A stretch of 64,000 nt of DNA from an uncultured Acidimicrobiales bacterium (lineage in GTDB: Bacteria > Actinomycetota > Acidimicrobiia > Acidimicrobiales > SZUA-35): NCBI GenBank assembly GCA_937922785.1, contig CALAJQ010000022.1, forward strand, positions 50,847 through 114,846, written 5' to 3'. A program made the position numbers and the translations under genes. Shown here piece by piece: positions 1-64,000 of this stretch. The stretch's first letter is position 1. Every line of letters starts with the position of its first letter. The notes under the pieces are model-generated. The model was not told where the DNA came from. It saw only the letters and a list, made by a program, of their open reading frames with translations, and ran no database searches.

Positions 1-57
1 TTCGCAGCGCTCTTCGGTCGAGTCCCAGACTGGACAGCTGACTATCGATTGAAATAC

Positions 58-2424
58 CTAGAACGCAACAGCCAACACGTCGCTGACGGTTTCGGCGAAG
101 TGAAGTTCGATGCCTTCCCTTACGTTCTCGGGGATGTCGTCGGAGTCTTCCTTGTTGCCGATCGGCAAGATGACGTGCTTCACGCCAGCTCGGTGAGCGG
201 CAAGGACCTTCTCCTTAACGCCGCCAATTGGCAATACACGGCCATGCAATGTGACCTCGCCCGTCATCGCAACATCGTTGCGCATTGGCACCCCTCGAAG
301 GAGGCTGACAAAGGCGGTAGTCATCGTTACACCCGCTGACGGCCCATCCTTGGGGATGGCTCCGGCCGGGAAGTGAATATGGAATCGCCGGTCCAACTTG
401 CCCTTCAGACCAAGCTCTTCGGCATGGGCCTGGAGGTAAGACAATACGATCTGTCCCGACTCTTTCATGACATCGCCAAGCTGCCCAGTAAGCAACAAGG
501 CCGGCTCGCCTTCGCTAGACGACACCTCAACAAACAAGACATCTCCCCCGGCACCGGTAACCGCCAGGCCTGTTCCGACGCCGGGCACAGTTGCCCGATC
601 CGCAGGGTCTTCACGCATCGCAGTTCGGCCTAGCGCTGGGCGAAGGTCGTCCTCGGTGATCGTCACAGAGGCTTCGTCGGGGTTTCGAACGAGTTGACTA
701 ACAGCTCTGCGGACCAAACGATCCAAACGCTGCTCAAGTCGACGGACCCCAGACTCTCTGGTGTAGTCACCAACAATTGTGCGAATGATGTGTTCGCCAA
801 CCACAACTTCGTCGCTAGAGACGCCGTTGCGCTCCATCAGACGAGGCAGCAGATGATCGGTGGCGATAGAGACCTTCTCGTTCTCGGTGTAACCCTCAAT
901 CGAGATGATCTCCATTCGATCCAACAACGGCGCAGGAATAGTATCCAAGACGTTCGCAGTGGCGATGAATACAACCTCGCTTAGGTCAAGCTCGGTCTCC
1001 AAGTAGTTGTCTCGGAATGTGGAGTTCTGAGCGGGGTCAAGAACCTCAAGCAACGCAGCCGACGGGTCACCCTGCATGCCAGAACTGACTTTGTCGATCT
1101 CGTCCAACAAGATGACCGGGTTCATTGTTCCGGCGTCGATGAGTGCCCTGACGATGCGACCTGGCCTAGCGCCAACATAGGTGCGGCGGTGACCGCGGAT
1201 CTCCGCTTCGTCTCGAAGACCACCCAAAGACATACGAACAAACTCTCTGCCCATGGTCGCCGCAACCGATTCACCCAAGCTGGTCTTGCCAACTCCGGGC
1301 GGGCCAACGAGCGCAAGAATGGTTCCTCCGCCTCGACGCTTACTGGCCTGATCTTTGCTGCCAGAGACTGCTTTTTCAGAATCGGCATCAGTGTCGAGTC
1401 CTCGGTCCTGGCGCAACTTGCGCACAGCCAGGAACTCAATGATCCGCTCTTTAACCTTGTCTAGGCCGGTGTGATCTGCGTTAAGTCGAGCTTCGGCCGC
1501 CTCGAGGTCTAGCGCATCGGCGCTTCGTTCACCCCAGGGCAATTCGAACATCGTGTCTAGCCAGGTTCTGATCCAGCTTGACTCCATGCTTTGTTCACCG
1601 ACCTTTTCAAGCCGGTCCAGCTCCTTCTCCACAGCCGAAATGATCTTTTCAGGCATTGCGCCTTCGGCGAGGCGAGCCCTGTAGTCGGAAATGTCGTCGT
1701 CTTCAGACTCCCCGAGTTCCTTGCGAATCGAGGCAAGCTGGCGACGCAGGATGACTTCGCGCTGATCCTTCTCGAGCCCCTCGTTAACGTTGGAGCTGAT
1801 GTCGGAATTGACTTGTGCCTCAGCCAGAGCCTCTCGAGCCCAGGCCAACGCCTTGGTCAAGCGTTCGGTCACGTCGACGGTCTCAAAAAGCTCTAGACGG
1901 CGAGGCTCGGTCAGCTCGGGCCACCAGCCCAAGCTGTCAGCCAAGGCGCCCGGATCGGTGAGGCCGTCCAGCAGTCCGACCATGCGACCTCCGCCCATGA
2001 GGCGGAGCAGTTCTTGAGCAACGTGACGGTAGTCCTCGGCCAGCGCTTTGGCCTCGGCGGTCGGCGCAGCGTTTTCTAACTCAGCTATTGAGACAAGCAG
2101 GACGCCGTCTGCGCCCAGTTCTCCTTGACCAATACGGACCCTGCGAAGGCCTCGAAGTACAACCCCATTGCCCCCTCCAGGTAGCTGACCCTGCTGCTCG
2201 ATACGAACTACGAGACCTACAGAGCTGTAGTCACCACCGGTTTGAGGGACGGCTACCAGCTCGGCTGCCTGATCACCAGCGCGGGCAAGGGCAGCGTCAA
2301 AGGCGGCACGGGCGCCCGAGCTCTCGGCAGCAATTGTGACCACCATCTCGGGGAAGAAAATGCCCTGAGGCAGTGGAAGAAGTGGAAGTGTTGCGGTGTT
2401 AATACTTGACACGGGCGGGACCAT
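58..2424 (-). CDS. lon: ATP-dependent protease Lon
   Basis: Cytosolic AAA+ serine protease that unfolds and degrades damaged and regulatory proteins. The 788-residue length is normal for bacterial Lon. Visible in order: an N-terminal LON substrate-binding domain (about 1-200), a coiled linker, an AAA+ module with Walker A GPPGVGKTS (about residue 370) and Walker B VILLDEIDK, then the protease domain with the serine motif PKDGPSAGVTM and the catalytic lysine in GGVKEKVLAAHRAG. The Ser-Lys dyad is intact. The start is ATG at 2424. It is monocistronic, with a palindrome-rich upstream region (2521-2629) that could carry a regulatory or repeat element. No HspR/HAIR inverted repeat was recognised there. 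Identity is very secure. Confidence 0.97.
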   Translation of the reverse strand: MVPPVSSINTATLPLLPLPQGIFFPEMVVTIAAESSGARAAFDAALARAGDQAAELVAVPQTGGDYSSVGLVVRIEQQGQLPGGGNGVVLRGLRRVRIGQGELGADGVLLVSIAELENAAPTAEAKALAEDYRHVAQELLRLMGGGRMVGLLDGLTDPGALADSLGWWPELTEPRRLELFETVDVTERLTKALAWAREALAEAQVNSDISSNVNEGLEKDQREVILRRQLASIRKELGESEDDDISDYRARLAEGAMPEKIISAVEKELDRLEKVGEQSMESSWIRTWLDTMFELPWGERSADALDLEAAEARLNADHTGLDKVKERIIEFLAVRKLRQDRGLDTDADSEKAVSGSKDQASKRRGGGTILALVGPPGVGKTSLGESVAATMGREFVRMSLGGLRDEAEIRGHRRTYVGARPGRIVRALIDAGTMNPVILLDEIDKVSSGMQGDPSAALLEVLDPAQNSTFRDNYLETELDLSEVVFIATANVLDTIPAPLLDRMEIISIEGYTENEKVSIATDHLLPRLMERNGVSSDEVVVGEHIIRTIVGDYTRESGVRRLEQRLDRLVRRAVSQLVRNPDEASVTITEDDLRPALGRTAMREDPADRATVPGVGTGLAVTGAGGDVLFVEVSSSEGEPALLLTGQLGDVMKESGQIVLSYLQAHAEELGLKGKLDRRFHIHFPAGAIPKDGPSAGVTMTTAFVSLLRGVPMRNDVAMTGEVTLHGRVLPIGGVKEKVLAAHRAGVKHVILPIGNKEDSDDIPENVREGIELHFAETVSDVLAVAF

Positions 2425-2520
2425 ATCCTTACTAGGTGTAATTGTTATTACAAGCTTACAACCAGATAGGCTGTCGACTTATTCCGGCCCCCTGTGAGAT
2501 CTGACACGATTCGATTAATC

Positions 2521-2629
2521 CGTTCTGTCTGCTGGGGGTGACAAAACCCCGAAAAGTCAGCTGTGGGTGACAACTATTGTCACCTGGGGCAGAAATTTGA
2601 GAGAATTGTCACCTGGGGCAGACAGAACG
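2521..2629. repeat. Palindromic repeat upstream of lon (TCTGTCTG family)
   Basis: Imperfect 24-bp inverted arms lie at 2521-2544 and 2606-2629 (outer ends TTCTGTCTG / CAGACAGAA). Nested inside is a perfect inverted repeat GGTGACAA-cta-TTGTCACC (2566-2584), plus a further direct copy of TTGTCACCTGGGGCAGA. The outer termini match the repeats at 37.7 and 39.2 kb, so this may be a dispersed palindromic element. The inner GGTGACAA sites could alternatively be a regulator operator shared by lon and the divergent MFS gene. Confidence 0.65.
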
Positions 2630-2672
2630 AACCCGAGCTACGGCCAATCGAAAGGCTCGATACCGTGACCCG

Positions 2673-3818
2673 GTGACCATTGGGCGAGCCGACATAACGA
2701 AGCTCACCTACGGCAAAGCAACCGTCAACACCGCCATTCGCTGGCTTCCGTTTTTTCTGCCGATACTGGCCGTTGCCTATGGCACGACCACGGCAACTCT
2801 CGCACTACTTCTCGGCTTGGCCGAGGCCGCTGGCTTAAGCACATTGTTTGTTGGCCGTTGGCTTGACGCCGGTCGCGAACGGCTTGTGATCGTTCTGGCT
2901 CTGGTGACCGTTGCTGTTTCTTCGGCGCTGGCACTGGTCGGCTCGATTTGGCTTTTCGCCGCAGCCCTGCTTTTGCTTGGCGCAGCCTCGGGCTTTGTCA
3001 CGGTGGGAGGTCACGCCTGGATATCGGCCCGGGTTCGGTTCGAACGGAGGGCTCGCTTCATTGGAATCTTCGAGATGTCTTGGGCGACAGCCCTGGTAGT
3101 TGGCGTACCCGTGGTTGCTTTACTGATTGACCGATTCAACTGGCGTGCCCCTTTCATCGCGGTTGCCATCGCTGCGCTTGGCGGCGCAGCCCTAATTGGC
3201 GCCATGACCGATGGCGAAGGTAACCAGCGGCGACCTCTGGCCAAGGCAGACAAGACACCGATCACAACCGACGCCTGGATGATAATCGCGCTGGCAGCGA
3301 TGATCGCTTTGGCCGGGCTTACCACAGTTGCGGTTGTGGGCACCTGGCTAGACCTAACCCTTGGAGTATCCACTGGCGGCGTTGGCCTGGTAGCAATCTC
3401 ATTCGGTCTGGCTGAACTGACCGCCACTTCTTCTTCATCGGTCTTTGCCGACAGGCTGGGCAAGCGTCGAACGATTCAGGCCTCGGTCCTAGTTACGTTG
3501 GCCGGTTTGGCCATTATTGCAACGGCTGGAAACTCGCTGTTTGTAGGGGTGGTCGGGCTGATCATCTTCTTCTTGGGTTTTGAATACTCAATCGTCACGT
3601 CGTTCTCGCTAGTCAGCGAAGCGATGCCGAAGTCGCGTGGTCGAGTTATGGGCGTCAGCAATGCGGTCAGCACGGGCGGTCGAGGCATCGGGGTTGGGTC
3701 GTCGGGATATCTTTATGACCGGTTCGACATAGGCGGGCCAGTCACCGTCTCGGTAGTCGCGGCCGTTATTGCGCTGGTGCTGCTGGCCCTAATTGGTAAG
3801 CGACGCAGCGATCTCTAA
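2673..3818 (+). CDS. MFS transporter
   Basis: Predicted 381-residue inner-membrane carrier of the major facilitator superfamily, about 12 hydrophobic segments in two halves separated by a polar loop near residue 190 (EGNQRRPLAKADK). The cytoplasmic loop motif FVGRWLDAGRER and the second-half FADRLGKRRT are degenerate versions of the MFS loop 2-3 signature. The substrate cannot be inferred. The start is GTG at 2673, just downstream of the palindromic region shared with lon. It is convergent with the next gene and the two stop codons overlap by a few bases. Confidence 0.85.
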   Translation: MTIGRADITKLTYGKATVNTAIRWLPFFLPILAVAYGTTTATLALLLGLAEAAGLSTLFVGRWLDAGRERLVIVLALVTVAVSSALALVGSIWLFAAALLLLGAASGFVTVGGHAWISARVRFERRARFIGIFEMSWATALVVGVPVVALLIDRFNWRAPFIAVAIAALGGAALIGAMTDGEGNQRRPLAKADKTPITTDAWMIIALAAMIALAGLTTVAVVGTWLDLTLGVSTGGVGLVAISFGLAELTATSSSSVFADRLGKRRTIQASVLVTLAGLAIIATAGNSLFVGVVGLIIFFLGFEYSIVTSFSLVSEAMPKSRGRVMGVSNAVSTGGRGIGVGSSGYLYDRFDIGGPVTVSVVAAVIALVLLALIGKRRSDL

Positions 3819-5098
3819 CTGACTTGTTGGGCAATCGCGATCTCGTCGATCGCGCCTGGTATCGGCAGTTGCCAAAATGTCTGCGCGCCGGGTGACCAGA
3901 ACATCAACGAGTCAGATTCGGCATCGGCCATCACCCAGCTTCCTGACACCGAGTCAAACGCCGCAGCGGTGAACGGTTCGCCGCTGAACTGATGGGCAAC
4001 ATTCCATTCGCCGGTTGAGACATCTACCAATGTCTGTGTTTCGCTGCCGTCATCAAGCACCAAAAGCGAGAATCCATCGTCACTCATCACAATTGAAGAG
4101 CTTGAAAACGAAAGCGGAACATCAAGCGCAACTTCGGGCCTGGACAAGTCTTGAAGATTTATTCGGAAGTAAGAACAATTCTCAAACAGAGCCACGCAGC
4201 GCTCTACGATTGCTGCGCTTTGACTTGCGGCGAACACCCGTCTTGAACCAAGACTTACCAGGCCGTCATCAGTCTTTCGATGAATCTCACCGTTCAACCT
4301 GACGAAGATCTTGTCGTCCACAACTGTCACTTCGGACCCGGCGGGCAATAGGTCAAGATCGGGTTCGCCAAAGACTTCGACCACCTGGTCTCGAGCGCTA
4401 GGAAAATGAACGCCTTGGGGAACCAAGCGGATCTCTGGCACCGGTGTTGAAGAGCTGATCACCTCGGTGGCGGCCACAATCGCTGTTGGCGTGGCAACTT
4501 CAAACCCGAGGCTCGAGTTCGACAGCAGCAGGTCTACCCCACCGGTGGTCGAGATTGATCGGAGAAACCGCTCCTCATGGACGATCAGCTTTCCTGCGAC
4601 TAGCGCCATAGATCTCCCGTCTCGCCCGGCTTCGGCTCGCGCTTGGGACGACGCTGTTACTGGCAGCTCGATGCGGTGGGACGTATCGTTTTCCGGATCT
4701 ATCACCAAGACCGAAGAACCTTGGCGAATTGCTACTGCCCGGCCTATGCCTCCAAATTCCTCCAGAGGCCAAACCATGTCTTGGTGAGTCAGCTGGTTCG
4801 GCTGGCTAGTGACAAGAGGCTGGTTAGCATCTTCAGCAGCCGAGGTCGTGGGCGCACTGGGCGTTGTCGTCGTAGCAAATCCCAAGCTCGGTGATGTTGT
4901 GGGCGCTGGTGCTGCGTCTTCAGAGGGCAGATTCCCTCGAGCGATCACAAACAGAACAGCTGCGGCCAGTCCTAGTATCGCCATCATCCAGCGGGGAACT
5001 CCGCCTCTGGTCAGCTCAGCCGAAGTCTCTACCGAGCCACCGTCGCCGAGCCCGCCCATTGAACTCTGTTGGGTGCTGTCTTCGAACTCATAGGCCAT
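3815..5098 (-). CDS. Membrane-anchored protein, probable beta-propeller
   Basis: 427 residues, no assigned function. The N-terminus (MAYEFEDSTQQ) is hydrophilic, followed by a single transmembrane segment (about residues 35-55, WMMAILGLAAAVLFVIA), a Ser/Thr/Pro-rich linker (TTTTPSAPTTSA) and a large extracytoplasmic domain. That domain is rich in beta-strand-like repeats with Asp/Gly turns, including SDDGFSLLVLDDGS, and ends with SLMFWSPGAQTFWQLP. This resembles WD40/YVTN-type propellers in texture, but I recognise no family signature. It is convergent with the MFS gene and divergent from the P450 gene. A role in envelope sensing or binding would be speculation. Confidence 0.75.
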   Translation of the reverse strand: MAYEFEDSTQQSSMGGLGDGGSVETSAELTRGGVPRWMMAILGLAAAVLFVIARGNLPSEDAAPAPTTSPSLGFATTTTPSAPTTSAAEDANQPLVTSQPNQLTHQDMVWPLEEFGGIGRAVAIRQGSSVLVIDPENDTSHRIELPVTASSQARAEAGRDGRSMALVAGKLIVHEERFLRSISTTGGVDLLLSNSSLGFEVATPTAIVAATEVISSSTPVPEIRLVPQGVHFPSARDQVVEVFGEPDLDLLPAGSEVTVVDDKIFVRLNGEIHRKTDDGLVSLGSRRVFAASQSAAIVERCVALFENCSYFRINLQDLSRPEVALDVPLSFSSSSIVMSDDGFSLLVLDDGSETQTLVDVSTGEWNVAHQFSGEPFTAAAFDSVSGSWVMADAESDSLMFWSPGAQTFWQLPIPGAIDEIAIAQQVS

Positions 5099-5182
5099 CG
5101 GAGAGACGATGGTAACCCAGAGCTTTGCACATCCTCAGATCGCTCAACTAGGTTCTGATTACAGCCTAGCTCTGGGGGCAAA

Positions 5183-6397
5183 GTGGCATACGAAACCGAT
5201 CACATCGACTCTGACCTGGTTACGGACTGGATTAACGACTGGGACTGGCTTGACCCAAACTGGGGTCCGAATGCCATTGAAATATGGAACTCCGTTCGTG
5301 AGGAGTGCCCAATGGCCTCTACTGAACGCTATGGACGCGCCTTCATGCCGGTCACCATGGAGGCCGTTTCCCAGGTTGCCAATGACACCGAGAACTTCTC
5401 CTCAGTTTGGGTTGGACTGGCACGGCCCGATGCCCCTCGCCAGCCCGCTCCCCCAATAACCTCAGATCCACCTGACCATAAGGACCATCGACGCCTTCTG
5501 TTGCCAGCGTTTAACCCGCGCCGGGTCGCCGCTATGGAACAAGAGTTACGCGAGTACTGCCGTGGCCTGATTGCTCAGCTAGAGGGACTTGAATTTGCCG
5601 ACGCCGCAGAGCAGTACACGCAACACATCCCGGTGCACGGCATCTGCCAACTAACTGGCATCCCCGAAGAAGACGCTGACCTCTTCAGAGACTGGATCTA
5701 CCGTAACTTCCAGCTAGGTCCGAAGGACAACGCGGTTCGGACCCAGGTCTACACCGAGATGACCGCCTACATCGACGCACTGTTGCAGGACCGCTTGGAC
5801 AACCCGACCGATGACATGCTCACAGGCATTGCAAATGCCGAGATCGATGGCAAAGAGGTCGAATGGCAACTCAAAGTGGGCTACGTCCGCCTACTAATTG
5901 TCGCTGGGATCGACACAACTTGGAGTGCCCTGGGCTCGGGGCTTTGGCACTTCGCTCAGAACAATGACGAGGTGGCCCGCCTGGTGGCGGTTCCCGACGA
6001 CGACTTGTTGTGGCAAACCGCCAGCGAAGAAGTGCTTCGCTATTACGCGCCGGTCACGATGGCCCGCAAAGTCGTGGCCGCAACCGAGGTTGCCGGCTGT
6101 CCTGTGTACCCCGGTGACCAGATGCTGGCCACCCTTCCCGCCGCCAACCATGACCCGGCGGCGTTCGACTCACCTGAGGTGTTTGACATCACCCGAACAA
6201 AGAACCGTCACCTCGCTTTCGGTCTTGGCATCCACCGGTGCGTCGGCTCAAACCTCGCCCGTATGGAGCTTCTAGTTGGCATTCAGGAATGGCTACGAGC
6301 GTTCCCCAACTACAGCCTTGATCCAAACAATGAAACCACGTGGGCTCCCGGACAAATCCGAGGACCTCGCGGCATTCCGGTTAAGTTGAACCGCTGA
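5183..6397 (+). CDS. Cytochrome P450
   Basis: Soluble 404-residue bacterial class I P450 mono-oxygenase that needs a ferredoxin and reductase, neither of which is nearby. The I-helix motif AGIDTTWSALGSG carries the acid-alcohol pair, the K-helix ExxR is EEVLRYY, and the haem-binding loop FGLGIHRCVG places the thiolate cysteine near residue 353. The ETDHIDSDLVTDW N-terminus and the length fit actinobacterial CYPs acting on terpenoids, sterols or fatty acids, but the substrate is unknown. Start GTG at 5183 with a GGGGG Shine-Dalgarno about 7 nt upstream. It immediately precedes an MFS carrier with which it may be translationally coupled. Confidence 0.95.
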   Translation: MAYETDHIDSDLVTDWINDWDWLDPNWGPNAIEIWNSVREECPMASTERYGRAFMPVTMEAVSQVANDTENFSSVWVGLARPDAPRQPAPPITSDPPDHKDHRRLLLPAFNPRRVAAMEQELREYCRGLIAQLEGLEFADAAEQYTQHIPVHGICQLTGIPEEDADLFRDWIYRNFQLGPKDNAVRTQVYTEMTAYIDALLQDRLDNPTDDMLTGIANAEIDGKEVEWQLKVGYVRLLIVAGIDTTWSALGSGLWHFAQNNDEVARLVAVPDDDLLWQTASEEVLRYYAPVTMARKVVAATEVAGCPVYPGDQMLATLPAANHDPAAFDSPEVFDITRTKNRHLAFGLGIHRCVGSNLARMELLVGIQEWLRAFPNYSLDPNNETTWAPGQIRGPRGIPVKLNR

Positions 6398-6456
6398 ACT
6401 CGACTAACTCTGACTCGAACAAGGCCGGCCGCGTCTGGCTCGTAATAGCGCTGGTT

Positions 6457-7623
6457 ATGGCCACAACCGCTGTGGCCCAAGCCTTCGGCCGCTTCACTTG
6501 GGGAGTGGTTCTTCCCGACGCTCGGGATGACATTCTTGGCGGCTCGAACACGTTGGCCGGATTCTTCGCAACTCTGAATGTGGCCGCCTACTTACTCGGA
6601 ACCCTTGCCGTCTCGTGGATGGCGTCGCGGCTCACTTTGATACGACTGATGCGGTTGGGCCTGATCCTTTCGACCGCGGCATTAGGGCTGGCGTCGTTTA
6701 CTTCGTCGGCACCAGTGCTGGCCTTTTCTCTGTTTGTGATGGGACTCGGCGGGGCTTGCATCTGGATACCGTCACCGGCGCTTGCCGCCCGAGTGCTGCC
6801 ACCAAATCGGGCCGGGTTGGCTGTTGGCTTCATGGGCTCCGGTATCGGGATCGGTATTGTCTTCGCAGGCCAGCTCGCCCGATACCTCGATAAACAAGCT
6901 AGTGGGGACCAGATTTGGCAAACCATGTACCGGATCGAGTTTGCAATAGCGCTTGTCGTACTGGCGGCGACTTTCATATTTCTCCGCGCTACCGATGACA
7001 AGCCATCTGCTGCGGGCGGTTTCGGAGGATTCACTGCTCTCAAGACCGTGCCCGGCTGGTTACCGGCGATCCTGGCGTACGCCTCCTTTGGCTTTGCCTA
7101 CATCTTGGTGATCGGCTTTCTAGTTGCCCGCTTGGAGGGCGATTCGGGATTCTCCGCAGGTCAGGCCGCCACGATGTTCTCGGTGGTCGGGGTCGCAACG
7201 ATTGTTGGTGGTCTCTCACTAGGGTCGCTGTCAGACCGGATCGGCAGACGGATCACTCTGACCACCTCATTCTTGATCTTCGCCATCTGCACGTTGGGAA
7301 TTCTCACAGGTCGCCAGCCGCTGGTAACAATCGCCTGCTTCGGCGTCGGAGCGATGTTCTCGGGAATGCCCGGGCTGATCATCGCTCACATAGTGGCCAA
7401 CACCAACGCGACCACCTACGGCCCTGCGTTCAGCGCAGCAACTTTGGCCTTTGGAGGCGCGCAAGTGGTCTCACCCCAGATTGGCGGGGCGCTGGCCGAC
7501 TCACTCGACTCATTCACTTGGGTGTTTGCATTAGCCTCAGCGGTGGCAATCGGAGGGGCGATCGCCGCCTCACGGATGCCAGCGGACAGTATCTCTCGGT
7601 CTACTACTCAGCCCAGGCCTTGA
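6457..7623 (+). CDS. MFS transporter, probably coupled to the P450
   Basis: 388-residue major facilitator with about 12 transmembrane segments; LSDRIGRRIT is the canonical loop 2-3 motif in the second half. The ATG at 6457 falls inside the first hydrophobic segment: the reading frame stays open upstream and reads RVWLVIALVM before it. There is no in-frame ATG, GTG or TTG between the stop at 6382 and 6457, but a CTG at 6394 overlaps the P450 stop as CTGA. So either the true start is a rare CTG with coupling to the P450, or TM1 is short. Export or uptake of the P450 substrate or product is an inference from adjacency. Confidence 0.85.
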   Translation: MATTAVAQAFGRFTWGVVLPDARDDILGGSNTLAGFFATLNVAAYLLGTLAVSWMASRLTLIRLMRLGLILSTAALGLASFTSSAPVLAFSLFVMGLGGACIWIPSPALAARVLPPNRAGLAVGFMGSGIGIGIVFAGQLARYLDKQASGDQIWQTMYRIEFAIALVVLAATFIFLRATDDKPSAAGGFGGFTALKTVPGWLPAILAYASFGFAYILVIGFLVARLEGDSGFSAGQAATMFSVVGVATIVGGLSLGSLSDRIGRRITLTTSFLIFAICTLGILTGRQPLVTIACFGVGAMFSGMPGLIIAHIVANTNATTYGPAFSAATLAFGGAQVVSPQIGGALADSLDSFTWVFALASAVAIGGAIAASRMPADSISRSTTQPRP

Positions 7624-8641
7624 CCTTTTCGATGAGGTCAAGCGTGTTCTCACCAATCGGCGTGATGGACAGACGAGTTACACCAGCCTCGCGGTAGGCC
7701 TCAATTCGCTCACGCACAAAACCTTCGTCACCGGCCATGGTAGTGGCTTCGAGGTAGTCCTCTGGGATGAGCGCTTCGGCTTCGCCGCGGTGGCCGCTCA
7801 AGTAAAGGTCCTGGATCTTTTCCGCCGCATCGCCGTAGCCGTACTTCTGGAACAAAGTGTTGTAGAAGTTCTTGCCCTTGGCTCCCATGCCCCCGACATA
7901 CAACGCAGTCATGCCGCGGCTGCCATCTCGGATCTGCTTGGCAGTGGCCTTGTCGCAAATTGAAACTACGCCTCCGGCAACCATTTCAAGCTCGCCAAGT
8001 GACTCGTCACGGGCGGCCTTGCCGATGGCGAGATCCTCGGCCCAAACGTCGTTGGCCTTTTCAGGGTGGAAGAAGATTGGCAGCCACCCTTCGGCCTTTT
8101 CCGCAGTCATCTGCACGTTCTTGGGCCCCAGTGATGCCACATAGATTGGAATAGATTCCCGCACCGGGCGATTGATCAGTTTCAGACTCTTGCCAAGCCC
8201 GGTTCCCTGATCAGCCGGGAGAGGAAGCTGGTAGTAACGGCCGTCGTATTCAACCTTTTCGCGCTTCCAAACCTGGCGACAAATGTCAATGATTTCCTTT
8301 GTGCGACCGATTGGGGCGTCGTACTTCACACCATGCCAACCCTCGATTACCTGCGGGCCCGAGGCACCGAGACCCAGCACACATCGACCGCCCGATAGGG
8401 CATCGATGCCGGCAGCTGTCATGCCGATAAGGGTTGGCGTGCGGGAGTAAAGGGGCAGAATGCCAGCACAAATTTCCATGCGTTCGGTAACAGCGGCCAA
8501 GTAGCCCATAAGGCTGACAGCGTCGAAGCTATACAACTCAGCCACCCAAACCATGTCGACACCAGCCGACTCATAGTCACGGGCTGTTTGAGCAGTGGCC
8601 TGGGGGTCGCCACCATAGTTAAGAGTCATGCTGAGCTTCAT
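7604..8641 (-). CDS. LLM-class (F420-type) oxidoreductase
   Basis: 345 residues of the luciferase-like TIM-barrel superfamily, resembling actinobacterial F420-dependent members. Family-like segments are MKLSMTLNYGGDP at the N-terminus, VWVAELYSFDAVSLMGYLAA, the glycine-rich GRCVLGLGASGPQVIEGWHG, and PIYVASLGPKNVQMTAEKAEGWLP. The ORF track starts at 8665, but the homologous N-terminus begins at the ATG at 8641, which also avoids extending into the divergent ABM gene region. The C-terminus overlaps the convergent MFS gene by about 20 bp. The cofactor (F420 versus FMN) and the substrate are not determined by sequence inspection. Confidence 0.9.
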   Translation of the reverse strand: MKLSMTLNYGGDPQATAQTARDYESAGVDMVWVAELYSFDAVSLMGYLAAVTERMEICAGILPLYSRTPTLIGMTAAGIDALSGGRCVLGLGASGPQVIEGWHGVKYDAPIGRTKEIIDICRQVWKREKVEYDGRYYQLPLPADQGTGLGKSLKLINRPVRESIPIYVASLGPKNVQMTAEKAEGWLPIFFHPEKANDVWAEDLAIGKAARDESLGELEMVAGGVVSICDKATAKQIRDGSRGMTALYVGGMGAKGKNFYNTLFQKYGYGDAAEKIQDLYLSGHRGEAEALIPEDYLEATTMAGDEGFVRERIEAYREAGVTRLSITPIGENTLDLIEKVKAWAE

Positions 8642-8706
8642 CCCGAAAGCATGGCCGAAACCCACCCGAGGGGCAAAACGACGCGTCCGTCCAGTGTTTT
8701 GTCCAT

Positions 8707-8748
8707 ACTTTTGTTAATACTGTGGCCACTTTTGTTAATACTGTGGCC
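8707..8748. repeat. Perfect 21-bp tandem duplication in the ABM promoter region
   Basis: A 21-bp unit containing TTGTTAATAC is duplicated exactly at 8707-8727 and 8728-8748, ending one base before the ABM start codon. The duplication places a TTGTTA (8711-8716) 19 bp from a TAATAC (8736-8741), which lies 8 nt before the ATG. That would give a promoter with an essentially leaderless transcript. Confidence 0.8.
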
Positions 8749-8749
8749 C

Positions 8750-9055
8750 ATGATCATCGTTCAGGGAACATTCACGGTTGAGCCGGACCAGCGAGAGGCC
8801 TATCTCGCTCAGACGTTTGAGATGCAGCAGATCAGTCGGGCTGAAAAGGGCTGCATCGAGTACGTGTTTGCTGCAGATCCACTAGAAGCCAACCGCGTGT
8901 TGTTGTCCGAACGCTGGGAGACCAGGGCTGACCTTGATGACCACATCACGGCGCTAAACATCCGACGCGACGCAGCACGCGAAGCGGGCGAAACCCAGAT
9001 TCAGCCGATCGAGCGCAGCGTTGTGTTCTTCGAAGGCACTCAGTTCCAGCTCTGA
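8750..9055 (+). CDS. Antibiotic biosynthesis monooxygenase (ABM) domain protein
   Basis: About 101 residues forming a ferredoxin-like ABM/YgiN-type fold: IIVQGTFTVEPDQREAYLA, then GCIEYVFAADPLEANRVLLSERWETRADLDDHI, which is the classic ABM core (SERWET and the paired strands). Members are small cofactor-free monooxygenases or quinol/haem-related proteins, and the substrate is unknown. The ORF track begins at 8588, but that extension is low-complexity hydrophobic sequence generated by the tandem repeat. The family N-terminus begins at the ATG at 8750. It is divergent from the LLM gene. Confidence 0.85.
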   Translation: MIIVQGTFTVEPDQREAYLAQTFEMQQISRAEKGCIEYVFAADPLEANRVLLSERWETRADLDDHITALNIRRDAAREAGETQIQPIERSVVFFEGTQFQL

Positions 9056-9079
9056 GCAAAACGCCAAACCCTCTCGTGG

Positions 9080-10585
9080 TCAGCCCAGGCGGTCCAGGAT
9101 GTTGGCTGTTATCTGTTCAATCTGGCTGTCGCGTCCGGCCAAACCGTGTGCCCAATCGGTTGAACCAGAGGTAATGACGGTTCCCCCACCCGGAGTCGTG
9201 TAACTGCCCAACATGGCCTGACCGGCGGCAATCCGCTGAACTGCCGCTTCATCCCTGGTGCCAAACAGGCGGTTGGCAAGGAACTCAATTTCGGAAGGTT
9301 CGCTCGGTTTCGGGGGCCTGGCGGCGGTAGTTCGGGTGAAGTGGGCGGCTGGGGCCATGGCCAGGATCTCAAAAGTTTCGGGTGTGCCGTCGCTGTGAGT
9401 CGGGTGCGGAAGACCGTCGATTGTTGTGTAGTCACAGCCATCACACTCATACCCCACGGCTGTTGCTTTGGCGCCCAGAACATCGCCATAGTCGACACCT
9501 GTGCCTTCGAACATCCAGTGGTCGGGCCGGTAGACGGTGTAGCCGCCAGCCCCATTGGTTACCCGCTTGCCAATTCGGTGATAGCCGCCGCGCGTGAAGC
9601 TGACACCAGTCATCGAATTCTCCGAGCGGCCGACCAGATGATCTGACCAAATGGTCGTCAGCTCTCCTACGCGGTCGGTGCCATAGACCGGATCGTCCTT
9701 AAAACGACCCTTGTAGCCAACCATGACCGAGGCAGAGCCTTGGTCTTCTTCCTCGAGCCGTACCTGCCACAAGGCCGTGTTGCCCGAGAAGAACGCCACG
9801 TTGCCTCCCTTGGCTGCAAACGCTTCGACGGTGTCACGCATCGGACCTGACCAGTACTCGTCATGGCCCACCGACAGAACCAAGTTATAGCGGTCAATGA
9901 TGCTGGGGTGCTCCTGTAAGTCTGAATTGGTGATGACGTCAATGCCGTAGCCGTTTTGTTCAGCCCACGCCAGGAATGGCCATTCCCAGTCTGGCCATCC
10001 AGCCGACCCGGCCCACGGAGACAGGCGATTCATGCGGATGTATCCAACGTGGGTGTTCATGTCACGGTCTGGCGGATTGGTAGTGGTCACCCGTCGGCCT
10101 GCGCCCTCAGGCTTGAACAAATAGCCGCGCGCCATCGGACGCTGCAACGACGAGTGAGTGCCTCCGTTGTAGAGGTTGCGGCCGCCAAAGTCGTTGTAAG
10201 CGTGCCAGGTATTGGTTGCTAGCTGGAGCAAAATCTTGTTCGTCGACCCGGCCTCGGGACGGACCACAAAGAAGGCGTGGCTTTGGCGATTCTTGCCATC
10301 CACATCGATGGCAAGCAATACCTCGTAGTAGCCCGAGACCCAGTCTTCACCAGCCGTGATTGTGTTCGCTGCGGGCCATCCACAACCGATGGCTGAGGCT
10401 TCAAGGGGTGTCGGATGATCCTGCGCCTCAACGGTTTCAGACCAGACAACGGTTCTCTCGGCGCCGACTCTGGCAACTTCTACCTTGACCGGACGCCCCT
10501 TCGCCGACGAAAGATGCAATCCGATACTGGCTCCCGGGGCAACAGATTGAGGCCAGCAGTATCCGTAGACAGTTTCGAACGCCAT
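9080..10585 (-). CDS. N,N-dimethylformamidase beta-subunit-like protein
   Basis: 501 residues matching the large-subunit family of N,N-dimethylformamidase. The N-terminus is a beta-sandwich-like region (VAPGASIGLHLSS, KVEVARVG), followed by the characteristic core KILLQLATNTWHAYNDFGGRNLYN, DVITNSDLQEHPSIIDRYNLVLSVGHDEYWS and GGNVAFFSGNTALWQVRLE. DMFase hydrolyses N,N-dimethylformamide to dimethylamine and formate. Many actinobacterial relatives are shorter than the roughly 760-residue enzyme and have unproven substrates, and no small alpha subunit is seen here. It is divergent from the MttB-like gene. The family call is firm, but true DMFase activity is uncertain. Confidence 0.8.
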   Translation of the reverse strand: MAFETVYGYCWPQSVAPGASIGLHLSSAKGRPVKVEVARVGAERTVVWSETVEAQDHPTPLEASAIGCGWPAANTITAGEDWVSGYYEVLLAIDVDGKNRQSHAFFVVRPEAGSTNKILLQLATNTWHAYNDFGGRNLYNGGTHSSLQRPMARGYLFKPEGAGRRVTTTNPPDRDMNTHVGYIRMNRLSPWAGSAGWPDWEWPFLAWAEQNGYGIDVITNSDLQEHPSIIDRYNLVLSVGHDEYWSGPMRDTVEAFAAKGGNVAFFSGNTALWQVRLEEEDQGSASVMVGYKGRFKDDPVYGTDRVGELTTIWSDHLVGRSENSMTGVSFTRGGYHRIGKRVTNGAGGYTVYRPDHWMFEGTGVDYGDVLGAKATAVGYECDGCDYTTIDGLPHPTHSDGTPETFEILAMAPAAHFTRTTAARPPKPSEPSEIEFLANRLFGTRDEAAVQRIAAGQAMLGSYTTPGGGTVITSGSTDWAHGLAGRDSQIEQITANILDRLG

Positions 10586-10657
10586 GCCCGAATCCTAGGT
10601 CTGTCTTGGTCCGAGCCCCGCTTAAAGGGCCTTTGAGCCAGACCGAGGTAGGAGTTG

Positions 10658-12190
10658 ATGTACTGTTCGGGCATGAGCAGACGAGCAGGTGGTAGAGCAG
10701 CACGGGTAGCAAAGCGGGCTGCTCCCCCGGCTTTCAATCCGGTCGTGCCCGGCCTGCCCGGCGGCGCGTACAAACCGCTCACAGATTCAGACATGCAGTC
10801 GATTTATGAGACTGCGCTCTACCTACTTGAAGACCTAGGCATGGGGCTGGCAATAACTGAGTTCACCGACGTCGTTACAGCAGCCGGCGGCTGGCTTGAT
10901 GACGATGGCCGGCTGCACTACCCCAGAGGAATCGTTGAGGCTGCGGTCGATACCGCCGCCAAAGAATTCATTTGGCACGCGCTGGACGAGAGCAAAAGCA
11001 TTGAGGTGTCCGCCAACAAGGTTCACTTCGGCACCGGCGGTGCCGCGGTATCGATGCTGGACCACGAGACCAACCGCTTCCGCCACAGCACCTTGCAAGA
11101 CCTGCACGACATCACGCGCCTTTATGACAACTTGGAACACATCCACTTCTTCATGCGACCAGTCGTCGCAAGAGAACTAGAAGACCCCTACCAACTAGAC
11201 ATCAACACGGCCTACGCGCTGATCACAGGCACAACCAAACCGGTGGGCTCGGCCTTCTTTGACGCCGACGCCGTAGGCGATGTAGTCGAGATGTGTGACC
11301 TGATTCTGGGAGGGCCGGGCGAGTTCAAGAAGCGACCCTTCATGTTGGCCAACAACACCTTCGTTGTGCCGCCGCTGAGATTTGCCGAAGAATCAGTTGA
11401 AGTGATGGTGGCTCAAGTGCGAGCGGGGATGCCCGTCTGTCTTTTGTCTGCAGGCCAGGCCGGAGCTACTTCGCCCGCAGCCCTTGCCGGGTCTTTGGCC
11501 CAGGCTTTAGCCGAGTGTTTAGCTGCGCTAACTAGCATCAACTTGATCGCACCAGGCCACCCGTGCGTAATGGGGCTTTGGCCCTTTGTCTCGGATCTGC
11601 GCACGGGAGCGATGAGCGGGGGAAGTGGCGAAGAGGCCGTGATGAACGCTGCTGCGGCGCAGCTAGCGAACTGGCTGGGTCTGCCATCTGGCGTTGCCGC
11701 CGGCATGAGCGACTCGAAACTTCCCGACATGCAGGCCGGACACGAGAAGGCTCTAACCGTCGCCCTCGCCGCTCACTCTGGAGCCAACTTGATCTATGAG
11801 TCGGCTGGGATGCTGGCGTCGATATTGGCATTCTCGTTGGAAGCAATGGTCATCGACAATGACATGCTCGGATCGATCAACCGGACGATCCGCGGCATCG
11901 AGGTGACGGCAGAAACGTTGTCCGCCGATGTTGTGAAGCAAGTTGTTGAAGGCGCCGGACATTTCCTTGGCTCGGACCAAACCTTGGAAATGATGCAGAC
12001 CGAGTACATCTATCCTGAAATTGGTGACCGTCTAAGTCCTGACGACTGGGTAGATGCCGGAGCGCTGTCGGCACGAGACCGTGCGCATGAGTATGTGAAA
12101 GACGTGCTCAACACCCCAAGGGCGCCGCACATCGACCCAAGCGTGGACCAAGCGATCAGGGATCGTTTCCCAATTCAGCTAGCAACCTAA
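10658..12190 (+). CDS. MttB-family (trimethylamine/betaine-type) methyltransferase, non-pyrrolysine
   Basis: About 510 residues of the trimethylamine methyltransferase superfamily (MttB). Family-like segments are YKPLTDSDMQSIYETALYLLEDLGM, VHFGTGGAAVSMLDHETNRFRHSTLQDL, QAGATSPAALAGSLAQALAE and the C-terminal barrel GGSGEEAVMNAAAAQLANWLGLPSGVAAGMSDSKLPD. The frame has no internal amber codon, so it is a non-pyrrolysine member, a group whose known substrates include glycine betaine and other quaternary amines. These enzymes transfer methyl to a corrinoid protein, and none is encoded nearby. The start could be TTG 10655, ATG 10658 or ATG 10673; the Shine-Dalgarno GGTAGGAG sits very close to 10658, so the choice is not settled. 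Confidence 0.85.
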   Translation: MYCSGMSRRAGGRAARVAKRAAPPAFNPVVPGLPGGAYKPLTDSDMQSIYETALYLLEDLGMGLAITEFTDVVTAAGGWLDDDGRLHYPRGIVEAAVDTAAKEFIWHALDESKSIEVSANKVHFGTGGAAVSMLDHETNRFRHSTLQDLHDITRLYDNLEHIHFFMRPVVARELEDPYQLDINTAYALITGTTKPVGSAFFDADAVGDVVEMCDLILGGPGEFKKRPFMLANNTFVVPPLRFAEESVEVMVAQVRAGMPVCLLSAGQAGATSPAALAGSLAQALAECLAALTSINLIAPGHPCVMGLWPFVSDLRTGAMSGGSGEEAVMNAAAAQLANWLGLPSGVAAGMSDSKLPDMQAGHEKALTVALAAHSGANLIYESAGMLASILAFSLEAMVIDNDMLGSINRTIRGIEVTAETLSADVVKQVVEGAGHFLGSDQTLEMMQTEYIYPEIGDRLSPDDWVDAGALSARDRAHEYVKDVLNTPRAPHIDPSVDQAIRDRFPIQLAT

Positions 12191-12262
12191 GCAGCTAGCT
12201 GGCTCGTCTCAATTTCGGACGCTAGTGTTCGATATAGCGACCGCCCCGAGAGGACCACAGCA

Positions 12263-13333
12263 ATGGATGTTGGACTGCAGCTAATCTTCGCCTCATATGG
12301 CTGGGAAGACGTTTCCGATGCCGAGGTCTACGAGCAGGAGACGTACCTGGCCGTACTGGCCGAGGAGCTGGGGTTCGACTGTGTCTGGCCTACTGAGCAT
12401 CATTTCTACGACTACTCGTTCTGCCCTGACAACCTCGAGTTCCTTGCCTACATAGCCGGGCGAACCAAAACCATTGACCTCGGCACCGCTGCAGTCATAC
12501 TGCCTTGGAACGATCCGCTACGTGTGGCTGAGAAGGTCGTCATGCTTGACCACCTCTCGAAGGGCCGGGCTCGTTTTGGTATGGGCCGTGGGCTTTCGCG
12601 ACGTGAGTTCGAAGCCTTCAGTGGCATCCAGATGGAAGAGTCACGAGAGCGCTTCGACGAGGCATCACTAATGATCGTCGAAGCACTAGAGACCGGATTC
12701 ATCGAAGGCGAGGGCCCCCTTTATCCCCAGCCTCGCCGAGAGATTCGACCACGACCTTACGCCAGCTTCAAAGACCGCACCTACGCCGTCGCAAACTCGG
12801 CAGATTCAATCGAAGCGTGTGCGGCAGCCGGTGCACGTCTCATCATGTTCGCCGAGTCTGACTGGAACAAGCGGCTTAAGTCGATTGATCTGTACCGCGA
12901 GCGCTTTCTAGAACACCAGGGCACCCCTGCTCACGCACCGATGACAGCCGACTTCACCTACTGCCACCAAGACCCCGCGGTTGCTAAAGAGGTTGGCGAA
13001 GAAGGTCTTGCAAACTACCTAGCCAGTTTGCTGGAGCACTATGAACTCACCGGCGAACACCTTGATGACATGAAGGGTTACAGGGGTTACGGAAAGCAGG
13101 CCGCATTGCTCCGAGAGCACGGGTTCGACAAGTTCATCGAAGGATTCCTGGCCGCGAACGCCTATGGCACACCCGAACAACTTCTTACCCGCTTCCGAGA
13201 TCGCTACGAAATCATTGGTCCGTTCGAGCTGGCTACCTGTTTCCGTTTCGGTGGGATTGACTTTGATGCAGCTGAAGCCAGCATGAGGCTATTCGCGGAA
13301 GAAGTGCTGCCTGAAGTGAAGAGCTGGTCCTAG
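12263..13333 (+). CDS. LLM-class flavin-dependent oxidoreductase
   Basis: 356-residue bacterial luciferase-like monooxygenase. The N-terminus MDVGLQLIFASYGWEDVSD, the ELGFDCVWPTEHHF strand and histidine motif, TIDLGTAAVILPWNDPLRVAEKVVMLDHLSKGRARFGMGRG, and the C-terminal EEVLPEVK end are typical of FMN-dependent LLM proteins. Start ATG with a good Shine-Dalgarno (AGAGGA, about 8 nt upstream). It follows the MttB-like gene by 72 bp on the same strand, so the two may be co-transcribed. It is convergent with the SDR gene and overlaps it by 4 bp. The substrate is unknown. Confidence 0.9.
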   Translation: MDVGLQLIFASYGWEDVSDAEVYEQETYLAVLAEELGFDCVWPTEHHFYDYSFCPDNLEFLAYIAGRTKTIDLGTAAVILPWNDPLRVAEKVVMLDHLSKGRARFGMGRGLSRREFEAFSGIQMEESRERFDEASLMIVEALETGFIEGEGPLYPQPRREIRPRPYASFKDRTYAVANSADSIEACAAAGARLIMFAESDWNKRLKSIDLYRERFLEHQGTPAHAPMTADFTYCHQDPAVAKEVGEEGLANYLASLLEHYELTGEHLDDMKGYRGYGKQAALLREHGFDKFIEGFLAANAYGTPEQLLTRFRDRYEIIGPFELATCFRFGGIDFDAAEASMRLFAEEVLPEVKSWS

Positions 13334-14064
13334 CTCGGCAAGACGCTTGGGGTTTCGCCAACTCGATTGGGGTCAACCGCCAAATCGAATATTGCTTTGG
13401 CCACAAACTCTGGAGTCATAACCGGGGCATGCTTGAGCGCGTCGATCAAGTCATCACTCCCTTCAACGCTGAACGCAAGCATCGGTGTATCCACAAGTGC
13501 CGGGCACACCGCGTTCAGCCGTACTCCCCTGGTGGCAAAGTCGGCCGCAGAAGACCTTGTCAACATCACAACAGCTGCTTTCGATGCAGAATAGAGCGGG
13601 TCTGACGGCAACGGAATCTTGCCTGCGCCTGATGCGGTAGAAACGATCGACCCGCCGCCATTTGCTGCCATGTGATCATGCGCCAGCTTGGTACCGATTA
13701 GGACACCGCCCACGTTGACGCCAATGACTCGATCGATTTGACCAAACGAAACTTCGGGAAAAGCGGGTTGGCCGGTCATCGTGGCAGCGTTGTTGATCAT
13801 GTAGTGAAGCCCGCCAAGTCGACCGATCACATTGGACACAGCTGCTGCCATCGCTTCTGCATCGGACACATCAACAACGACCGGCATCGCCTCACAACCC
13901 GCTGCCACTACCAAGTCGGCCGTGTCGTCAAGGCCGGCTTTGTGCACATCAAACAGACCCACGGCGGCTGCCCCGTTGCTGGCAAAGAGCTGGGCGGTGG
14001 CGCGCCCGATACCCGAACCGGCACCGGTGACTATGGCAACTCTGCCTTGTGGTTCGGGTCCCAC
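13330..14064 (-). CDS. Short-chain dehydrogenase/reductase
   Basis: 244 residues with a Rossmann fold. The cofactor motif TGAGSGIG is near the N-terminus, then NNAA, a catalytic serine in STASGAG and the YSASK active-site motif (Tyr/Lys), so it is a classical SDR. The start is GTG, sharing a base with the upstream CoA-transferase stop (TAGTG), so it is translationally coupled as the last gene of the six-gene acyl-CoA operon. It probably oxidises or reduces a hydroxyacyl or alcohol intermediate of the same pathway. That role is inferred from context. Confidence 0.92.
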   Translation of the reverse strand: MGPEPQGRVAIVTGAGSGIGRATAQLFASNGAAAVGLFDVHKAGLDDTADLVVAAGCEAMPVVVDVSDAEAMAAAVSNVIGRLGGLHYMINNAATMTGQPAFPEVSFGQIDRVIGVNVGGVLIGTKLAHDHMAANGGGSIVSTASGAGKIPLPSDPLYSASKAAVVMLTRSSAADFATRGVRLNAVCPALVDTPMLAFSVEGSDDLIDALKHAPVMTPEFVAKAIFDLAVDPNRVGETPSVLPS

Positions 14065-15245
14065 TAGTGGCTCTCAGATTGCCGGGTTTCTAGCTGATAG
14101 GCAGCGGCGATCTCTGCCCCGTGTTCGCCAATTTGAGGGCTAGCGCGCCTGGGCAAGGGACGCTGGCCGTTGAAGTCGACCGGCGATGAAACTGACGTAA
14201 TCGACTCAAGATGGCCTGAAGCAGGTATCTCCACAAAGCCGTGTGCCGCCTGCACCTGCGGGTCTTCCAAAACATCGGCAGCGGTGTTCATCGGAGTCCA
14301 GAAAACCCCATTTTCGTTCAACCGTGTGGCCCAGTCATCCCTGGTGCGGGCAGCAAAAGCCAGATCCAGATGCGCAATCAGCTCGCGGCGATTCTTGTAG
14401 CGAACAACGGCGGTCGAATAGCGTTCATCGTGCTCAAGCTCGGGCTGGTCTATTGCGACGCAAACATCAGGCCAGTGGCGGTCCGAGTCGAGGCAAAGTA
14501 GCCACAGGTAACGGCCTTCGGAGTCGGCGTAGGAGTTCATCAACGCCGAAGGCGCCTCGCTACGGTCGAGCATTCGACCTGATCGGCCGTTCAAGAGCTG
14601 AGTAGACAGATCGGCGGCCATGCAATACATGCCCGACCGCAACAGCGAAGTTTCTACCAATGCTCCTTCGCCAGACTTCGAGCGAGCGGCCAGAGCGGCA
14701 CAGATGCCAGACACTAATGTCATGCCAGTTACGTGATCGCCAAACGAGGGCGCAAGTCCAGGAGGCGACTCGCCCTTGGGCATCATCCCAGCTGCTGCGC
14801 CCGAGCGTGCCCAAAAGGCACCCACGTCATATCCTGCTTGGCCGGCGTCGGGCCCGACTGATCCGTAGCCAGTCACAAGGCCATACACCAACGAAGGAAA
14901 CTGCGAGCGAAGCTCGTCGGGCAGAAGGCCCAAATCGTGCAACGCTTTCAGCCGCAGATTGGTGACAAACACATCGGCCTCGGCCAAGAGCCTCATCATG
15001 TCGGCCCTACCCTCGTCTGACTTCAGATCGAGCACGACACTCCTCTTACCTCGGTTGTCCACCTCGAACGCTGGCAGTCGGGCGTCGCCAAGGCCAACCA
15101 TTCGCAATACGTGGCGTTGCGGGTCACCTACTGCAGTTTCCACCTTGATGACGTCCGCGCCCCAGTCGGCCAGGACTCCAGCCGCTGCGGGTCCAGCTAT
15201 CCAAACGCCAAGCTCAACAACAGTGAAGCCCTCGAGGATGCTCAT
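14064..15245 (-). CDS. CaiB/BaiF family (type III) CoA transferase
   Basis: 393 residues. The family N-terminus EGFTVVELGVWIAGPAAAGVLADWGADVIKVE is clear, followed by DNRGKRSVVLDLKSDEGR. GYDVGAFWARSGAAAGMM contains the aspartate that forms the acyl-anhydride/CoA intermediate. The enzyme moves CoA between carboxylic acids. The start overlaps the stop of the MaoC-like gene (TAATG), indicating coupled translation. Together with the adjacent acyl-CoA synthetase and hydratase it points to activation and breakdown of an organic acid. The acceptor acid is unknown. Confidence 0.93.
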   Translation of the reverse strand: MSILEGFTVVELGVWIAGPAAAGVLADWGADVIKVETAVGDPQRHVLRMVGLGDARLPAFEVDNRGKRSVVLDLKSDEGRADMMRLLAEADVFVTNLRLKALHDLGLLPDELRSQFPSLVYGLVTGYGSVGPDAGQAGYDVGAFWARSGAAAGMMPKGESPPGLAPSFGDHVTGMTLVSGICAALAARSKSGEGALVETSLLRSGMYCMAADLSTQLLNGRSGRMLDRSEAPSALMNSYADSEGRYLWLLCLDSDRHWPDVCVAIDQPELEHDERYSTAVVRYKNRRELIAHLDLAFAARTRDDWATRLNENGVFWTPMNTAADVLEDPQVQAAHGFVEIPASGHLESITSVSSPVDFNGQRPLPRRASPQIGEHGAEIAAAYQLETRQSESH

Positions 15246-16528
15246 TAGGCCGAAGGAGCTGACGTGTGATGAGCCCGCAAAAACCGCAGCGCTCTTTCCT
15301 GAAGCTCCTGGGGAACCGGAGGCAAGATGCTCACGCCAAGTTCGGACGACGGCAGCGAAATAGTCACATCTGCAAAAGCGGTTTCTTCGCCCTTTTGGTT
15401 TCTCGCCGTAATTCGAGCGTCGACCAAGTTCATTCCTTCTTCCTGGCGCTTGCCGGTTACCTCGCCCGAGATCACCTGGAGATCACCCATGTAATTGAAC
15501 TTGCGAATCTCATCGTGCTGACTAACTACGAAACCGTCGTCGCCCATCCAATCCGTGACGAAGTGATGCAGCCAAAACTCACGGATGACGCCGTAGTCAT
15601 AGGCGGCCGGGTTGCCAACAGACTTCGCCAACGCGTCATCCCAGTGAACACGTAGCGCTGTGTCTGGAACCCCCCGTTCGTCCTTCACATATGCGGCAGG
15701 CACTCGCTGACGATCCTTCGCTGCAACCCTCGATGCGGCTGGTCTTACCGGGTGGAAGCAATATCCGGCAACATGGCCCAGCATCACTTCGGTAACTGTC
15801 AAAGGACCCTTCTGTATTGAACCCATTTGGTCACCAACTGATACGTCCTCCCAGAAGCGAGGCTCAGCGCCCCTGTGCTGTTCTTCCAAATACGCTGCGT
15901 CAACTGCAGCCATCTGCTCTTCATTCCAGGTGGCGGCCTCTATCTCCATGTTCTTAGCTCGCTTGGCCGAGGTCTTGCGTTCGCTCATGATCCGCAACGC
16001 GCGGTACACGCCTACCACTTCGCCTCGCTGATTGAACTTCACGTAGCGCTTCACGAGGATCAGTGTTTGCCCGCCGAACTCTGACTCCTTCAGCTCGGCA
16101 GTTTCCTCGCCTTCAAAACTGTAGAGACGATCACCCGGTTGGATCGGCCGATACCAATTCCAAGTTCCGCCCGACATAAACACGTGAAGTCCCTTGAAGA
16201 TGCCCTTGGCTTGGTTGTACAGCTCTTTGGGGATACGGTCGCCGCGCATCGGGGCTTGAATGATCGCCGCCATTATCTGAGGAGCGACTTGACTACCCCA
16301 GCGCGTCGACTTTCCGTAGTCAGGATCGGTATAGAGAGGGTTATCGTCTCCGACGCTCAGCGCAAAGTTCCTGATGGTGTCGCTGCTTACCTCAGTATGG
16401 AATTCCTGGCCCCTACTGACTGCGTCTACGCCTAGGAGGAGCCGATGTTTTTCAAGATCGGACCGAAGGATGGTTCCCTCCTGTGCCTCAGCAATCGTGT
16501 TGATCTTCTTGGTGCCTGAAGATGCCAT
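15245..16528 (-). CDS. Two-domain MaoC-like / FAS1-like dehydratase
   Basis: 427 residues containing two hot-dog domains. The first has an FAS1-type dehydratase/MaoC N-terminal signature (EVSSDTIRNFALSVGDDNPLYTD, then MSGGTWNWYRPIQPGDRL). The second starts near RFWEDVSVGDQMGSIQKGPLTVTEVMLGHV and ends with HDEIRKFNYMGDLQVISGEVTGKRQEEG. Proteins of this size and architecture hydrate enoyl-CoA thioesters in sterol, bile-acid or branched-acid degradation. It lies in the operon between tetR and the CoA transferase (coupled by TAATG). The substrate is inferred only as an acyl-CoA. Confidence 0.85.
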   Translation of the reverse strand: MASSGTKKINTIAEAQEGTILRSDLEKHRLLLGVDAVSRGQEFHTEVSSDTIRNFALSVGDDNPLYTDPDYGKSTRWGSQVAPQIMAAIIQAPMRGDRIPKELYNQAKGIFKGLHVFMSGGTWNWYRPIQPGDRLYSFEGEETAELKESEFGGQTLILVKRYVKFNQRGEVVGVYRALRIMSERKTSAKRAKNMEIEAATWNEEQMAAVDAAYLEEQHRGAEPRFWEDVSVGDQMGSIQKGPLTVTEVMLGHVAGYCFHPVRPAASRVAAKDRQRVPAAYVKDERGVPDTALRVHWDDALAKSVGNPAAYDYGVIREFWLHHFVTDWMGDDGFVVSQHDEIRKFNYMGDLQVISGEVTGKRQEEGMNLVDARITARNQKGEETAFADVTISLPSSELGVSILPPVPQELQERALRFLRAHHTSAPSA

Positions 16529-16571
16529 GGAGCGCTCCCGTTACTTGGTCGTGCCGCCACTATACGCAACA

Positions 16572-17171
16572 CTACTGTTGCGGTCGACTGCTCCAGCCAG
16601 CTGCGGTCAACGCGCTCTCGACAAGGTGTTCGATCATCCCGCGTTCATTCAAACTGTGACCGCTCATCAGAGCTCTGTAGTAGAGCACACCGGTCACTGA
16701 GTCCAGCAGCCAGTCAACCTTGGTGCCTGATGGAAGTTCACCTCGCTCGATGGATCGCGAAATGACAGTCCGGCCGCCTGCTCGACGCTCATCAATTGCC
16801 TGGGCCAGCACCCGTCCAAACATTTCTTCGGCCAGGGCGGCACCAACGATCACCTTTACGGTAGTGCCCCACTCGCTCCTGGCTAGGGCGCGGGCCAACT
16901 GGCGGTAAAGGGCGATCAGATCATCTCGAACGTTGCCCTTGTCAGGGGGCTTGGCAACCGGACCGAGCATGCTTTGAATGGCGTCCAGAACGATCTCGTC
17001 AAGGGCGTCCCAATGTCGATAGATAGTGGACCGGGCTACTCCACTGGTCGCAGCGATCTTTTCAATCGTCACCGATGAGTAACCCTCGTCGGCAAGTAGT
17101 TGCGCGGTTGCGTCCAACACCGACGAGCGGGTCCGGTTGATTTGGCTTGTTTTTGGAGCCCGCGTGCTCAC
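16572..17171 (-). CDS. TetR-family transcriptional regulator
   Basis: 199 residues. The N-terminal helix-turn-helix LDATAQLLADEGYSSVTIEKIAATSGVARSTIYRHW is a textbook TetR DNA-binding domain, and the C-terminal ligand domain is variable. The GTG start overlaps the acyl-CoA synthetase stop (GTGA), so the repressor is embedded inside the operon it probably controls. The likely ligand is an acyl-CoA or free acid of the pathway (inference). A 10-bp palindrome ATCTGCAGAT at 19708-19717, upstream of the operon, is a weak candidate operator. Confidence 0.95.
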   Translation of the reverse strand: MSTRAPKTSQINRTRSSVLDATAQLLADEGYSSVTIEKIAATSGVARSTIYRHWDALDEIVLDAIQSMLGPVAKPPDKGNVRDDLIALYRQLARALARSEWGTTVKVIVGAALAEEMFGRVLAQAIDERRAGGRTVISRSIERGELPSGTKVDWLLDSVTGVLYYRALMSGHSLNERGMIEHLVESALTAAGWSSRPQQ

Positions 17172-18787
17172 TCGTGAATTCCAAAAAGGCTTCGAACGGC
17201 TGCATAATCGGCCTTGCCATTGGCCTTGCGGGGCATCGTCTTGGCGAACTCGATTTGCTTGGGGATCTTGTAACTGGCCAGGCGACCGTCTCTCAAGTAG
17301 GTGCGAATGGTTTCGGTACCCACTCCATCATCCGTTGGCAACAACTCGACGCAAGCCACAACCGCCTGACCCCATTTCTCATCGGGTATTCCAAGTACCA
17401 GAGCGTCAGCAACATCTTGGTGGGTCTTGATTGCCTCTTCAACCTCTTCTGGAAACACTTTCTCCCCGCCTGTGTTGATGCAGTTGCTACCCCGACCCAG
17501 TAGGTGGATAGTGCCATCTGCGGCAACCGTGCACATGTCTCCGGCGAACGAGTAGCGCACCCCATCGATGATCCGAAAAGTTCGGGCGGTCTTTTCGGGA
17601 TCGTTGTGGTAGCGAAGTGGTTGCGGACCACCGACCGCCAAGAACCCTTGTGTGTCACTGCCGGGGGCAACGATCTGATCGTTCTCGTCAAAAACCTGGC
17701 AGTTGGGACCAAGCATGAACTTGGCAGTTTCACTGCCCCCAGCTGCAGTCGTTGCCGAAGAAGCAATCGATGCGGCTTCAGAGGAAGCAAGCAGATCCAA
17801 CAAGACAACGTTTGGAACCAGCTCTAACAGCTCTTGCTTCACCGGAGCGCTCCAGATCGCACCGGTGGAACCAATGATCTTCAGCGACCGGGCCGAGGAT
17901 GGGCGCAACTTCATAGCATCGATCAGCGGGCGGGCGAACGAGTCGCCAACCACGATGATGCCCTCAACTTTGTGCTGTTCTATCAGATCGAGATGTCGCT
18001 CGGCATCGAACCCGTCGGCGTTGTCGCACACCACTGCCGTGTCACCGTTGCACATCATCGTTATGGCCATCCAAAGCGCTGCGCCATGCATCAACGGAGA
18101 TGCTGTCATGCCGATTGAATAGGGTTTGGCTCGACCTTCGGTTCTCACCAAATTGACTACAGCATCGGTGGTTGCTGCCTGGCCTGCTAACTCGGCACCG
18201 AAAATTACTTCTGCCATGGCACCGGTTTGCCACACGACGCCTTTGGGGTAGCCGGTCGTGCCGCCCGTGTAGATGAAGATGGGGTCGTCGTAGGTTCGTT
18301 CAATGTTTAGAGGTTCACTTAGCGGCGAGCCAATTGCAGTCTCGCTTGTGAGGTCAGCGGCCAAAGTGGCGCCCTCTACAGCCGGAGAGACTCCGCCAAC
18401 CTGAACCAGCGAACAGTCCTTGATAATCCCACCATCCAACCCGTCAACGACCGGGGCCAATCGGTGGTCATACACCAAGATCTTGGCGCCTGAATCAGCT
18501 ACAAGTTGTGCGACCTCGCTAGCCACGTATCGATAGTTGATGTTCGCATGGGCCATCCGGGCCTTAAAGCTCGCCGCTAGCCATTCGAAGTAGTCGGGGC
18601 CATTGAAGAGAAAGAACGCAATGCGATCTCCGGGCTTCAATCCGACATTGACACAATGGTGGGCCAGCGCGTTGGTTCGCTTGTCGAAGTCTGACCAAGT
18701 GATCACGCCGTTGTCGTGAACGACGGCAGGTTTGTGCCCAAGCTCGGGCCCGATTCGGTCGAGGATGTCTCCGAAGTTGAGCGTCAC
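17168..18787 (-). CDS. AMP-dependent acyl-CoA synthetase / ligase
   Basis: 539-residue adenylate-forming enzyme. The P-loop-like motif FIYTGGTTGYPKGVV, the A8 hinge region INTGGEKVFPEEVEEAI, and the C-terminal catalytic lysine motif KANGKADY are all intact. It activates a carboxylic acid to its CoA thioester using ATP. The GTG start abuts the SMP-30 gene stop (TAAGTG) and its end overlaps tetR by 4 bp. It resembles FadD-type synthetases with aromatic, alicyclic or medium-chain substrates. The exact acid cannot be read from sequence. Confidence 0.93.
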   Translation of the reverse strand: MTLNFGDILDRIGPELGHKPAVVHDNGVITWSDFDKRTNALAHHCVNVGLKPGDRIAFFLFNGPDYFEWLAASFKARMAHANINYRYVASEVAQLVADSGAKILVYDHRLAPVVDGLDGGIIKDCSLVQVGGVSPAVEGATLAADLTSETAIGSPLSEPLNIERTYDDPIFIYTGGTTGYPKGVVWQTGAMAEVIFGAELAGQAATTDAVVNLVRTEGRAKPYSIGMTASPLMHGAALWMAITMMCNGDTAVVCDNADGFDAERHLDLIEQHKVEGIIVVGDSFARPLIDAMKLRPSSARSLKIIGSTGAIWSAPVKQELLELVPNVVLLDLLASSEAASIASSATTAAGGSETAKFMLGPNCQVFDENDQIVAPGSDTQGFLAVGGPQPLRYHNDPEKTARTFRIIDGVRYSFAGDMCTVAADGTIHLLGRGSNCINTGGEKVFPEEVEEAIKTHQDVADALVLGIPDEKWGQAVVACVELLPTDDGVGTETIRTYLRDGRLASYKIPKQIEFAKTMPRKANGKADYAAVRSLFGIHE

Positions 18788-19636
18788 TTAAATGGCCCGT
18801 GATACCGCGACCTGAGCGGTCATGATGGAGCCGGAAGCCTTCCCAGCGATCTCATGTTCGTTAGATGATGGCGCCGCCAAAATGTAGAGGGTCTTGCCAT
18901 CGGCTCCACCCAGCGCACAAGCAAAGGCTCCGGTTCCAACAGCGATCTCATCGGTGACTTCGCCACCTTCAACTACCCGCATGACCCGGCTGCCAAGTGC
19001 ATCGGCAAACCAGATGCCACCCTCGGCGTCGATATCGCAGCCATCGGGTGCAGTACCGGGCATGGCCGCCCAGACTCGACTGTTGCTCAAAGTGCCATCA
19101 GCGGAGACGTCAAAAGCCTTGAAATCAGATCCGAACGATTCGGCTACAACCAGAGTTTTTCCGTTGTCGGTGAAGACCATCCCATTTGGGAAGCCAAGCT
19201 CGGTGGCAGCAACAGAAGGGGTCCCGTCTGGGTCAATCATGGCAAGGTCTGCGGGCGTGAAGCCTTCGAGGCCCTCATTCATTAGGTCAAACCCGAAGTT
19301 GCCTACATATGCTCTGCCTTTCGGGTCCACGATCATGTCGTTGCAGTGAAACGTGGCGATGCTCGACAGGTCGGCGTGCTCGGTCAGGTTCTGGCCGTCG
19401 TAGCGCATCACCTTCCGGTCAAGCATGGACACCAGAAGTAGATCGCCGTTGGGCATCCATCCCAAGCCACTGGGCTGCCCGTCCATTGAAAGCATCACTT
19501 CACGATTACCAGCGTCGTCGATCCTGCTTACGGTGCCCTGGTAGAAGTCAGAGAACCAAAGGTGACCGTCGTGCCAACGCGGTCCTTCCGCGAAATCGAT
19601 GCCCTCAAGGATGACTTCTAGCTCAGCTCCACTCAT
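18788..19636 (-). CDS. SMP-30/gluconolactonase-family hydrolase
   Basis: 282-residue six-bladed propeller. The metal ligands of the family are recognisable: Glu in DFAEGPRWHDGHLWFSD, Asn in ELGFPNGMVFTDNG, and Asp in APDGCDIDAEGGIWFAD. Family members are Ca/Zn-dependent lactonases. As the first gene of an acyl-CoA degradation operon it may open a lactone before thioester formation (inference). The start at 19636 is preceded by TTGGCT-17 bp-TAGCTT with only 6 nt between the -10 and the ATG, suggesting a leaderless message. Confidence 0.9.
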   Translation of the reverse strand: MSGAELEVILEGIDFAEGPRWHDGHLWFSDFYQGTVSRIDDAGNREVMLSMDGQPSGLGWMPNGDLLLVSMLDRKVMRYDGQNLTEHADLSSIATFHCNDMIVDPKGRAYVGNFGFDLMNEGLEGFTPADLAMIDPDGTPSVAATELGFPNGMVFTDNGKTLVVAESFGSDFKAFDVSADGTLSNSRVWAAMPGTAPDGCDIDAEGGIWFADALGSRVMRVVEGGEVTDEIAVGTGAFACALGGADGKTLYILAAPSSNEHEIAGKASGSIMTAQVAVSRAI

Positions 19637-19642
19637 GGAGCG

Positions 19643-19671
19643 AAGCTAGTCGACCGCCCTGGCAGAGCCAA
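19643..19671 (-). promoter_or_regulatory. Candidate promoter of the six-gene acyl-CoA operon
   Basis: Minus-strand -35 TTGGCT (19671-19666), 17-bp spacer, -10 TAGCTT (19648-19643), followed after 6 nt by the SMP-30 ATG. The spacing predicts transcription starting at or very near the start codon. Read by eye only. Confidence 0.45.
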
Positions 19672-19775
19672 ATGTCAGAAGCAGGCGACTTTCGGACCCG
19701 AACTGTGATCTGCAGATATTCGATGTGCCTTCGTTACATGGATGCGACACTGGGAACGTGACCAGTAAACATGTG

Positions 19776-20447
19776 ATGCGGTGGGAACTTGATGGTGTGA
19801 CCGGGCCGGTGGTCGTGATCGACGTCCTGAGAGCCTTCACCACTGCCGCCTATGCGTTCGGCTCCGGGGCCGAAGCAATCTACCTAGTTGCCTCAGTTGA
19901 GGAAGCGTTGGCCTTCAAGAGCCGGAATTCAGGCTCACTAGCTATGGGCGAAGACCGAGGTAGACGCCCCGACGGGTTCGACTTCGCCAACTCCCCTGTC
20001 GCTGTTAGCCGTGCGGATCTAGGCGGACGAACCCTCATACAGCGCACCTCCGCCGGCACCCAGGGGGTCGTCGCTGCAACCCATGCCGACCGCCTGTGGG
20101 CGGCAAGCCTGGTCTGCGCTTCGGCCACCGCCGCTGCGGTCTCAGAGGCTGACATTGGCGTTCCGTCATATGTCATCACCGGCAATTTCGATGGCCGCGA
20201 TGATGTCAACGGCGAGGACGACATCCTTACTGCGGACCTAATCGAACGGGTGCGTCTTGGAATGGACAAGCGAGCTGCCGAGACCGCGGTTGCATTAGTT
20301 GAAACTGCCGAAGCGAGTAAGACGCTCGCCCTCGGCCCCGAGCACGTGGATCCTCTCGACATTGAGTTCGCCGCCAGGGTAGATGAGTTCGACTTCGCGA
20401 TGGAAGTAATCCGAGACGACCGCGGGCTTCGGCTTGAGCGCCGATAG
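19776..20447 (+). CDS. ComB-like 2-phosphosulfolactate phosphatase family protein
   Basis: About 223 residues. VVVIDVLRAFTTAAYAFGSGAEAIYLV is the ComB signature (ID-x-L-R-A-F/S-T-T), followed by MGEDRGRRPDGFDFANSP and GGRTLIQRTSAGTQGV, all typical of the family. The founding enzyme dephosphorylates 2-phosphosulfolactate in coenzyme M synthesis, but the family is widespread in bacteria that make no CoM and the substrate there is unproven. The start is taken at the ATG at 19776, since upstream codons are not family-like. Single gene, divergent from the acyl-CoA operon, with a hairpin terminator after it. Confidence 0.82.
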   Translation: MRWELDGVTGPVVVIDVLRAFTTAAYAFGSGAEAIYLVASVEEALAFKSRNSGSLAMGEDRGRRPDGFDFANSPVAVSRADLGGRTLIQRTSAGTQGVVAATHADRLWAASLVCASATAAAVSEADIGVPSYVITGNFDGRDDVNGEDDILTADLIERVRLGMDKRAAETAVALVETAEASKTLALGPEHVDPLDIEFAARVDEFDFAMEVIRDDRGLRLERR

Positions 20448-20463
20448 CTAGGTCAAAACTGCG

Positions 20464-20497
20464 AACTGCCAGCCGATCCGCAGACCAGCTGGCAGTT
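20464..20497. terminator. Bidirectional hairpin terminator
   Basis: Perfect 10-bp inverted repeat AACTGCCAGC / GCTGGCAGTT with a 14-nt loop between the convergent comB-like gene and potD, followed by CTATTTGCT on the plus strand and CGCAGTTTTG on the minus strand. Confidence 0.75.
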
Positions 20498-20538
20498 CTA
20501 TTTGCTCTACTACTAACTACTACTGACTATCTAGCTAC

Positions 20539-21690
20539 TTACCCCTTGGCTTCGATAAAGGCGTCGCTGTAGTTGATCTCGAAGTCTCCGGTGTCTCGAA
20601 TCAACTCCAGGATCGAGGTGTCTGGTGGGTAGACGATTGGGTCATCCAGAACCTCTTGGTCAATGAACTCTGTTGACGCAGAATTGGGGCTGGCGTAGTA
20701 GTTCCAGTTCGTTAGCTGGGCACCTCGCTCGGCATCAAGCAAGAAGTTGATGAACGTGTGAGCGGTACAAGGGTGCGGCGCATCCTTCGGAATGGCCATG
20801 TTGTCAACCCAGCGGCTGCCGCCCTCTTCAGGGACGAAGTAGGCGTAACGGTCTGGGTCTTCGGCTTCCCCGAACTGCACAATGAAGTTGCCGCTGTAAC
20901 CGTGGGTGACTGCGGCTTCACCGGTTACAAGAAGCTCGTCGTACTGGTCTGAGTCAAACGCTTTCACTCGATCTCGAGCACCGGCAACAATTGCCTTCGC
21001 TTCGGCCAACTCTTCATCGCTTGTGGTGTTGGATGAGTAACCCAGGTACTTAAGGGCGGCAGCCATTACTTCACGAGGATCGTTAAGCAGTGTGGCGTAG
21101 GCACCCTCCAGGTTGTACTCAGCGGCAACGGCCGGATCGAAGATCAAGCCCCAAGTCTCTGGCACGTCTGGGCCTGTGATTGAAAGGTCAACACCAAGGC
21201 CAGTGGTGCCCCACTGGTAGGGCACGGTGTACTTGGCTTCAGGGTCAAACGGAAGGTCCTTCGCAAACTCCGGAAGCAGATTCCCCAAGTTAGGAATTGC
21301 GTCCTTGTTGAGCTCTTGGATATCGCCCGACTCAATCATGATCGAAACCATGTAGTCAGAAGGCACGATGAAGTCGAAGCCGGAACCACCAGCGGAAATG
21401 ATTGGCTGCATCGCTTCGTTTGAGTCGTAGTTGGACTCGGTGATCTCAACGCCAAACTCCGCAGCAAACGCTTCCTTGAGCTCGGGGTCCATGTATTCGG
21501 ACCAGTTAAAGATTGCGAGATCACCGTCGGTTTCACCCGCTGCACATTCCGACATTGCCGATTCGCCGCCAGATTCGCCACCGGATTCGCCACCACCTGC
21601 ATCGTCTGTGCTGTCGCCACCGCAGGCGGCGGCAACCATTGCCAGCGCTGCGAGTACGGCAAGCAGCCGCATCAAACTATTCGTTTTCAC
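20539..21690 (-). CDS. potD: Polyamine ABC transporter substrate-binding lipoprotein
   Basis: 383 residues. The signal peptide MRLLAVLAALAMVAAAC ends in a lipobox (AAAC), so the protein is a membrane-anchored solute-binding lipoprotein. A Gly/Ser/Glu repeat linker (GGESGGES) follows. The mature part reads LAIFNWSEYMDPEL, SGFDFIVPSDYMVSIM, YTVPYQWGTTGLGVD and AHTFINFLLDAERGAQ, the PotD/PotF pattern with the aromatic/acidic residues that hold spermidine or putrescine. Last gene of the seven-gene minus-strand polyamine operon. Confidence 0.93.
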   Translation of the reverse strand: MKTNSLMRLLAVLAALAMVAAACGGDSTDDAGGGESGGESGGESAMSECAAGETDGDLAIFNWSEYMDPELKEAFAAEFGVEITESNYDSNEAMQPIISAGGSGFDFIVPSDYMVSIMIESGDIQELNKDAIPNLGNLLPEFAKDLPFDPEAKYTVPYQWGTTGLGVDLSITGPDVPETWGLIFDPAVAAEYNLEGAYATLLNDPREVMAAALKYLGYSSNTTSDEELAEAKAIVAGARDRVKAFDSDQYDELLVTGEAAVTHGYSGNFIVQFGEAEDPDRYAYFVPEEGGSRWVDNMAIPKDAPHPCTAHTFINFLLDAERGAQLTNWNYYASPNSASTEFIDQEVLDDPIVYPPDTSILELIRDTGDFEINYSDAFIEAKG

Positions 21691-21742
21691 AATTTTCTCC
21701 CATTGGTTTTGTTACTTCTTGGCAAACGTTGATTTGCCCTTT

Positions 21743-22579
21743 TCACGCTGTAGTCCCCCCACGAGCCCGTTGGGCTAGCAGTGACAACAGTACGAGAAGG
21801 ATTGATGCCGCGAGCATCACAACCGAAACTGCGTTGATCAGCGGCGAGACGCCACGGCGAATTAGACCGAACACATAGACCGGCAAAGTGGTCGATCCTG
21901 GTCCGGCTACGAACTGGGTGATGACCACGTCGTCCAAAGAAATGGTCAATGCCAGCAGCGCGCCGCCGACTACGCCCGGCGTGATTAAGGGCAGGGTGAC
22001 GTATCGGAAAGCCTTCCACCTGCTGGCATACAAATCGCGGGCCGCCTCTTCAAGTGTTTCGTTCATTCCTGCAAGCCGGGCCCGAACAACAATTGAAACG
22101 AAGCTGATGCTGAAGGCGATGTGGCTAAGCGTGACGGTGGCCAAGCCCTTCGCAAACCGGATTCCAAACACTGCGTCAAGAAAGTTGAACAGCTGAGTGA
22201 AGAACAGCAGCATCATCACAGCCATGGTGACGTCGGGGATGATCACCGGCAGATACAACAAGGCGTCAAAGAAACGGTTCCCCCGGAACCGATAGCGCTC
22301 GAGGGCCAACGCCGCTGTTGTTCCAAGAATCACCGAGATCAGGGTTGAGAAAAGCGCCACCTTCAGCGAGACCGAAAGTGCGTTCTGCACTTCTTGGTTT
22401 TCGCCAAAAGCGCGATACCAATCCAGAGTGAACCCACCCCAGCGGCCGACGAGGTTGTCATTACTGAACGAGTACATGACCAACAGAGCGATTGGTGCGT
22501 AGAAGAACACATACACCAACACGGCATTCACACTGAGTGCCCACTTAGCACCGCCCCGAAGTTGCTTGGTGGTGCTCAC
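21743..22579 (-). CDS. potC: Polyamine ABC transporter permease (PotC-like)
   Basis: 278-residue inner-membrane permease with six predicted transmembrane segments and the EAA loop MNETLEEAARDLYASRWKAFRYVTLPLITPG that contacts the ATPase. The C-terminal segment carries LTISLDDVVITQFVAGPG, typical of PotC/PotI. Start GTG overlapping the potB stop by 4 bp (GTGA). It partners PotB, PotA and PotD. Confidence 0.93.
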   Translation of the reverse strand: MSTTKQLRGGAKWALSVNAVLVYVFFYAPIALLVMYSFSNDNLVGRWGGFTLDWYRAFGENQEVQNALSVSLKVALFSTLISVILGTTAALALERYRFRGNRFFDALLYLPVIIPDVTMAVMMLLFFTQLFNFLDAVFGIRFAKGLATVTLSHIAFSISFVSIVVRARLAGMNETLEEAARDLYASRWKAFRYVTLPLITPGVVGGALLALTISLDDVVITQFVAGPGSTTLPVYVFGLIRRGVSPLINAVSVVMLAASILLVLLSLLAQRARGGTTA

Positions 22580-23475
22580 AGCGTCTTACCTCCCGAGCGG
22601 AAGTACATAAGCGTCGCCCCCAACATGACCACCATCAGCACGGTCGAAACCGAAGCACCAACTGGCCAGTTCCGGGCGGTCAAGAACTGAGTCACTATGT
22701 AGCTACCTAGCAAGGTCGTCTTGGCCCCACCCAGAATCTGCGGGGTCACGTAGGCCCCAAGGCTTGGAATAAACACCAGAATCGAACCGGCAATTACACC
22801 CGGCCTAGACAGCGGGAGTGTGATGTTGCGGAACGTCTGAACTCCAGTTGCACCAAGATCTCTGCTGGCCTCAATAAGGCTCCAGTCCATGCGTTCAAGC
22901 GCTGCGTACATAGGCAAGATCATGAACGGCAAGAACCCATAAACGAGGCCAAGCACAACTGCGGTTGGCGTGAACAGAATGCTTGACTCTTCCCATCCGA
23001 CACCTTCAGTAAGCCTGGTGATCGGGCCGTTGTTTCCCAGCAGAACACGCCAGGCGTAGTTGCGAACTAGAAAGTTCGACCAGAAGGGAATCATCACGAA
23101 AACCAACATGATGTTGCGTACCATCGGGCTTCGAGTCGAGAGGTAATAGGAGAACGGGTAGGCAATCACCAGACAAATGAAGGTGGTAATGAGCGCCAAA
23201 AGAAGCGAGCGAAACAGGATGTCGCGAACGATTGGTTCGCCTAGCTTCTGGTACGAGTCGAGGTTCCAGCCCGACAACGCAGTTCCACCCGAGCGAGTTC
23301 GTGTGGCGAAGGAATAGACCACAACGATGATTAGCGGCAGCGCAAAGAACAGAACCAAGTAGACATAGGCCGGCAGCGCCATAAGCAGGCCGCTGCGGCG
23401 TTTGTTGCGCTCGTTTGAGCGTTCGAACTCCGGCGTTGCAACCAAGCTTTGTTCGTCAGGGGCGACGGCGGTCAT
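22576..23475 (-). CDS. potB: Polyamine ABC transporter permease (PotB-like)
   Basis: 299-residue permease with a cytoplasmic N-terminal tail of about 30 residues, six transmembrane segments and the EAA loop LIEASRDLGATGVQTFRNITLPLSRPG. GAYVTPQILGG and the segment around FVMIPFWSNFLVRNYAW are PotB/PotH features. ATG start overlapping the potA stop (ATGA). It forms the heterodimeric membrane channel with PotC. Confidence 0.93.
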   Translation of the reverse strand: MTAVAPDEQSLVATPEFERSNERNKRRSGLLMALPAYVYLVLFFALPLIIVVVYSFATRTRSGGTALSGWNLDSYQKLGEPIVRDILFRSLLLALITTFICLVIAYPFSYYLSTRSPMVRNIMLVFVMIPFWSNFLVRNYAWRVLLGNNGPITRLTEGVGWEESSILFTPTAVVLGLVYGFLPFMILPMYAALERMDWSLIEASRDLGATGVQTFRNITLPLSRPGVIAGSILVFIPSLGAYVTPQILGGAKTTLLGSYIVTQFLTARNWPVGASVSTVLMVVMLGATLMYFRSGGKTL

Positions 23476-24566
23476 CCTCGGTATCCCTCGTCTGGAACGA
23501 TCCAGTCAGACAGGCGATCCCACCAGATTGCAATTTCTGCCCCGGCTTCATACCGCGAGACTCCCGCAACTGCAGGCACCCGAACTTCTAGCGGCATCCA
23601 GTCAACGTTGACCGTGTAAACCACCGAGTGTCCGAGATAGACAACCGAGCTAATAACGCCACTGAGACTGGTCGACTGAGACTCCGAAGGCACAGCTTCG
23701 CGGTCACCAATCATGATGGATTCGGGGCGCAGGCTCATGGCCACTTTGGTGCCTGGCGGGTGCGGGTTAGGTGCCCGCACCTTCGTTCCGTTTGCCAAGA
23801 CAATCATCTCGTCGTCAGCGACGGTGGCATCGATCAGATTCGTTTGGCCGATGAAGTCAGCCACGAACCGGTTTACCGGCTGCGAGTAGAGCTGTTCTGG
23901 ATTACCTACCTGAAGTAGTTGACCGTCGTGCATCACAGCGATGCGGTCGCTCATGGTTAGAGCTTCCTCCTGGTCGTGAGTTACAAACACAAAGCTGACT
24001 CCCAACTCTCGCTGGAGACTCTTCAACTCGGTCTGCATGTCTTGGCGCAGCTTGAGGTCCAACGCTCCAAGCGGCTCGTCCAACAACAGCACCTTGGGTT
24101 TGTTAACTAGAGCCCGGGCCAACGCAACACGCTGTTGCTGACCACCCGAAAGTTGATTGGGGCGACGCTTCTCCATGCCGCCAAGGCGAACCAAGTCGAT
24201 CATCTCGTTGGCCTGGGCACTGGCCGTCTTCTTGTCAACGCCTTTCATCCGAAGGCCAAAGCTGACATTGTCCAAAATGTTCATGTGCGGGAACAGGGCA
24301 TAGTTCTGGAACACGGTGTTAACCGGCCGCTTGTTAGGAGGCAGCGTTCCAACCTCTTCTCCAAAGATCTGAAGGCTTCCCTCGGTTGGGAACTCGAGGC
24401 CAGCGATCATGCGCAGTGTCGTGGTCTTTCCACAGCCCGATGGACCCAACATCGCAAAGAACTCGCCGTCGGCGATTTCCAGATTCACGTTGTCAACAGC
24501 AACGACGTCGCCAAAGCGTTTAGTCACTCCGTTGATCGATACTGCTGAAGTCGATTGCTCGGTCAT
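23472..24566 (-). CDS. potA: Polyamine ABC transporter ATPase
   Basis: 364-residue importer ATPase. Walker A GPSGCGKTTT, the ABC signature LSGGQQQRVALARAL, Walker B VLLLDEPLGALD and the switch histidine in FVFVTHDQEEAL are all intact. A C-terminal TOBE domain (MSLRPESIMIGD...) occupies about residues 270-355. It powers uptake of putrescine or spermidine with PotBCD. It lies 28 bp downstream of the agmatinase gene in the same operon, tying uptake to catabolism. Confidence 0.95.
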   Translation of the reverse strand: MTEQSTSAVSINGVTKRFGDVVAVDNVNLEIADGEFFAMLGPSGCGKTTTLRMIAGLEFPTEGSLQIFGEEVGTLPPNKRPVNTVFQNYALFPHMNILDNVSFGLRMKGVDKKTASAQANEMIDLVRLGGMEKRRPNQLSGGQQQRVALARALVNKPKVLLLDEPLGALDLKLRQDMQTELKSLQRELGVSFVFVTHDQEEALTMSDRIAVMHDGQLLQVGNPEQLYSQPVNRFVADFIGQTNLIDATVADDEMIVLANGTKVRAPNPHPPGTKVAMSLRPESIMIGDREAVPSESQSTSLSGVISSVVYLGHSVVYTVNVDWMPLEVRVPAVAGVSRYEAGAEIAIWWDRLSDWIVPDEGYRG

Positions 24567-24594
24567 TTGTTCCCCATTGCTTACTTACTCTCGC

Positions 24595-25569
24595 TTACTC
24601 TCGACCGTAAGGTTGTTTGACGGCTCCGGCCTTGACTGCTTGAACGCAGATGAAATCGTGAGCGATTGTGGCTGCGGCCAACGCTGTGATCTCACTAACG
24701 TCATATGAAGGTGCGACCTCCACAACGTCCATTCCCACGATGTCGAACTCGCCGAGGCCACGAATTGCCTCAAGCGCTTGGGCGGTGGTGAGCCCTCCCG
24801 AAACCGGTGTTCCGGTTCCTGGGGCAAACGCCGGATCAATGCAGTCGATGTCGAACGTCAGATACGCCTTGTTGGTGCCCACTACTTCGCGGACTACGTC
24901 CAAGACTGCCGGGATGCCTTCACGGTGAACCCACGGGGCGCCCAGAATAGTGAAGCCATGGGTATCACTGTTGTGGGTACGGATGCCGATTTGAACCGAC
25001 GTTGCGGGGTCGATCAAACCTTCCCGCAGTGCCCGCAGAAACATCGAGCCGTGGTCAATGCGGTCTTCGTCGTCATCCCAAGTGTCACAGTGGGCGTCAA
25101 AGTGAATTAGCGAAAGCTTGCCAAACTTCTTGAAGTGAGCCTTTAGCAACGGGTAGGTGATGTAGTGGTCGCCACCAAGGGACATCATCATCGTGTTGCT
25201 GGCGATGATCTCATCGGCATGGGCTTCGATGCGCGCCGGCATCTCATCTACTCGGCCAAAGTCCAGGTAGCAGTCGCCGTAGTCAGCCACCCGCAAAGTG
25301 TCGAACGGATCGAAACCAAACGGGTAGGCATCCAGTTCAGCCAAGCCGGTTGACGCTGCTCGAATTCCTCTCGGTCCGAAGCGCGCGCCTGGCCGGTTCG
25401 AAGTGGCCATGTCGAACGGAATGCCCGTTACCACGATGTCCGCCTCGTCCAAGTTGCGGGTGTAGTTGCGACGCAGGAAGGAGTTAGCGCCGCCCCACGT
25501 CATCTCGCGATCGCGTCCAGCAAGCTGTGTGCTTCGAAACGCCTGATCGCCATCTAGGTTCTCGCCCAT
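24595..25569 (-). CDS. speB: Agmatinase-family ureohydrolase
   Basis: 324-residue arginase-fold enzyme. The binuclear Mn ligands are present in GGDHYITYP, HFDAHCDTWDD and TFDIDCIDPAFAPGTGTP. PGTGTPVSGGLTT with the long N-terminus (MTWGGANSFLRR, then GIPFDMATSNRPGARFGP) fits agmatinase or guanidinobutyrase rather than arginase. Agmatinase gives putrescine plus urea. The ATG directly follows the Lrp stop (TAAATG) and it sits between the regulator and the transporter. A related guanidino acid is possible as substrate. Confidence 0.9.
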   Translation of the reverse strand: MGENLDGDQAFRSTQLAGRDREMTWGGANSFLRRNYTRNLDEADIVVTGIPFDMATSNRPGARFGPRGIRAASTGLAELDAYPFGFDPFDTLRVADYGDCYLDFGRVDEMPARIEAHADEIIASNTMMMSLGGDHYITYPLLKAHFKKFGKLSLIHFDAHCDTWDDDEDRIDHGSMFLRALREGLIDPATSVQIGIRTHNSDTHGFTILGAPWVHREGIPAVLDVVREVVGTNKAYLTFDIDCIDPAFAPGTGTPVSGGLTTAQALEAIRGLGEFDIVGMDVVEVAPSYDVSEITALAAATIAHDFICVQAVKAGAVKQPYGRE

Positions 25570-26022
25570 TTAGCCCACTCCCCAGTCATAGGTTTGTTTG
25601 GTGATGCCGAGGTAGGGCATTGCTTCTGCGCCATTCACCCCGTCGATCGCTCTAATCGCATTACTGACTTCAATAAACGCGTCGCTGTCTTGGCACACAA
25701 CTTCCACGATTAGATCAAACCGTCCTGCGGTCATGACCACGTACACAGCGTCCTTCATGGAGCCAAGCTCTATGGCGACTTTGCGGGTGTCACCATCAAC
25801 GGTGACTCCGAGAAGCGCCTGGTAGCCAAGCCCTAGCTTTACTGGATCAGTCACTGCGACTACGTCGATCACACCCTCGTCGAGAAGGCGCATGACCCGT
25901 TGACGACACGCCGCATCGGACAAGCCCACAACCCTACTGAGCTGGGAGTATGAGGTTCGGCCGTCTGCCTGGAGCACCCGGATCAGTTCACGATCGGTGT
26001 CATCAATTCCTGTAATGCTCAT
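25570..26022 (-). CDS. Lrp/AsnC-family transcriptional regulator
   Basis: About 150 residues. The N-terminal winged helix IDDTDRELIRVLQADGRTSYSQLSRVVGLSDAACRQRVMRLLDEGVI is a clear AsnC/Lrp DNA-binding domain, followed by the ligand-binding RAM/ACT-like domain (VVMTAGRFDLIVEVVCQDSDAF). The ORF track starts at 26094, inside the upstream aminotransferase gene. The family N-terminus starts at the ATG at 26022, leaving a 16-bp gap instead of an overlap. It probably controls this polyamine operon and the divergent oxidase, with a polyamine-derived amino acid as effector (inference). Confidence 0.92.
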   Translation of the reverse strand: MSITGIDDTDRELIRVLQADGRTSYSQLSRVVGLSDAACRQRVMRLLDEGVIDVVAVTDPVKLGLGYQALLGVTVDGDTRKVAIELGSMKDAVYVVMTAGRFDLIVEVVCQDSDAFIEVSNAIRAIDGVNGAEAMPYLGITKQTYDWGVG

Positions 26023-26038
26023 GCTGCACCCGGCGTGG

Positions 26039-27376
26039 TCATGCGGCTGCGGTTGCTTCGGCCATTGCTTCGCCCAGTACCGCAAGAGCCTCATCGATTT
26101 GGGAGTCGGTGATGGTTAGCGGAGGAAGGAAGCGGACGCAGTTGCTGTAAAGCCCGGCACGAATTGTGATGAGTCCACGAGCCAACGTCGCCTTAGTCAC
26201 AGCAAGGGTGAGATCCGGATTGGGGGTCAGATGTTCATCGGTTACCAGCTCCATCGCCAGCATCGGCCCAAGGCCTCTAACGTCTGCGATTTCGCTGTGG
26301 CGAGACTGAAGCTCTATTAGGCCCGCCCGTAGACGTTCCCCGATGGCGGTGGCTCGCTCAAGAAACTCCGGCGTATTGATCATCTGAATTGTTTCCAGCG
26401 CGGCGACACAAGCAATTGGGTTTCCACTGTAAGTGCCGCCCATACCTCCGGGGTGCGGAGCGTCAAGTAACTCGGCTCGGCCGGTTACCGCGGAAATGGG
26501 CATGCCCGAACCAAGCGACTTGGCCATGGTTATGAGATCTGGAACCACGCCGCTGTGTTCGATCGAGAACAACTTGCCGGTGCGGCCAATGCCAGACTGG
26601 ATTTCATCGGCGATCATGATTATCCCGTGATCGTCACAGATGGAACGGATCGCTTCCAAGTAAGGCTTCGGTGCAGCAATGAAGCCACCCTCGCCTTGGA
26701 CGGGTTCGATCACAATTGCGGCAAGCGCCGATGGGTCAACCTGGCTAACCAAAGCGTCGTGCAGCCGATCGATCATCCAGCCCAAGTACTGCTCGGGATC
26801 GGTGCGAGGTGGCCGACGCAAAACGTTAGGGAACGGGATGCGGTAGATCTCTGACGCAAACGGACCGAATCCCTTTTTGAACAAGCCGTACTTGCTTGTC
26901 ATCGACATCGTCATGTTGGTGCGGCCGTGATAGCCGCCTTCGAACACAAGCACGCCCGCTCGGCCGGTTGCGACACGCGCGATCTTCACCGCCGACTCAA
27001 CAGCTTCAGCTCCGGAGTTCATCAGCAAAGTCTTCTTGGCAAAGTCGCCAGGAGCGGCCTCGTTCAGGGCTTCGGACAGACTGACCATGGAGTCATGGGT
27101 GGCAACGATTCCGCAAATGTGCAGTAGGTCATCGGCTTGAGACTTGATGGCTTCCACAACTTCGGGCGGGCAGTGCCCGGCGGCCAAAACTCCGATGCCG
27201 CCAGCGAAATCGAGCAGTCGGTTTCCGTCTACATCGGTCACCACAGCACCCTCGGCTGAAGCGACTCCAAGCTCGGTTAGAAACGCTGCGCCTTGGGACA
27301 TCGCTGCCCGTCGTCGTTCGACGATCTCGACGCTTTTAGGTCCGGGGATTGCTGTCTCTAGATGTATTGAAGGCAC
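26039..27376 (-). CDS. Class III aminotransferase (GABA/putrescine type)
   Basis: 445-residue PLP enzyme. MNSGAEAVESAVKIAR, EGGYHGRT, IVIEPVQGEGGF, IADEIQSGIGRTGKLF and the PLP lysine in TMAKSLGSGMPISAV are the family landmarks. Closest in style to 4-aminobutyrate aminotransferases (GabT/PuuE), which fits the final steps of putrescine degradation, but a direct polyamine aminotransferase cannot be excluded. Start GTG. First gene of the seven-gene operon, with a 122-bp divergent intergenic region facing the PuuB-like gene. Confidence 0.92.
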   Translation of the reverse strand: MPSIHLETAIPGPKSVEIVERRRAAMSQGAAFLTELGVASAEGAVVTDVDGNRLLDFAGGIGVLAAGHCPPEVVEAIKSQADDLLHICGIVATHDSMVSLSEALNEAAPGDFAKKTLLMNSGAEAVESAVKIARVATGRAGVLVFEGGYHGRTNMTMSMTSKYGLFKKGFGPFASEIYRIPFPNVLRRPPRTDPEQYLGWMIDRLHDALVSQVDPSALAAIVIEPVQGEGGFIAAPKPYLEAIRSICDDHGIIMIADEIQSGIGRTGKLFSIEHSGVVPDLITMAKSLGSGMPISAVTGRAELLDAPHPGGMGGTYSGNPIACVAALETIQMINTPEFLERATAIGERLRAGLIELQSRHSEIADVRGLGPMLAMELVTDEHLTPNPDLTLAVTKATLARGLITIRAGLYSNCVRFLPPLTITDSQIDEALAVLGEAMAEATAAA

Positions 27377-27498
27377 GGGGTCAGACAGTAGTGATTCCGA
27401 AGCGGGGGCGCCAATAGTCGACCAAATCCATTCCTAGAACTATGAATTGTTCGGTATTTCTTTCCTGATCGGGTGCTGTTGGATTACTTTACGAACTG

Positions 27499-28893
27499 AT
27501 GCACAACCCCTTGCACGACTCATCGGCCGCTTTCATAAACAACGCCTCGACCACTGCGTTGTGGCTAGATCAGATTGGCCCGATCACCAAGCGAGAGGCC
27601 TTAGCCAACAACAGCGAAACCGACATCGCCATTGTGGGCGGCGGGTTCAGCGGGTTGTGGACTGCCTACTATTTGATCCGGGCCGACCCGTCGCTTCGGG
27701 TCATGGTGATAGAGAAGGACTTCTGTGGGTTCGGAGCTTCCGGGCGAAACGGAGGTTGGGCCGAAGGTGGACTTTCTGTGGGTCCGGAAACCTACGCCAA
27801 GTGGTCTTCGATGGATGACGCAATGCGGTTGGTTCATGCAATGCATGATTCGGTTGACGAGATTGGCCGCGTCGCTTTGAGCGAAGGCATCGCCTGCGGA
27901 TACGCCAAAGGCGGCTGGATTCGGTTGGCCCGAAACGCAGCCCAAGCCAAACGGATGCGAGCCGAAATGGCTGAACCGAACGCGCACGGCCAACTTCTAA
28001 CCGCCGAAGAAGCTCGCCAACATGCGAACGCCACAGACGTGCACTGCGGCGTCTACTCGCCCGATTGCGCGGCAATTGACCCGGCCCGACTTGTGCGAGG
28101 ACTGGCTGACGTTGTGGAGGCCTCCGGAGTTCAGATCGTGGAGGGCACAGCAGTAAGCGCAATCGAAGACGGTGTTGTTAAGACTGACCACGGCACGGTT
28201 CGGGCCGACGTCATAATTCGTGCAACCGAGGCTTACACCCGAGACCTGGAGGGTGAACGACGCACCCTACTTCCTGCGTACTCGCTGATGGTTGCCACCG
28301 AACAGCTCCCCGATTCAGTCTTCGAAGAGATCGGCCTGGCTGGCAGGCCCACTTTCTCCGACGATCGCTTCATGGTCATTTACGGGCAACGAACTGAGGA
28401 CAACCGGCTGGCCTTTGGCGGCCGGGGCGTTCCGTACCTGTTGGGGTCAAGAATCAGTCCGAGCGCTGAGACCCACGAAGGTTCCCACGCCCTAATTCGA
28501 GAAACACTGATCGAACTGTTTCCAGTACTCAAAGACGCCGAGTTCACCCATCGTTGGGGCGGCGTACTTGGCATCGGCCGCGACTGGGTGCCCGGCTTGC
28601 GTTTCGATCGTGTAACCGGACTTGGTGTTCTGGGTTCTTATGTTGGCGAAGGAGTAGCCGCGGCGAACCTGGCGGGCCGAACAATGGCTGACCTCGTAAC
28701 AGGGGCCAAGACCGACCGCTCAACCTTGCCTTGGGTTGGCCATGAAACACGACGCTGGGAACCAGAACCTCTGCGCTGGCTGGGAGTAAGAACGAGCCGG
28801 AGAATTCTGGTGACCGCCGATGATCGCGAGTTCGCTACCGGCAAAGAATCGAAGCTGACCTACAAGCTGGCACAATTCCTGAAGGGTGCCTAG
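27499..28893 (+). CDS. FAD-dependent amine oxidase, PuuB-like
   Basis: 464-residue DAO-type flavoprotein. The dinucleotide motif ETDIAIVGGGFSGLWTAYYL is at about residues 35-55, then VIEKDFCGFGASGRNGGW, the typical flavin-contact stretch of gamma-glutamylputrescine oxidases, and the C-terminal FAD segment RVTGLGVLGSYVGEGVAAANLAGR. It likely oxidises a primary amine to an aldehyde with release of ammonia and H2O2. No glutamyl-putrescine synthetase (PuuA) is seen here, so the substrate may be free or otherwise modified polyamine. Divergent from and presumably co-regulated with the polyamine operon. Confidence 0.88.
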   Translation: MHNPLHDSSAAFINNASTTALWLDQIGPITKREALANNSETDIAIVGGGFSGLWTAYYLIRADPSLRVMVIEKDFCGFGASGRNGGWAEGGLSVGPETYAKWSSMDDAMRLVHAMHDSVDEIGRVALSEGIACGYAKGGWIRLARNAAQAKRMRAEMAEPNAHGQLLTAEEARQHANATDVHCGVYSPDCAAIDPARLVRGLADVVEASGVQIVEGTAVSAIEDGVVKTDHGTVRADVIIRATEAYTRDLEGERRTLLPAYSLMVATEQLPDSVFEEIGLAGRPTFSDDRFMVIYGQRTEDNRLAFGGRGVPYLLGSRISPSAETHEGSHALIRETLIELFPVLKDAEFTHRWGGVLGIGRDWVPGLRFDRVTGLGVLGSYVGEGVAAANLAGRTMADLVTGAKTDRSTLPWVGHETRRWEPEPLRWLGVRTSRRILVTADDREFATGKESKLTYKLAQFLKGA

Positions 28894-28905
28894 TCAAGCC
28901 CAGCG

Positions 28906-31900
28906 TTAGTTGGCACAGCTCAACCCGTGGCGGCTCTCGCCAAATCCATCGCTCGGGTCCGGATCGGTGACGGGGCATATGATCTCAGGCCACACATCTT
29001 CGGCCCCTTCGGGAACGGCGGCAAGGCTTCGGTTGATCTCATAACCCTGACCTTGCTCACAGCCGATCTGGCACAAGAATTCATACTGTTCTGTAGTTTC
29101 AATGCCTTCGGCTACTGCGGTGAGCCCGAGGACCGAACTGAGCCCGACGATCGCTTCAATGTTGCGACGGTTGGTTTCTAGCAGCGGACTCTCCGTATCT
29201 GCTCCAGCCACAATTGACCCGTCGATCTTCACAAAATCCAAAGGCAAGTGTGTGAGGTCGGTAACCGACGAACTGCCAGTTCCGTAGTCGTCGATTGAGC
29301 ACCGAACGCCCATATCTCTGACCGACTGAAGCTTGGACCGGCTTGCCTCTAGGTCCGACACCAGGGCCTGCTCGGATAGCTCAAGTTCCAGAAGCTCGGG
29401 CTGCAAATCGTGACGCTCAAGCGCATCAGCGACTTGAGCGGCAATGTCAGCTTCCTGCAAACGCTTCACCGACATGTTCACGCTGACCGGTACGGGGTGT
29501 CCGGCGTCAGACCAGCGCTTGGCCTCTTTGCAGGCCCTGTCCAGAGACACCGAATCGAGTGCTGCTATCAGACCGTTGCGCTCGGCAACAACGATGAACC
29601 GATCAGGTTTCCGGTCTTCTTCTGCGACTTCAACACTTGGGTTCCAACGAAGGAACGCCTCGAAGGCTTGCACTTCGCCTGTTGCCAGACACACCCGAGG
29701 CTGGAACTCTAGATAGAACTCGTCGTTTTCGATGCCAATGCGAAGCGCCTCACGCAACTCAACTTCGGTGCCTTGTTGGCCGGTGATCCCGTCTGAGTAA
29801 CGAGCGAACCGGTTCTTCCCGGACGCCTTTGCGTCATACATTGCGGCATCAGCGTTTCGGATTAGTTCATCGGTTGAGACCCCGTCGCCAGGGAACACCG
29901 ACATTCCCATACTGGCGGAGATACTGACTTTCTCACCACTGATGATGCATGTCTCAGATACCTTGGCCAAAACTGCTTCGGCAACTTCGGCTGGTCTAGT
30001 AGAACCGCGATCGTTCCGCAGAATCATTATGAATTCGTCGCCGCCGAGACGGGCAAGGGTGTCGTTCTCAGAGATCACGTCGCCAGCGCGATTGGCCACA
30101 ATACGCAGAAGATGATCACCAGCTTCGTGACCGAGTGTGTCGTTGATGACCTTGAAACCGTCGAGGTCAAAGAACAGAACTGCGACCTCGGAGTCCTCGT
30201 CTACAGAGTCCATCTCGTTTTCGAGAACGTCCAGAAACATTTTGCGGTTAGCCAAGCCGGTCAGCGAGTCTCGCCGGGCGAGGTGGTCAAGGGCTTCGTT
30301 GGCAACGCGCAGGCGAGACGCCTGATGCTCTAGGTCGTTGACCTGATCAACGTGACGCAACACTTGGGCAACGCCCGACGCTATCGCCTCGAGTTCAAGC
30401 AGGTATTCGCCGCGTGGCTCAATGACCATGTAGCCAATGTCGCTGTCGCCGACGCGAAGTGGCACCAACACGTGAACATCCTGTTCAAGTTCATGGCGGA
30501 ATCGATCGGGAAGCACACTTTCTCTGGCAAAGCGTTCGGCTGTCGGGAGAATTTCGTCTCCCAAGCTGAAGACAAGCCGCATTGCCAATTCATCGGCCAA
30601 GGATTCGTCGGGTTCGGCATAGTCGCTGACCACAACCCATGCGTTCTTCATTCCAAGAGACCCGAGCCCCCGACGTAGAGCATCCCACAACGATTCGGGA
30701 TCTGAACACGACGCCAACAACATGACTAGTCGTTCTTGCCGATGACGGTGAGCCAACCGCTCAGTTTCAAGCTGGCGTTCCAGCGGGATGCGCCACTCAT
30801 CGACCTCAACCAACTGTTTCAGAATTGCGCTTAGGCCGACTTGTGGAATTACTCCGTGAGGCAGCGCTGTGATTACGGCGCGAAGTTCTCTAACCGCGTG
30901 CCGCACCCACAGAAGCTCGGCTCTATTGGTGATTGCGGGCACCTTGCTGAGGGCGGAGTTGCAAAAGCGTCTGAACGTTTCGTCACCACTAACCATCGTC
31001 TGAGCCACTGCTACCGCCAGCGGTTGAGGTGGCAAATAGCTTGGAGCTCTGCCTTCGTCCCATCTCCCGCTGACCTCTTCAATCAAGTAACTCACGATGT
31101 CGAAATCGGAGTTGTCGATTTGGGGAAGTTGAGTCGGCTCCAAGTTTGTGGACGCTCTGATCACGAGCCCACTGGGAATCTCGACCTCTAGATCCGGGTG
31201 GAGAGCGACGTTGCTAGTGATCGCGTTAACCAACACTTCTGCGGTTGCGGATGTGAGATGGGCTGTGTCGAGCACGACAGAGGTGAGGGGTGGCTCACAA
31301 GTGAACGAAGCCAGTGAATCGTCGAAACCGGCAACCAACACATCTTTGGGCACCCGCAACTGCGCTGCGGAAAGTGCGGCGATCGCGCCGGTTGCCATAT
31401 CGTCGTTGGCGGCCACAATTGCGTCAAACTCATGGCCAGCGTCTAAAAGCTCGGATACTGCGCTCAAGGCGTCAGCAACCGTGTAGCTGCCGCTAACTAT
31501 TAGTTCCTCGTGAACCTCGAGACCGGCACGCTTTAGGCCTGCTCGGAATCCTGCCTCTCGCAGTTGCGAGTGGGGGTCGCCAGCAAATCCTCTGATGAAG
31601 ACGAACCGTCTCCGGCTCGGATCTGTGACGATGTGGTCCATGAGTTGAACGATGGCGCCATCCCAAGCAATGGTGATGCTCGGGACCCCGACCAACCTAA
31701 TGCCAAGGCTCACAACCGGCCCGTCGGTGAGCCGCTCGGTGTAGGCCGCAATGGCTTCGTTTGACATCTGGGGTGGTGTAGCCCCAGCGACCACAACAGC
31801 GCCGCGGACATCCAGGTGAGTTCCGAGCGAACCGGAGAACGCGTCGGAGTATTCTGCTGCTTGGATGAGACGGTCGGCCCGGACATCACGGCCGGCAACC

Positions 31901-32022
31901 ACAAGGGTTCCGAATCCTGCAGCGGTGAAGTGGGGACGCAAACCGGCCACAACTTCTTGGTGGAATGGCGCAAACGAGTCGGTGACCACAGCAATGACCT
32001 GTCTGGTTGCTGTGTCTGCCAT
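28906..32022 (-). CDS. LacI-type sensor fused to GGDEF and EAL domains
   Basis: About 1038 residues and apparently soluble. The N-terminus is a LacI/periplasmic-sugar-binding fold without a helix-turn-helix (QVIAVVTDSFAPFHQEVVAGLRPHF, DAIVAANDDMATGAIAALSAAQLRVPKDVLVAGFDDS). A GAF-like linker follows, then a diguanylate cyclase domain with RLGGDEF and a phosphodiesterase domain. The EAL signature is EAF (QAFEAFLRW), but other catalytic positions persist (VNMS, LELSEQ, SIDDYGTG, VKIDGS, AEGIET). The cyclase inhibitory site has SEND where RxxD is expected. The start is taken at the ATG at 32022, preceded by GGAGGTG, rather than 32100, which has no ribosome site. Confidence 0.9.
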   Translation of the reverse strand: MADTATRQVIAVVTDSFAPFHQEVVAGLRPHFTAAGFGTLVVAGRDVRADRLIQAAEYSDAFSGSLGTHLDVRGAVVVAGATPPQMSNEAIAAYTERLTDGPVVSLGIRLVGVPSITIAWDGAIVQLMDHIVTDPSRRRFVFIRGFAGDPHSQLREAGFRAGLKRAGLEVHEELIVSGSYTVADALSAVSELLDAGHEFDAIVAANDDMATGAIAALSAAQLRVPKDVLVAGFDDSLASFTCEPPLTSVVLDTAHLTSATAEVLVNAITSNVALHPDLEVEIPSGLVIRASTNLEPTQLPQIDNSDFDIVSYLIEEVSGRWDEGRAPSYLPPQPLAVAVAQTMVSGDETFRRFCNSALSKVPAITNRAELLWVRHAVRELRAVITALPHGVIPQVGLSAILKQLVEVDEWRIPLERQLETERLAHRHRQERLVMLLASCSDPESLWDALRRGLGSLGMKNAWVVVSDYAEPDESLADELAMRLVFSLGDEILPTAERFARESVLPDRFRHELEQDVHVLVPLRVGDSDIGYMVIEPRGEYLLELEAIASGVAQVLRHVDQVNDLEHQASRLRVANEALDHLARRDSLTGLANRKMFLDVLENEMDSVDEDSEVAVLFFDLDGFKVINDTLGHEAGDHLLRIVANRAGDVISENDTLARLGGDEFIMILRNDRGSTRPAEVAEAVLAKVSETCIISGEKVSISASMGMSVFPGDGVSTDELIRNADAAMYDAKASGKNRFARYSDGITGQQGTEVELREALRIGIENDEFYLEFQPRVCLATGEVQAFEAFLRWNPSVEVAEEDRKPDRFIVVAERNGLIAALDSVSLDRACKEAKRWSDAGHPVPVSVNMSVKRLQEADIAAQVADALERHDLQPELLELELSEQALVSDLEASRSKLQSVRDMGVRCSIDDYGTGSSSVTDLTHLPLDFVKIDGSIVAGADTESPLLETNRRNIEAIVGLSSVLGLTAVAEGIETTEQYEFLCQIGCEQGQGYEINRSLAAVPEGAEDVWPEIICPVTDPDPSDGFGESRHGLSCAN

Positions 32023-32093
32023 TACTTGGAGCACCTCCGTCAATACGACCTTCGGATCGACCCTGTTACCATCGGACAAACCATCAACATGGT

Positions 32094-32108
32094 TAAACAA
32101 TTAGTTTA
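32094..32108. promoter_or_regulatory. A/T-rich palindrome upstream of the GGDEF-EAL gene
   Basis: TAAAC-aatta-GTTTA, 15 bp, in the divergent region between the LacI-GGDEF-EAL gene and the DM13 gene. A possible operator; no regulator can be assigned. It could be chance in an A/T-rich promoter. Confidence 0.3.
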
Positions 32109-32236
32109 TGTTGTGGGCAGATGTAGTAGCTTCAGCAAAATTTCACGACCCAAATACCGGCTGTCGCTAGCCTAAGTTTCGTGGCTGTTCACAAGTTTTC
32201 GGAATTGATTTGGCCACCAACTAGGTTCTTTACTGC

Positions 32237-32857
32237 ATGACTAATTCTCAGAACACGACATCCAGGAAGCCACTACTTATTGGCGGCGGAGTGGTACTTG
32301 CTGCTGTTGTTGCTTGGCTCGCATTTGGATTCTTCGGTATTCAATCTGCTTTCACAAACAACGAAGTCTCCGAGGCTGGACCGCTCTTTGATTCCGGAGC
32401 CGAACTGGCGACCGACACAGAATCCGACACAGAAACCGACACAGACACAGAAACCGACAGCACAGACGCAAGCGACGCTGACAACAGCACCGATTCAGAT
32501 GCCGCTGAAGACACACCGGCCACAACTGAGCCAGCTAGCGCAATTGTAGAAATTGCGAGCGGCAACTTCTCAGCCGACAAAGATCGCTATGACGTAAACG
32601 GCCAAGCCGTGGTATTAAACGACGGAAGCGAGCAGAGATTCCTTCGCTTCGAAGACTTCAACTCCACTAACGGGCCAGATCTAAAGGTCTACCTTCGAGC
32701 CGAAAACGGCGACTTCGTGAGCCTCGGCGAACTGAAGGGCAACATCGGCGAGCAGAACTACGAGATCCCAACCGATGTCGACCTATCGGTGTTCAACACC
32801 GTAGAGATTTGGTGTGAGCGTTTCAGCGTTGGCTTCGGCAGTGCGGTTCTCGGCTAA
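32237..32857 (+). CDS. Membrane-anchored DM13-domain protein
   Basis: 206 residues. An N-terminal transmembrane anchor (LLIGGGVVLAAVVAWLAFGFFG) is followed by a low-complexity Asp/Thr/Ser/Glu spacer (about residues 55-95, encoded by GACACAGA-type repeats) and a C-terminal DM13 domain: SGNFSADKDRYDVNGQAVV, FEDFNSTNGPDLKVYL, then the conserved cysteine in VEIWCERFSVGFGSAVL. DM13 domains are proposed to hold a redox-active cysteine in extracellular electron transfer or hydroxylation. The acidic linker probably holds the domain away from the membrane. Function in this organism is unknown. Confidence 0.85.
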   Translation: MTNSQNTTSRKPLLIGGGVVLAAVVAWLAFGFFGIQSAFTNNEVSEAGPLFDSGAELATDTESDTETDTDTETDSTDASDADNSTDSDAAEDTPATTEPASAIVEIASGNFSADKDRYDVNGQAVVLNDGSEQRFLRFEDFNSTNGPDLKVYLRAENGDFVSLGELKGNIGEQNYEIPTDVDLSVFNTVEIWCERFSVGFGSAVLG

Positions 32858-32896
32858 GCCTAAGCTTGGGCCATAGACCCAAACCCGGAGGCCCCC

Positions 32897-33895
32897 GTGA
32901 CAACAGTTGCACTCAGCGAAGCTGAGATTTATGACCTTGCCCAAACGTGCCTGCTAGCAAACGGGTGCGACGAGACCAACGCCAGCGCATCGGCCCGAAC
33001 GATTAGTTCCGCCGAACGCGCCGGTGCGGTCTCCCACGGTTTGTTCCGCTTGCCTGGCTACCTGAAGTCACTAAAGAGCGGCAAAGTCAACGGCCACGCT
33101 CGTCCCAAAGAGACGCATTTGACCCAATCAGCTATCCGCTTAGACGGCGACCGCGGCTTCGCCCCCCTAGCCATTGAATACGGAACCCCTCTTCTAGCCG
33201 CCGCTGCGGAACAAAGTGGCGTGGCCGTCCTGCTGATCCGCAACAGCTTCCACTTCGCTGCCCTTTGGCCCGAGGTTGAAGCTCTGGCCAGACACAACTT
33301 GGTGGGCCTGGCCTGCACCGTTCACACGCCGATGATGGCCCCGTTCGGCGCCAAGACTGCCTTCTTCAGCACCAACCCCATCTCCTTCGCCTACCCGCGA
33401 CCCGGCAAAGATCCGTACGTTTTCGACATGGCAACCTCTGCCAAGGCCCGGGGAGACATCGGAGTTGCAGCGCGCGACGGTCATGAGCTGCCGCCTGGCA
33501 CCGGGTTGGACTCGGCCGGCAACCCGACAACGGATGCCAAGAAGGTTCATGACGGTGGCGTGATCCTGCCTTTCGGTGGCTACAAGGGCTCGATGATCGC
33601 AACAATGATCGAACTGTTGGCGGCCGGACTTGTCGGAGACTATTTCAGCTACGAGGCAGTTAAGGCAGACAACCGCGACGGCGGCCCGGCTATAGGCGGC
33701 GAGTTCATCTTGGCGATGTCTCCTGAAGTCTTGGCCGGGCCCGGGTGGGCCGAACATAGCGATGGTTTTCTCACCGAACTCGAAAACATGGAAGGTGTCC
33801 GCCTACCTGGCCAGCGCCGGTTCGAGGCCAGTCGAGAGGACGGGCCAATCGAGGTAAACAAAGACCTCGTCAATTCGCTTCGCTCAGCCACGTAG
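32897..33895 (+). CDS. Malate/L-lactate dehydrogenase family (Ldh2) oxidoreductase
   Basis: 332-residue NAD(P)-dependent oxidoreductase of the Ldh2/DpkA fold, unrelated to classical LDH. Family marks are the catalytic NSFHFAALWPEVEALA histidine segment, NPISFAYPRPGKDPYVFDMATSAKARGDI and ILPFGGYKGSMIATMIELLAAGLVGD. Substrates in the family include malate, lactate, ureidoglycolate, 2,3-diketogulonate and delta1-piperideine-2-carboxylate. GTG start with a strong CGGAGG about 6 nt upstream. It follows the DM13 gene by 39 bp, but no functional link is evident. Confidence 0.9.
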   Translation: MTTVALSEAEIYDLAQTCLLANGCDETNASASARTISSAERAGAVSHGLFRLPGYLKSLKSGKVNGHARPKETHLTQSAIRLDGDRGFAPLAIEYGTPLLAAAAEQSGVAVLLIRNSFHFAALWPEVEALARHNLVGLACTVHTPMMAPFGAKTAFFSTNPISFAYPRPGKDPYVFDMATSAKARGDIGVAARDGHELPPGTGLDSAGNPTTDAKKVHDGGVILPFGGYKGSMIATMIELLAAGLVGDYFSYEAVKADNRDGGPAIGGEFILAMSPEVLAGPGWAEHSDGFLTELENMEGVRLPGQRRFEASREDGPIEVNKDLVNSLRSAT

Positions 33896-33905
33896 CCGCA
33901 GGTCA

Positions 33906-33932
33906 GCTGCTTCAGCCTGCTTGCTAAAGCTT
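33906..33932 (+). repeat. Upstream copy 1 of the duplicated GGDEF leader element
   Basis: 27-bp segment containing CCTGCTTGCTAAAGCTT that matches 25 of 27 bases at 35324-35350. Both copies end exactly 27 nt before a GTG start. It includes a small GCTT-gcta-AAGC inverted repeat, so it may be a shared control element or simply part of the duplicated unit. Confidence 0.75.
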
Positions 33933-33959
33933 TAGCACTCAGCCGCCGACCAGTATGAA

Positions 33960-35312
33960 GTGGAACCTCTGATGAATCCGCTGTCGGAGCAGGCCCGGTT
34001 ACTGAAACAGGTGATTGGGTCTTCACCCGACCTGATCTTCGTGAAGGATCGCGCCGGTAAGTATGTCGAGGTGAACGACGTTTATGCAGCGGGGTTCGGC
34101 ATGAGTGCTGATGAGATGATCGGCCACGGCATCGAACTCCATGGAGACCCCGAAGTCATCCGAACTGTTAGGGCGATCGATAACCAACTCTTTGAGACTG
34201 GCGAAGGCACACACGAGGTTGGCCCCCGGGTCTGGGCTGATGGCAATGAACGCTGGTACGACGTACTGAAGTCACCGCTTTATGACCAAAATGGGGAGGT
34301 AGCTGGCCTCATCGGGATTGCACGTGACATAACTACCCAACAAGAGATGGAGCAGCGACTACTCAGCCAGATGATCTGGCTTGAGCACCTCAACGACGAG
34401 ACCATCAAAATGATCAGCCAGCCTGATCGACCCACCGACATCGACCGCCTGGTCAATGCGATAGCCCGGCTAACCAACGCGACCTACGTATCGCTGTATC
34501 TCGAGCCGGCCCCCGAAAGCGACCCACTGAACGCTTCAGAAACTCCAGAACTCGTACTACGGGGAGAATCCGGCGAAAGCCGAATATCAGCCTCGGAGCG
34601 GCGCGCTCTTGCTGCTGAAGCTCAGCGGACGAAGTCGACCCTGGCCCTAGACGATCTACACGTGCACGCAATCCCGCTGAGCGCCGATGATGTTCGCAAC
34701 GGAATCGTGCTGTCGGAGTGGCACGCCGAGCCGACCACTGAAGTGTTGACACAGTCCTGGACAGTGGCGCGACAACTGGGCGTGATGCTGCTTAACAAGT
34801 CATTGATTGACCAGACCAAGCACCGGGCAACTCATGACGACCTGACTGGTTTGGCCAACCGCCGCCATCTCACCTCAGAGCTAGACATAGCCATGACCGA
34901 CAGAACCGCTGAAGATCCGCCGGTGGCAGTGATCTTTGGCGACCTAGACGGATTCAAACAGATCAACGACACATGGGGTCACCACCACGGTGATCTACTC
35001 CTACAGCTAGTCGCCAAGCGCCTGAAGGAGACAATGCGTGCGTCGGATACTTTAGCCAGGCTTGGCGGTGACGAGTTTGCCTTTGTAATCCCTAACGGCG
35101 ACGAGGCCACCTGCGCAAGATTCCTGGAACGCATCACGGCCGCAGTAGCCGAACCTTTCGACATCGGCGTTGGCGAGCCCGTGAAGGTTGGCCTGAGCAT
35201 TGGGCTGGCGAAGACCCCTGGCGGCGGAATGACCCCTTCTGACCTGATGATTTCGGCTGACAACGCCATGTACGCCAACAAATTGAGGCGGCGCAAGCAG
35301 CTGTACATCTGA
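33960..35312 (+). CDS. PAS-GGDEF diguanylate cyclase (tandem copy 1)
   Basis: 450-residue soluble diguanylate cyclase. An N-terminal PAS domain (LLKQVIGSSPDLIFVKDRAGKYVEVN to GLIGIARDITTQQEMEQRL, about 10-130), a divergent GAF-like middle region (about 150-280) and a C-terminal GGDEF domain (about 285-445). The active site is RLGGDEF and the product-inhibition site RASD is intact, so feedback inhibition by c-di-GMP is expected. GTG start, aligned residue-for-residue with the start of its paralogue immediately downstream. Confidence 0.93.
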   Translation: MEPLMNPLSEQARLLKQVIGSSPDLIFVKDRAGKYVEVNDVYAAGFGMSADEMIGHGIELHGDPEVIRTVRAIDNQLFETGEGTHEVGPRVWADGNERWYDVLKSPLYDQNGEVAGLIGIARDITTQQEMEQRLLSQMIWLEHLNDETIKMISQPDRPTDIDRLVNAIARLTNATYVSLYLEPAPESDPLNASETPELVLRGESGESRISASERRALAAEAQRTKSTLALDDLHVHAIPLSADDVRNGIVLSEWHAEPTTEVLTQSWTVARQLGVMLLNKSLIDQTKHRATHDDLTGLANRRHLTSELDIAMTDRTAEDPPVAVIFGDLDGFKQINDTWGHHHGDLLLQLVAKRLKETMRASDTLARLGGDEFAFVIPNGDEATCARFLERITAAVAEPFDIGVGEPVKVGLSIGLAKTPGGGMTPSDLMISADNAMYANKLRRRKQLYI

Positions 35313-35323
35313 GCGCGCCAAGA

Positions 35324-35350
35324 GCCGCTTCAACCTGCTTGCTAAAGCTT
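35324..35350 (+). repeat. Upstream copy 2 of the duplicated GGDEF leader element
   Basis: Second copy of the 27-bp element (25/27 identical to 33906-33932), positioned at the same distance before the downstream paralogue. It supports duplication of the gene together with its leader. Confidence 0.75.
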
Positions 35351-35377
35351 CTTCAGTTTGGCGTCGAGAACTAAACG

Positions 35378-36715
35378 GTGAGCGCATTTCTCGATCCGCT
35401 GTCCCAGCAGGCAGCCTTACTGAACCAGGTCATTGGATCATCGACCGATCTAATCTATTTGAAGGACTGCGACGGTACCTACATAGCCTGCAACACCGCA
35501 TATGGCGATTTGTACAACCAAACCCCAGCGGAGATCATCGGCAATGACGTCAGCTGCCATGGAGATCCCGAACTAAGCAAGGGTGTTCGAAACAGAGATA
35601 GCCAGGTTTTCGAAACCGGCACTGGAACTCATCACCTATCTCGCAGAATTGACGCCAACGGCAACTTGCGATGGATCGACGTGGTTAAAACGCCCCTGTT
35701 CGACGTTGACGGCACAGTCAGTGGTCTGGTGTGTATCGCCCGGGACATCACACGCCAGCACAACGCAGAGATGCGGCTAAAGAATCAGAACGCTTGGCTA
35801 GACCACCTCAACGCGGCAACCATCGCAATGATTCGAGCGCCTGAGATTCCAACCGACGTCGAGAGCCTAATCGGCTCCATCGCCAAGCTCACTGAAACCA
35901 CATCCACCGTCCTTTTCATGGAGCCCCCGCTCGGCGGAGATCCAGACAACAACCAGCTTCGATTCCGGGCCGACTCTGGCAAGAGCGCTCACCCGCAATC
36001 GAAGCTGCTAGAGCTTGCCCAACAAGCACAGCGCACCCAGTCCACTATCACTGTCGCAGAGCTGGGCATCCACTTGGTGCCAGTCAGCGCAGAAGGGGCT
36101 CGCAACGGAGTCTTAGTGTCGGAGTGGGAAACTATTCCATCTGATGACACTCTTGCCTTAGTCTGGACCGTCGCCCGTCAGCTGGCAGTTCTGTTACTTA
36201 ACAAGACTCTGGTTGACGATTCGAAATACCGAGCCAACCATGACGACCTAACCGGCCTTGCCAACCGTCGCCATCTGATCCACAAGCTTGACGTGGCAAT
36301 GACTCAGCGGGATCTAGATGGCAACCCGGTGGCAGTGATCTTTGGCGACCTAGACGGGTTCAAGCAGGTCAACGACAAGTGGGGCCACCATCGTGGTGAC
36401 CTACTACTTCAGCTTGTCGCGAAGCGTTTGAAGAACACGATCCGCAAGTCGGACACACTGGCGAGGCTGGGCGGGGATGAGTTTGCTTTCGTCGTGCCTA
36501 ACGGCGACCGCGCCATCTGCGCCGGTTTCCTAGAACGCATAACCAAGGCCGTGGCTGATCCGTTCGATATTGGCGTCGGCGAGCCTGTAAGTGTGGGGCT
36601 AAGCATTGGGTTTGCTCAGACACCCGAAGACGGGATGACCGCAACCGAGCTGATGATCGCTGCGGACAAAGCAATGTATGAGAACAAATCGGACCGCCGC
36701 GAACTGGCCCTCTGA
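35378..36715 (+). CDS. PAS-GGDEF diguanylate cyclase (tandem copy 2)
   Basis: 445-residue paralogue of the preceding gene with the same architecture: PAS (VIGSSTDLIYLKDCDGTYIACN to GLVCIARDITRQHN), a variable middle region, and GGDEF with RLGGDEF and I-site RKSD. A 32-nt stretch in the GGDEF domain is identical at DNA level between the two genes (34920-34951 and 36326-36357), while the middle sensory region differs more. This suggests duplication followed by divergence of signal input. GTG start. Confidence 0.93.
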   Translation: MSAFLDPLSQQAALLNQVIGSSTDLIYLKDCDGTYIACNTAYGDLYNQTPAEIIGNDVSCHGDPELSKGVRNRDSQVFETGTGTHHLSRRIDANGNLRWIDVVKTPLFDVDGTVSGLVCIARDITRQHNAEMRLKNQNAWLDHLNAATIAMIRAPEIPTDVESLIGSIAKLTETTSTVLFMEPPLGGDPDNNQLRFRADSGKSAHPQSKLLELAQQAQRTQSTITVAELGIHLVPVSAEGARNGVLVSEWETIPSDDTLALVWTVARQLAVLLLNKTLVDDSKYRANHDDLTGLANRRHLIHKLDVAMTQRDLDGNPVAVIFGDLDGFKQVNDKWGHHRGDLLLQLVAKRLKNTIRKSDTLARLGGDEFAFVVPNGDRAICAGFLERITKAVADPFDIGVGEPVSVGLSIGFAQTPEDGMTATELMIAADKAMYENKSDRRELAL

Positions 36716-36723
36716 ATCAACCG

Positions 36724-37176
36724 CTAGACCGAGATCTGGTTGTGGCGGTGTTCACCGTCACCAACGTGCAAATCGTGCATTGCCTGACGCTCTCGCAGGT
36801 GCAAGCCCAGAAAGATGCCTGGCAAGGCGACCAGGCCCAGAACGGCGCCTGATGAGACCATCACTAGCGCCGGAGCAGGACAAGTGCCGGCGATGGCCCA
36901 GCCAACTCCGAACAAGGCTCCACCCTTAAGGTGGTGAGCTTCGGGCATGGAGCGAGACAACTTCAGCTGACCACCAAAGGGCGTGTTCATTCCGCGCCGT
37001 TCAAGCAGCCAAAGCAGCGGTGCCGACACTGCGATGGCCGATGCCATAAACAAGAAGACGTCTATTTCGTCAAGCCGAAGCATTGCGTGAATGGTGTCGT
37101 ATTCGTGCAGGTTCGACGCTGCCAGAACTCCGCCAAACATAACGCCGAACGCCAATCCGATGAGGTTCAGTTTCAT
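36724..37176 (-). CDS. YeeE/YedE-family half transporter, second half
   Basis: About 150 residues, four predicted membrane spans. MKLNLIGLAFGVMFGGVLAASNL starts the protein, and GGALFGVGWAIAGTCPAPALVMVSSG carries the conserved cysteine motif of the second repeat of YeeE/YedE (sulfur-compound permeases). The C-terminus is His-rich (HDLHVGDGEHRHNQ). The ATG overlaps the stop of the upstream half (ATGA), so the two are made together. The ORF-track extension to 37284 runs inside the neighbour and is discarded. Thiosulfate or another sulfur species is the likely substrate by family. Confidence 0.87.
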   Translation of the reverse strand: MKLNLIGLAFGVMFGGVLAASNLHEYDTIHAMLRLDEIDVFLFMASAIAVSAPLLWLLERRGMNTPFGGQLKLSRSMPEAHHLKGGALFGVGWAIAGTCPAPALVMVSSGAVLGLVALPGIFLGLHLRERQAMHDLHVGDGEHRHNQISV

Positions 37177-37652
37177 AGGTCGCCTCCGGTGAGGATGCGC
37201 AGAACAAAGGTGGTGATTATGGCGGTTGTCATGAATGTTGCGGTTACGGCCAAGCTGGCCGGGCTGCGTTGAGCTGTGCCGCACATTCCGTGACCGGAAG
37301 TGCAGCCACCAGCAAGAGCGGCGCCATAGCCAAGCAAAGTGGCCCCACCAAAGACCATTGGCACCACAACCGCCAGCGGGAAGACGTTTGTGAGTGCGTC
37401 ATAACCGGTCCGGATTTCACTGCCACTGCGAAGCACCTGTGTAACAAGAAGGCCACCCAAGAACATGCCAACGAAATACCAGACCCGCCAGATCACAACG
37501 CCGTCTCGGCGCCGCAAGAAGCCCGTGGTTTGTACGTAAGCGCCGCTGGCTCCAAGCGGTTGATTGGCTAAGACGAACAGTCCAACAATTAGGAGACCAA
37601 GAATCGGCCCCCCGACGAACCAAGGCAGCCTGTCAGGCAGAAGGTCAAACAT
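37173..37652 (-). CDS. YeeE/YedE-family half transporter, first half
   Basis: About 159 residues. MFDLLPDRLPWFVGGPILGLLIVGLF begins the first span, and LLGYGAALAGGCTSGHGMCGTAQ contains the GGCTSGHG cysteine motif of the first repeat of YeeE/YedE transporters. The frame upstream to 37829 runs through the palindromic repeat and looks non-protein-like, so the ATG at 37652 is preferred. Together with the next gene it reconstitutes a full permease, a split arrangement known in other bacteria. Confidence 0.87.
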   Translation of the reverse strand: MFDLLPDRLPWFVGGPILGLLIVGLFVLANQPLGASGAYVQTTGFLRRRDGVVIWRVWYFVGMFLGGLLVTQVLRSGSEIRTGYDALTNVFPLAVVVPMVFGGATLLGYGAALAGGCTSGHGMCGTAQRSPASLAVTATFMTTAIITTFVLRILTGGDL

Positions 37653-37665
37653 GAGCCGCACTCTA

Positions 37666-37756
37666 CTTCTGTCTGGGCGTAACGCTTCTGTCTGGGCGTA
37701 ACGCTCGGTGGCTGAGCGCTTCGAGCAGACAGATAGTGGCTTCGGAGCAGACAGAC
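37666..37756. repeat. Palindromic repeat left of yibE/F (TCTGTCTG family)
   Basis: Two direct copies of CTTCTGTCTGGGCGTAACG (37666 and 37685) face two inverted ends with CAGACAGA. The core 37685-37734 forms a hairpin (AACGCTC-ggtggct-GAGCGCTT inside TCTGTCTG/CAGACAGA) and is 48/50 identical to 39191-39240. Confidence 0.85.
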
Positions 37757-37808
37757 AATGAACGGACAAGCAATGAAGGTCCGGGCTCGGCTCGGTAGCA
37801 TTCGAGAA

Positions 37809-39185
37809 ATGGGCCACAGCCATTCGCATTCACACGATCATGAGATCGACGGCGGATGGCAACAATGGCTCGAGCACTCAACTCTGCGAATTGTTTTGCT
37901 TGGAGTGCTGCTCGCTGCGGTGGCAACAGTTGCTGGCGTTGTGGCCATGTGGCCTTCGGACCAAGGCCGCCAAGATGCTGTCGACAGCGCAGATGAAATC
38001 GGTCTTGTGTCGGATCGACTTAGCGCAACCATCCAGGTGGTCAATGACGGCGAATGCAGCTATTCAGAACCAGACAACCCACAGCGGTGCCGAGTGGTGG
38101 AGCTAATTGTTCACGAGGGCCCCGATGCCGGGTCGGTCGTTGCACTGCCAGAGATTGACCTGCGTTTCGATCTGTCAATTCCCGATTTGGCCGTTGGCGA
38201 CCGAGTCATTCTTGGTTATGAGGAAAGCACAAACTTCTATTTCTTCGCAGATAAGGAACGTCGAGCAACCCTGGTTTGGCTAACCGTTTTGTTTGTTGGC
38301 GTGGTGTTGATTCTGGGGCGGGTCCGAGGCGTTTTGGCATTGCTGGCGATGGCCTTAACCCTGGTGGTTCTGGTTGGCTTCCTTGCGCCATCAGTGCTTG
38401 ACGGCAACGACCCTCTTGTGGTTGCGGTCATCTCCGCGTCGGCCATTGCCTTCGTGAGCCTCTATCTGACCCACGGATTCTCCCCCACCACCACTGTGGC
38501 CCTTGCTGGCACTCTTGCCGCGCTTGCTCTGACGCTTGGCCTGTCGTGGGTGTTTTTCGAGCTTGCTTCCTTCACTGGACTAGCTACCGAGGAGGCGCTG
38601 ATTCTGCCCTTCATTTCAGAGAATCTAAACGTCAGCTCGCTGCTCTTGGGCGGCGCGGTGATCGGGGCGCTTGGAGCGTTGGATGACGTAACCGTCACCC
38701 AAGTTGCCACGGTGGCCGAGCTGAAGCGACGCAGGCCAGACCTTGGTGTCACCGAGCTTGTGACTTCTGGAATCAGAGTTGGTCGTGAGCACATTGCGTC
38801 GACGGTTAACACGTTGTTGCTGGCCTACGTTGGTGCGAGCATGCCGCTGCTGTTGTTGTTCACGGCTTCTGAACAATCACTTCAAATGGCTGCCAACTCA
38901 GAGCTAATCGCGATTGAGATCGTTAGGACGCTTTGCGGCTCGATCGGCTTGGTGGCCGCGATGCCAATTACTACCGTCTTGGCTGCCATCGTGGTTACAT
39001 CTGCAACGCCAGCCGCCCTCGAAGTCGAATCCGACGGCCACCCGCACCTGCCTCACGTGCCGCCGACAGAAGTTGAAGAGAGGACGAACGAAGCCTTAAC
39101 CGAGTTGGACGCCCAAGAACCACCTCCAACGCCAGCCCCAAGCTGGGACGACTTCACCCCGCTCGACGACTTCGAGACTGACTAG
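37809..39185 (+). CDS. YibE/F family multi-pass membrane protein
   Basis: About 458 residues. The His-rich N-terminus GHSHSHSHDHE looks metal-binding. One membrane span and an OB-like soluble domain (about 55-150, VVELIVHEGPDAGSVVALPEIDL) precede about seven spans of the YibE/F core (TLVWLTVLFVGVVLILGRVRGVLALLAMALTLVVLV, LGALDDVTVTQVATVAELKR). The C-terminal tail is acidic and proline-rich. Family function is unknown. The start at ATG 37809, with GAGAA just upstream, is preferred over 37758, which lies in the repeat. The gene is flanked by two copies of the same palindrome. Confidence 0.88.
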   Translation: MGHSHSHSHDHEIDGGWQQWLEHSTLRIVLLGVLLAAVATVAGVVAMWPSDQGRQDAVDSADEIGLVSDRLSATIQVVNDGECSYSEPDNPQRCRVVELIVHEGPDAGSVVALPEIDLRFDLSIPDLAVGDRVILGYEESTNFYFFADKERRATLVWLTVLFVGVVLILGRVRGVLALLAMALTLVVLVGFLAPSVLDGNDPLVVAVISASAIAFVSLYLTHGFSPTTTVALAGTLAALALTLGLSWVFFELASFTGLATEEALILPFISENLNVSSLLLGGAVIGALGALDDVTVTQVATVAELKRRRPDLGVTELVTSGIRVGREHIASTVNTLLLAYVGASMPLLLLFTASEQSLQMAANSELIAIEIVRTLCGSIGLVAAMPITTVLAAIVVTSATPAALEVESDGHPHLPHVPPTEVEERTNEALTELDAQEPPPTPAPSWDDFTPLDDFETD

Positions 39186-39190
39186 ACCTG

Positions 39191-39259
39191 CTTCTGTCTG
39201 GGCGTAACGCTCGGAGGCTGAGCGCTTCGGGCAGACAGATGTGATGGGCAGACAGATGT
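39191..39259. repeat. Palindromic repeat right of yibE/F (TCTGTCTG family)
   Basis: The core 39191-39240 is 48/50 identical, in direct orientation, to 37685-37734. An additional inverted end with GGGCAGACAGATGT follows at 39246-39259 and a decayed third one (GGTGGGCAGAG) after it. It lies between yibE/F and copZ stops and might also act as a bidirectional terminator. Confidence 0.85.
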
Positions 39260-39270
39260 GGTGGGCAGAG

Positions 39271-39468
39271 TCAGGCGACGTCGTAGCCGGCCTCGTCGAT
39301 TGCGGCGACGATGGCCTCAGACTGGCCGCCAGTTACTGACACGGTTTTGGTCTCTAGGTCGACGTTAACCGCCGTGACGCCTTCAACCTTTGTTACTTCT
39401 TTGGTGATGGCCGACACGCAGTGTTCACAGCTGATGTCGGGCACCGAGTACAGAGTTGGTTCAGTCAT
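39271..39468 (-). CDS. copZ: Copper chaperone, HMA domain
   Basis: 65-residue single heavy-metal-associated domain: YSVPDISCEHCVSAITKEV with the CxxC copper site (CEHC), then VNVDLETKTVSV and the C-terminal EAGYDV. It binds Cu(I) in the cytosol and hands it to the adjacent CopA. The ORF-track extension to 39594 overlaps copA and is discarded in favour of the ATG at 39468. It lies 34 bp after copA on the same strand, so the two are probably co-transcribed. Confidence 0.93.
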   Translation of the reverse strand: MTEPTLYSVPDISCEHCVSAITKEVTKVEGVTAVNVDLETKTVSVTGGQSEAIVAAIDEAGYDVA

Positions 39469-39502
39469 TGTTGTCGCCTTTGGTATGTACGAGTGTTGTT
39501 GG

Positions 39503-41668
39503 TCATGAGGTGTGCCGGTAGCCGGCGAAGCTTCGAAGTCGGAGGCTGTTGCTGACGACAAACACCGACGACATCCCCATGGCACCGGCCGCAATCATCG
39601 GGTTCAACACGCCGAACGCTGCCAGCGGGATGGCCGCGGTGTTGTAAGCAAATGCCCAAAACAGGTTGCCCTTGATAGTGGACAGGGTGCGTCGAGATAG
39701 CGCGATTGCGTCAGCCACGGCCCTCAAGTCACCAGACACAATTGTTAGGTCCGATGCCTCAATGGCGACGTCTGTTCCGGTTCCAACCGCAATGCCCAGG
39801 TCAGCTTGAGCCAAAGCGGGGGCGTCGTTGATTCCGTCCCCCACCATTGCAACCCGCTTGCCGGCTGCCTGCAGACGGCTGATCACTGCGGCCTTATCGT
39901 CGGGGTAGACCTCGGCGATTACCTCGTCGCCAGGTCTAGTACCGATGCCAACTTCGGCGGCTACCGCCTGAGCTGTCAGTTTGTTGTCACCAGTGAGGAG
40001 CGTGACCGAAAGGCCTTGGTCGTGAAGAGCAGAGATGGCGGCTTTGGAGGTGGGCTTGATGCGGTCGGCCACCACAAACACAAGCTCGGCCAGTCCGTTC
40101 CGACCGGCGAACACAACGGTTGCACCTTTGGCCTCGGCCTGGGCGGCCATCGCCTCGACCTCGGCAGGCACGGCGTCGAACAGGCTACGACGCCCGACCC
40201 CAATTGCTGTGCCGTCAACAGTTCCCCGTACCCCTGAGCCCGGGATGTTTTGGAAGTCGGCAACGTCTAGCTTGGGTTCGACTGAGACTGCAACGGCCTG
40301 AGCGATCGGGTGCTCCGATAACGATTCGACCGACGCAGCTAGAACGTGAACGCGGCTGCGGTCATCGGCTGGCAGTCCAGCGTCGAGAACATCAGTTAAC
40401 GTCATGGCGCCTTCGGTGATGGTGCCGGTTTTGTCAACCACGACAGCATCTATCGAGCGGGTGTCTTCAAGTATTTCCCCACCCTTGATGATGACGCCCA
40501 GTTGGGCCGCGCGTCCGGTACCCACCATGATTCCCAGCGGCGTCGCCAGGCCTAGCGCGCATGGGCAAGCGATTATCAGAACTGCCACAGCAGCCGTAAA
40601 CGCAGACCCAGCCGGGTTGCCGAGTAACAGCCAGACCGAGAGGGTAATAACAGCTATGAGAATTGCTACCGGCACAAAAACCGACGCCACTCGATCAGCC
40701 AGACGTTGAACCTCGGCTCGACTCCCCTGCGCTTGGTCAACCAGTCGGATGATTTGAGCCAGCGCCGTGTCGGACCCAACCTTCGTGGCCTCAACTACGA
40801 GCGAGCCGTTTGCATTGATCGTTGCGCCGATGACTTCATCGCCGGGAGACACTTCTACAGGGACTGGTTCGCCGGTGACCATCGAGGCGTCCACTGCAGA
40901 ACGACCTTCAACGATTACACCATCGGTTGCTATCTTCTCGCCGGGCCTCACAACAAAGTGCATGCTGACTGCCAGGTCATCCAGTTCGATTTCGGTACCG
41001 TCGGTTAGTCGGGCCGTCCTGGCGCCGAGGTCGGCAAGGGCTCGGATAGCGTCTCCCGAGCGACGCTTGGCCCGAAGCTCGAACCACTTACCCAAAAGGA
41101 TGAGCGTCACGATTACTGCGCCGGTCTCAAAGTAGATGTGCCCGTCGCCTATGTCACCGAGCAAAACCACTGCGGACCAAACAAGCGCCGATAAAGATCC
41201 CATCGAGACCAACGTGTCCATCGTGGTGGAGCCGTGACGCAGATTCATCCAAGCGGCTCGATGGAACGGCCAACCGGACCACAAGATTACGGGCGATGCC
41301 AACGCTGCAACCAGCCATTCCCAACCGTCGAACCGGAGAGCTGGGACCATCGAAATAGCCATGGCGGGAATAGTCAAAACCAGCCCGACAACAAGGCGCT
41401 TCAATAGGTCGGCCTCGCGCCGATCTTCGGCCTCATCGGTCTGGGTCTCTTCAATAACCGCGTAACCGAGGGCCTCCACCTCAGCCGTTAGCAAAGCGTC
41501 GTTGACCGTCCCGTCATGGGTCACGGTTGCTCGGCCGGTAGCAAAATTGACCTGGGCCTCTGCCACCGAATCGAGCTTTCCGAGACGACGCTGAATCCGG
41601 TTAGCACACGCGGCACAAGTCATTCCGTCGATCGCAAGATCAGACCGCGAAGTCGTGTCGAGTGCCAT
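39503..41668 (-). CDS. copA: Copper-exporting P1B-type ATPase
   Basis: 721-residue membrane ATPase. It has one N-terminal HMA domain ([14 protein letters not shown]), eight expected spans, the membrane CPC motif ([13 protein letters not shown]), phosphorylation site DKTGTITEG, a TGE motif (VTGEPVPVE) and the hinge [18 protein letters not shown]. The CPC plus the GMTCAAC signature indicate Cu(I) efflux. The promoter carries a MerR/CueR-type operator and sits so near the ATG that the message is probably leaderless. The upstream MerR gene is its likely activator. Confidence 0.96.
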
Positions 41669-41674
41669 ACCCCT

Positions 41675-41706
41675 ACTGTAAACCTTCTACCCAACTAGAA
41701 GGTCAA
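41675..41706 (-). promoter_or_regulatory. copA promoter with CueR-type operator
   Basis: Perfect 22-bp inverted repeat ACCTTCTA-cccaac-TAGAAGGT (41682-41703) spanning the spacer between TTGACC (-35, 41706-41701) and TACAGT (-10, 41680-41675). The 20-bp spacer is the over-long spacing that MerR-family activators correct by DNA distortion. Only 6 nt separate the -10 from the copA ATG. Confidence 0.85.
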
Positions 41707-41746
41707 GCGGTTCTCTATCTATTCGCCAGCTATTCACCAGACCTTC

Positions 41747-42148
41747 TCACCGAGCTTCGCTGATTACCTGACACCGGTTTGGATCCGTACACGAAGAGGG
41801 ATCTAAGGCCTTAGCCCGATTGGCCATCGACGCAAGTTCTCGCCGGGCTGCAGTGAGTTGTTCAATTTGTGCATCTATAGCGGTTAAGTGGCCCTCAATC
41901 AGTGCCATTGTGTGAGCACAAGACGTCTTGCCCGAGCTCTTCAGCTCAACCACCGAGGCAATCTCAGCCAAGGTCAGGCCAGTGGCCTGGGCATCACGAA
42001 TGAATCGCAGACGCTCGACCGCCTGGTCGCCGTAATCCCTGTACCCACTGCTGGTTCGGCCGGGCTCGGCCAGTAATCCGATTGATTCGTAGTAGCGGAT
42101 GGTCTTCGCAGTGACCCCGCATAAATCACCAAGTTCGCCAATCTTCAT
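41747..42148 (-). CDS. MerR-family copper-responsive regulator (CueR-like)
   Basis: 133 residues. MKIGELGDLCGVTAKTIRYYESIGLLAEPGRTSSGYRDYG is the MerR winged helix, followed by the dimerisation coiled coil (about 80-112) and a C-terminal metal-binding loop with CTDPNRC, the two-cysteine arrangement of Cu(I)/Ag(I) sensors. The ORF-track start at 42466 is far upstream of the family N-terminus; the ATG at 42148 is used. It lies directly upstream of the operator controlling copA. Confidence 0.93.
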   Translation of the reverse strand: MKIGELGDLCGVTAKTIRYYESIGLLAEPGRTSSGYRDYGDQAVERLRFIRDAQATGLTLAEIASVVELKSSGKTSCAHTMALIEGHLTAIDAQIEQLTAARRELASMANRAKALDPSSCTDPNRCQVISEAR

Positions 42149-42322
42149 GACATCGAACCTAGATGACCCTCCAGCCAGATGGAAGTCGCCAGACGCACGA
42201 TATGGACTTGAGTGTTCTGGGGTACGCGGTGTCCGGTTTGCATGGAATAGTGAAGGCATGAATCTGGATCGAGGCTCCGGCCGCCAATGCACAGCCCTCC
42301 CAAATTGCACAGCCTTAGTAAT

Positions 42323-43120
42323 ATGATCTCGCTTCTCGGGATAGGCATTGACGCCAACTCCTCGCACATGATGGGCACCGCCGAGGGACCGGCCGCCATT
42401 CGTCGAGCATTGCATTCGGGATCGGGCAACAGCTCGGCCGAGTCCTCCGTGGAAGTTATCTCCCATATCGAAGACCTCGGCGACTTACCTGTAGCTAACG
42501 AGAAGGGCTCGGTTGTTGATGCCGACCTGATCACCTCTGCTGTAGCCGTCCAACTGGCCGCTGGCCGCCAAGTCATCTCGCTCGGCGGTGACCACTCGGT
42601 GACGTATCCAATCTTGCGGGCATTTGGCGCAGTTCATGACCAGCTCACCGTTGTACATATCGACGCGCATCCCGATCTTTACGACGACCTTGACGGGAAT
42701 CCGTTAAGCCACGCCTCTCCGTTTGCCCGGGCGTTGGAAGACGGCTGCATGACTCGGTTGGTTCAGCTTGGCATTCGAACCGCCACCCCTCACCAACGCA
42801 CTCAGGGTGAACGATGGAACGTGACGATGGTGGCACCTCGTGAGTTGGCCAGCTTCGACATGTCAGGACTCGAGGGCCCGATCTACCTAAGTATCGATCT
42901 TGACGGGCTTGACCCTTCAGTCGCTCCAGGCGTATCCCATCATGAGCCCGGAGGGTTGACCTTCCGTGAGGCGCTCGACATCATCGACGCTTTGCCTGGA
43001 CCACTGGTTGGGGCCGACGTAGTCGAGCTGAATCCGGCCCAAGATCTGGTGGGCATGACAGCCATGGTCGGGGCAAAACTGGTGAAAGAGATCGCCGCCG
43101 CAATGCTGGTTCGCCGCTAA
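42323..43120 (+). CDS. Arginase-type ureohydrolase
   Basis: About 265 residues of the ureohydrolase fold. The metal ligands are in SLGGDHSVTYPIL, VVHIDAHPDLYDDLDG and LSIDLDGLDPSVAPGVSHHEPGGL. The PGVSHxEPGG loop is typical of arginases, whereas the other ureohydrolase in this window (24595-25569) has the agmatinase PGTGTP loop. It would produce ornithine and urea from arginine, if truly arginase. The start at the ATG at 42323 matches the family N-terminus ISLLGIGIDANSS. It stands alone next to unrelated GNAT genes. Confidence 0.85.
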   Translation: MISLLGIGIDANSSHMMGTAEGPAAIRRALHSGSGNSSAESSVEVISHIEDLGDLPVANEKGSVVDADLITSAVAVQLAAGRQVISLGGDHSVTYPILRAFGAVHDQLTVVHIDAHPDLYDDLDGNPLSHASPFARALEDGCMTRLVQLGIRTATPHQRTQGERWNVTMVAPRELASFDMSGLEGPIYLSIDLDGLDPSVAPGVSHHEPGGLTFREALDIIDALPGPLVGADVVELNPAQDLVGMTAMVGAKLVKEIAAAMLVRR

Positions 43121-43208
43121 CCAGTCTGGCTAAAACGGCACCGGCTGGAATCTGAATCGACCAACAAATTCCGAGCTTACATAGGACCCGGTTGCCTATG
43201 GTGGCGTG

Positions 43209-43715
43209 ATGCCCTCTGCCACAATTCGGCCCGCAACTTCGGACGAACTCGAACCAATCAAGACAATTGCAGTCGATGCTGAGATGTTCACAATCGACGA
43301 AGTCCCCTTCTTGGACGAGATGATTGGCGGTGCGTTCGACGGAAGTTTGGAAGGTCACGAGTGGATTGTGGCAACCGACAAAACAGGCGCTGTGGTCGCA
43401 GCCGCCAACTATGCGCCAGAGCCCTATTCGGACCGCATGTGGAACCTGTATTTCTTGGCCGTGTCGCCTTCTTTCCAAGGCGAAGGGCTGGGTGGTCAGC
43501 TTGTATCCCATGTGGAACAGACGTTGGCTGCCTTGGGTGACGACGTTGCCCGAGTTCTTGTAGTGGAGACCTCTTCAACCGATCAATACGCCCGCACTCG
43601 CGATTTCTATGCGAATCAGGGGTACGACAAAGAGGCCACGATCCGCCAGTTCTACGGGCCTGAGGACAACAAGGTCATCTTCTGGAAATCGTTAGTTGAG
43701 CCAAAGCCTGACTAG
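43209..43715 (+). CDS. GNAT-family N-acetyltransferase
   Basis: 168 residues. The acetyl-CoA binding motif A is WNLYFLAVSPSFQGEGLGGQLVSHVEQTLAA (consensus Q/R-x-x-G-x-G/A), followed by VLVVETSSTDQYARTRDFYANQGYDKEATIRQFY. The acceptor substrate is unknown. The ATG at 43209 is preferred over the adjacent GTG. It is 10 bp upstream of a second, short GNAT-like gene on the same strand. Confidence 0.9.
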   Translation: MPSATIRPATSDELEPIKTIAVDAEMFTIDEVPFLDEMIGGAFDGSLEGHEWIVATDKTGAVVAAANYAPEPYSDRMWNLYFLAVSPSFQGEGLGGQLVSHVEQTLAALGDDVARVLVVETSSTDQYARTRDFYANQGYDKEATIRQFYGPEDNKVIFWKSLVEPKPD

Positions 43716-43725
43716 GTTCTGAGCT

Positions 43726-44145
43726 ATGGCTTCGGAATACACAATCACTTACGAGTGGCGAGGCGACTTCACCAACGAAGAGATCCACGAGCTTCACGCC
43801 GAAGCGTTCGAGACTCGCCTGTTCGATGAGTCCGAGTGGGACTGGGTTAAGCAAACTGCCGATCACAGCCTCGGTTGGGTCGTTGCCCGCGCCGGCGGCC
43901 AGTTTGTCGGCTTTGTGAATGTGCTTTGGGACGGTTTCGTTCACGCGTTCATCGAGGATGTGATGGTTCATAAGCTTGTTCGCCACAGCAGGGTGGGCGT
44001 GGGTGTCGTTCACGCAGCCCGAGACGGAGCCACCGCCGCCGGTTGTGAATTCCTGCACGTCCAATTCGGTGAACACCTAACCCCGTTCTACATAGACGCT
44101 TGCGAGTTCAAGCCCATGCCGGGCGGCCTAATGGAATTGGGCTGA
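43726..44145 (+). CDS. Short GNAT-family acetyltransferase
   Basis: 139 residues. The core GFVNVLWDGFVHAFIEDVMVHKLVRHSRVGVGVVHAARDGATAAGCEFLHVQF fits a compact GNAT domain with a motif-A-like R-H-S-R-V-G-V-G turn, and the C-terminus is FYIDACEFKPMPGGLMEL. Substrate unknown. It is probably co-transcribed with the preceding GNAT gene and the SDR that follows within a few bases. Confidence 0.85.
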   Translation: MASEYTITYEWRGDFTNEEIHELHAEAFETRLFDESEWDWVKQTADHSLGWVVARAGGQFVGFVNVLWDGFVHAFIEDVMVHKLVRHSRVGVGVVHAARDGATAAGCEFLHVQFGEHLTPFYIDACEFKPMPGGLMELG

Positions 44146-44147
44146 TT

Positions 44148-44900
44148 TTGGCTACAGGCGTTGTTGCACCAGTAGCGCTAGTCACTGGCGTCAGTCGTGA
44201 GGTAGGTATCGGCTTTGCCGTTGCCGAACGCCTAGCCGCAGACGGCTTCCGCGTAGCGTGCGCCGGTTGGCGAGCTTATGACCACCGCATGACTTGGGGC
44301 GCCGACGCCGCTCCCCCGACGATGCCAGGCCAGTTCTTCGAGATTGACTTTGAAGACGCGGCGGCGACGGCGTCACTACTTTTCGATGTCGGTGAGCAGT
44401 TCGGCCTGATTTCGGCTTTGGTGATGTGCCACGCAGAATCGGTCGACAGCGACATTCACACCACAACGGTTGAAAGTTTCGACCGGCACATGGCCGTCAA
44501 CGCCCGAGCCACCTGGCAGCTCATTAAGGGCTTCTCTTCGCAATTTGTCGGTGCTTCCGGTTCGGGCCCCGGTTCCAGTTCCGGCCGAATTCTCAGCATC
44601 ACCAGCGACCACACAGCCCACAACCTGCCATACGGCGCCAGCAAGGGGGCGATGGATCGCATCGTGTTGGCCGCCGCCGTCGAGCTGGCCGAGCAGGGCA
44701 TCACCGCGAACGTGGTCAATCCCGGCGCCACCGACACCGGCTGGATGTCACCCGAAATCGAAGCCCAAGTTCTGGCTGGCAACCTCCAACCGCGCCTCGG
44801 TCAACCAGCAGACGTGGCCAACCTAGTCAGCTTCCTATGCTCCCCCGAAGGCCAATGGGTCAACGCACAACTGCTCTACAGCAACGGCGGGATCCGGTAA
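44148..44900 (+). CDS. SDR-family oxidoreductase
   Basis: About 250 residues. The nucleotide-binding motif is variant (VTGVSREVGIGFAVAERLAADGF). A catalytic serine (LSITSD) and the YGASK motif (residues about 155-160) are intact, followed by NVVNPGATDTGWMS, typical of 3-oxoacyl reductase-like SDRs. The family N-terminus is best reached from the TTG at 44148, 3 nt after the GNAT stop; the ORF-track start at 44100 lies within the GNAT gene. Its 3' end overlaps the convergent DUF389 reading frame by 66 bp. Confidence 0.85.
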   Translation: MATGVVAPVALVTGVSREVGIGFAVAERLAADGFRVACAGWRAYDHRMTWGADAAPPTMPGQFFEIDFEDAAATASLLFDVGEQFGLISALVMCHAESVDSDIHTTTVESFDRHMAVNARATWQLIKGFSSQFVGASGSGPGSSSGRILSITSDHTAHNLPYGASKGAMDRIVLAAAVELAEQGITANVVNPGATDTGWMSPEIEAQVLAGNLQPRLGQPADVANLVSFLCSPEGQWVNAQLLYSNGGIR

Positions 44901-46421
44901 CTCACAGCGCCGGGCGCCCGGTGCCCGAACGCGAAACAATACGGCCGAAGTCCCACCCAGCGAGAACAACTCCGTATCTTCTCCCGGCCCCGCGGAACAT
45001 ACTCGCTGCTGATTCTCAGCCAGCCGTTCGACCGGGGCAACGCCGGTAAACACGAACGTCAGCGCCCCAACAGTGAGGATCGCCAGCATGTTCGTGCCAA
45101 ACAACAAGAGCGCACCGTTGCCTGCGTCCCATTCGCCTTGGGAGAAGGAAATGCCCACTGCCGTTAGCGGCGGAACCAACGAGATGGCGATGGCAACGCC
45201 GGGTAGCGAGTCTGAAACGTCAGGCCTCGAAAGTCCGTACGCACCGGCCGCTCCGGCAGCCACCGCTGTTATCAAATCGAGAACGGTGGGTGTCGCCCGG
45301 CTGAGAATCTGAGAGTTGGTGCTGACATCGATGACGGTGGGCACGGTTAGCCCAAGCACAAGCCCGATTCCGATCGCAACGGCGATTCCCCCGAACGCAA
45401 CCAGCGCGCTGCGAGCAAGCCGTCTAGGCCAGCCCATCACTAGCGATAGGGCCATGCCCATAAGCGGAGTCATCAGTGGAGCGATCAGCATTGCGCCGAT
45501 TACCACGGCGGTTGAATCGGTGATGACTCCCATGGAAGCAATGACCGAGGCAAAGGTCATCAGAGTAAAGAATCGGACTATCCGCTTGCCGGTTTGGGAC
45601 CCATCAAAGATGATCTTGCGATACAGCGCTTGGCGGTCTTCCAGGGTTTTAGGACGTTCCAGAAGCCAGGCCACCAGAAGCGTTCCCGCTTGGTGATATT
45701 CAGCTGAAACCTGACGTTCGCGATCTAACAAGATCGTCAGAACCAGCGCCGAGACAGCTATGGAAGCAATGGCTACAACGGTCACCAAGGCCGAGAAAAC
45801 TTGCGATGGGAACACCAATAGAAGACCGCCTGCACAGATTCCGGCAAAGGTTCTCGCAGCCGACCAATTCCGATCCCAGGTCTCGCTTTCTTTGTTCCAA
45901 TCCGTGTAGAGGTCGCGGGCGGCCAGAATGACCAACGCCGCTCCAAGGATGCGGGCCAGCACAACCTCGGACTGGTCTGACACCAGCACCAGGAACAGCC
46001 CGGTGGCGATGCCCAACCCAGCGGTGCCGAACAGACCCCAATGTCGTGGTCGAGCCTTAACCGCAGCCAACCCCGACGTCGCGAAGCCCGCGATCAAGCC
46101 AAGCCCGACCAAGACGCTGAGCACACGATTCGAACGCTCCGGCCAGAAGATCACAAGCACGGATAGCGCAACCATCGCTGCGGCCCGAAGCACAAGTGGA
46201 TTGCCAAGCATTGCTAGGTCAATGCGGTTGAAGTCAAAGCCTGGGTTGAAATCGCCATCATCGAGATCCTCGCCGCTAGGCGCGCTGCCTGGCAGATCAC
46301 TCTCGGTATAGAGCGACTCGGTCACTGGAGCGAACAGTCCTCGATCATCGATTTCTGGCCCCTGCTTTTCCCATACTCGGACCCTATGGGCTGCCCAGTA
46401 TCTGGTGCAAATAGTCAGCAC
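44835..46421 (-). CDS. DUF389 membrane protein with repeat-derived C-terminal tail
   Basis: 528 residues. After a polar N-terminus, a set of membrane spans (about 75-210) resembles HdeD/DUF308-type segments. It is followed by a DUF389 core: KTLEDRQALYRKIIFDGSQTGKRIVRFFTLMTFASVIASMGVITDSTAVVIGAMLIAPLMTPLMG. The last 50 or so residues (from about GEDTELFSLGG onward) are encoded by a copy of the TACGG repeat and by DNA antisense to the SDR gene, so the tail is probably an accidental extension. Start is GTG at 46421 in the track; an internal GTG near PVTESLYTESD is an alternative. Confidence 0.82.
   Translation of the reverse strand: MLTICTRYWAAHRVRVWEKQGPEIDDRGLFAPVTESLYTESDLPGSAPSGEDLDDGDFNPGFDFNRIDLAMLGNPLVLRAAAMVALSVLVIFWPERSNRVLSVLVGLGLIAGFATSGLAAVKARPRHWGLFGTAGLGIATGLFLVLVSDQSEVVLARILGAALVILAARDLYTDWNKESETWDRNWSAARTFAGICAGGLLLVFPSQVFSALVTVVAIASIAVSALVLTILLDRERQVSAEYHQAGTLLVAWLLERPKTLEDRQALYRKIIFDGSQTGKRIVRFFTLMTFASVIASMGVITDSTAVVIGAMLIAPLMTPLMGMALSLVMGWPRRLARSALVAFGGIAVAIGIGLVLGLTVPTVIDVSTNSQILSRATPTVLDLITAVAAGAAGAYGLSRPDVSDSLPGVAIAISLVPPLTAVGISFSQGEWDAGNGALLLFGTNMLAILTVGALTFVFTGVAPVERLAENQQRVCSAGPGEDTELFSLGGTSAVLFRVRAPGARRCELPDPAVAVEQLCVDPLAFGGA
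44937..44986. repeat. TACGG...CTCCGTA repeat, copy 1 (inside DUF389 gene end)
   Basis: ATACGGCCGAAGT...CAACTCCGTATCTTCTCCC. On the minus strand the copy is translated as GEDTELFSLGGTSAVL; the base that makes a TAG stop in other copies is changed so that the frame reads TTG here. Confidence 0.85.
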
Positions 46422-46447
46422 CCACCCAAGATTGTTAGCCTCGCTGG

Positions 46448-47233
46448 ATGACTACGCTCGCTGACTTCAAGAAGGAACAGTTGTCGTTCGCAGGCAAAGC
46501 CAAAGAGGTTTTCTCGATGGGTGCTGGGCCGGGAGTAGTCATAATGCCCGAGATGCCTGGCATCACGCCCGAGGTTGCAGCGTTCGGTGTGCGGGTGGCT
46601 GAGGCTGGTTTTACTGTCTTCATTCCTGACCTGTTTGGAGTTGCCGGCAAAGAGTTTTCGAACGGATATGTCATGCAGTCGATGGCGAAGGCGTGTGTAT
46701 CCAAAGAGTTTGCGGCGTTGGCCACAAACAAGAAGGCTCCGGTGACTGACTGGTTACGGGGACTAGTTGGCGAGGCGCACACCCGTTGCGGCGGTCAAGT
46801 CGGAGTGGTCGGGATGTGTTTCACCGGCGGGTTCGCCTTGGCACTCGCGGTCGACCCGGCGGTCGAGGTCGCAACGATGAGTCAGCCCGCTCTCCCGTTT
46901 CCAATAGGGGCAAAGGCTCGACGATCGTCTGGAGTCAGCGATGCGGAGCTGAAGATCGTTAAAGAACGGGCTGCAAAGGGCCAGGTTTGTGTAATCGGGC
47001 TTCGTTTTACGGGCGACACTTTTGTTCCTGCCGAACGGTTCGAGAACCTTCGCGCCGAACTCGGCGACGCATTCATCGGTGTTGAGATCGACAGCTCCAA
47101 GGGCAATGCTCACGGGTTCACGAAGCAGTCACATTCGGTTCTCACAATGGAATACCGAGATGAGCCCGGCTTCCCTACCAACGAAGCTCACGACTTAGTG
47201 ATCAAACACTTTAAGGAACGCCTGGGCAATTAG
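46448..47233 (+). CDS. Dienelactone hydrolase family protein
   Basis: 261-residue alpha/beta hydrolase. GVVIMPEMPGITPEVAAFGVRVAEAGFTVFIPDLFG is the DLH N-terminal pattern, the nucleophile elbow is GMCFTGG (cysteine rather than serine, as in true dienelactone hydrolases), an acidic residue lies in RFTGDTFVPAERF, and the histidine in NAHGFTKQSH. Known members hydrolyse the lactone in chlorocatechol degradation, but many homologues have other esters as substrates. Convergent with and overlapping the next gene by 4 bp. No catechol genes are nearby, so the role is open. Confidence 0.88.
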   Translation: MTTLADFKKEQLSFAGKAKEVFSMGAGPGVVIMPEMPGITPEVAAFGVRVAEAGFTVFIPDLFGVAGKEFSNGYVMQSMAKACVSKEFAALATNKKAPVTDWLRGLVGEAHTRCGGQVGVVGMCFTGGFALALAVDPAVEVATMSQPALPFPIGAKARRSSGVSDAELKIVKERAAKGQVCVIGLRFTGDTFVPAERFENLRAELGDAFIGVEIDSSKGNAHGFTKQSHSVLTMEYRDEPGFPTNEAHDLVIKHFKERLGN

Positions 47234-47847
47234 CTGCGTGACCGCATCGTCTCGACGCCATCCCCGGTGCATCGATCGAGCGCTTCAGCCCGACCAGCCA
47301 TTGCCATGATGAGATCCATGCCGGGTCCCGCAATTTCAGGACCATCGCCCCACGCAAAATCTCCGTCGGTTGCCCTTAGCGACAAGCCGGCGACTCGTTT
47401 CTTGCATTCCAACGGTGCCCCTTGCTTCACATACTTTGGGCCCAGTTCTGAAACGTGAGCAGCCGGGTGGTCGCCCTGGGTGCCGAACGCACGACGGATA
47501 TCTTCGCCGTGAACCATAAACTCGCCAAGCGCTACGTGCTTGAGCATGCCCGGTGTAGTCGGGTTGGCGACCGACGATGCGAGCTTGTCAATCATCGGCC
47601 CTTGTTCGCCGAGGTAAGGCTGTAGAGCACCGTTGACTACTTTTTCAAAATTGAAGCCGTTGGTGATCATGTCTTTCATGAAGGTGGGCAGCTTCTGGTT
47701 GCTCAATGCGGTGAGGTGAGCCACAAGATGCTGGACACTCCAAGGATCACACACCGTCGATGCAGTCCACGACTCACTTGGAATGGTGCGCAAGTACTCA
47801 ACAAGCATTTCGCCCTCGAGCTTGGTCATTGCCTGTACATCTGCCAT
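47230..47847 (-). CDS. Maleylpyruvate isomerase-family, mycothiol-dependent-type protein
   Basis: 205-residue DinB/MDMPI-like protein. TKLEGEMLVEYLRTIPSESWTASTVCDPWSVQHLVAHLTALS has the metal-binding helix (H in DPWSVQHLVAHL), and GEFMVHGEDIRRAFG provides the second conserved histidine/acidic segment. The family uses mycothiol or acts as a thiol-linked metalloenzyme, a hallmark of actinobacteria. No maleylpyruvate pathway genes are seen, so the actual reaction is unknown. A 13-bp palindrome lies 34 bp upstream of the start. Confidence 0.85.
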   Translation of the reverse strand: MADVQAMTKLEGEMLVEYLRTIPSESWTASTVCDPWSVQHLVAHLTALSNQKLPTFMKDMITNGFNFEKVVNGALQPYLGEQGPMIDKLASSVANPTTPGMLKHVALGEFMVHGEDIRRAFGTQGDHPAAHVSELGPKYVKQGAPLECKKRVAGLSLRATDGDFAWGDGPEIAGPGMDLIMAMAGRAEALDRCTGDGVETMRSRS

Positions 47848-47880
47848 GGGTTCCCCTCAATTGATCCAGTGAAAATCGTA

Positions 47881-47893
47881 GACGGTTACCGTC
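47881..47893. promoter_or_regulatory. 13-bp palindrome upstream of the MDMPI-family gene
   Basis: GACGGT-T-ACCGTC, perfect 6-bp arms around one base, 34 bp from the start codon of the minus-strand gene. A candidate operator; no regulator is identified nearby. Confidence 0.35.
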
Positions 47894-47980
47894 GGTCCGT
47901 CGAGAACTGATGCGATTACTGATGTAACCAGAAAGTCCTGCACCCGACCGATCCTAGCTCCGGGCGCCACTAGCCCTTAT

Positions 47981-48030
47981 CAGTACGGCCGAAGGCTCAC
48001 TCAGCGGGAACTACTCCGTATCTTCTCCCG
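47981..48030. repeat. TACGG...CTCCGTA repeat, copy 2
   Basis: CAGTACGGCCGAAGGCTCACTCAGCGGGAACTACTCCGTATCTTC-like copy in the gap between the MDMPI gene and the AbiEi/DUF559 gene; the next copy begins 11 bp later in the same orientation. Confidence 0.85.
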
Positions 48031-48041
48031 GCGCCGTGGAA

Positions 48042-48090
48042 CAATACGGGCGGAGTCTCACCCAGCGAGAACTACTCCGTATCTTCTCTG
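48042..48090. repeat. TACGG...CTCCGTA repeat, copy 3 (holds the AbiEi/DUF559 stop)
   Basis: Tandem with copy 2 (61-bp period). On the minus strand its right end encodes EDTE followed by TAG, the natural end of the overlapping gene. Confidence 0.85.
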
Positions 48091-49019
48091 GGAACTTTTC
48101 TTGGGAGATAGTTGGCGAGCTGCGCTGTGACGTAGTCGGGCCGATCGGCGACGTCCCAGTAGGTGAACCGAACCAGCCTCCAACCCAAGCTAATCAGATC
48201 ATTCTGACGCTTCAGGTCGGCCTGCAACTGCTCGGGAGTCGAATGGGCCAGCATCGAATCACACTCGACTAACAACTGATGCTCGGGCCACGCAAAGTCG
48301 ACAAAGTACGAGCGGCCGCCAACCGAAACGTGATGCTGGCTAACACACTCGGGAAAGCCAGCGGCTCCGAACAACCGCTCCGCCATTTGCTCGTAGCTGT
48401 TCAGCTCGCGGCCACCATCTTCGATACGAAGTGCCAAGACCTTTCGCAGAATCGACACTCCCTTCTTGCCCGGCCGCGACAACTCAGCAATACGCTGCGC
48501 CACTTCTTCGTAAGTGAACAGCTGGCGCCTAACGCCATCGCTAAGTTGCAAGCCAATTGTCTCGGCCGAACAGTGCTGGCAGCTGTCCAATACCGACCGG
48601 CTCGGCGTAGTCACGCGGATGCCCGAGAGCAGGGTGACATCAACATCGCGAAGGTCTGCGAGTTCTTTCGTAGTCACATATTGCGACGTCGAACGAAAGC
48701 CCTTTGGCCCAACCACTTGAACTTTGGACCGTGACCCGCCAGGCAAACCCCACATCTCCAAGGCCGATCGACCGCCGATGGCTTGTTGTTCCGACATGAG
48801 CTTTGCCGCCAATTGCACGGCTTCGTCGAATCCGAAACTCTGCCCGCCAACCCGGTAGACGCCTCGATGAAAGCGAACGAGCAGCTCGTTGGCACACCAG
48901 CGAGCCGCGGTCTTGTTGGGGACGCCCAAGTCTTTGAGCTCGGCGCTTGTGATGAACCCACCGTTGCGTTCTGCAGTTGAGCGCACTCGGTCGAACCGAG
49001 CCAGGACCGTTTTTGCCAT
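48072..49019 (-). CDS. AbiEi-type antitoxin-domain / DUF559 nuclease-fold protein
   Basis: About 315 residues. The N-terminus resembles AbiEi winged-helix antitoxin proteins (GGFITSAELKDLGVPNKTAARWCANELLVRFHRGVYRVGG). The C-terminus is a DUF559/Vsr-like restriction-endonuclease fold: YFVDFAWPEHQLLVECDSMLAHSTPEQLQADLKRQNDLISLGWRLVRFTYWDV, with the acidic D-x-x and E-x-D residues present. No AbiEii toxin is adjacent, so the toxin-antitoxin role is unproven. The start ATG 49019 follows GGTGG at good spacing; the track start (49139) extends into repeat-flanked sequence. Its last residues and stop lie inside a repeat. Confidence 0.85.
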   Translation of the reverse strand: MAKTVLARFDRVRSTAERNGGFITSAELKDLGVPNKTAARWCANELLVRFHRGVYRVGGQSFGFDEAVQLAAKLMSEQQAIGGRSALEMWGLPGGSRSKVQVVGPKGFRSTSQYVTTKELADLRDVDVTLLSGIRVTTPSRSVLDSCQHCSAETIGLQLSDGVRRQLFTYEEVAQRIAELSRPGKKGVSILRKVLALRIEDGGRELNSYEQMAERLFGAAGFPECVSQHHVSVGGRSYFVDFAWPEHQLLVECDSMLAHSTPEQLQADLKRQNDLISLGWRLVRFTYWDVADRPDYVTAQLANYLPRKVPREDTE

Positions 49020-49140
49020 TGAAACCACCAAGGGTTCGTAGGTTCCGGAGCCAAAGGTCGCTCGATAGCTCCAAGGTAGCGGCGCCGAACAGATCTTCGG
49101 CCGGACACGGGCACCACCTGCTATCACTGCCACCTGCAAT

Positions 49141-49189
49141 CAGTACGGCCGAAGTCTCACCCAGCGGGAACTACTCCGTATCTTCTCCG
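49141..49189. repeat. TACGG...CTCCGTA repeat, copy 4
   Basis: CAGTACGGCCGAAGTCTCAC...ACTACTCCGTATCTTCTCCG, just upstream of the AbiEi/DUF559 gene; 72 bp from copy 5 and in the same orientation. Confidence 0.85.
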
Positions 49190-49212
49190 ATAGCCACGAC
49201 CCCAGCGCACAT

Positions 49213-49258
49213 CAGTACAGCCGAAGTCTCACCCAGCGGGCACTACTCCGTATCTTTT
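49213..49258. repeat. TACGG...CTCCGTA repeat, copy 5 (holds the DUF1932 gene stop)
   Basis: Right end ACTACTCCGTATCTTTTA. On the minus strand it encodes KDTE and then TAG, so it forms the exact 3' end of the dehydrogenase gene. Confidence 0.85.
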
Positions 49259-50085
49259 AACCGATCTCTTAGCCGGGCGAACACTTCGTCTTCGCTCGGA
49301 CTTGTGTTTTTGAAAGCGGCTAGCCGTTCGTAGAGTTCGGCTGCCCCGAGGTGGAAGCCTTCCGGAAGAGCAACGGCTCCAAGAGTTGCGGCGATCTCTT
49401 CCATCTCGCCCGCAAATCGCCAGGCCTTGGGAGCCACACCGGTTGCAGTTCGTTCGAGACGAGCGCCAAGGGCCGGCTGACTCAAGTCCCACTCGGCCCG
49501 TAACGAATCCATCACACCTTCACTCTCAGCTAGCGCAGCGACGGCCAACAACAAGGCCGCTGACCCCTTGGTCCAACCGGCATAAGCCATCTTCAAGGCC
49601 GACGCCTCCCCCGGCCGGGTCCCGATGGCGCGCACGTCCAGGTTTGAGCCGTCCCAACAAGAAGCGACTGTCGACGTCAACTCAACAGGACCGCTCAAGT
49701 ACAGCCGGGTTAGGCCAGGAGCGGTCGGTGGCGGACCGACCACCGATCCGTCCACAAAGCGCTCGAACAGCACGCCGATCGACCGGGTCCGTTCCGGAGA
49801 GATCGCGTTTGCGTCGACGTAGATCCCATCGAAACCTATGGCCGCAACATCTCGGGCCACATCGACTGCCGCGGCTGGCGGGCAAATCGACACCACAACC
49901 TCAACCGCGCTTAGGAGCTCTGCAAGCGATCCCACCGACTCAAGCCCCGCTGTGGCGGCACGATCAGCCGTCTCAGCGGAGCGGCCAGCATCCACCCACA
50001 AGCGCCGGTCAGCCACGCAACAGGCGCCAAGTTCGGAGCCCATCGCTCCGGGGTGCAAGAAACCAATAGCCAAAGTTGAGTTCAT
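49243..50085 (-). CDS. NAD(P)-binding 6-phosphogluconate dehydrogenase-like / DUF1932 protein
   Basis: About 280 residues. The Rossmann N-terminus is TLAIGFLHPGAMGSELGACC (GxxxxG-type), followed by VVVSICPPAAAVDVARDVAAIGFDGIYVDANAISPERT, the beta-hydroxyacid dehydrogenase pattern. The C-terminal all-helical domain (LKMAYAGWTKGSAALLLAVAALAESEGVMDSLRAEW) fits DUF1932 with the conserved lysine. Substrate unknown. The ATG at 50085 is preferred to the track start. Divergent from the Hsp90-like gene; its stop lies in a repeat copy. Confidence 0.87.
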   Translation of the reverse strand: MNSTLAIGFLHPGAMGSELGACCVADRRLWVDAGRSAETADRAATAGLESVGSLAELLSAVEVVVSICPPAAAVDVARDVAAIGFDGIYVDANAISPERTRSIGVLFERFVDGSVVGPPPTAPGLTRLYLSGPVELTSTVASCWDGSNLDVRAIGTRPGEASALKMAYAGWTKGSAALLLAVAALAESEGVMDSLRAEWDLSQPALGARLERTATGVAPKAWRFAGEMEEIAATLGAVALPEGFHLGAAELYERLAAFKNTSPSEDEVFARLRDRLKDTE

Positions 50086-50178
50086 AGTGCAGTCTTTCAC
50101 GGGGCCGCACCGCTGGCCTCATCTCTTACAGGTCGCCCCGAACTCGGCCGATGAGATCACTAATGTTGAAGTTTCGCC

Positions 50179-52044
50179 ATGACTGACCAATCCCCCAAGC
50201 CCAGATTAACCAGCGCGCCAATTTCTGGTATCGAACGATTCGACACTGGTGTGAACCTTGGCGGCCTGATGAGCGTGCTTAGCGAGCACCTGTACTCCAC
50301 CCCCGACGTTGCTGTCCGTGAGCTGGTGCAAAACGCCCACGACTCGATCCTTCGTCGCCGCTGGATGGAAAACAACGGTCAATCGACGTTGAGCAACGAA
50401 GACCCACAGATCCGGGTGACCACCGACACTGTGGCCCAAACTTTGGAAGTCGCGGACAACGGCTCGGGCCTCACTCAAGACGAAATCCATCAAATGCTCG
50501 CGACCATCGGCGTGGGAGCTACTGGCCAACTGCGCCAGGAAACCGAAAACCCTGACCTGATCGGCTTGTTCGGTCTTGGCTTCCTGTCAACCTTTGTTGT
50601 TGCCGACGAGGTCGTGGTCACCACCACGAGCGCCAAGACGCCAACGGAGACCTTTCAATACCGAAGCGCAGACGGATATTCATACTCGGTGCTTCCAGCC
50701 CAAACCGCTGCAGTCGGCACCACTGTGACACTCCAGTTGAAGGCGGGCTACAGCGACCTCAGCAACGACCGAATGATTCTGAGCATCCTTGACCGTTACT
50801 GCCGCTTGCTGAACATCCCGATCTCGTTGAACAACGGCCCTGCCATCAACCTCGACGCCCCTTGGCGTTGGGAGTCAAGCACTCGTGAGGATCGTCTGAA
50901 GTTCGCCGCGGCGTTCGATCAGCGATTCGAACCGCTGGCCGCTGTGCCCATCGAAGCTGAAGGCCAATCGGTGCGAGGCCAGATGTGGGTGCACGGCGGG
51001 TCAACCTATGGGAACGCCGACAACCGCTCAATGTCGGTATTCGTGCGAGGCATGTTGCTGGCCGAGAATGACATAGACCTACTCCCCCGCTGGGCCGGTT
51101 TTGTAAGCGGTGTGATCGAGTCGCCCGATCTCACGCCTACTGCCAGCCGTGAGACGTTACAGAACGACGCGGCCTACACCGAAGCTCAGATGGTCATCGC
51201 CGAGGCGTTGATCGTTGGCCTCTCCGACACAGCGCTGCACGACCCGCCAGCTTGGCGCCGAATTCTTCAGCGTCACAGTCAGGCGTTGCTCGGTGCTGCG
51301 GTAACTGACGACCGACTCTTCCAACTAGTGGCGGATCAGGTTGTACTGCCCAGTACACAGGGCGAACGAACTGTTGCGGCGCTTCGCCACGGCCGACGGC
51401 TGTATGTGTCGCTCGGTGCCGATGGTGGATTTGAAGAGTTGCTCTTCCTGGCTCGTGGCATTCCCGTGATCAACGGCAGCCGCTACGGCGTGGTTCCTTT
51501 CCTACGCATGTATGCCAACAAGCATGGGCTCGACGTTGTAGAAATTGGCACCGATGGCGGCAACGCCGATGTGTTTGAACCCGTCACGCTTGCCGACAAT
51601 GACTTGCAGTGGCTTCAGGCAGAGTTAGCCAGCGAAGGCGAAGCGATCTATCCGGCCCGCTTCGACCCCGAGGAAGTTCCGCTAGTGGTAGTTCCCGACA
51701 GGGAAGCCGAGCTGAAGCAACGTCTAGAAAGCGACGAACTCGATGCCAGCGCAGGTTCGGGCGCCGCCGGCTTGGCGAGGCTGCACACGGCGGGCATCGA
51801 AGAACGTTCGCTCGTTCGTGTCTATGTGAACATGGGGTGTCCAACAGTGCAGCGCGTGTTGGAGCTGCGGGAACAGAGCCCGGTCGGAGCGATGCGTGCC
51901 GCAACGCTGTTGCGCACACTCAAGACAATGATGGCCGCCAGCGACCGAGGTCGGGGCGGGTCAGTCGGCGTCACCCAAGCTCTTAGCGACGCCCTAATGG
52001 TGATTGATGGCCTACTAATCGAAGGAATGGTTGCCGATGAGTAA
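50179..52044 (+). CDS. Hsp90-like (HtpG-related) GHKL ATPase
   Basis: 621 residues, divergent from housekeeping HtpG but with all nucleotide-binding motifs: SEHLYSTPDVAVRELVQNAHDSILRR (catalytic Glu, Asn), VADNGSGLTQDEIHQMLATIG (DxGxG), GLFGLGFLSTFVVADEV, and the middle-domain arginine in TPTASRETLQ. A C-terminal helical region is present. Such proteins remodel client proteins in an ATP-dependent cycle. It overlaps by 8 bp (ATGAGTAA) with a TPR-like gene, suggesting a dedicated partner. TPR proteins are classic Hsp90 co-chaperones in eukaryotes, so the pairing is suggestive. The clients are unknown. Confidence 0.9.
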   Translation: MTDQSPKPRLTSAPISGIERFDTGVNLGGLMSVLSEHLYSTPDVAVRELVQNAHDSILRRRWMENNGQSTLSNEDPQIRVTTDTVAQTLEVADNGSGLTQDEIHQMLATIGVGATGQLRQETENPDLIGLFGLGFLSTFVVADEVVVTTTSAKTPTETFQYRSADGYSYSVLPAQTAAVGTTVTLQLKAGYSDLSNDRMILSILDRYCRLLNIPISLNNGPAINLDAPWRWESSTREDRLKFAAAFDQRFEPLAAVPIEAEGQSVRGQMWVHGGSTYGNADNRSMSVFVRGMLLAENDIDLLPRWAGFVSGVIESPDLTPTASRETLQNDAAYTEAQMVIAEALIVGLSDTALHDPPAWRRILQRHSQALLGAAVTDDRLFQLVADQVVLPSTQGERTVAALRHGRRLYVSLGADGGFEELLFLARGIPVINGSRYGVVPFLRMYANKHGLDVVEIGTDGGNADVFEPVTLADNDLQWLQAELASEGEAIYPARFDPEEVPLVVVPDREAELKQRLESDELDASAGSGAAGLARLHTAGIEERSLVRVYVNMGCPTVQRVLELREQSPVGAMRAATLLRTLKTMMAASDRGRGGSVGVTQALSDALMVIDGLLIEGMVADE

Positions 52045-54385
52045 CACGGTTGACATGTGGAGTTGGCTAGACGATGCCGACAGGCAGGTCGGTGACGATG
52101 GGCCTGGCGTGAATCGGCTCTTTAACCAGCTCAGGAAGGCCATGACCAGCGGCAACCTTGAGGGAATCCAGACTTGTCGCCGGGAGTACGAGCGTCTGGC
52201 GGCGGCCCATGAGCTTCCGTGGCTTGGAGTGTTTGGACGGCATTGGGAAGCGCAGTATCGGTTGAACTTTCTGTTTGAAGGAGCCTCAGCTGTTGGCGAT
52301 GTCGTGGCAGCTTTCGAGAAGGCTCACAGACCCGAAACTGCAGATTGTCCTCAGTCGATCTGCTCGGTGCAAGACCTGGCAATCGTGTATGGAAATGTCG
52401 ATGGACCCGGCTACGCCGAGGCTACGTTGGCTGCCACCAAAGACGCCATGGCCCGGATCGACTCGTCGTGGCCATGCTGGGATTGCCTCTCGCTGGAGAC
52501 AATCGACGGGTTGGAGCACGCCGGTCGCCATGACGAAGCGCTCGAGCTGTTGACCGAGACTGAGGTGGAGCTTCGATCCACCGGCGCGAATCCAAGCACG
52601 GCCTATGCAAGGCATCATCTGGAGCAATTGTTGAATGTGGGTCGAGACGAAGACGCATTGGCCTTCGATGAGGCTTTAGTTCGAAGTCGCTATGACTCCC
52701 ACGATGAGGACGACTGGCCCCTTTATGAGATGCATCGAGGACGCGCGTTGTTGCGTAACGGCAGGACCGATGAGGCAGTCGCGATTCTGGAGGGGTCTGC
52801 AAACCCGGTCGAGTGGCCCCGCTATGCCCTGGCTTGGATGTCCTTGACAACCGAACTGATGACGGCGGGAGCGATTGAGAACGACGATTACTACTCGGCC
52901 ATGACTGTCCGCATTGCCCAGCACTTCAAATCGGGAGGCGCTTGGCGCCGAGCTTTCGACACCGGTATTCGCGCTGCACTAGCCGCGGCCCAACGAGGTG
53001 CTGTGGGGTCGGCCAAGCGCTCACGAGACTTTTGTGCAGAGGTGATGGAGAACCTAGTTAAGCCTCTGGACGCTCCGGAAAAGTTGGCATCCGTTGATAC
53101 CGCCATCGCAAACGCACCCGAATCGATTAGCGGCACCGCTCCAATCGATCAGCAGGTAGCCCAGTTCGAGCGCATGTTGGCGGCCGAGTTCAACCCCGAA
53201 ACATTCGCCCACTACGCCGAGCTTCTGCGCACTCAGGGTTGGACCGAGCTGGCCGGAAAGAAGCTGTGGGACTACCTCGTTGAGCACCCTGACAATGTGG
53301 AATGCTGCATCACTCTGATGACTCACCTACTAGGTCCCGACGGTGACGCGTCAGGTGACCGCCTACTTGAGCTGGCGAATCTCGTCGAGGAAACGCAGTC
53401 GTCCAACGCACTGTGGATACGCGCTAACCGTCACGCCCGGCTAGAGGAATGGGACGATTGTGGACAAGCGTGCGCGGAAATCGTCGCACAAGATCCGAGC
53501 GTGGTGAACACTCGCCGCCTCTGGGCCCACGCCATGAGGTCGGTTGGAAACTATCCCTACGCTGCCGAATTGTCGGCGAAGATTCTCGAGCTAGGCGAGC
53601 GCCTTGCAGACGAGCCACCGCAGTTGTCAGCCAAGCCAACCAAAGTTGAAGCCGAACAAGCTCAGGCCTACCGGCAGCGCAGCTCCGATCTTTGGGCGGC
53701 GATGCTTAACGGAACTCTGGGTGAGTCCTGGGCAGTAGTTCGCTCTGCTGCAGCAGAGCTAGAGATGGAACTGTCGAGCGATAGTGGACCTATCGAGGAG
53801 CAATGGGAGCACTGCCTAGTCTCGTTCACCGATGATGACGGAGTGCGACGAAGCCAACAGGCCCAGCGCACCGGACCGGTCACTGCAAGAGTTGCTCAGG
53901 TGGCATTCCCTAGGCAGGTGCAAAGGTTTGGCGCCCGCATCGTATTCGAGCCGACGCCGCTTAACGCACTCCCACCAGACGCAACCGAGGACGAGCGTTC
54001 GCGCTGGATGCCTGACTACCCGGTGGTCGCAACTGTGGAGCCGTCGAACATGATCAGCTACGCAGTTGAAGGCGTTTTTCCAGATGACGACGACCCAGCC
54101 GCATGGCTCGAATTCAGAACTGCGTTGTTCGATGCGGGCTATCCGGTGTGGATCTACGGAGCGGGCACCGACACCTTGCGGGCCACCGGCGAGGAACGAT
54201 CAGTGTTGCTGCTAGCAGTTGCGGTCGATGCCAACGCCGAGCCCGCAGCCTTGAGCGAGCTGATTGCAGAACTGACCGCCAACTGGCCTCATCCGTTGGC
54301 GTGGCCAGCGTTAGTAGAGGCCGCTGGTGGCGACCGCGCCGAACACGACGAACGGCTAAGCAGTATGTGGGGCTCGGAGGACTAG
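52037..54385 (+). CDS. Large TPR-like protein partnered with the Hsp90-like ATPase
   Basis: About 782 residues with no catalytic signature. The N-terminal two thirds is alpha-helical with degenerate tetratricopeptide-like pairs (for example AVAILEGSANPVEWPRYALAWM, FERMLAAEFNPETFAHYAELLRTQGWTELAGKKLWDYLVEHPDNVE, WDDCGQACAEIVAQDPSVVNTRRLWAHAMRSVGNYPYAAELSAKILEL). The C-terminal roughly 200 residues form a mixed alpha/beta domain (CLVSFTDDDGVRRSQQ, RFGARIVFEPTPL) that I cannot assign. The ATG overlaps the Hsp90 stop; the upstream TTG in the track is not needed. Convergent with the cyclase gene. Confidence 0.8.
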   Translation: MSNTVDMWSWLDDADRQVGDDGPGVNRLFNQLRKAMTSGNLEGIQTCRREYERLAAAHELPWLGVFGRHWEAQYRLNFLFEGASAVGDVVAAFEKAHRPETADCPQSICSVQDLAIVYGNVDGPGYAEATLAATKDAMARIDSSWPCWDCLSLETIDGLEHAGRHDEALELLTETEVELRSTGANPSTAYARHHLEQLLNVGRDEDALAFDEALVRSRYDSHDEDDWPLYEMHRGRALLRNGRTDEAVAILEGSANPVEWPRYALAWMSLTTELMTAGAIENDDYYSAMTVRIAQHFKSGGAWRRAFDTGIRAALAAAQRGAVGSAKRSRDFCAEVMENLVKPLDAPEKLASVDTAIANAPESISGTAPIDQQVAQFERMLAAEFNPETFAHYAELLRTQGWTELAGKKLWDYLVEHPDNVECCITLMTHLLGPDGDASGDRLLELANLVEETQSSNALWIRANRHARLEEWDDCGQACAEIVAQDPSVVNTRRLWAHAMRSVGNYPYAAELSAKILELGERLADEPPQLSAKPTKVEAEQAQAYRQRSSDLWAAMLNGTLGESWAVVRSAAAELEMELSSDSGPIEEQWEHCLVSFTDDDGVRRSQQAQRTGPVTARVAQVAFPRQVQRFGARIVFEPTPLNALPPDATEDERSRWMPDYPVVATVEPSNMISYAVEGVFPDDDDPAAWLEFRTALFDAGYPVWIYGAGTDTLRATGEERSVLLLAVAVDANAEPAALSELIAELTANWPHPLAWPALVEAAGGDRAEHDERLSSMWGSED

Positions 54386-54405
54386 CAGTTCGACGAGACG
54401 GCAGG

Positions 54406-57102
54406 TCACGCCGGAGAGGCGACCTGCTCCGAAGCTTGAGTTGCTACCCAGGCTTGGGCTTCTTCGTGAATCTCGGGGAGCGTCGATGTCTCTAGAGGGC
54501 TCTCGTCGTTGAGACCGACGAGGGCACGAAGGTGCCGATAGAGGCCGATGACAACGCCAGTCCCAGGGCGAACTTTGGAGTGGCGAACAGCGGTGATCCA
54601 ACGCCGACTTCGTTCGGCATCGCCTTGCAGATGGGCAAGGGTGATGTAGGGCAATAGCAAGTCCGGCAAGCCGTCGGCACCCGACTGTTGTAACAACACG
54701 TTGGCGTCATCAAGGTGCAGGGTCATGTCGCCGACCTCGCCAGCGGCGGCCGCACCCATTGCTTGGTACAGATGCATCCACCAGTCATGATCAAGCCCTA
54801 GTGCCACCGCAGTTGCAAAACAATCCCTGGCCGCGGTTCGGGCAACTTCAGGGTCACTGGTGAGGTTGGCAACCATCTTGGCTTGCAGAGTCATAATGGT
54901 TGTGTTGTCAACCTGGTCTCCATCCAGCCGAGGTTCAAGCTCGGCCAACACTTCTTTCACGTCATCGACGGATCCGATCATCGCCGCGTAGTGAGCCCGG
55001 TAGGCCAGCGTTGCGTCAACGAGCGTTTCGGCGCCGAGGTCACTGGCAATCGACTGAGCCTCGTCGAGGTTGGCGAATGCTTGGGGAGGGTTTCGAAGAA
55101 CTTCGGTGAAGCTGGCCACGATAAGGGCAACTACAAGCTCGGTAGACGGGCCATGCATTCGATACAGCCTGACCGCTTCGTCAGCGCCGTGAGCTAACCA
55201 CCGCCTGTCACGAGCCGCTCGAGCAGCCCCGGCCGCCGCAAGGTTCAAAGACGCGGACTGAAGCGTCGAGAGATCTTGTGTTTCGTGATAACGCTCGACC
55301 CGCTCGATCAACGCCGTCGCACGCTGGCCAGTCTCACGGCTGTAGGCCCACCGCATGCCACCAATCATCTCCGCCAGATCGTCCAGCCGTTCTGATGTAG
55401 CCAACCGCTCCTCGACCGCACGATGATCGTCGTAATGTCGAATCACCCAACCTGCAAGCGAGACCGACTGGTAGTTGTTGTCGACGCCATGAGTCTTCAG
55501 GTAGTCGAGCAACCAGTTTGTGTGGGCGTCGAAGTAACGCGCTGGGTCTTCGTCGAGCTCCCATTGCTTGCGAACAAACAGCTTCACAGTTTCAAGCAAA
55601 CGACTTGAGCCGTGCCCGTCACCAGAAACAAGCCCACGATCGGTTAATCCGCCGAGGTTGAACGCGACGCTGAAACTGTCTTCAACTATTCCCTCGGCGT
55701 CGGCCAGTTCGAACGATGACGGGAACGCGGCCAAGAACTTCAGTAGATCCTGCTCGGCAGCATCAAGCATTGACCATGAGTCATTGAGAACTTCTAACAG
55801 GCTGGCGTGGCGACGCTTGCGTCTGTTGGTTCGACTACGAGTGAGCAGTTCGAAACGACGGTCAAGCCGTTCGGCAAGCTCGCTCAGGGTTAGCTGACGA
55901 AGTTGCGCAGCCGCCAGTTCGATTGAAAGAGGCAGACCGTCAAGCTGGCGACAGATGTGAGCCACAATCTCGGTGTCATCGCCGGTTATCTTTGCGCCGA
56001 CGCGGGCGGCGCTTGAGCTGAAGAGCTGCACGGCCGGAGCATCAATTGACGATTCAACGAGCAGCGGCGAAACCCGAACTTGGTTTTCACCGGGAAGGTC
56101 AAGCGGCTCGCGGCTTGTAGCTAGAAGGCTGACCGTCGCCGTGCTTTCCAGCAGAACGTCGGCGACGTCTGCCACGTCGTCGGTGACGTGCTCGCAGTTG
56201 TCGAGGATGATCAACATCTCTTTGCCCGAGGCTTGGGAGGCAAGGGCGCCAACAATGTCGCCACCGGCCAGACGAAGGCCAGCGGCACTGGCGATTGCTT
56301 CGGCCACACTTTCTGCGTCAACGGTTGGCACAAGATCTACGAACCAAACGCCGTCGGCAAAACGTTCCTCAACTTCTGCCGCAACCGCAGTGCCTAGGCG
56401 GGTCTTGCCGGAGCCGCCCATGCCCAGCAAAGTGACTAGACGGTTATCGCTGACCAGCTTGGAGAGGTTGTTGATGTCTTCCTCACGCCCAACAAGCGGC
56501 GTGCGTTCTACCGGCAAGTTGTGGTGATCTTGGCGCAGCGTTTTCAGCGGCGGGAACGACTGGGTGCCCACTTGCCACAGATGGGCCGGCGCGGCGAGGT
56601 CCTTCATGCGGTGTTCGCCAAGATCGCATAGTTGAGTGGTGTCAATGGTCTGGGCTGCGTCGTCGGACAGCACGATTTGGCCGCCGTGAATTGCCGACAC
56701 GATGCGTGCTGTGCGGTTCAAGACCTGCCCGAAGTAGTCATTGTCACGCTCTTCAGCTTCACCCAAATGAATCCCAACCCGAACCCTGATTGGGGTGGTG
56801 TCGGGCCACGGTTCGTCGGCGATTTTCTGCTGGATTTGCCGAGCAGACTGCAGAGCGTCTGTGACGGTGTGGAAGGCGGCCACGTACTGGTCGCCGGCAA
56901 GCGAGAAGACATACCCGTCACTAGCTTCGATTGACTGGGCAACGATTTGGTCGTGACGGCGCAGCGACTTTTTCATTACATCGGGGTGATTGTCCCACAT
57001 CTGGGTGGAGCCTTGAACGTCGGTAAACATGAAGGCGACTCGGCCCGAAGGAATGCCCGAAATCGGTTCAACCGTTTGTGCTGCGCCCCCGACTCTTCCC
57101 AT
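54406..57102 (-). CDS. Class III nucleotide cyclase fused to NB-ARC/STAND ATPase
   Basis: 898 residues. The N-terminal cyclase domain (about 15-190) reads VAFMFTDVQGSTQMWDNH, then FSLAGDQYVAAFHTVTDALQSA, with both metal aspartates. The STAND ATPase has Walker A LLGMGGSGKTRLG and Walker B MLIILDNCEHV. An all-helical TPR-like C-terminal region (about 570-890) follows. Many actinobacterial relatives end in a LuxR helix-turn-helix; none is visible here, so the output may be cyclic nucleotide rather than DNA binding. ATG start, monocistronic. Confidence 0.92.
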   Translation of the reverse strand: MGRVGGAAQTVEPISGIPSGRVAFMFTDVQGSTQMWDNHPDVMKKSLRRHDQIVAQSIEASDGYVFSLAGDQYVAAFHTVTDALQSARQIQQKIADEPWPDTTPIRVRVGIHLGEAEERDNDYFGQVLNRTARIVSAIHGGQIVLSDDAAQTIDTTQLCDLGEHRMKDLAAPAHLWQVGTQSFPPLKTLRQDHHNLPVERTPLVGREEDINNLSKLVSDNRLVTLLGMGGSGKTRLGTAVAAEVEERFADGVWFVDLVPTVDAESVAEAIASAAGLRLAGGDIVGALASQASGKEMLIILDNCEHVTDDVADVADVLLESTATVSLLATSREPLDLPGENQVRVSPLLVESSIDAPAVQLFSSSAARVGAKITGDDTEIVAHICRQLDGLPLSIELAAAQLRQLTLSELAERLDRRFELLTRSRTNRRKRRHASLLEVLNDSWSMLDAAEQDLLKFLAAFPSSFELADAEGIVEDSFSVAFNLGGLTDRGLVSGDGHGSSRLLETVKLFVRKQWELDEDPARYFDAHTNWLLDYLKTHGVDNNYQSVSLAGWVIRHYDDHRAVEERLATSERLDDLAEMIGGMRWAYSRETGQRATALIERVERYHETQDLSTLQSASLNLAAAGAARAARDRRWLAHGADEAVRLYRMHGPSTELVVALIVASFTEVLRNPPQAFANLDEAQSIASDLGAETLVDATLAYRAHYAAMIGSVDDVKEVLAELEPRLDGDQVDNTTIMTLQAKMVANLTSDPEVARTAARDCFATAVALGLDHDWWMHLYQAMGAAAAGEVGDMTLHLDDANVLLQQSGADGLPDLLLPYITLAHLQGDAERSRRWITAVRHSKVRPGTGVVIGLYRHLRALVGLNDESPLETSTLPEIHEEAQAWVATQASEQVASPA

Positions 57103-57190
57103 AGAGCGAGTATTGCACGCAATCGTTCCAGGTCACACAGGCCGTCGGTCACACGCAGTACGTGTGCTTAGCCACCGACATTTGACTGTT

Positions 57191-58555
57191 CTAGCCAAGT
57201 GCTGCGATTTCGCTTGCCCAGCGGGTGAAGGTCGCAACTGAAGGCGTCGGCACTTCGCTTCCGTCCTCGGAGGCAAAGACAAGTCCGATCAATCGATCGT
57301 CATAACGAGCGACCAGCAGAAACATAGTATTGCCGTCGAAAGTCATATCGAGGAATACGGCGTCGTCGGCATCGGTCTTTGGGTCGATCGATTTGATGGT
57401 GTCGATGGCCAATGATTCGGTATCGCACTTCGCAACGGAGCGCATGGAATCAACCGTGTCTTGGGCCCACTGGGCGTTGTCAATACCAATGACCACACCA
57501 ATCTCAGCTGTACCAGACTCGTGTTCATAGGTTGGAGATAAGCCGTCCATAGTTGGCGGCGCAACCGCCGGGCACCCATCGATTAGGTCTTCAGGGTCTG
57601 ACGGTTCAGCTTCTTCAACTCTCACATAACCCATCTCGAAGCCGGAGCCGAAGAACTCTGGGTCGACGATGTAACTGGCCGCAGGGTGGTCTTTCCACTC
57701 GGGTCGGTATTCAGTTGTGGGTGGAGGATCGACGGGAAGTGGCAGCGGGTCTTGGGGCAGGGTGATTGTGGGGCGCGTCCCTGGGTCGGATGGTTCGGTG
57801 CCGTTGCCAGGTTCAGTCGTCGTGGTGGCTGCTGGTTCCATCAACGTTGGGTCGGGTTGACCGTTGATGCGTGCCGCAACGGCTTGTTGCACCCGACCAA
57901 CTTCATCCCAGGGGTTCTCAGAATCCAGATCGATGTAGATAACAGTTGTGCCCTTTTGAATCCACGTGATGGACCAGATCAGACCGTCGCTCTCACCGAG
58001 GGCGAGACCAGCGGTTCGCCAGCCGTCAATCTCGATTGTTTCAATCGGTTCGACCCACCATTCGGTGCCCGATGCAGTTGCCAGAGGATTGCATTCTTTC
58101 CACACCTCCGAAGCCGCGTCGATGATCGCTACCGCCGACTCTTCGTCTGGCATCTCAACAACAGTTTGACGGAACGAGACCTCTCCATGACTTGCTCGAA
58201 TTCTGCTCCCAGCTGCAGCGTGAGCACCCCACGCCGTCTGCATCGACCCACATTCGGGAGTATCGAAGGTTGGCTCAGCCCCAAAATCCATGCGCCGGAC
58301 GTATGTCCAGCCGGGTAGATCTTCAGCCTGAAGTAGATAGTCATCGGGATCGACCCACAGCTCTTCAACAGAGGTTGTAGTTGTGGTGTCGCCGGCGCTC
58401 GCGGCGTCGTCAACCGTGGCGTCGGTGGTGTCATCGGTGACGCTGACTGCCGGCAGCGAGTCAGGCACCTCGCCTCCTAACTCAACAGACGTGCTAGAGC
58501 TACAGGCCGACGCCAATACGGCAACGCTCAATGAGATGGGAACAACAAGACGCAT
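57191..58555 (-). CDS. Hypothetical secreted lipoprotein
   Basis: 454 residues, no recognised family. The signal peptide MRLVVPISLSVAVLASAC ends in a lipobox, predicting lipid anchoring to the outer face of the membrane. After a Thr/Asp-rich linker come two related-looking domains separated by a proline/threonine-rich segment (EPGNGTEPSDPGTRPTITLPQDPLPLP). Each contains Trp, Glu and Cys in patterns such as LQAEDLPGWTYVRRM and WKECNPLA (first), IVDPEFFGSGFEMGYVRVEEAE and AKCDTESLA (second). This looks like PknH-sensor-like or lipoprotein-type globular folds, but no assignment is justified. Confidence 0.8.
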   Translation of the reverse strand: MRLVVPISLSVAVLASACSSSTSVELGGEVPDSLPAVSVTDDTTDATVDDAASAGDTTTTTSVEELWVDPDDYLLQAEDLPGWTYVRRMDFGAEPTFDTPECGSMQTAWGAHAAAGSRIRASHGEVSFRQTVVEMPDEESAVAIIDAASEVWKECNPLATASGTEWWVEPIETIEIDGWRTAGLALGESDGLIWSITWIQKGTTVIYIDLDSENPWDEVGRVQQAVAARINGQPDPTLMEPAATTTTEPGNGTEPSDPGTRPTITLPQDPLPLPVDPPPTTEYRPEWKDHPAASYIVDPEFFGSGFEMGYVRVEEAEPSDPEDLIDGCPAVAPPTMDGLSPTYEHESGTAEIGVVIGIDNAQWAQDTVDSMRSVAKCDTESLAIDTIKSIDPKTDADDAVFLDMTFDGNTMFLLVARYDDRLIGLVFASEDGSEVPTPSVATFTRWASEIAALG

Positions 58556-58660
58556 GTCCGAGCATCGGCATTATGGCCGACCAGCTTGAGTCCGAATGAG
58601 ATCGGCTACTTGGCTGAAATTGCGCGGTAACCGTGCCGCCAAGGAGGTACTAGCCGACGG

Positions 58661-59095
58661 CTAAACCCGGTTTGGAACCAGGCGAATGGTCGACGTTGCC
58701 TTGGCCAGCACCTTGCCTTCGTTGTCGGCTAGTTCGCCTTCGGTGAACACGGTCTGCTTGCCAGCTCGTTCAATCCAGCCGGTAGCCACAACAAGCCCGG
58801 GTGACGCTGGCCGATAGAAACTGATCTTCAGTTCGAGCGTCGCTATCCAGAAGTCAGTCGTGTAGCGAGCGACACAAGCATGAGCCATTGCCGCGTCGAC
58901 CCAACCCGTCACAAACCCGCCTTGGGCCACCCCGCCTGAGTGACACATCTCCTCAGTGCACGTGAACTCAAGAACCGCTTTACCTGCTTCACCATCTAGA
59001 GAAACCACGCGGCCATTGCCAAGGGTCTTCAGCAACACATTGACCCCGTCGTCGGCCATTGGATCGTCATTACTGCTGGTCACTGAATACCTCAT
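58661..59095 (-). CDS. PaaI-family hot-dog thioesterase
   Basis: About 144 residues of the PaaI/YbgC-type hot-dog fold. VLEFTCTEEMCHSGGVAQGGFVTGWVDAAMAHAC has the H-x-x-x-x-G-G/A-x-x-D signature (HSGGVAQGGFVTGWVDAA) that carries the active-site acid, followed by TLELKISFYRPASPGLV. It hydrolyses a CoA thioester; the acyl group is unknown. The track start at 59302 overlaps the MOSC gene end and is rejected. Two ATG options remain (59095 and 59059). Confidence 0.87.
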   Translation of the reverse strand: MRYSVTSSNDDPMADDGVNVLLKTLGNGRVVSLDGEAGKAVLEFTCTEEMCHSGGVAQGGFVTGWVDAAMAHACVARYTTDFWIATLELKISFYRPASPGLVVATGWIERAGKQTVFTEGELADNEGKVLAKATSTIRLVPNRV

Positions 59096-59186
59096 CGTCG
59101 TATTGTCTTCACAGGAAGTTAACCCCAATTCAGTGTTCGGCCGTACTTCTGACGATCGCGTCTGGGTGGGCTTTAACTTATGAGGG

Positions 59187-59210
59187 GTCGGCGTCTCGAA
59201 GAGACCCGAC
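59187..59210. terminator. Hairpin after the MOSC gene
   Basis: Stem GTCGG(c)GTCTC / GAGACCCGAC with a GAA loop and one bulged C, located 22 bp past the MOSC stop. There is no clear U-tract on either strand, so termination is inferred only. Confidence 0.45.
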
Positions 59211-59231
59211 GTCCCGAATGAGGGATCGGCG

Positions 59232-59876
59232 TTACTCAGTTTCTTTGGCGAGATGCTTGGTGGCCCAGGCCTTCCAAGCATCAGACACCATCGGCACTTC
59301 AAGCATCCGTTCCATCCCGGTGCGAGCCACGTAGATGCCGTGAATGCCGCCCACGGTTAGTCCGTGGTCGGGAACGTCAGTTACCTCAATTGAGTCGCCT
59401 ACTTCGATGACGCCCTCTTTGATGATTCGTAAGTATGCGCCCGGACGGCCAGCAGTGTTGAACTGCTGGATGAAGCGTCGATCGTCCATCCGGGCGTTGA
59501 GCTTCCAGCAGGGGATGCGGGGCTCGCTAACTTCGAACACCACCGAGCCAACGTGCCAGCGTTCGCCGATGACGGCGTTGGTCACATCTACGCCGGTTGT
59601 GGTGAGATTCTCACCGAACCCTCCCATCTCGATCGGGCGGCCGACTTCGCTCTCCCACCAGAGCCGATCTTCATTGGCGTAGGCGTATACGGCCTTGTCG
59701 TAGCCGCCATGGTTAACACGGTCCGACTGGTCATCGCCTTCGAGGTTTATTCCGCGTGCTGTCACCGGGCCGGTGACGGGAGACTTCCAGATTGCGGTTT
59801 CGGCGGGACTGCCATTGTGGTCGACCGGTGCTGGCTGGCCGACACAAACTGCAAGGAGAGATCCGAGATTAGGCAT
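59232..59876 (-). CDS. MOSC-domain (YiiM-like) protein
   Basis: 214 residues. KSPVTGPVTARGINLEGDDQSDRVNHGGYDKAVYAYANEDRLWWESEVGRPIEMGGFGENLTTTGVDVTNAVIGERWHVGSVVFEVSEPRIPCWKLNARM is the standard MOSC core with the catalytic-type cysteine in RIPCWK, followed by a small three-helix segment as in YiiM. YiiM-type proteins bind molybdenum cofactor and reduce N-hydroxylated bases such as 6-hydroxylaminopurine. ATG start; convergent with nothing and followed by a hairpin. Confidence 0.9.
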   Translation of the reverse strand: MPNLGSLLAVCVGQPAPVDHNGSPAETAIWKSPVTGPVTARGINLEGDDQSDRVNHGGYDKAVYAYANEDRLWWESEVGRPIEMGGFGENLTTTGVDVTNAVIGERWHVGSVVFEVSEPRIPCWKLNARMDDRRFIQQFNTAGRPGAYLRIIKEGVIEVGDSIEVTDVPDHGLTVGGIHGIYVARTGMERMLEVPMVSDAWKAWATKHLAKETE

Positions 59877-59985
59877 AGTCGAGTCTAAGGCAACGATCGC
59901 GTTGAGCGCCCGTCCAAGAACGGCGCGCCGACAGCGGAGTTTTGGCGGATCTAAAGGTCGACCCCCAGTTTGACGTTGAAGTCAC

Positions 59986-62856
59986 ATGCTTCAACTAGTT
60001 AACGCAAGTCTCCACGTGCGACGACTGCTACTTACATTGGCGATCATCGTCGGACTTGCTGCCGGGTTGCCCACACCCGCATCTGCGCTTGACGGAAGTG
60101 TGATAGCCGGCACCGTTCTTGACGAGGCCTCAGAACGACCGCTGAGTGTGGAAGTCCAACTGGAACTGAGCCAGAACGGCGTTGTCTTGGAAACAGTCTC
60201 ACCTGACCCAGCCGACGGTTCCTTCAGTCTCGACTTCTTGGCGGCAGGCAGCTACCAGCTAGAGCTGCTGGTGCCCGAACCAGACGATCTTGTTGTCGGA
60301 GGCGCCGTGAAAACTGTCGCTGTGTCCGAGTTTCAGACCACTCATGTCGACTTCCGAACCGTGGGCATCGAGACAATGGTTCTGGTTTCTGGCCGCATCT
60401 TTGATGACGTCGATGACAGTGGCGACTGGAGCCCGGGTGACAAAGGAATCGAGAATTCGCTGTCAATCACCGGCGGCGGATCGCCATGGCCGCGGAGCGA
60501 TGAGAACGGTTACTTTGAGGTGCTGATTGCACCTGGCCCCGGCATCCGGATTAGTTCGACCCCGCACTACCGCTATGAGTTTCCTTTCATCTTGAACCAA
60601 TCACATCCCCTCGGCGGCACGACGGACACGTTCAACTACATCGTCGATCTATCCGGCGTTAGCGACGCGCCCAACTTCGACTTCATCACCAAGGCAAAGC
60701 CGGCGGTTGACCTAAGCGTGGTTCCTGTGTCCGACACCACTGGCTTCCCCATCGCCGGGGCCGCCACTGTCGATCTCTATCTCGATGGCGCAATGGTCAA
60801 TTCAGTTGACAAGCCCGCGACCACTGACAGAGTCCGGTTCGGGCTGACTGATCCTGGATCTTACGAAGTGCGAGTGACAGTGGAGGGCGTCACTGAAATC
60901 TCAGCGATTGAAGTTCTCACCGATCCTTACAACCCAGTCATTGACGCCCCTGTCGACTTTCTGTCGAAAGCCAAAGTTAGCGGTGTCGTCTTCGAGGACT
61001 TGAACGACAACGGCGTGAAAGACGACGGCGAACCCAGCTTCGACACCAGCAACGTGCTGCGAGCAAGCTATGACGAGTCTGGAGAAACCAGAAGTGACGC
61101 GTTCGCCAAGGCAGACGGCATCCACTACAAGTTCTTGATCCCTGGGGTCACTTACGAACTCACTGCTGGCCCTCCCTACGGCTATGAGTTGCACGCCTTG
61201 AACTCAGACGCACCGGCGGGCGTGGCCGGCGAGACTTCATATACCGGCGTCACTGTCGACTACGGAGAAGACCTTTCCGGCTTCGATGTTGCCATCAAGC
61301 CAGAGGCTGGCGAGCCGCCAGAATTCACCGGTTCCATCTCGCTACAGATACTGGACGCCGACACTGAAATTCCGATTAAGTACATTGCTTTTAGGCTCTT
61401 CCAAGAAGGCGTGACAACTCACTATTCCACCTGGGTCGGCCAAGGCCAGTTCGAGTTCAAGAACCTCGCGCCCGGCACCTATGACATCAGCGCCGCTTAT
61501 GCCCCTGCTCCATTCGAGCACTCCATAACCGTTGGCGAGAACGAGGCAGTTGTAGAGACTATCTACGTCTCTGGAAACCCACGCTTAGGAGTTGTCCAGG
61601 GTTCGGTCTACAACGACGAGAATCTAAATGGAACACGAGAGGCAGGAGAGGCCGGCATCGCTGGTGTTGACCTGACCTCGGTGTCAAGCATCCATCCCGA
61701 TCGTCCTGTTGTGGTAACGACGGATGAGAACGGTTACTACCGCGTGCCTGTTGAGAGCGGCGGAGAAACCACAATTACCCAGACCCAACCCGACGGCTGG
61801 AGCGATGGGGCCGAGGCCGAATCAGTTCCGATCGGTGAAGTCCAACAAGATGCCTACGCCAACCTGGCAGTGCCAGCGGGTCAAATTCTCAATGGCTACA
61901 ACTTCGCGGAATTCATCGACGAGACACCGCCAACCATCGAGCACTCCCCCACTGACGGAACGCTTCTAGCCTTTGGCGACCCAGCCGCGGTTGCTTTTAC
62001 TTGTGCTGACACCGGCGGCTCGCTGGTGGCCTCTTGCTTGGCAACACTGGACGGTGCCGAAATTGAGGACGGGCACGCCATAGACACCGAAGCAACTGGC
62101 GAACACGTGCTAGTCGTCACCGCAATTGACGGGTCTGGCAATACAACAGTCGAGACTTCCACCTTCACGGTTGACGACGCTCCCGACACTGATGCCCCAA
62201 TCATCACTCTTGAGCCAGCCGATGACAGCGTGGTTCGCTTCGGCTCCGACGCGGCCGTCACGTTCACATGCTCGGACTCGGGAGGTTCGCAGATCCACTC
62301 TTGCACTGCAACACTTAACGGCGCCAGCGTCGTGTCCGGCACCATCATCGATTCGAAAACGCCGGGTAGCCACAGCGTGGTAGTGACCGCCACTGACGGC
62401 GCCGGCAACGTCTCGGTCAAGTCCAGCACGTTCACTGTGGCCGAACGCCCCATCATCGACGAGGCCGAATCGGTGGTGGAGATTGTGGAGGCAACTGACT
62501 TCAACAATGGCTCGCACTCCGAAGTTCTACGGCTGTACCAAGCAATCTTTGGGCGTTACCCAGACTTAGGCGGTGCCAAGTATTGGATTGACATCAACGA
62601 CGACGGCCACAGCATCCTGGACATCGCCGGATACATGACCGGAACCAAAGAGTGGGGCAACCACTACGCCGGCACCACCGACGCTGACTTTGTGGCCAAG
62701 GTCTACGCCAACGTTCTAGGCCGAGCCTATGACCAAGAAGGCTACGACTACTGGCTTGGCCTGGTAACCAGCGGCCAACTAACTCGACACGAGATGGTGT
62801 TCTACGTAACCGCAAACGCCGAGTTCACCCGGCAATACCCATTCACTCAGGAGTAG
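59986..62856 (+). CDS. Secreted SdrD-B/Cna-B repeat protein with C-terminal DUF4214
   Basis: 956 residues. The signal peptide (LLLTLAIIVGLAAGLPTPASALDG) cleaves after ASA. The body is a string of CnaB/SdrD-B-like beta-sandwiches marked by VFEDLNDNGVKDDGEPSFD, IFDDVDDSGDWSPGDKG and VYNDENLNGTREAGEAGIAG (the calcium-type D-x-D-x-N-G-x-x-D/E loop). Two bacterial-Ig-like copies follow (PPTIEHSPTDGTLLAFGDPAAVAFTCADTGGS and APIITLEPADDSVVRFGSDAAVTFTCSDSGGS), then a DUF4214 C-terminus (LRLYQAIFGRYPDLGGAKYWIDIN, VYANVLGRAYDQEGYDYW). It lacks a sortase motif, so it is probably released or held by DUF4214. A surface adhesin or S-layer-like role is inferred. Confidence 0.9.
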   Translation: MLQLVNASLHVRRLLLTLAIIVGLAAGLPTPASALDGSVIAGTVLDEASERPLSVEVQLELSQNGVVLETVSPDPADGSFSLDFLAAGSYQLELLVPEPDDLVVGGAVKTVAVSEFQTTHVDFRTVGIETMVLVSGRIFDDVDDSGDWSPGDKGIENSLSITGGGSPWPRSDENGYFEVLIAPGPGIRISSTPHYRYEFPFILNQSHPLGGTTDTFNYIVDLSGVSDAPNFDFITKAKPAVDLSVVPVSDTTGFPIAGAATVDLYLDGAMVNSVDKPATTDRVRFGLTDPGSYEVRVTVEGVTEISAIEVLTDPYNPVIDAPVDFLSKAKVSGVVFEDLNDNGVKDDGEPSFDTSNVLRASYDESGETRSDAFAKADGIHYKFLIPGVTYELTAGPPYGYELHALNSDAPAGVAGETSYTGVTVDYGEDLSGFDVAIKPEAGEPPEFTGSISLQILDADTEIPIKYIAFRLFQEGVTTHYSTWVGQGQFEFKNLAPGTYDISAAYAPAPFEHSITVGENEAVVETIYVSGNPRLGVVQGSVYNDENLNGTREAGEAGIAGVDLTSVSSIHPDRPVVVTTDENGYYRVPVESGGETTITQTQPDGWSDGAEAESVPIGEVQQDAYANLAVPAGQILNGYNFAEFIDETPPTIEHSPTDGTLLAFGDPAAVAFTCADTGGSLVASCLATLDGAEIEDGHAIDTEATGEHVLVVTAIDGSGNTTVETSTFTVDDAPDTDAPIITLEPADDSVVRFGSDAAVTFTCSDSGGSQIHSCTATLNGASVVSGTIIDSKTPGSHSVVVTATDGAGNVSVKSSTFTVAERPIIDEAESVVEIVEATDFNNGSHSEVLRLYQAIFGRYPDLGGAKYWIDINDDGHSILDIAGYMTGTKEWGNHYAGTTDADFVAKVYANVLGRAYDQEGYDYWLGLVTSGQLTRHEMVFYVTANAEFTRQYPFTQE

Positions 62857-62897
62857 CGGGTTAACAAGCAAGCGATTCAGCCAAATCCCACACAACG

Positions 62898-62941
62898 TAC
62901 GGAGTTGTTCCCACCCAACGGGAACGACTCCGTATCTTTTT
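62898..62941 (+). terminator. Rho-independent terminator (TACGG repeat, copy 6)
   Basis: Near-perfect 15-bp stem TACGGAGTTGTTCCC / GGGAACGACTCCGTA with a 7-nt loop and a TCTTTTT tract, ending the DUF4214 gene. Its right arm matches the dispersed TACGG...CTCCGTA repeats, but here the left arm is fully complementary. Confidence 0.9.
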
Positions 62942-62971
62942 GAGCCAGACTGTTGAACCCAGGCCGACCAA

Positions 62972-63000
62972 TTGATCACCCCCAGTGGCGACCGTATCCT
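62972..63000 (+). promoter_or_regulatory. Candidate promoter of the SARP-type gene
   Basis: TTGATC (62972-62977), 17-bp spacer, TATCCT (62995-63000), then 8 nt to the ATG at 63009. There is no Shine-Dalgarno, so translation may be from a leaderless message. Confidence 0.5.
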
Positions 63001-63008
63001 GTCCACCT

Positions 63009-64000
63009 ATGCCCGGGGGAATCTCATATGGCCTGCTCGGCCCGCTGAAGATCGCCCGTGATGGCGAGGAACTGTCCATCTCCCGACCCCAAGAGCGATC
63101 GGTACTGGCCATGCTGTTAATGCACGCCAACACCGTTGTCTCTAATGACGAGTTGATCGACGCGCTGTGGGGTGAACGGCTACCGGCCAAGCCGCTTACC
63201 AGCCTGCGCGCTACCGTTTCCAACGTTCGCAAGATCCTGACTGACCCTCAAGATCCGCAGCCACCAATCGTCGCCGAACTTGGTGGATACCGACTGACTG
63301 TTGACACCGCATTAGTTGACACCTACCAATTCGATGACCTCGTCTGCCAAGCTCGCAACGCGCTCGAGAAAAACGACCACACCACCGCAGCCCAACTGCT
63401 TGATATGGCCATCGAGCTGATCAGAGGCGAACCACTTAGCGACATGACCTACGCCGACTTTGCCCAAGCCGAAGTCTCGGGGCTGAGCGAAACGGTTTTG
63501 GCGGCTCGTGAACTGAGGGCCCAGATTGCCCTGGCGACAGGCGAGGCCGACCTGTGGTTACCGACCATCACAAAGTTGGTTAAGACCTACCCGCTGCGTG
63601 AAGGCTTGCGCGCCGCTCATATGAAGGCTCTTTACCAAACGGGCCGACAGGCCGAAGCGTTGGCCAGCTATTCGGACCACCGGCAACGCATGGTTGAAGA
63701 CCTCGGAATCGACCCAGCGCCTGAACTTCAGAGGCTCGAAGCACGAATCCTGGCTCAAGAACTGGAACTAGCACCAACCTCACGACCAACGACCAATCTC
63801 GCCCAGCCAGCCCCCCAACAGCCAGTCCCACATGCGCCAGTCCTTCCAGCCCAGGTCTCACTAGCAATCCCTGGTCGAGACCGTGAACTCCAATTGCTAC
63901 AAGACCTGGCCAACCGCGGTTCAGGACTCGCATTTGTTGTTGGCGAAGCCGGCTGTGGCAAATCGACCGTGCTTGACCGCTTTCTGGCCGACCTAGAGGG
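63009..64000 (+). CDS. AfsR/SARP-type regulator with BTAD and ATPase domains (partial)
   Basis: Open reading frame running off the window end, at least 330 residues and absent from the ORF track. The N-terminal winged helix is GLLGPLKIARDGEELSISRPQERSVLAMLLMHANTVVSNDELIDALWGE, followed by VSNVRKIL and the bacterial transcriptional activation domain (YQFDDLVCQARNALE to LYQTGRQAEALASYSDHRQRMVEDLGIDPAPELQRLEARIL), a Pro/Gln-rich linker and the beginning of an ATPase module with Walker A VVGEAGCGKST. AfsR-like regulators activate secondary-metabolism or stress genes. The 3' end and effector domains are not visible. Confidence 0.92.
   Translation, partial: MPGGISYGLLGPLKIARDGEELSISRPQERSVLAMLLMHANTVVSNDELIDALWGERLPAKPLTSLRATVSNVRKILTDPQDPQPPIVAELGGYRLTVDTALVDTYQFDDLVCQARNALEKNDHTTAAQLLDMAIELIRGEPLSDMTYADFAQAEVSGLSETVLAARELRAQIALATGEADLWLPTITKLVKTYPLREGLRAAHMKALYQTGRQAEALASYSDHRQRMVEDLGIDPAPELQRLEARILAQELELAPTSRPTTNLAQPAPQQPVPHAPVLPAQVSLAIPGRDRELQLLQDLANRGSGLAFVVGEAGCGKSTVLDRFLADLE

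Follow-up and report, generated by a model that had tools for sequence, protein, structure and literature searches.

A divergent bacterial Hsp90 gene and its recurrent TPR-protein neighbour as a candidate chaperone and co-chaperone module

The Hsp90-like gene of an uncultured Acidimicrobiales bacterium, found in the window (the whole 64,000-nucleotide stretch of DNA analysed here), overlaps a gene for a large TPR protein. This Hsp90-TPR pairing is real and widespread among bacteria, and it suggests a partner protein dedicated to an entire branch of bacterial Hsp90s. We judge it moderately probable that the two genes form a stand-alone module, in which an ATP-driven Hsp90 works with a dedicated, co-translated TPR co-chaperone or adaptor.

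The ATPase motifs and the modelled N-M-C architecture of the first product place it in the Hsp90 superfamily. A first-pass annotation of the DNA had described an Hsp90-family gene retaining its ATPase motifs and overlapping the next gene by 8 bp (ATGAGTAA, 52037-52044); both open reading frames, the motifs and the overlap are exactly as it gave them (Table 1). Two Pfam families, PF13589 and PF00183, exceed their cut-offs on the protein, and its AF2 model (pLDDT 82.8) matches HtpG, TRAP1 and Hsp90 over its full length, including the C-terminal domain (~650 columns, TM ~0.7). The protein had also been called divergent from housekeeping HtpG, and this is borne out: it scores 201 bits against the NCBIfam HtpG model, below the cut-off of 371, and 295 bits against the NF010683 (PRK14083) model, below the cut-off of 455. 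In a tree of 78 sequences, built by a quick method and carrying a long-branch warning, its clade is separate from both the HtpG clade and the PRK14083 clade (SH-aLRT at least 99 each, and 100 for the separation from HtpG). No other Hsp90 was found in the genome, which is 95.7% complete, so that here the protein is not a paralogue alongside a housekeeping HtpG; E. coli, Xanthomonas and other hosts of the subfamily additionally have HtpG.

The partner is a TPR protein, in which tandem helical hairpins are predicted to form a superhelix. Its AF2 model (mean pLDDT 89.5) has helices in residues 7-574 and an alpha/beta domain in residues 585-780. Foldseek and profile searches returned TPR proteins; with the complete model Foldseek gave TPR-type proteins exclusively, at a low global TM, and the Pfam TPR scores of the window protein are weak. 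The initial description, a 782-residue TPR-like protein with an unassigned C-terminal domain, agrees with the model: prediction gives helical repeats for the TPR region and the alpha/beta domain for the last ~200 residues, and Pfam and PDB searches with that domain had no match. Two gammaproteobacteria have short TPR proteins (L197, L198) with a similar C-terminal domain and no adjacent Hsp90. The partner family also carries four near-invariant cysteines, CPQxxC...CxxC (79 of 81 rows). In a single case, an orphan TPR gene of Nonomuraea with no Hsp90 within 6 kb, this pattern is lost.

The pair lies between a divergent DUF1932 gene on one side and a convergent cyclase-STAND gene on the other, and by this layout it is a two-gene transcription unit. 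A promoter search at the pair gave no sigma-70-type match, a result that says little for this organism. An ATGA overlap joins the pair in another genome from this organism's family.

Table 1 Features of the Hsp90-TPR locus and its surroundings (window coordinates)
Feature	Coordinates	Strand	Remarks
AbiEi/DUF559 gene	48072..49139		separated from the pair by the DUF1932/NAD-binding gene
DUF1932/NAD-binding flanking gene	49243..50100	-	divergent; outside the module
Hsp90-like chaperone/ATPase gene	50179..52044	+	621 aa; full-length, predicted N-M-C Hsp90 architecture; own subfamily apart from HtpG
VRELVQNAHDS, Bergerat ATPase motif	50314..50346	+	catalytic Glu and Mg-binding Asn; E48, N52 invariant in 81 members
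VADNGSGL, nucleotide-binding Asp motif	50449..50472	+	D93, G97 invariant in 81 members
GLFGLGFLS, glycine-rich lid motif	50563..50589	+	G129, G132, G134 invariant in 81 members
TASRETLQ, middle-domain catalytic Arg loop	51139..51162	+	R324, Q328 invariant in 81 members
GAAGGA, Shine-Dalgarno-like	52021..52026	+	within the Hsp90 gene, 10 nt 5' of the TPR ATG; read from sequence
Overlap ATGAGTAA, 8 bp	52037..52044	+	Hsp90 stop / TPR-protein start
TPR partner gene	52037..54385	+	782 aa; predicted TPR superhelix and C-terminal domain
TPR-like helical superhelix, residues 7-574	52055..53758	+	AF2 pLDDT 89.5; Foldseek TPR matches; TPR profiles in PDB
CPQxxC...CxxC (C104, C109, C147, C150), putative metal/redox site	52346..52486	+	each Cys in 79/81 rows
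C-terminal alpha/beta domain, residues 585-780	53789..54376	+	AF2 model; no Pfam family
Guanylate cyclase-NB-ARC (STAND) flanking gene	54406..57102	-	convergent; outside the module; paralogues elsewhere in the genome

We scanned 84,980 species genomes and kept the best 80 Hsp90 homologues (43-50% identity), which come from Xanthomonas, Stenotrophomonas, Escherichia, Kitasatospora/Streptomyces, Myxococcota, Chloroflexi, Acidimicrobiia and others. A member of the TPR family is present at the Hsp90 locus in 79 of these best 80, across Proteobacteria, Actinobacteria, Myxococcota and Chloroflexi: in 78 it follows the Hsp90 gene on that gene's strand, and in one it lies upstream. The sole locus among the best 80 that has the Hsp90 and no TPR gene is that of Thorsellia, so homologues do not routinely occur without the partner. 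The two genes overlap or are at most 50 bp apart in 21 of 29 representatives; in four Myxococcota the TPR gene lies ~0.5-3 kb from the Hsp90 gene. Since the best-80 set is skewed to Xanthomonadaceae and Kitasatospora, an independent sample of 229 Gammaproteobacteria was used. Three of these genomes encode the Hsp90 subfamily, and the identical three encode the TPR family, adjacent to it (3/3 vs 0/226; hypergeometric p ~5e-7); a contig end truncates one of the three Hsp90 genes, and one of the TPR genes is short. The pairing exceeds chance, and the partner first proposed as dedicated is conserved and often translationally coupled.

Within E. coli the locus was found in 248 of 5426 genomes, in every case on the chromosome and with at least 80% of the two-gene query covered (248/248). 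In the strains inspected the pair has fdhD on one side and yiiG on the other, one strain has kept the Hsp90 with a frameshifted TPR gene, and synteny of the pair is stable at the genus level. No third gene is kept beside the pair across lineages, a generic ABC ATPase being the sole family common to at least three of them. A literature search found no paper on the Hsp90-TPR pair, and one match to 'PA1068' turned out to be a strain name.

A second TPR family accompanies other Hsp90s. At 14 of 14 PRK14083-type loci (Streptomyces relatives and Listeria) a TPR protein from a different family, ~320-1030 aa long and with a DCxxC motif, comes after the Hsp90; these loci are mostly from Streptomyces relatives and hence not independent, and the partner was recovered in all of them by an HMM of the partner, in high-GC DNA with its long open frames. 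Paenibacillus provides a 15th case, in which the TPR gene has an ATGA-type 4-bp overlap. Querying plasmid-collection records with the Listeria partner returned the same six as the PRK14083-type Hsp90, plus homologues in Actinomyces oris and Priestia that have no nearby Hsp90. A TPR-like gene likewise lies downstream of the outlier Hsp90s in Pseudanabaena and in one gammaproteobacterium. As a control, 25 HtpG loci contained neither TPR partner family (0/25); none of 17 HtpG-neighbour genes matched a TPR family in Pfam, and those with matches were unrelated (adk, ftsY, helicases and others).

Both partner families have a conserved CxxC, and hhalign of their N-terminal profiles places it in register (probability 70%, P 4e-5), which is suggestive, not conclusive, of common ancestry. 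The PRK14083/NF010683 family probably corresponds to Group C HtpG of Chen et al. 2006. We tentatively propose, at somewhat less than even confidence, that the non-HtpG bacterial Hsp90s (the window subfamily, the PRK14083 clade and the Pseudanabaena and gammaproteobacterial outliers) ancestrally work with a TPR co-chaperone encoded beside them, its cysteine site serving as a zinc or redox switch. If this is true, an Hsp90-TPR partnership exists in bacteria, and it either shares ancestry with its eukaryotic counterpart or arose by convergence.

For the pair in the window we envisage the following arrangement, in which the physical complex, the dimerisation, the zinc or redox role and the client presentation are all inferred. 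The Hsp90 product would act as an ATP-driven clamp, assumed to be a dimer, and the TPR co-chaperone or adaptor would be made beside it through coupled translation. With its superhelix the TPR protein would clasp the Hsp90 at a surface other than an MEEVD tail; the N-terminal four-cysteine site may hold or switch this arrangement, probably via metal binding, and the C-terminal alpha/beta domain may select or present a specific client.

The main rival holds that the TPR protein is an obligate client or effector acting via its C-terminal domain, with the Hsp90 as its private folding or activating chaperone. The same co-occurrence data would fit this, as would the larger size and faster evolution of the TPR protein (mean p-distance 0.64 vs 0.46 for the Hsp90), the similar C-terminal domain in L197 and L198, and the orphan TPR genes of Nonomuraea and Actinomyces oris. 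We nevertheless think it unlikely, since two TPR partner families that differ in length and C-terminus adjoin related Hsp90s; what has been kept is the TPR fold and not one effector. Divergence of the Hsp90 and of the TPR protein is correlated (r = 0.96), which may reflect co-inheritance alone. Co-inheritance is also central to another explanation, that the genes travel together for expression only and act separately, their adjacency reflecting transfer as one operon. The patchy distribution agrees with this idea, to which we assign a low probability: more than one non-HtpG Hsp90 clade has a TPR neighbour, and the TPR family varies between clades, a recurrence that transfer of a single operon does not explain.

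From the neighbours, the first-pass annotation had drawn a stress or conflict function, and had set the pair beside AbiEi/DUF559 and cyclase-STAND genes. The STAND gene does adjoin the pair, but the AbiEi/DUF559 gene is separated from it by the DUF1932 gene. Besides this setting, the patchy distribution (248/5426 E. coli; 3/229 Gammaproteobacteria) and a weak GHKL similarity to TmtA models could point to a defence or stress-conflict system; we regard one as highly improbable. Across lineages there is no conserved defence neighbour, the pair adjoins metabolic or flagellar genes in E. coli, Salmonella and P. aeruginosa, genus-level synteny does not shift, and paralogues of the STAND gene lie at other places in the genome. 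Apart from the weak GHKL similarity, PADLOC offers no model for the two proteins, neither gene was carried on any viral contig, and the DefensePredictor text does not mention Hsp90. With conserved neighbours, defence models and viral carriage all absent, the defence-island reading was rejected and the function proposed from the neighbours is not upheld.

Several observations were counted against the co-chaperone reading: the Nonomuraea orphan, the Thorsellia Hsp90 that stands alone, the frameshifted E. coli gene, the lack of an MEEVD-like motif, the weak Pfam TPR scores and the possible origin of r = 0.96 in co-inheritance. Counted for it were the co-occurrence of the two genes, their overlap or close spacing, the invariant ATPase residues, the full-length Hsp90 match, the superhelix model, the conserved cysteines and the lack of a third conserved gene, together with the second TPR family beside PRK14083-type Hsp90s as an independent parallel.

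In P. aeruginosa the orthologous pair is PA1068/PA1069, which shows no substantive difference from that of the window and belongs to the best-studied organism with such a pair; from the gene order at the locus, we take PA1068 to be the name of the Hsp90 gene. The TPR gene PA1069 is still labelled hypothetical, and the neighbours of the pair here and in E. coli are metabolic and flagellar genes. One study reported that PA1069 shares an operon with the Hsp90 gene and that an efhP mutant loses it at high calcium (PMC4053335); under heat shock its mRNA goes down while htpG goes up (PMC4957987). It was also detected in an adhesion proteome (PMC5541441) and in a BatR pull-down (PMC13411936). Such observations make a simple heat-shock role less likely and favour a specific client or process.

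TPR co-chaperones are regarded as a eukaryotic feature. HtpG, the textbook bacterial Hsp90, is described as having no identified co-chaperones in remodelling (PMC7926864), and an orthologue of Hop is absent from bacteria (PMC7688965). HtpG (Group A of Chen et al. 2006, PMC1525184) has the Hsp90 fold, the ATPase residues and the N-M-C architecture in common with the window protein, which however belongs to a separate clade and falls below the HtpG cut-off, and HtpG loci have neither TPR partner family. The nearest named relatives, PRK14083/NF010683, likewise have a TPR protein with CxxC downstream; they differ in that the window Hsp90 is below their cut-off and in a separate clade, and in that its partner is of another sequence family and has the C-terminal alpha/beta domain. 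The likeness to the eukaryotic co-chaperones Hop/Sti1, FKBP51/52, PP5 and AIP is that a TPR protein is dedicated to an Hsp90. It had been suggested that the pair mirrors this eukaryotic principle, and the dedicated partner is indeed there, but the docking mode is not: no MEEVD-like tail was found in the Hsp90 C-termini of 81 members, so docking through MEEVD was rejected and the eukaryotic mode is not reused. The window partner further differs from the eukaryotic co-chaperones in its far longer superhelix, its cysteine site and its other C-terminal domain. The view of bacterial Hsp90 as co-chaperone-free would be altered by a systematic TPR pairing of the non-HtpG Hsp90s, which are found in E. 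coli, P. aeruginosa, Listeria, Streptomyces and Xanthomonas, and the pair offers a directly testable handle on the origin of the Hsp90-TPR principle.

Within its own genome, the cyclase-STAND protein encoded near the Hsp90-TPR pair has paralogues of 55%, 37% and 36% identity. Additional Hsp90 genes occur in other genomes: in Variovorax sp. OK212 (L194) an HtpG gene lies ~4 kb from the paired Hsp90 on a single contig, and the Nannocystis genome includes six matches to the Hsp90 profile, several of them divergent.

Features near the pair and TPR loci in other genomes
Source	Coordinates	Strand	Feature
Window	48072-49139	minus	AbiEi-DUF559 fusion (antitoxin/transcriptional regulator + nuclease-like)
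Window	54406-57102		Guanylate cyclase-NB-ARC (STAND) protein
Actinomyces oris	L206:3809-6976		Second TPR partner family homologue
Priestia megaterium	L207:3674-4846		Second TPR partner family homologue
Gammaproteobacterium	L197:7472-8434		Short TPR protein
Gammaproteobacterium	L198:5910-6815		Short TPR protein
E. coli SCU-115	L208:7838-10145		Locus with the frameshifted TPR gene
Nonomuraea gerenzanensis	L203:5995-8271		Orphan TPR partner family gene

No Hsp90 was found near the A. oris and P. megaterium homologues, and CxxC is missing from the latter. The short TPR proteins of two gammaproteobacteria (about 300-320 amino acids), which include a domain resembling the C-terminal domain of the partner, are likewise encoded without an adjoining Hsp90. 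In E. coli SCU-115 the Hsp90 gene is intact, and the annotation marks the TPR gene as carrying a frameshift and an internal stop.

The N. gerenzanensis gene has no Hsp90 within 6 kb, and its product has lost the CPQxxC/CxxC pattern. This loss in an orphan hints that the cysteines of the TPR partner family serve the Hsp90-TPR partnership.
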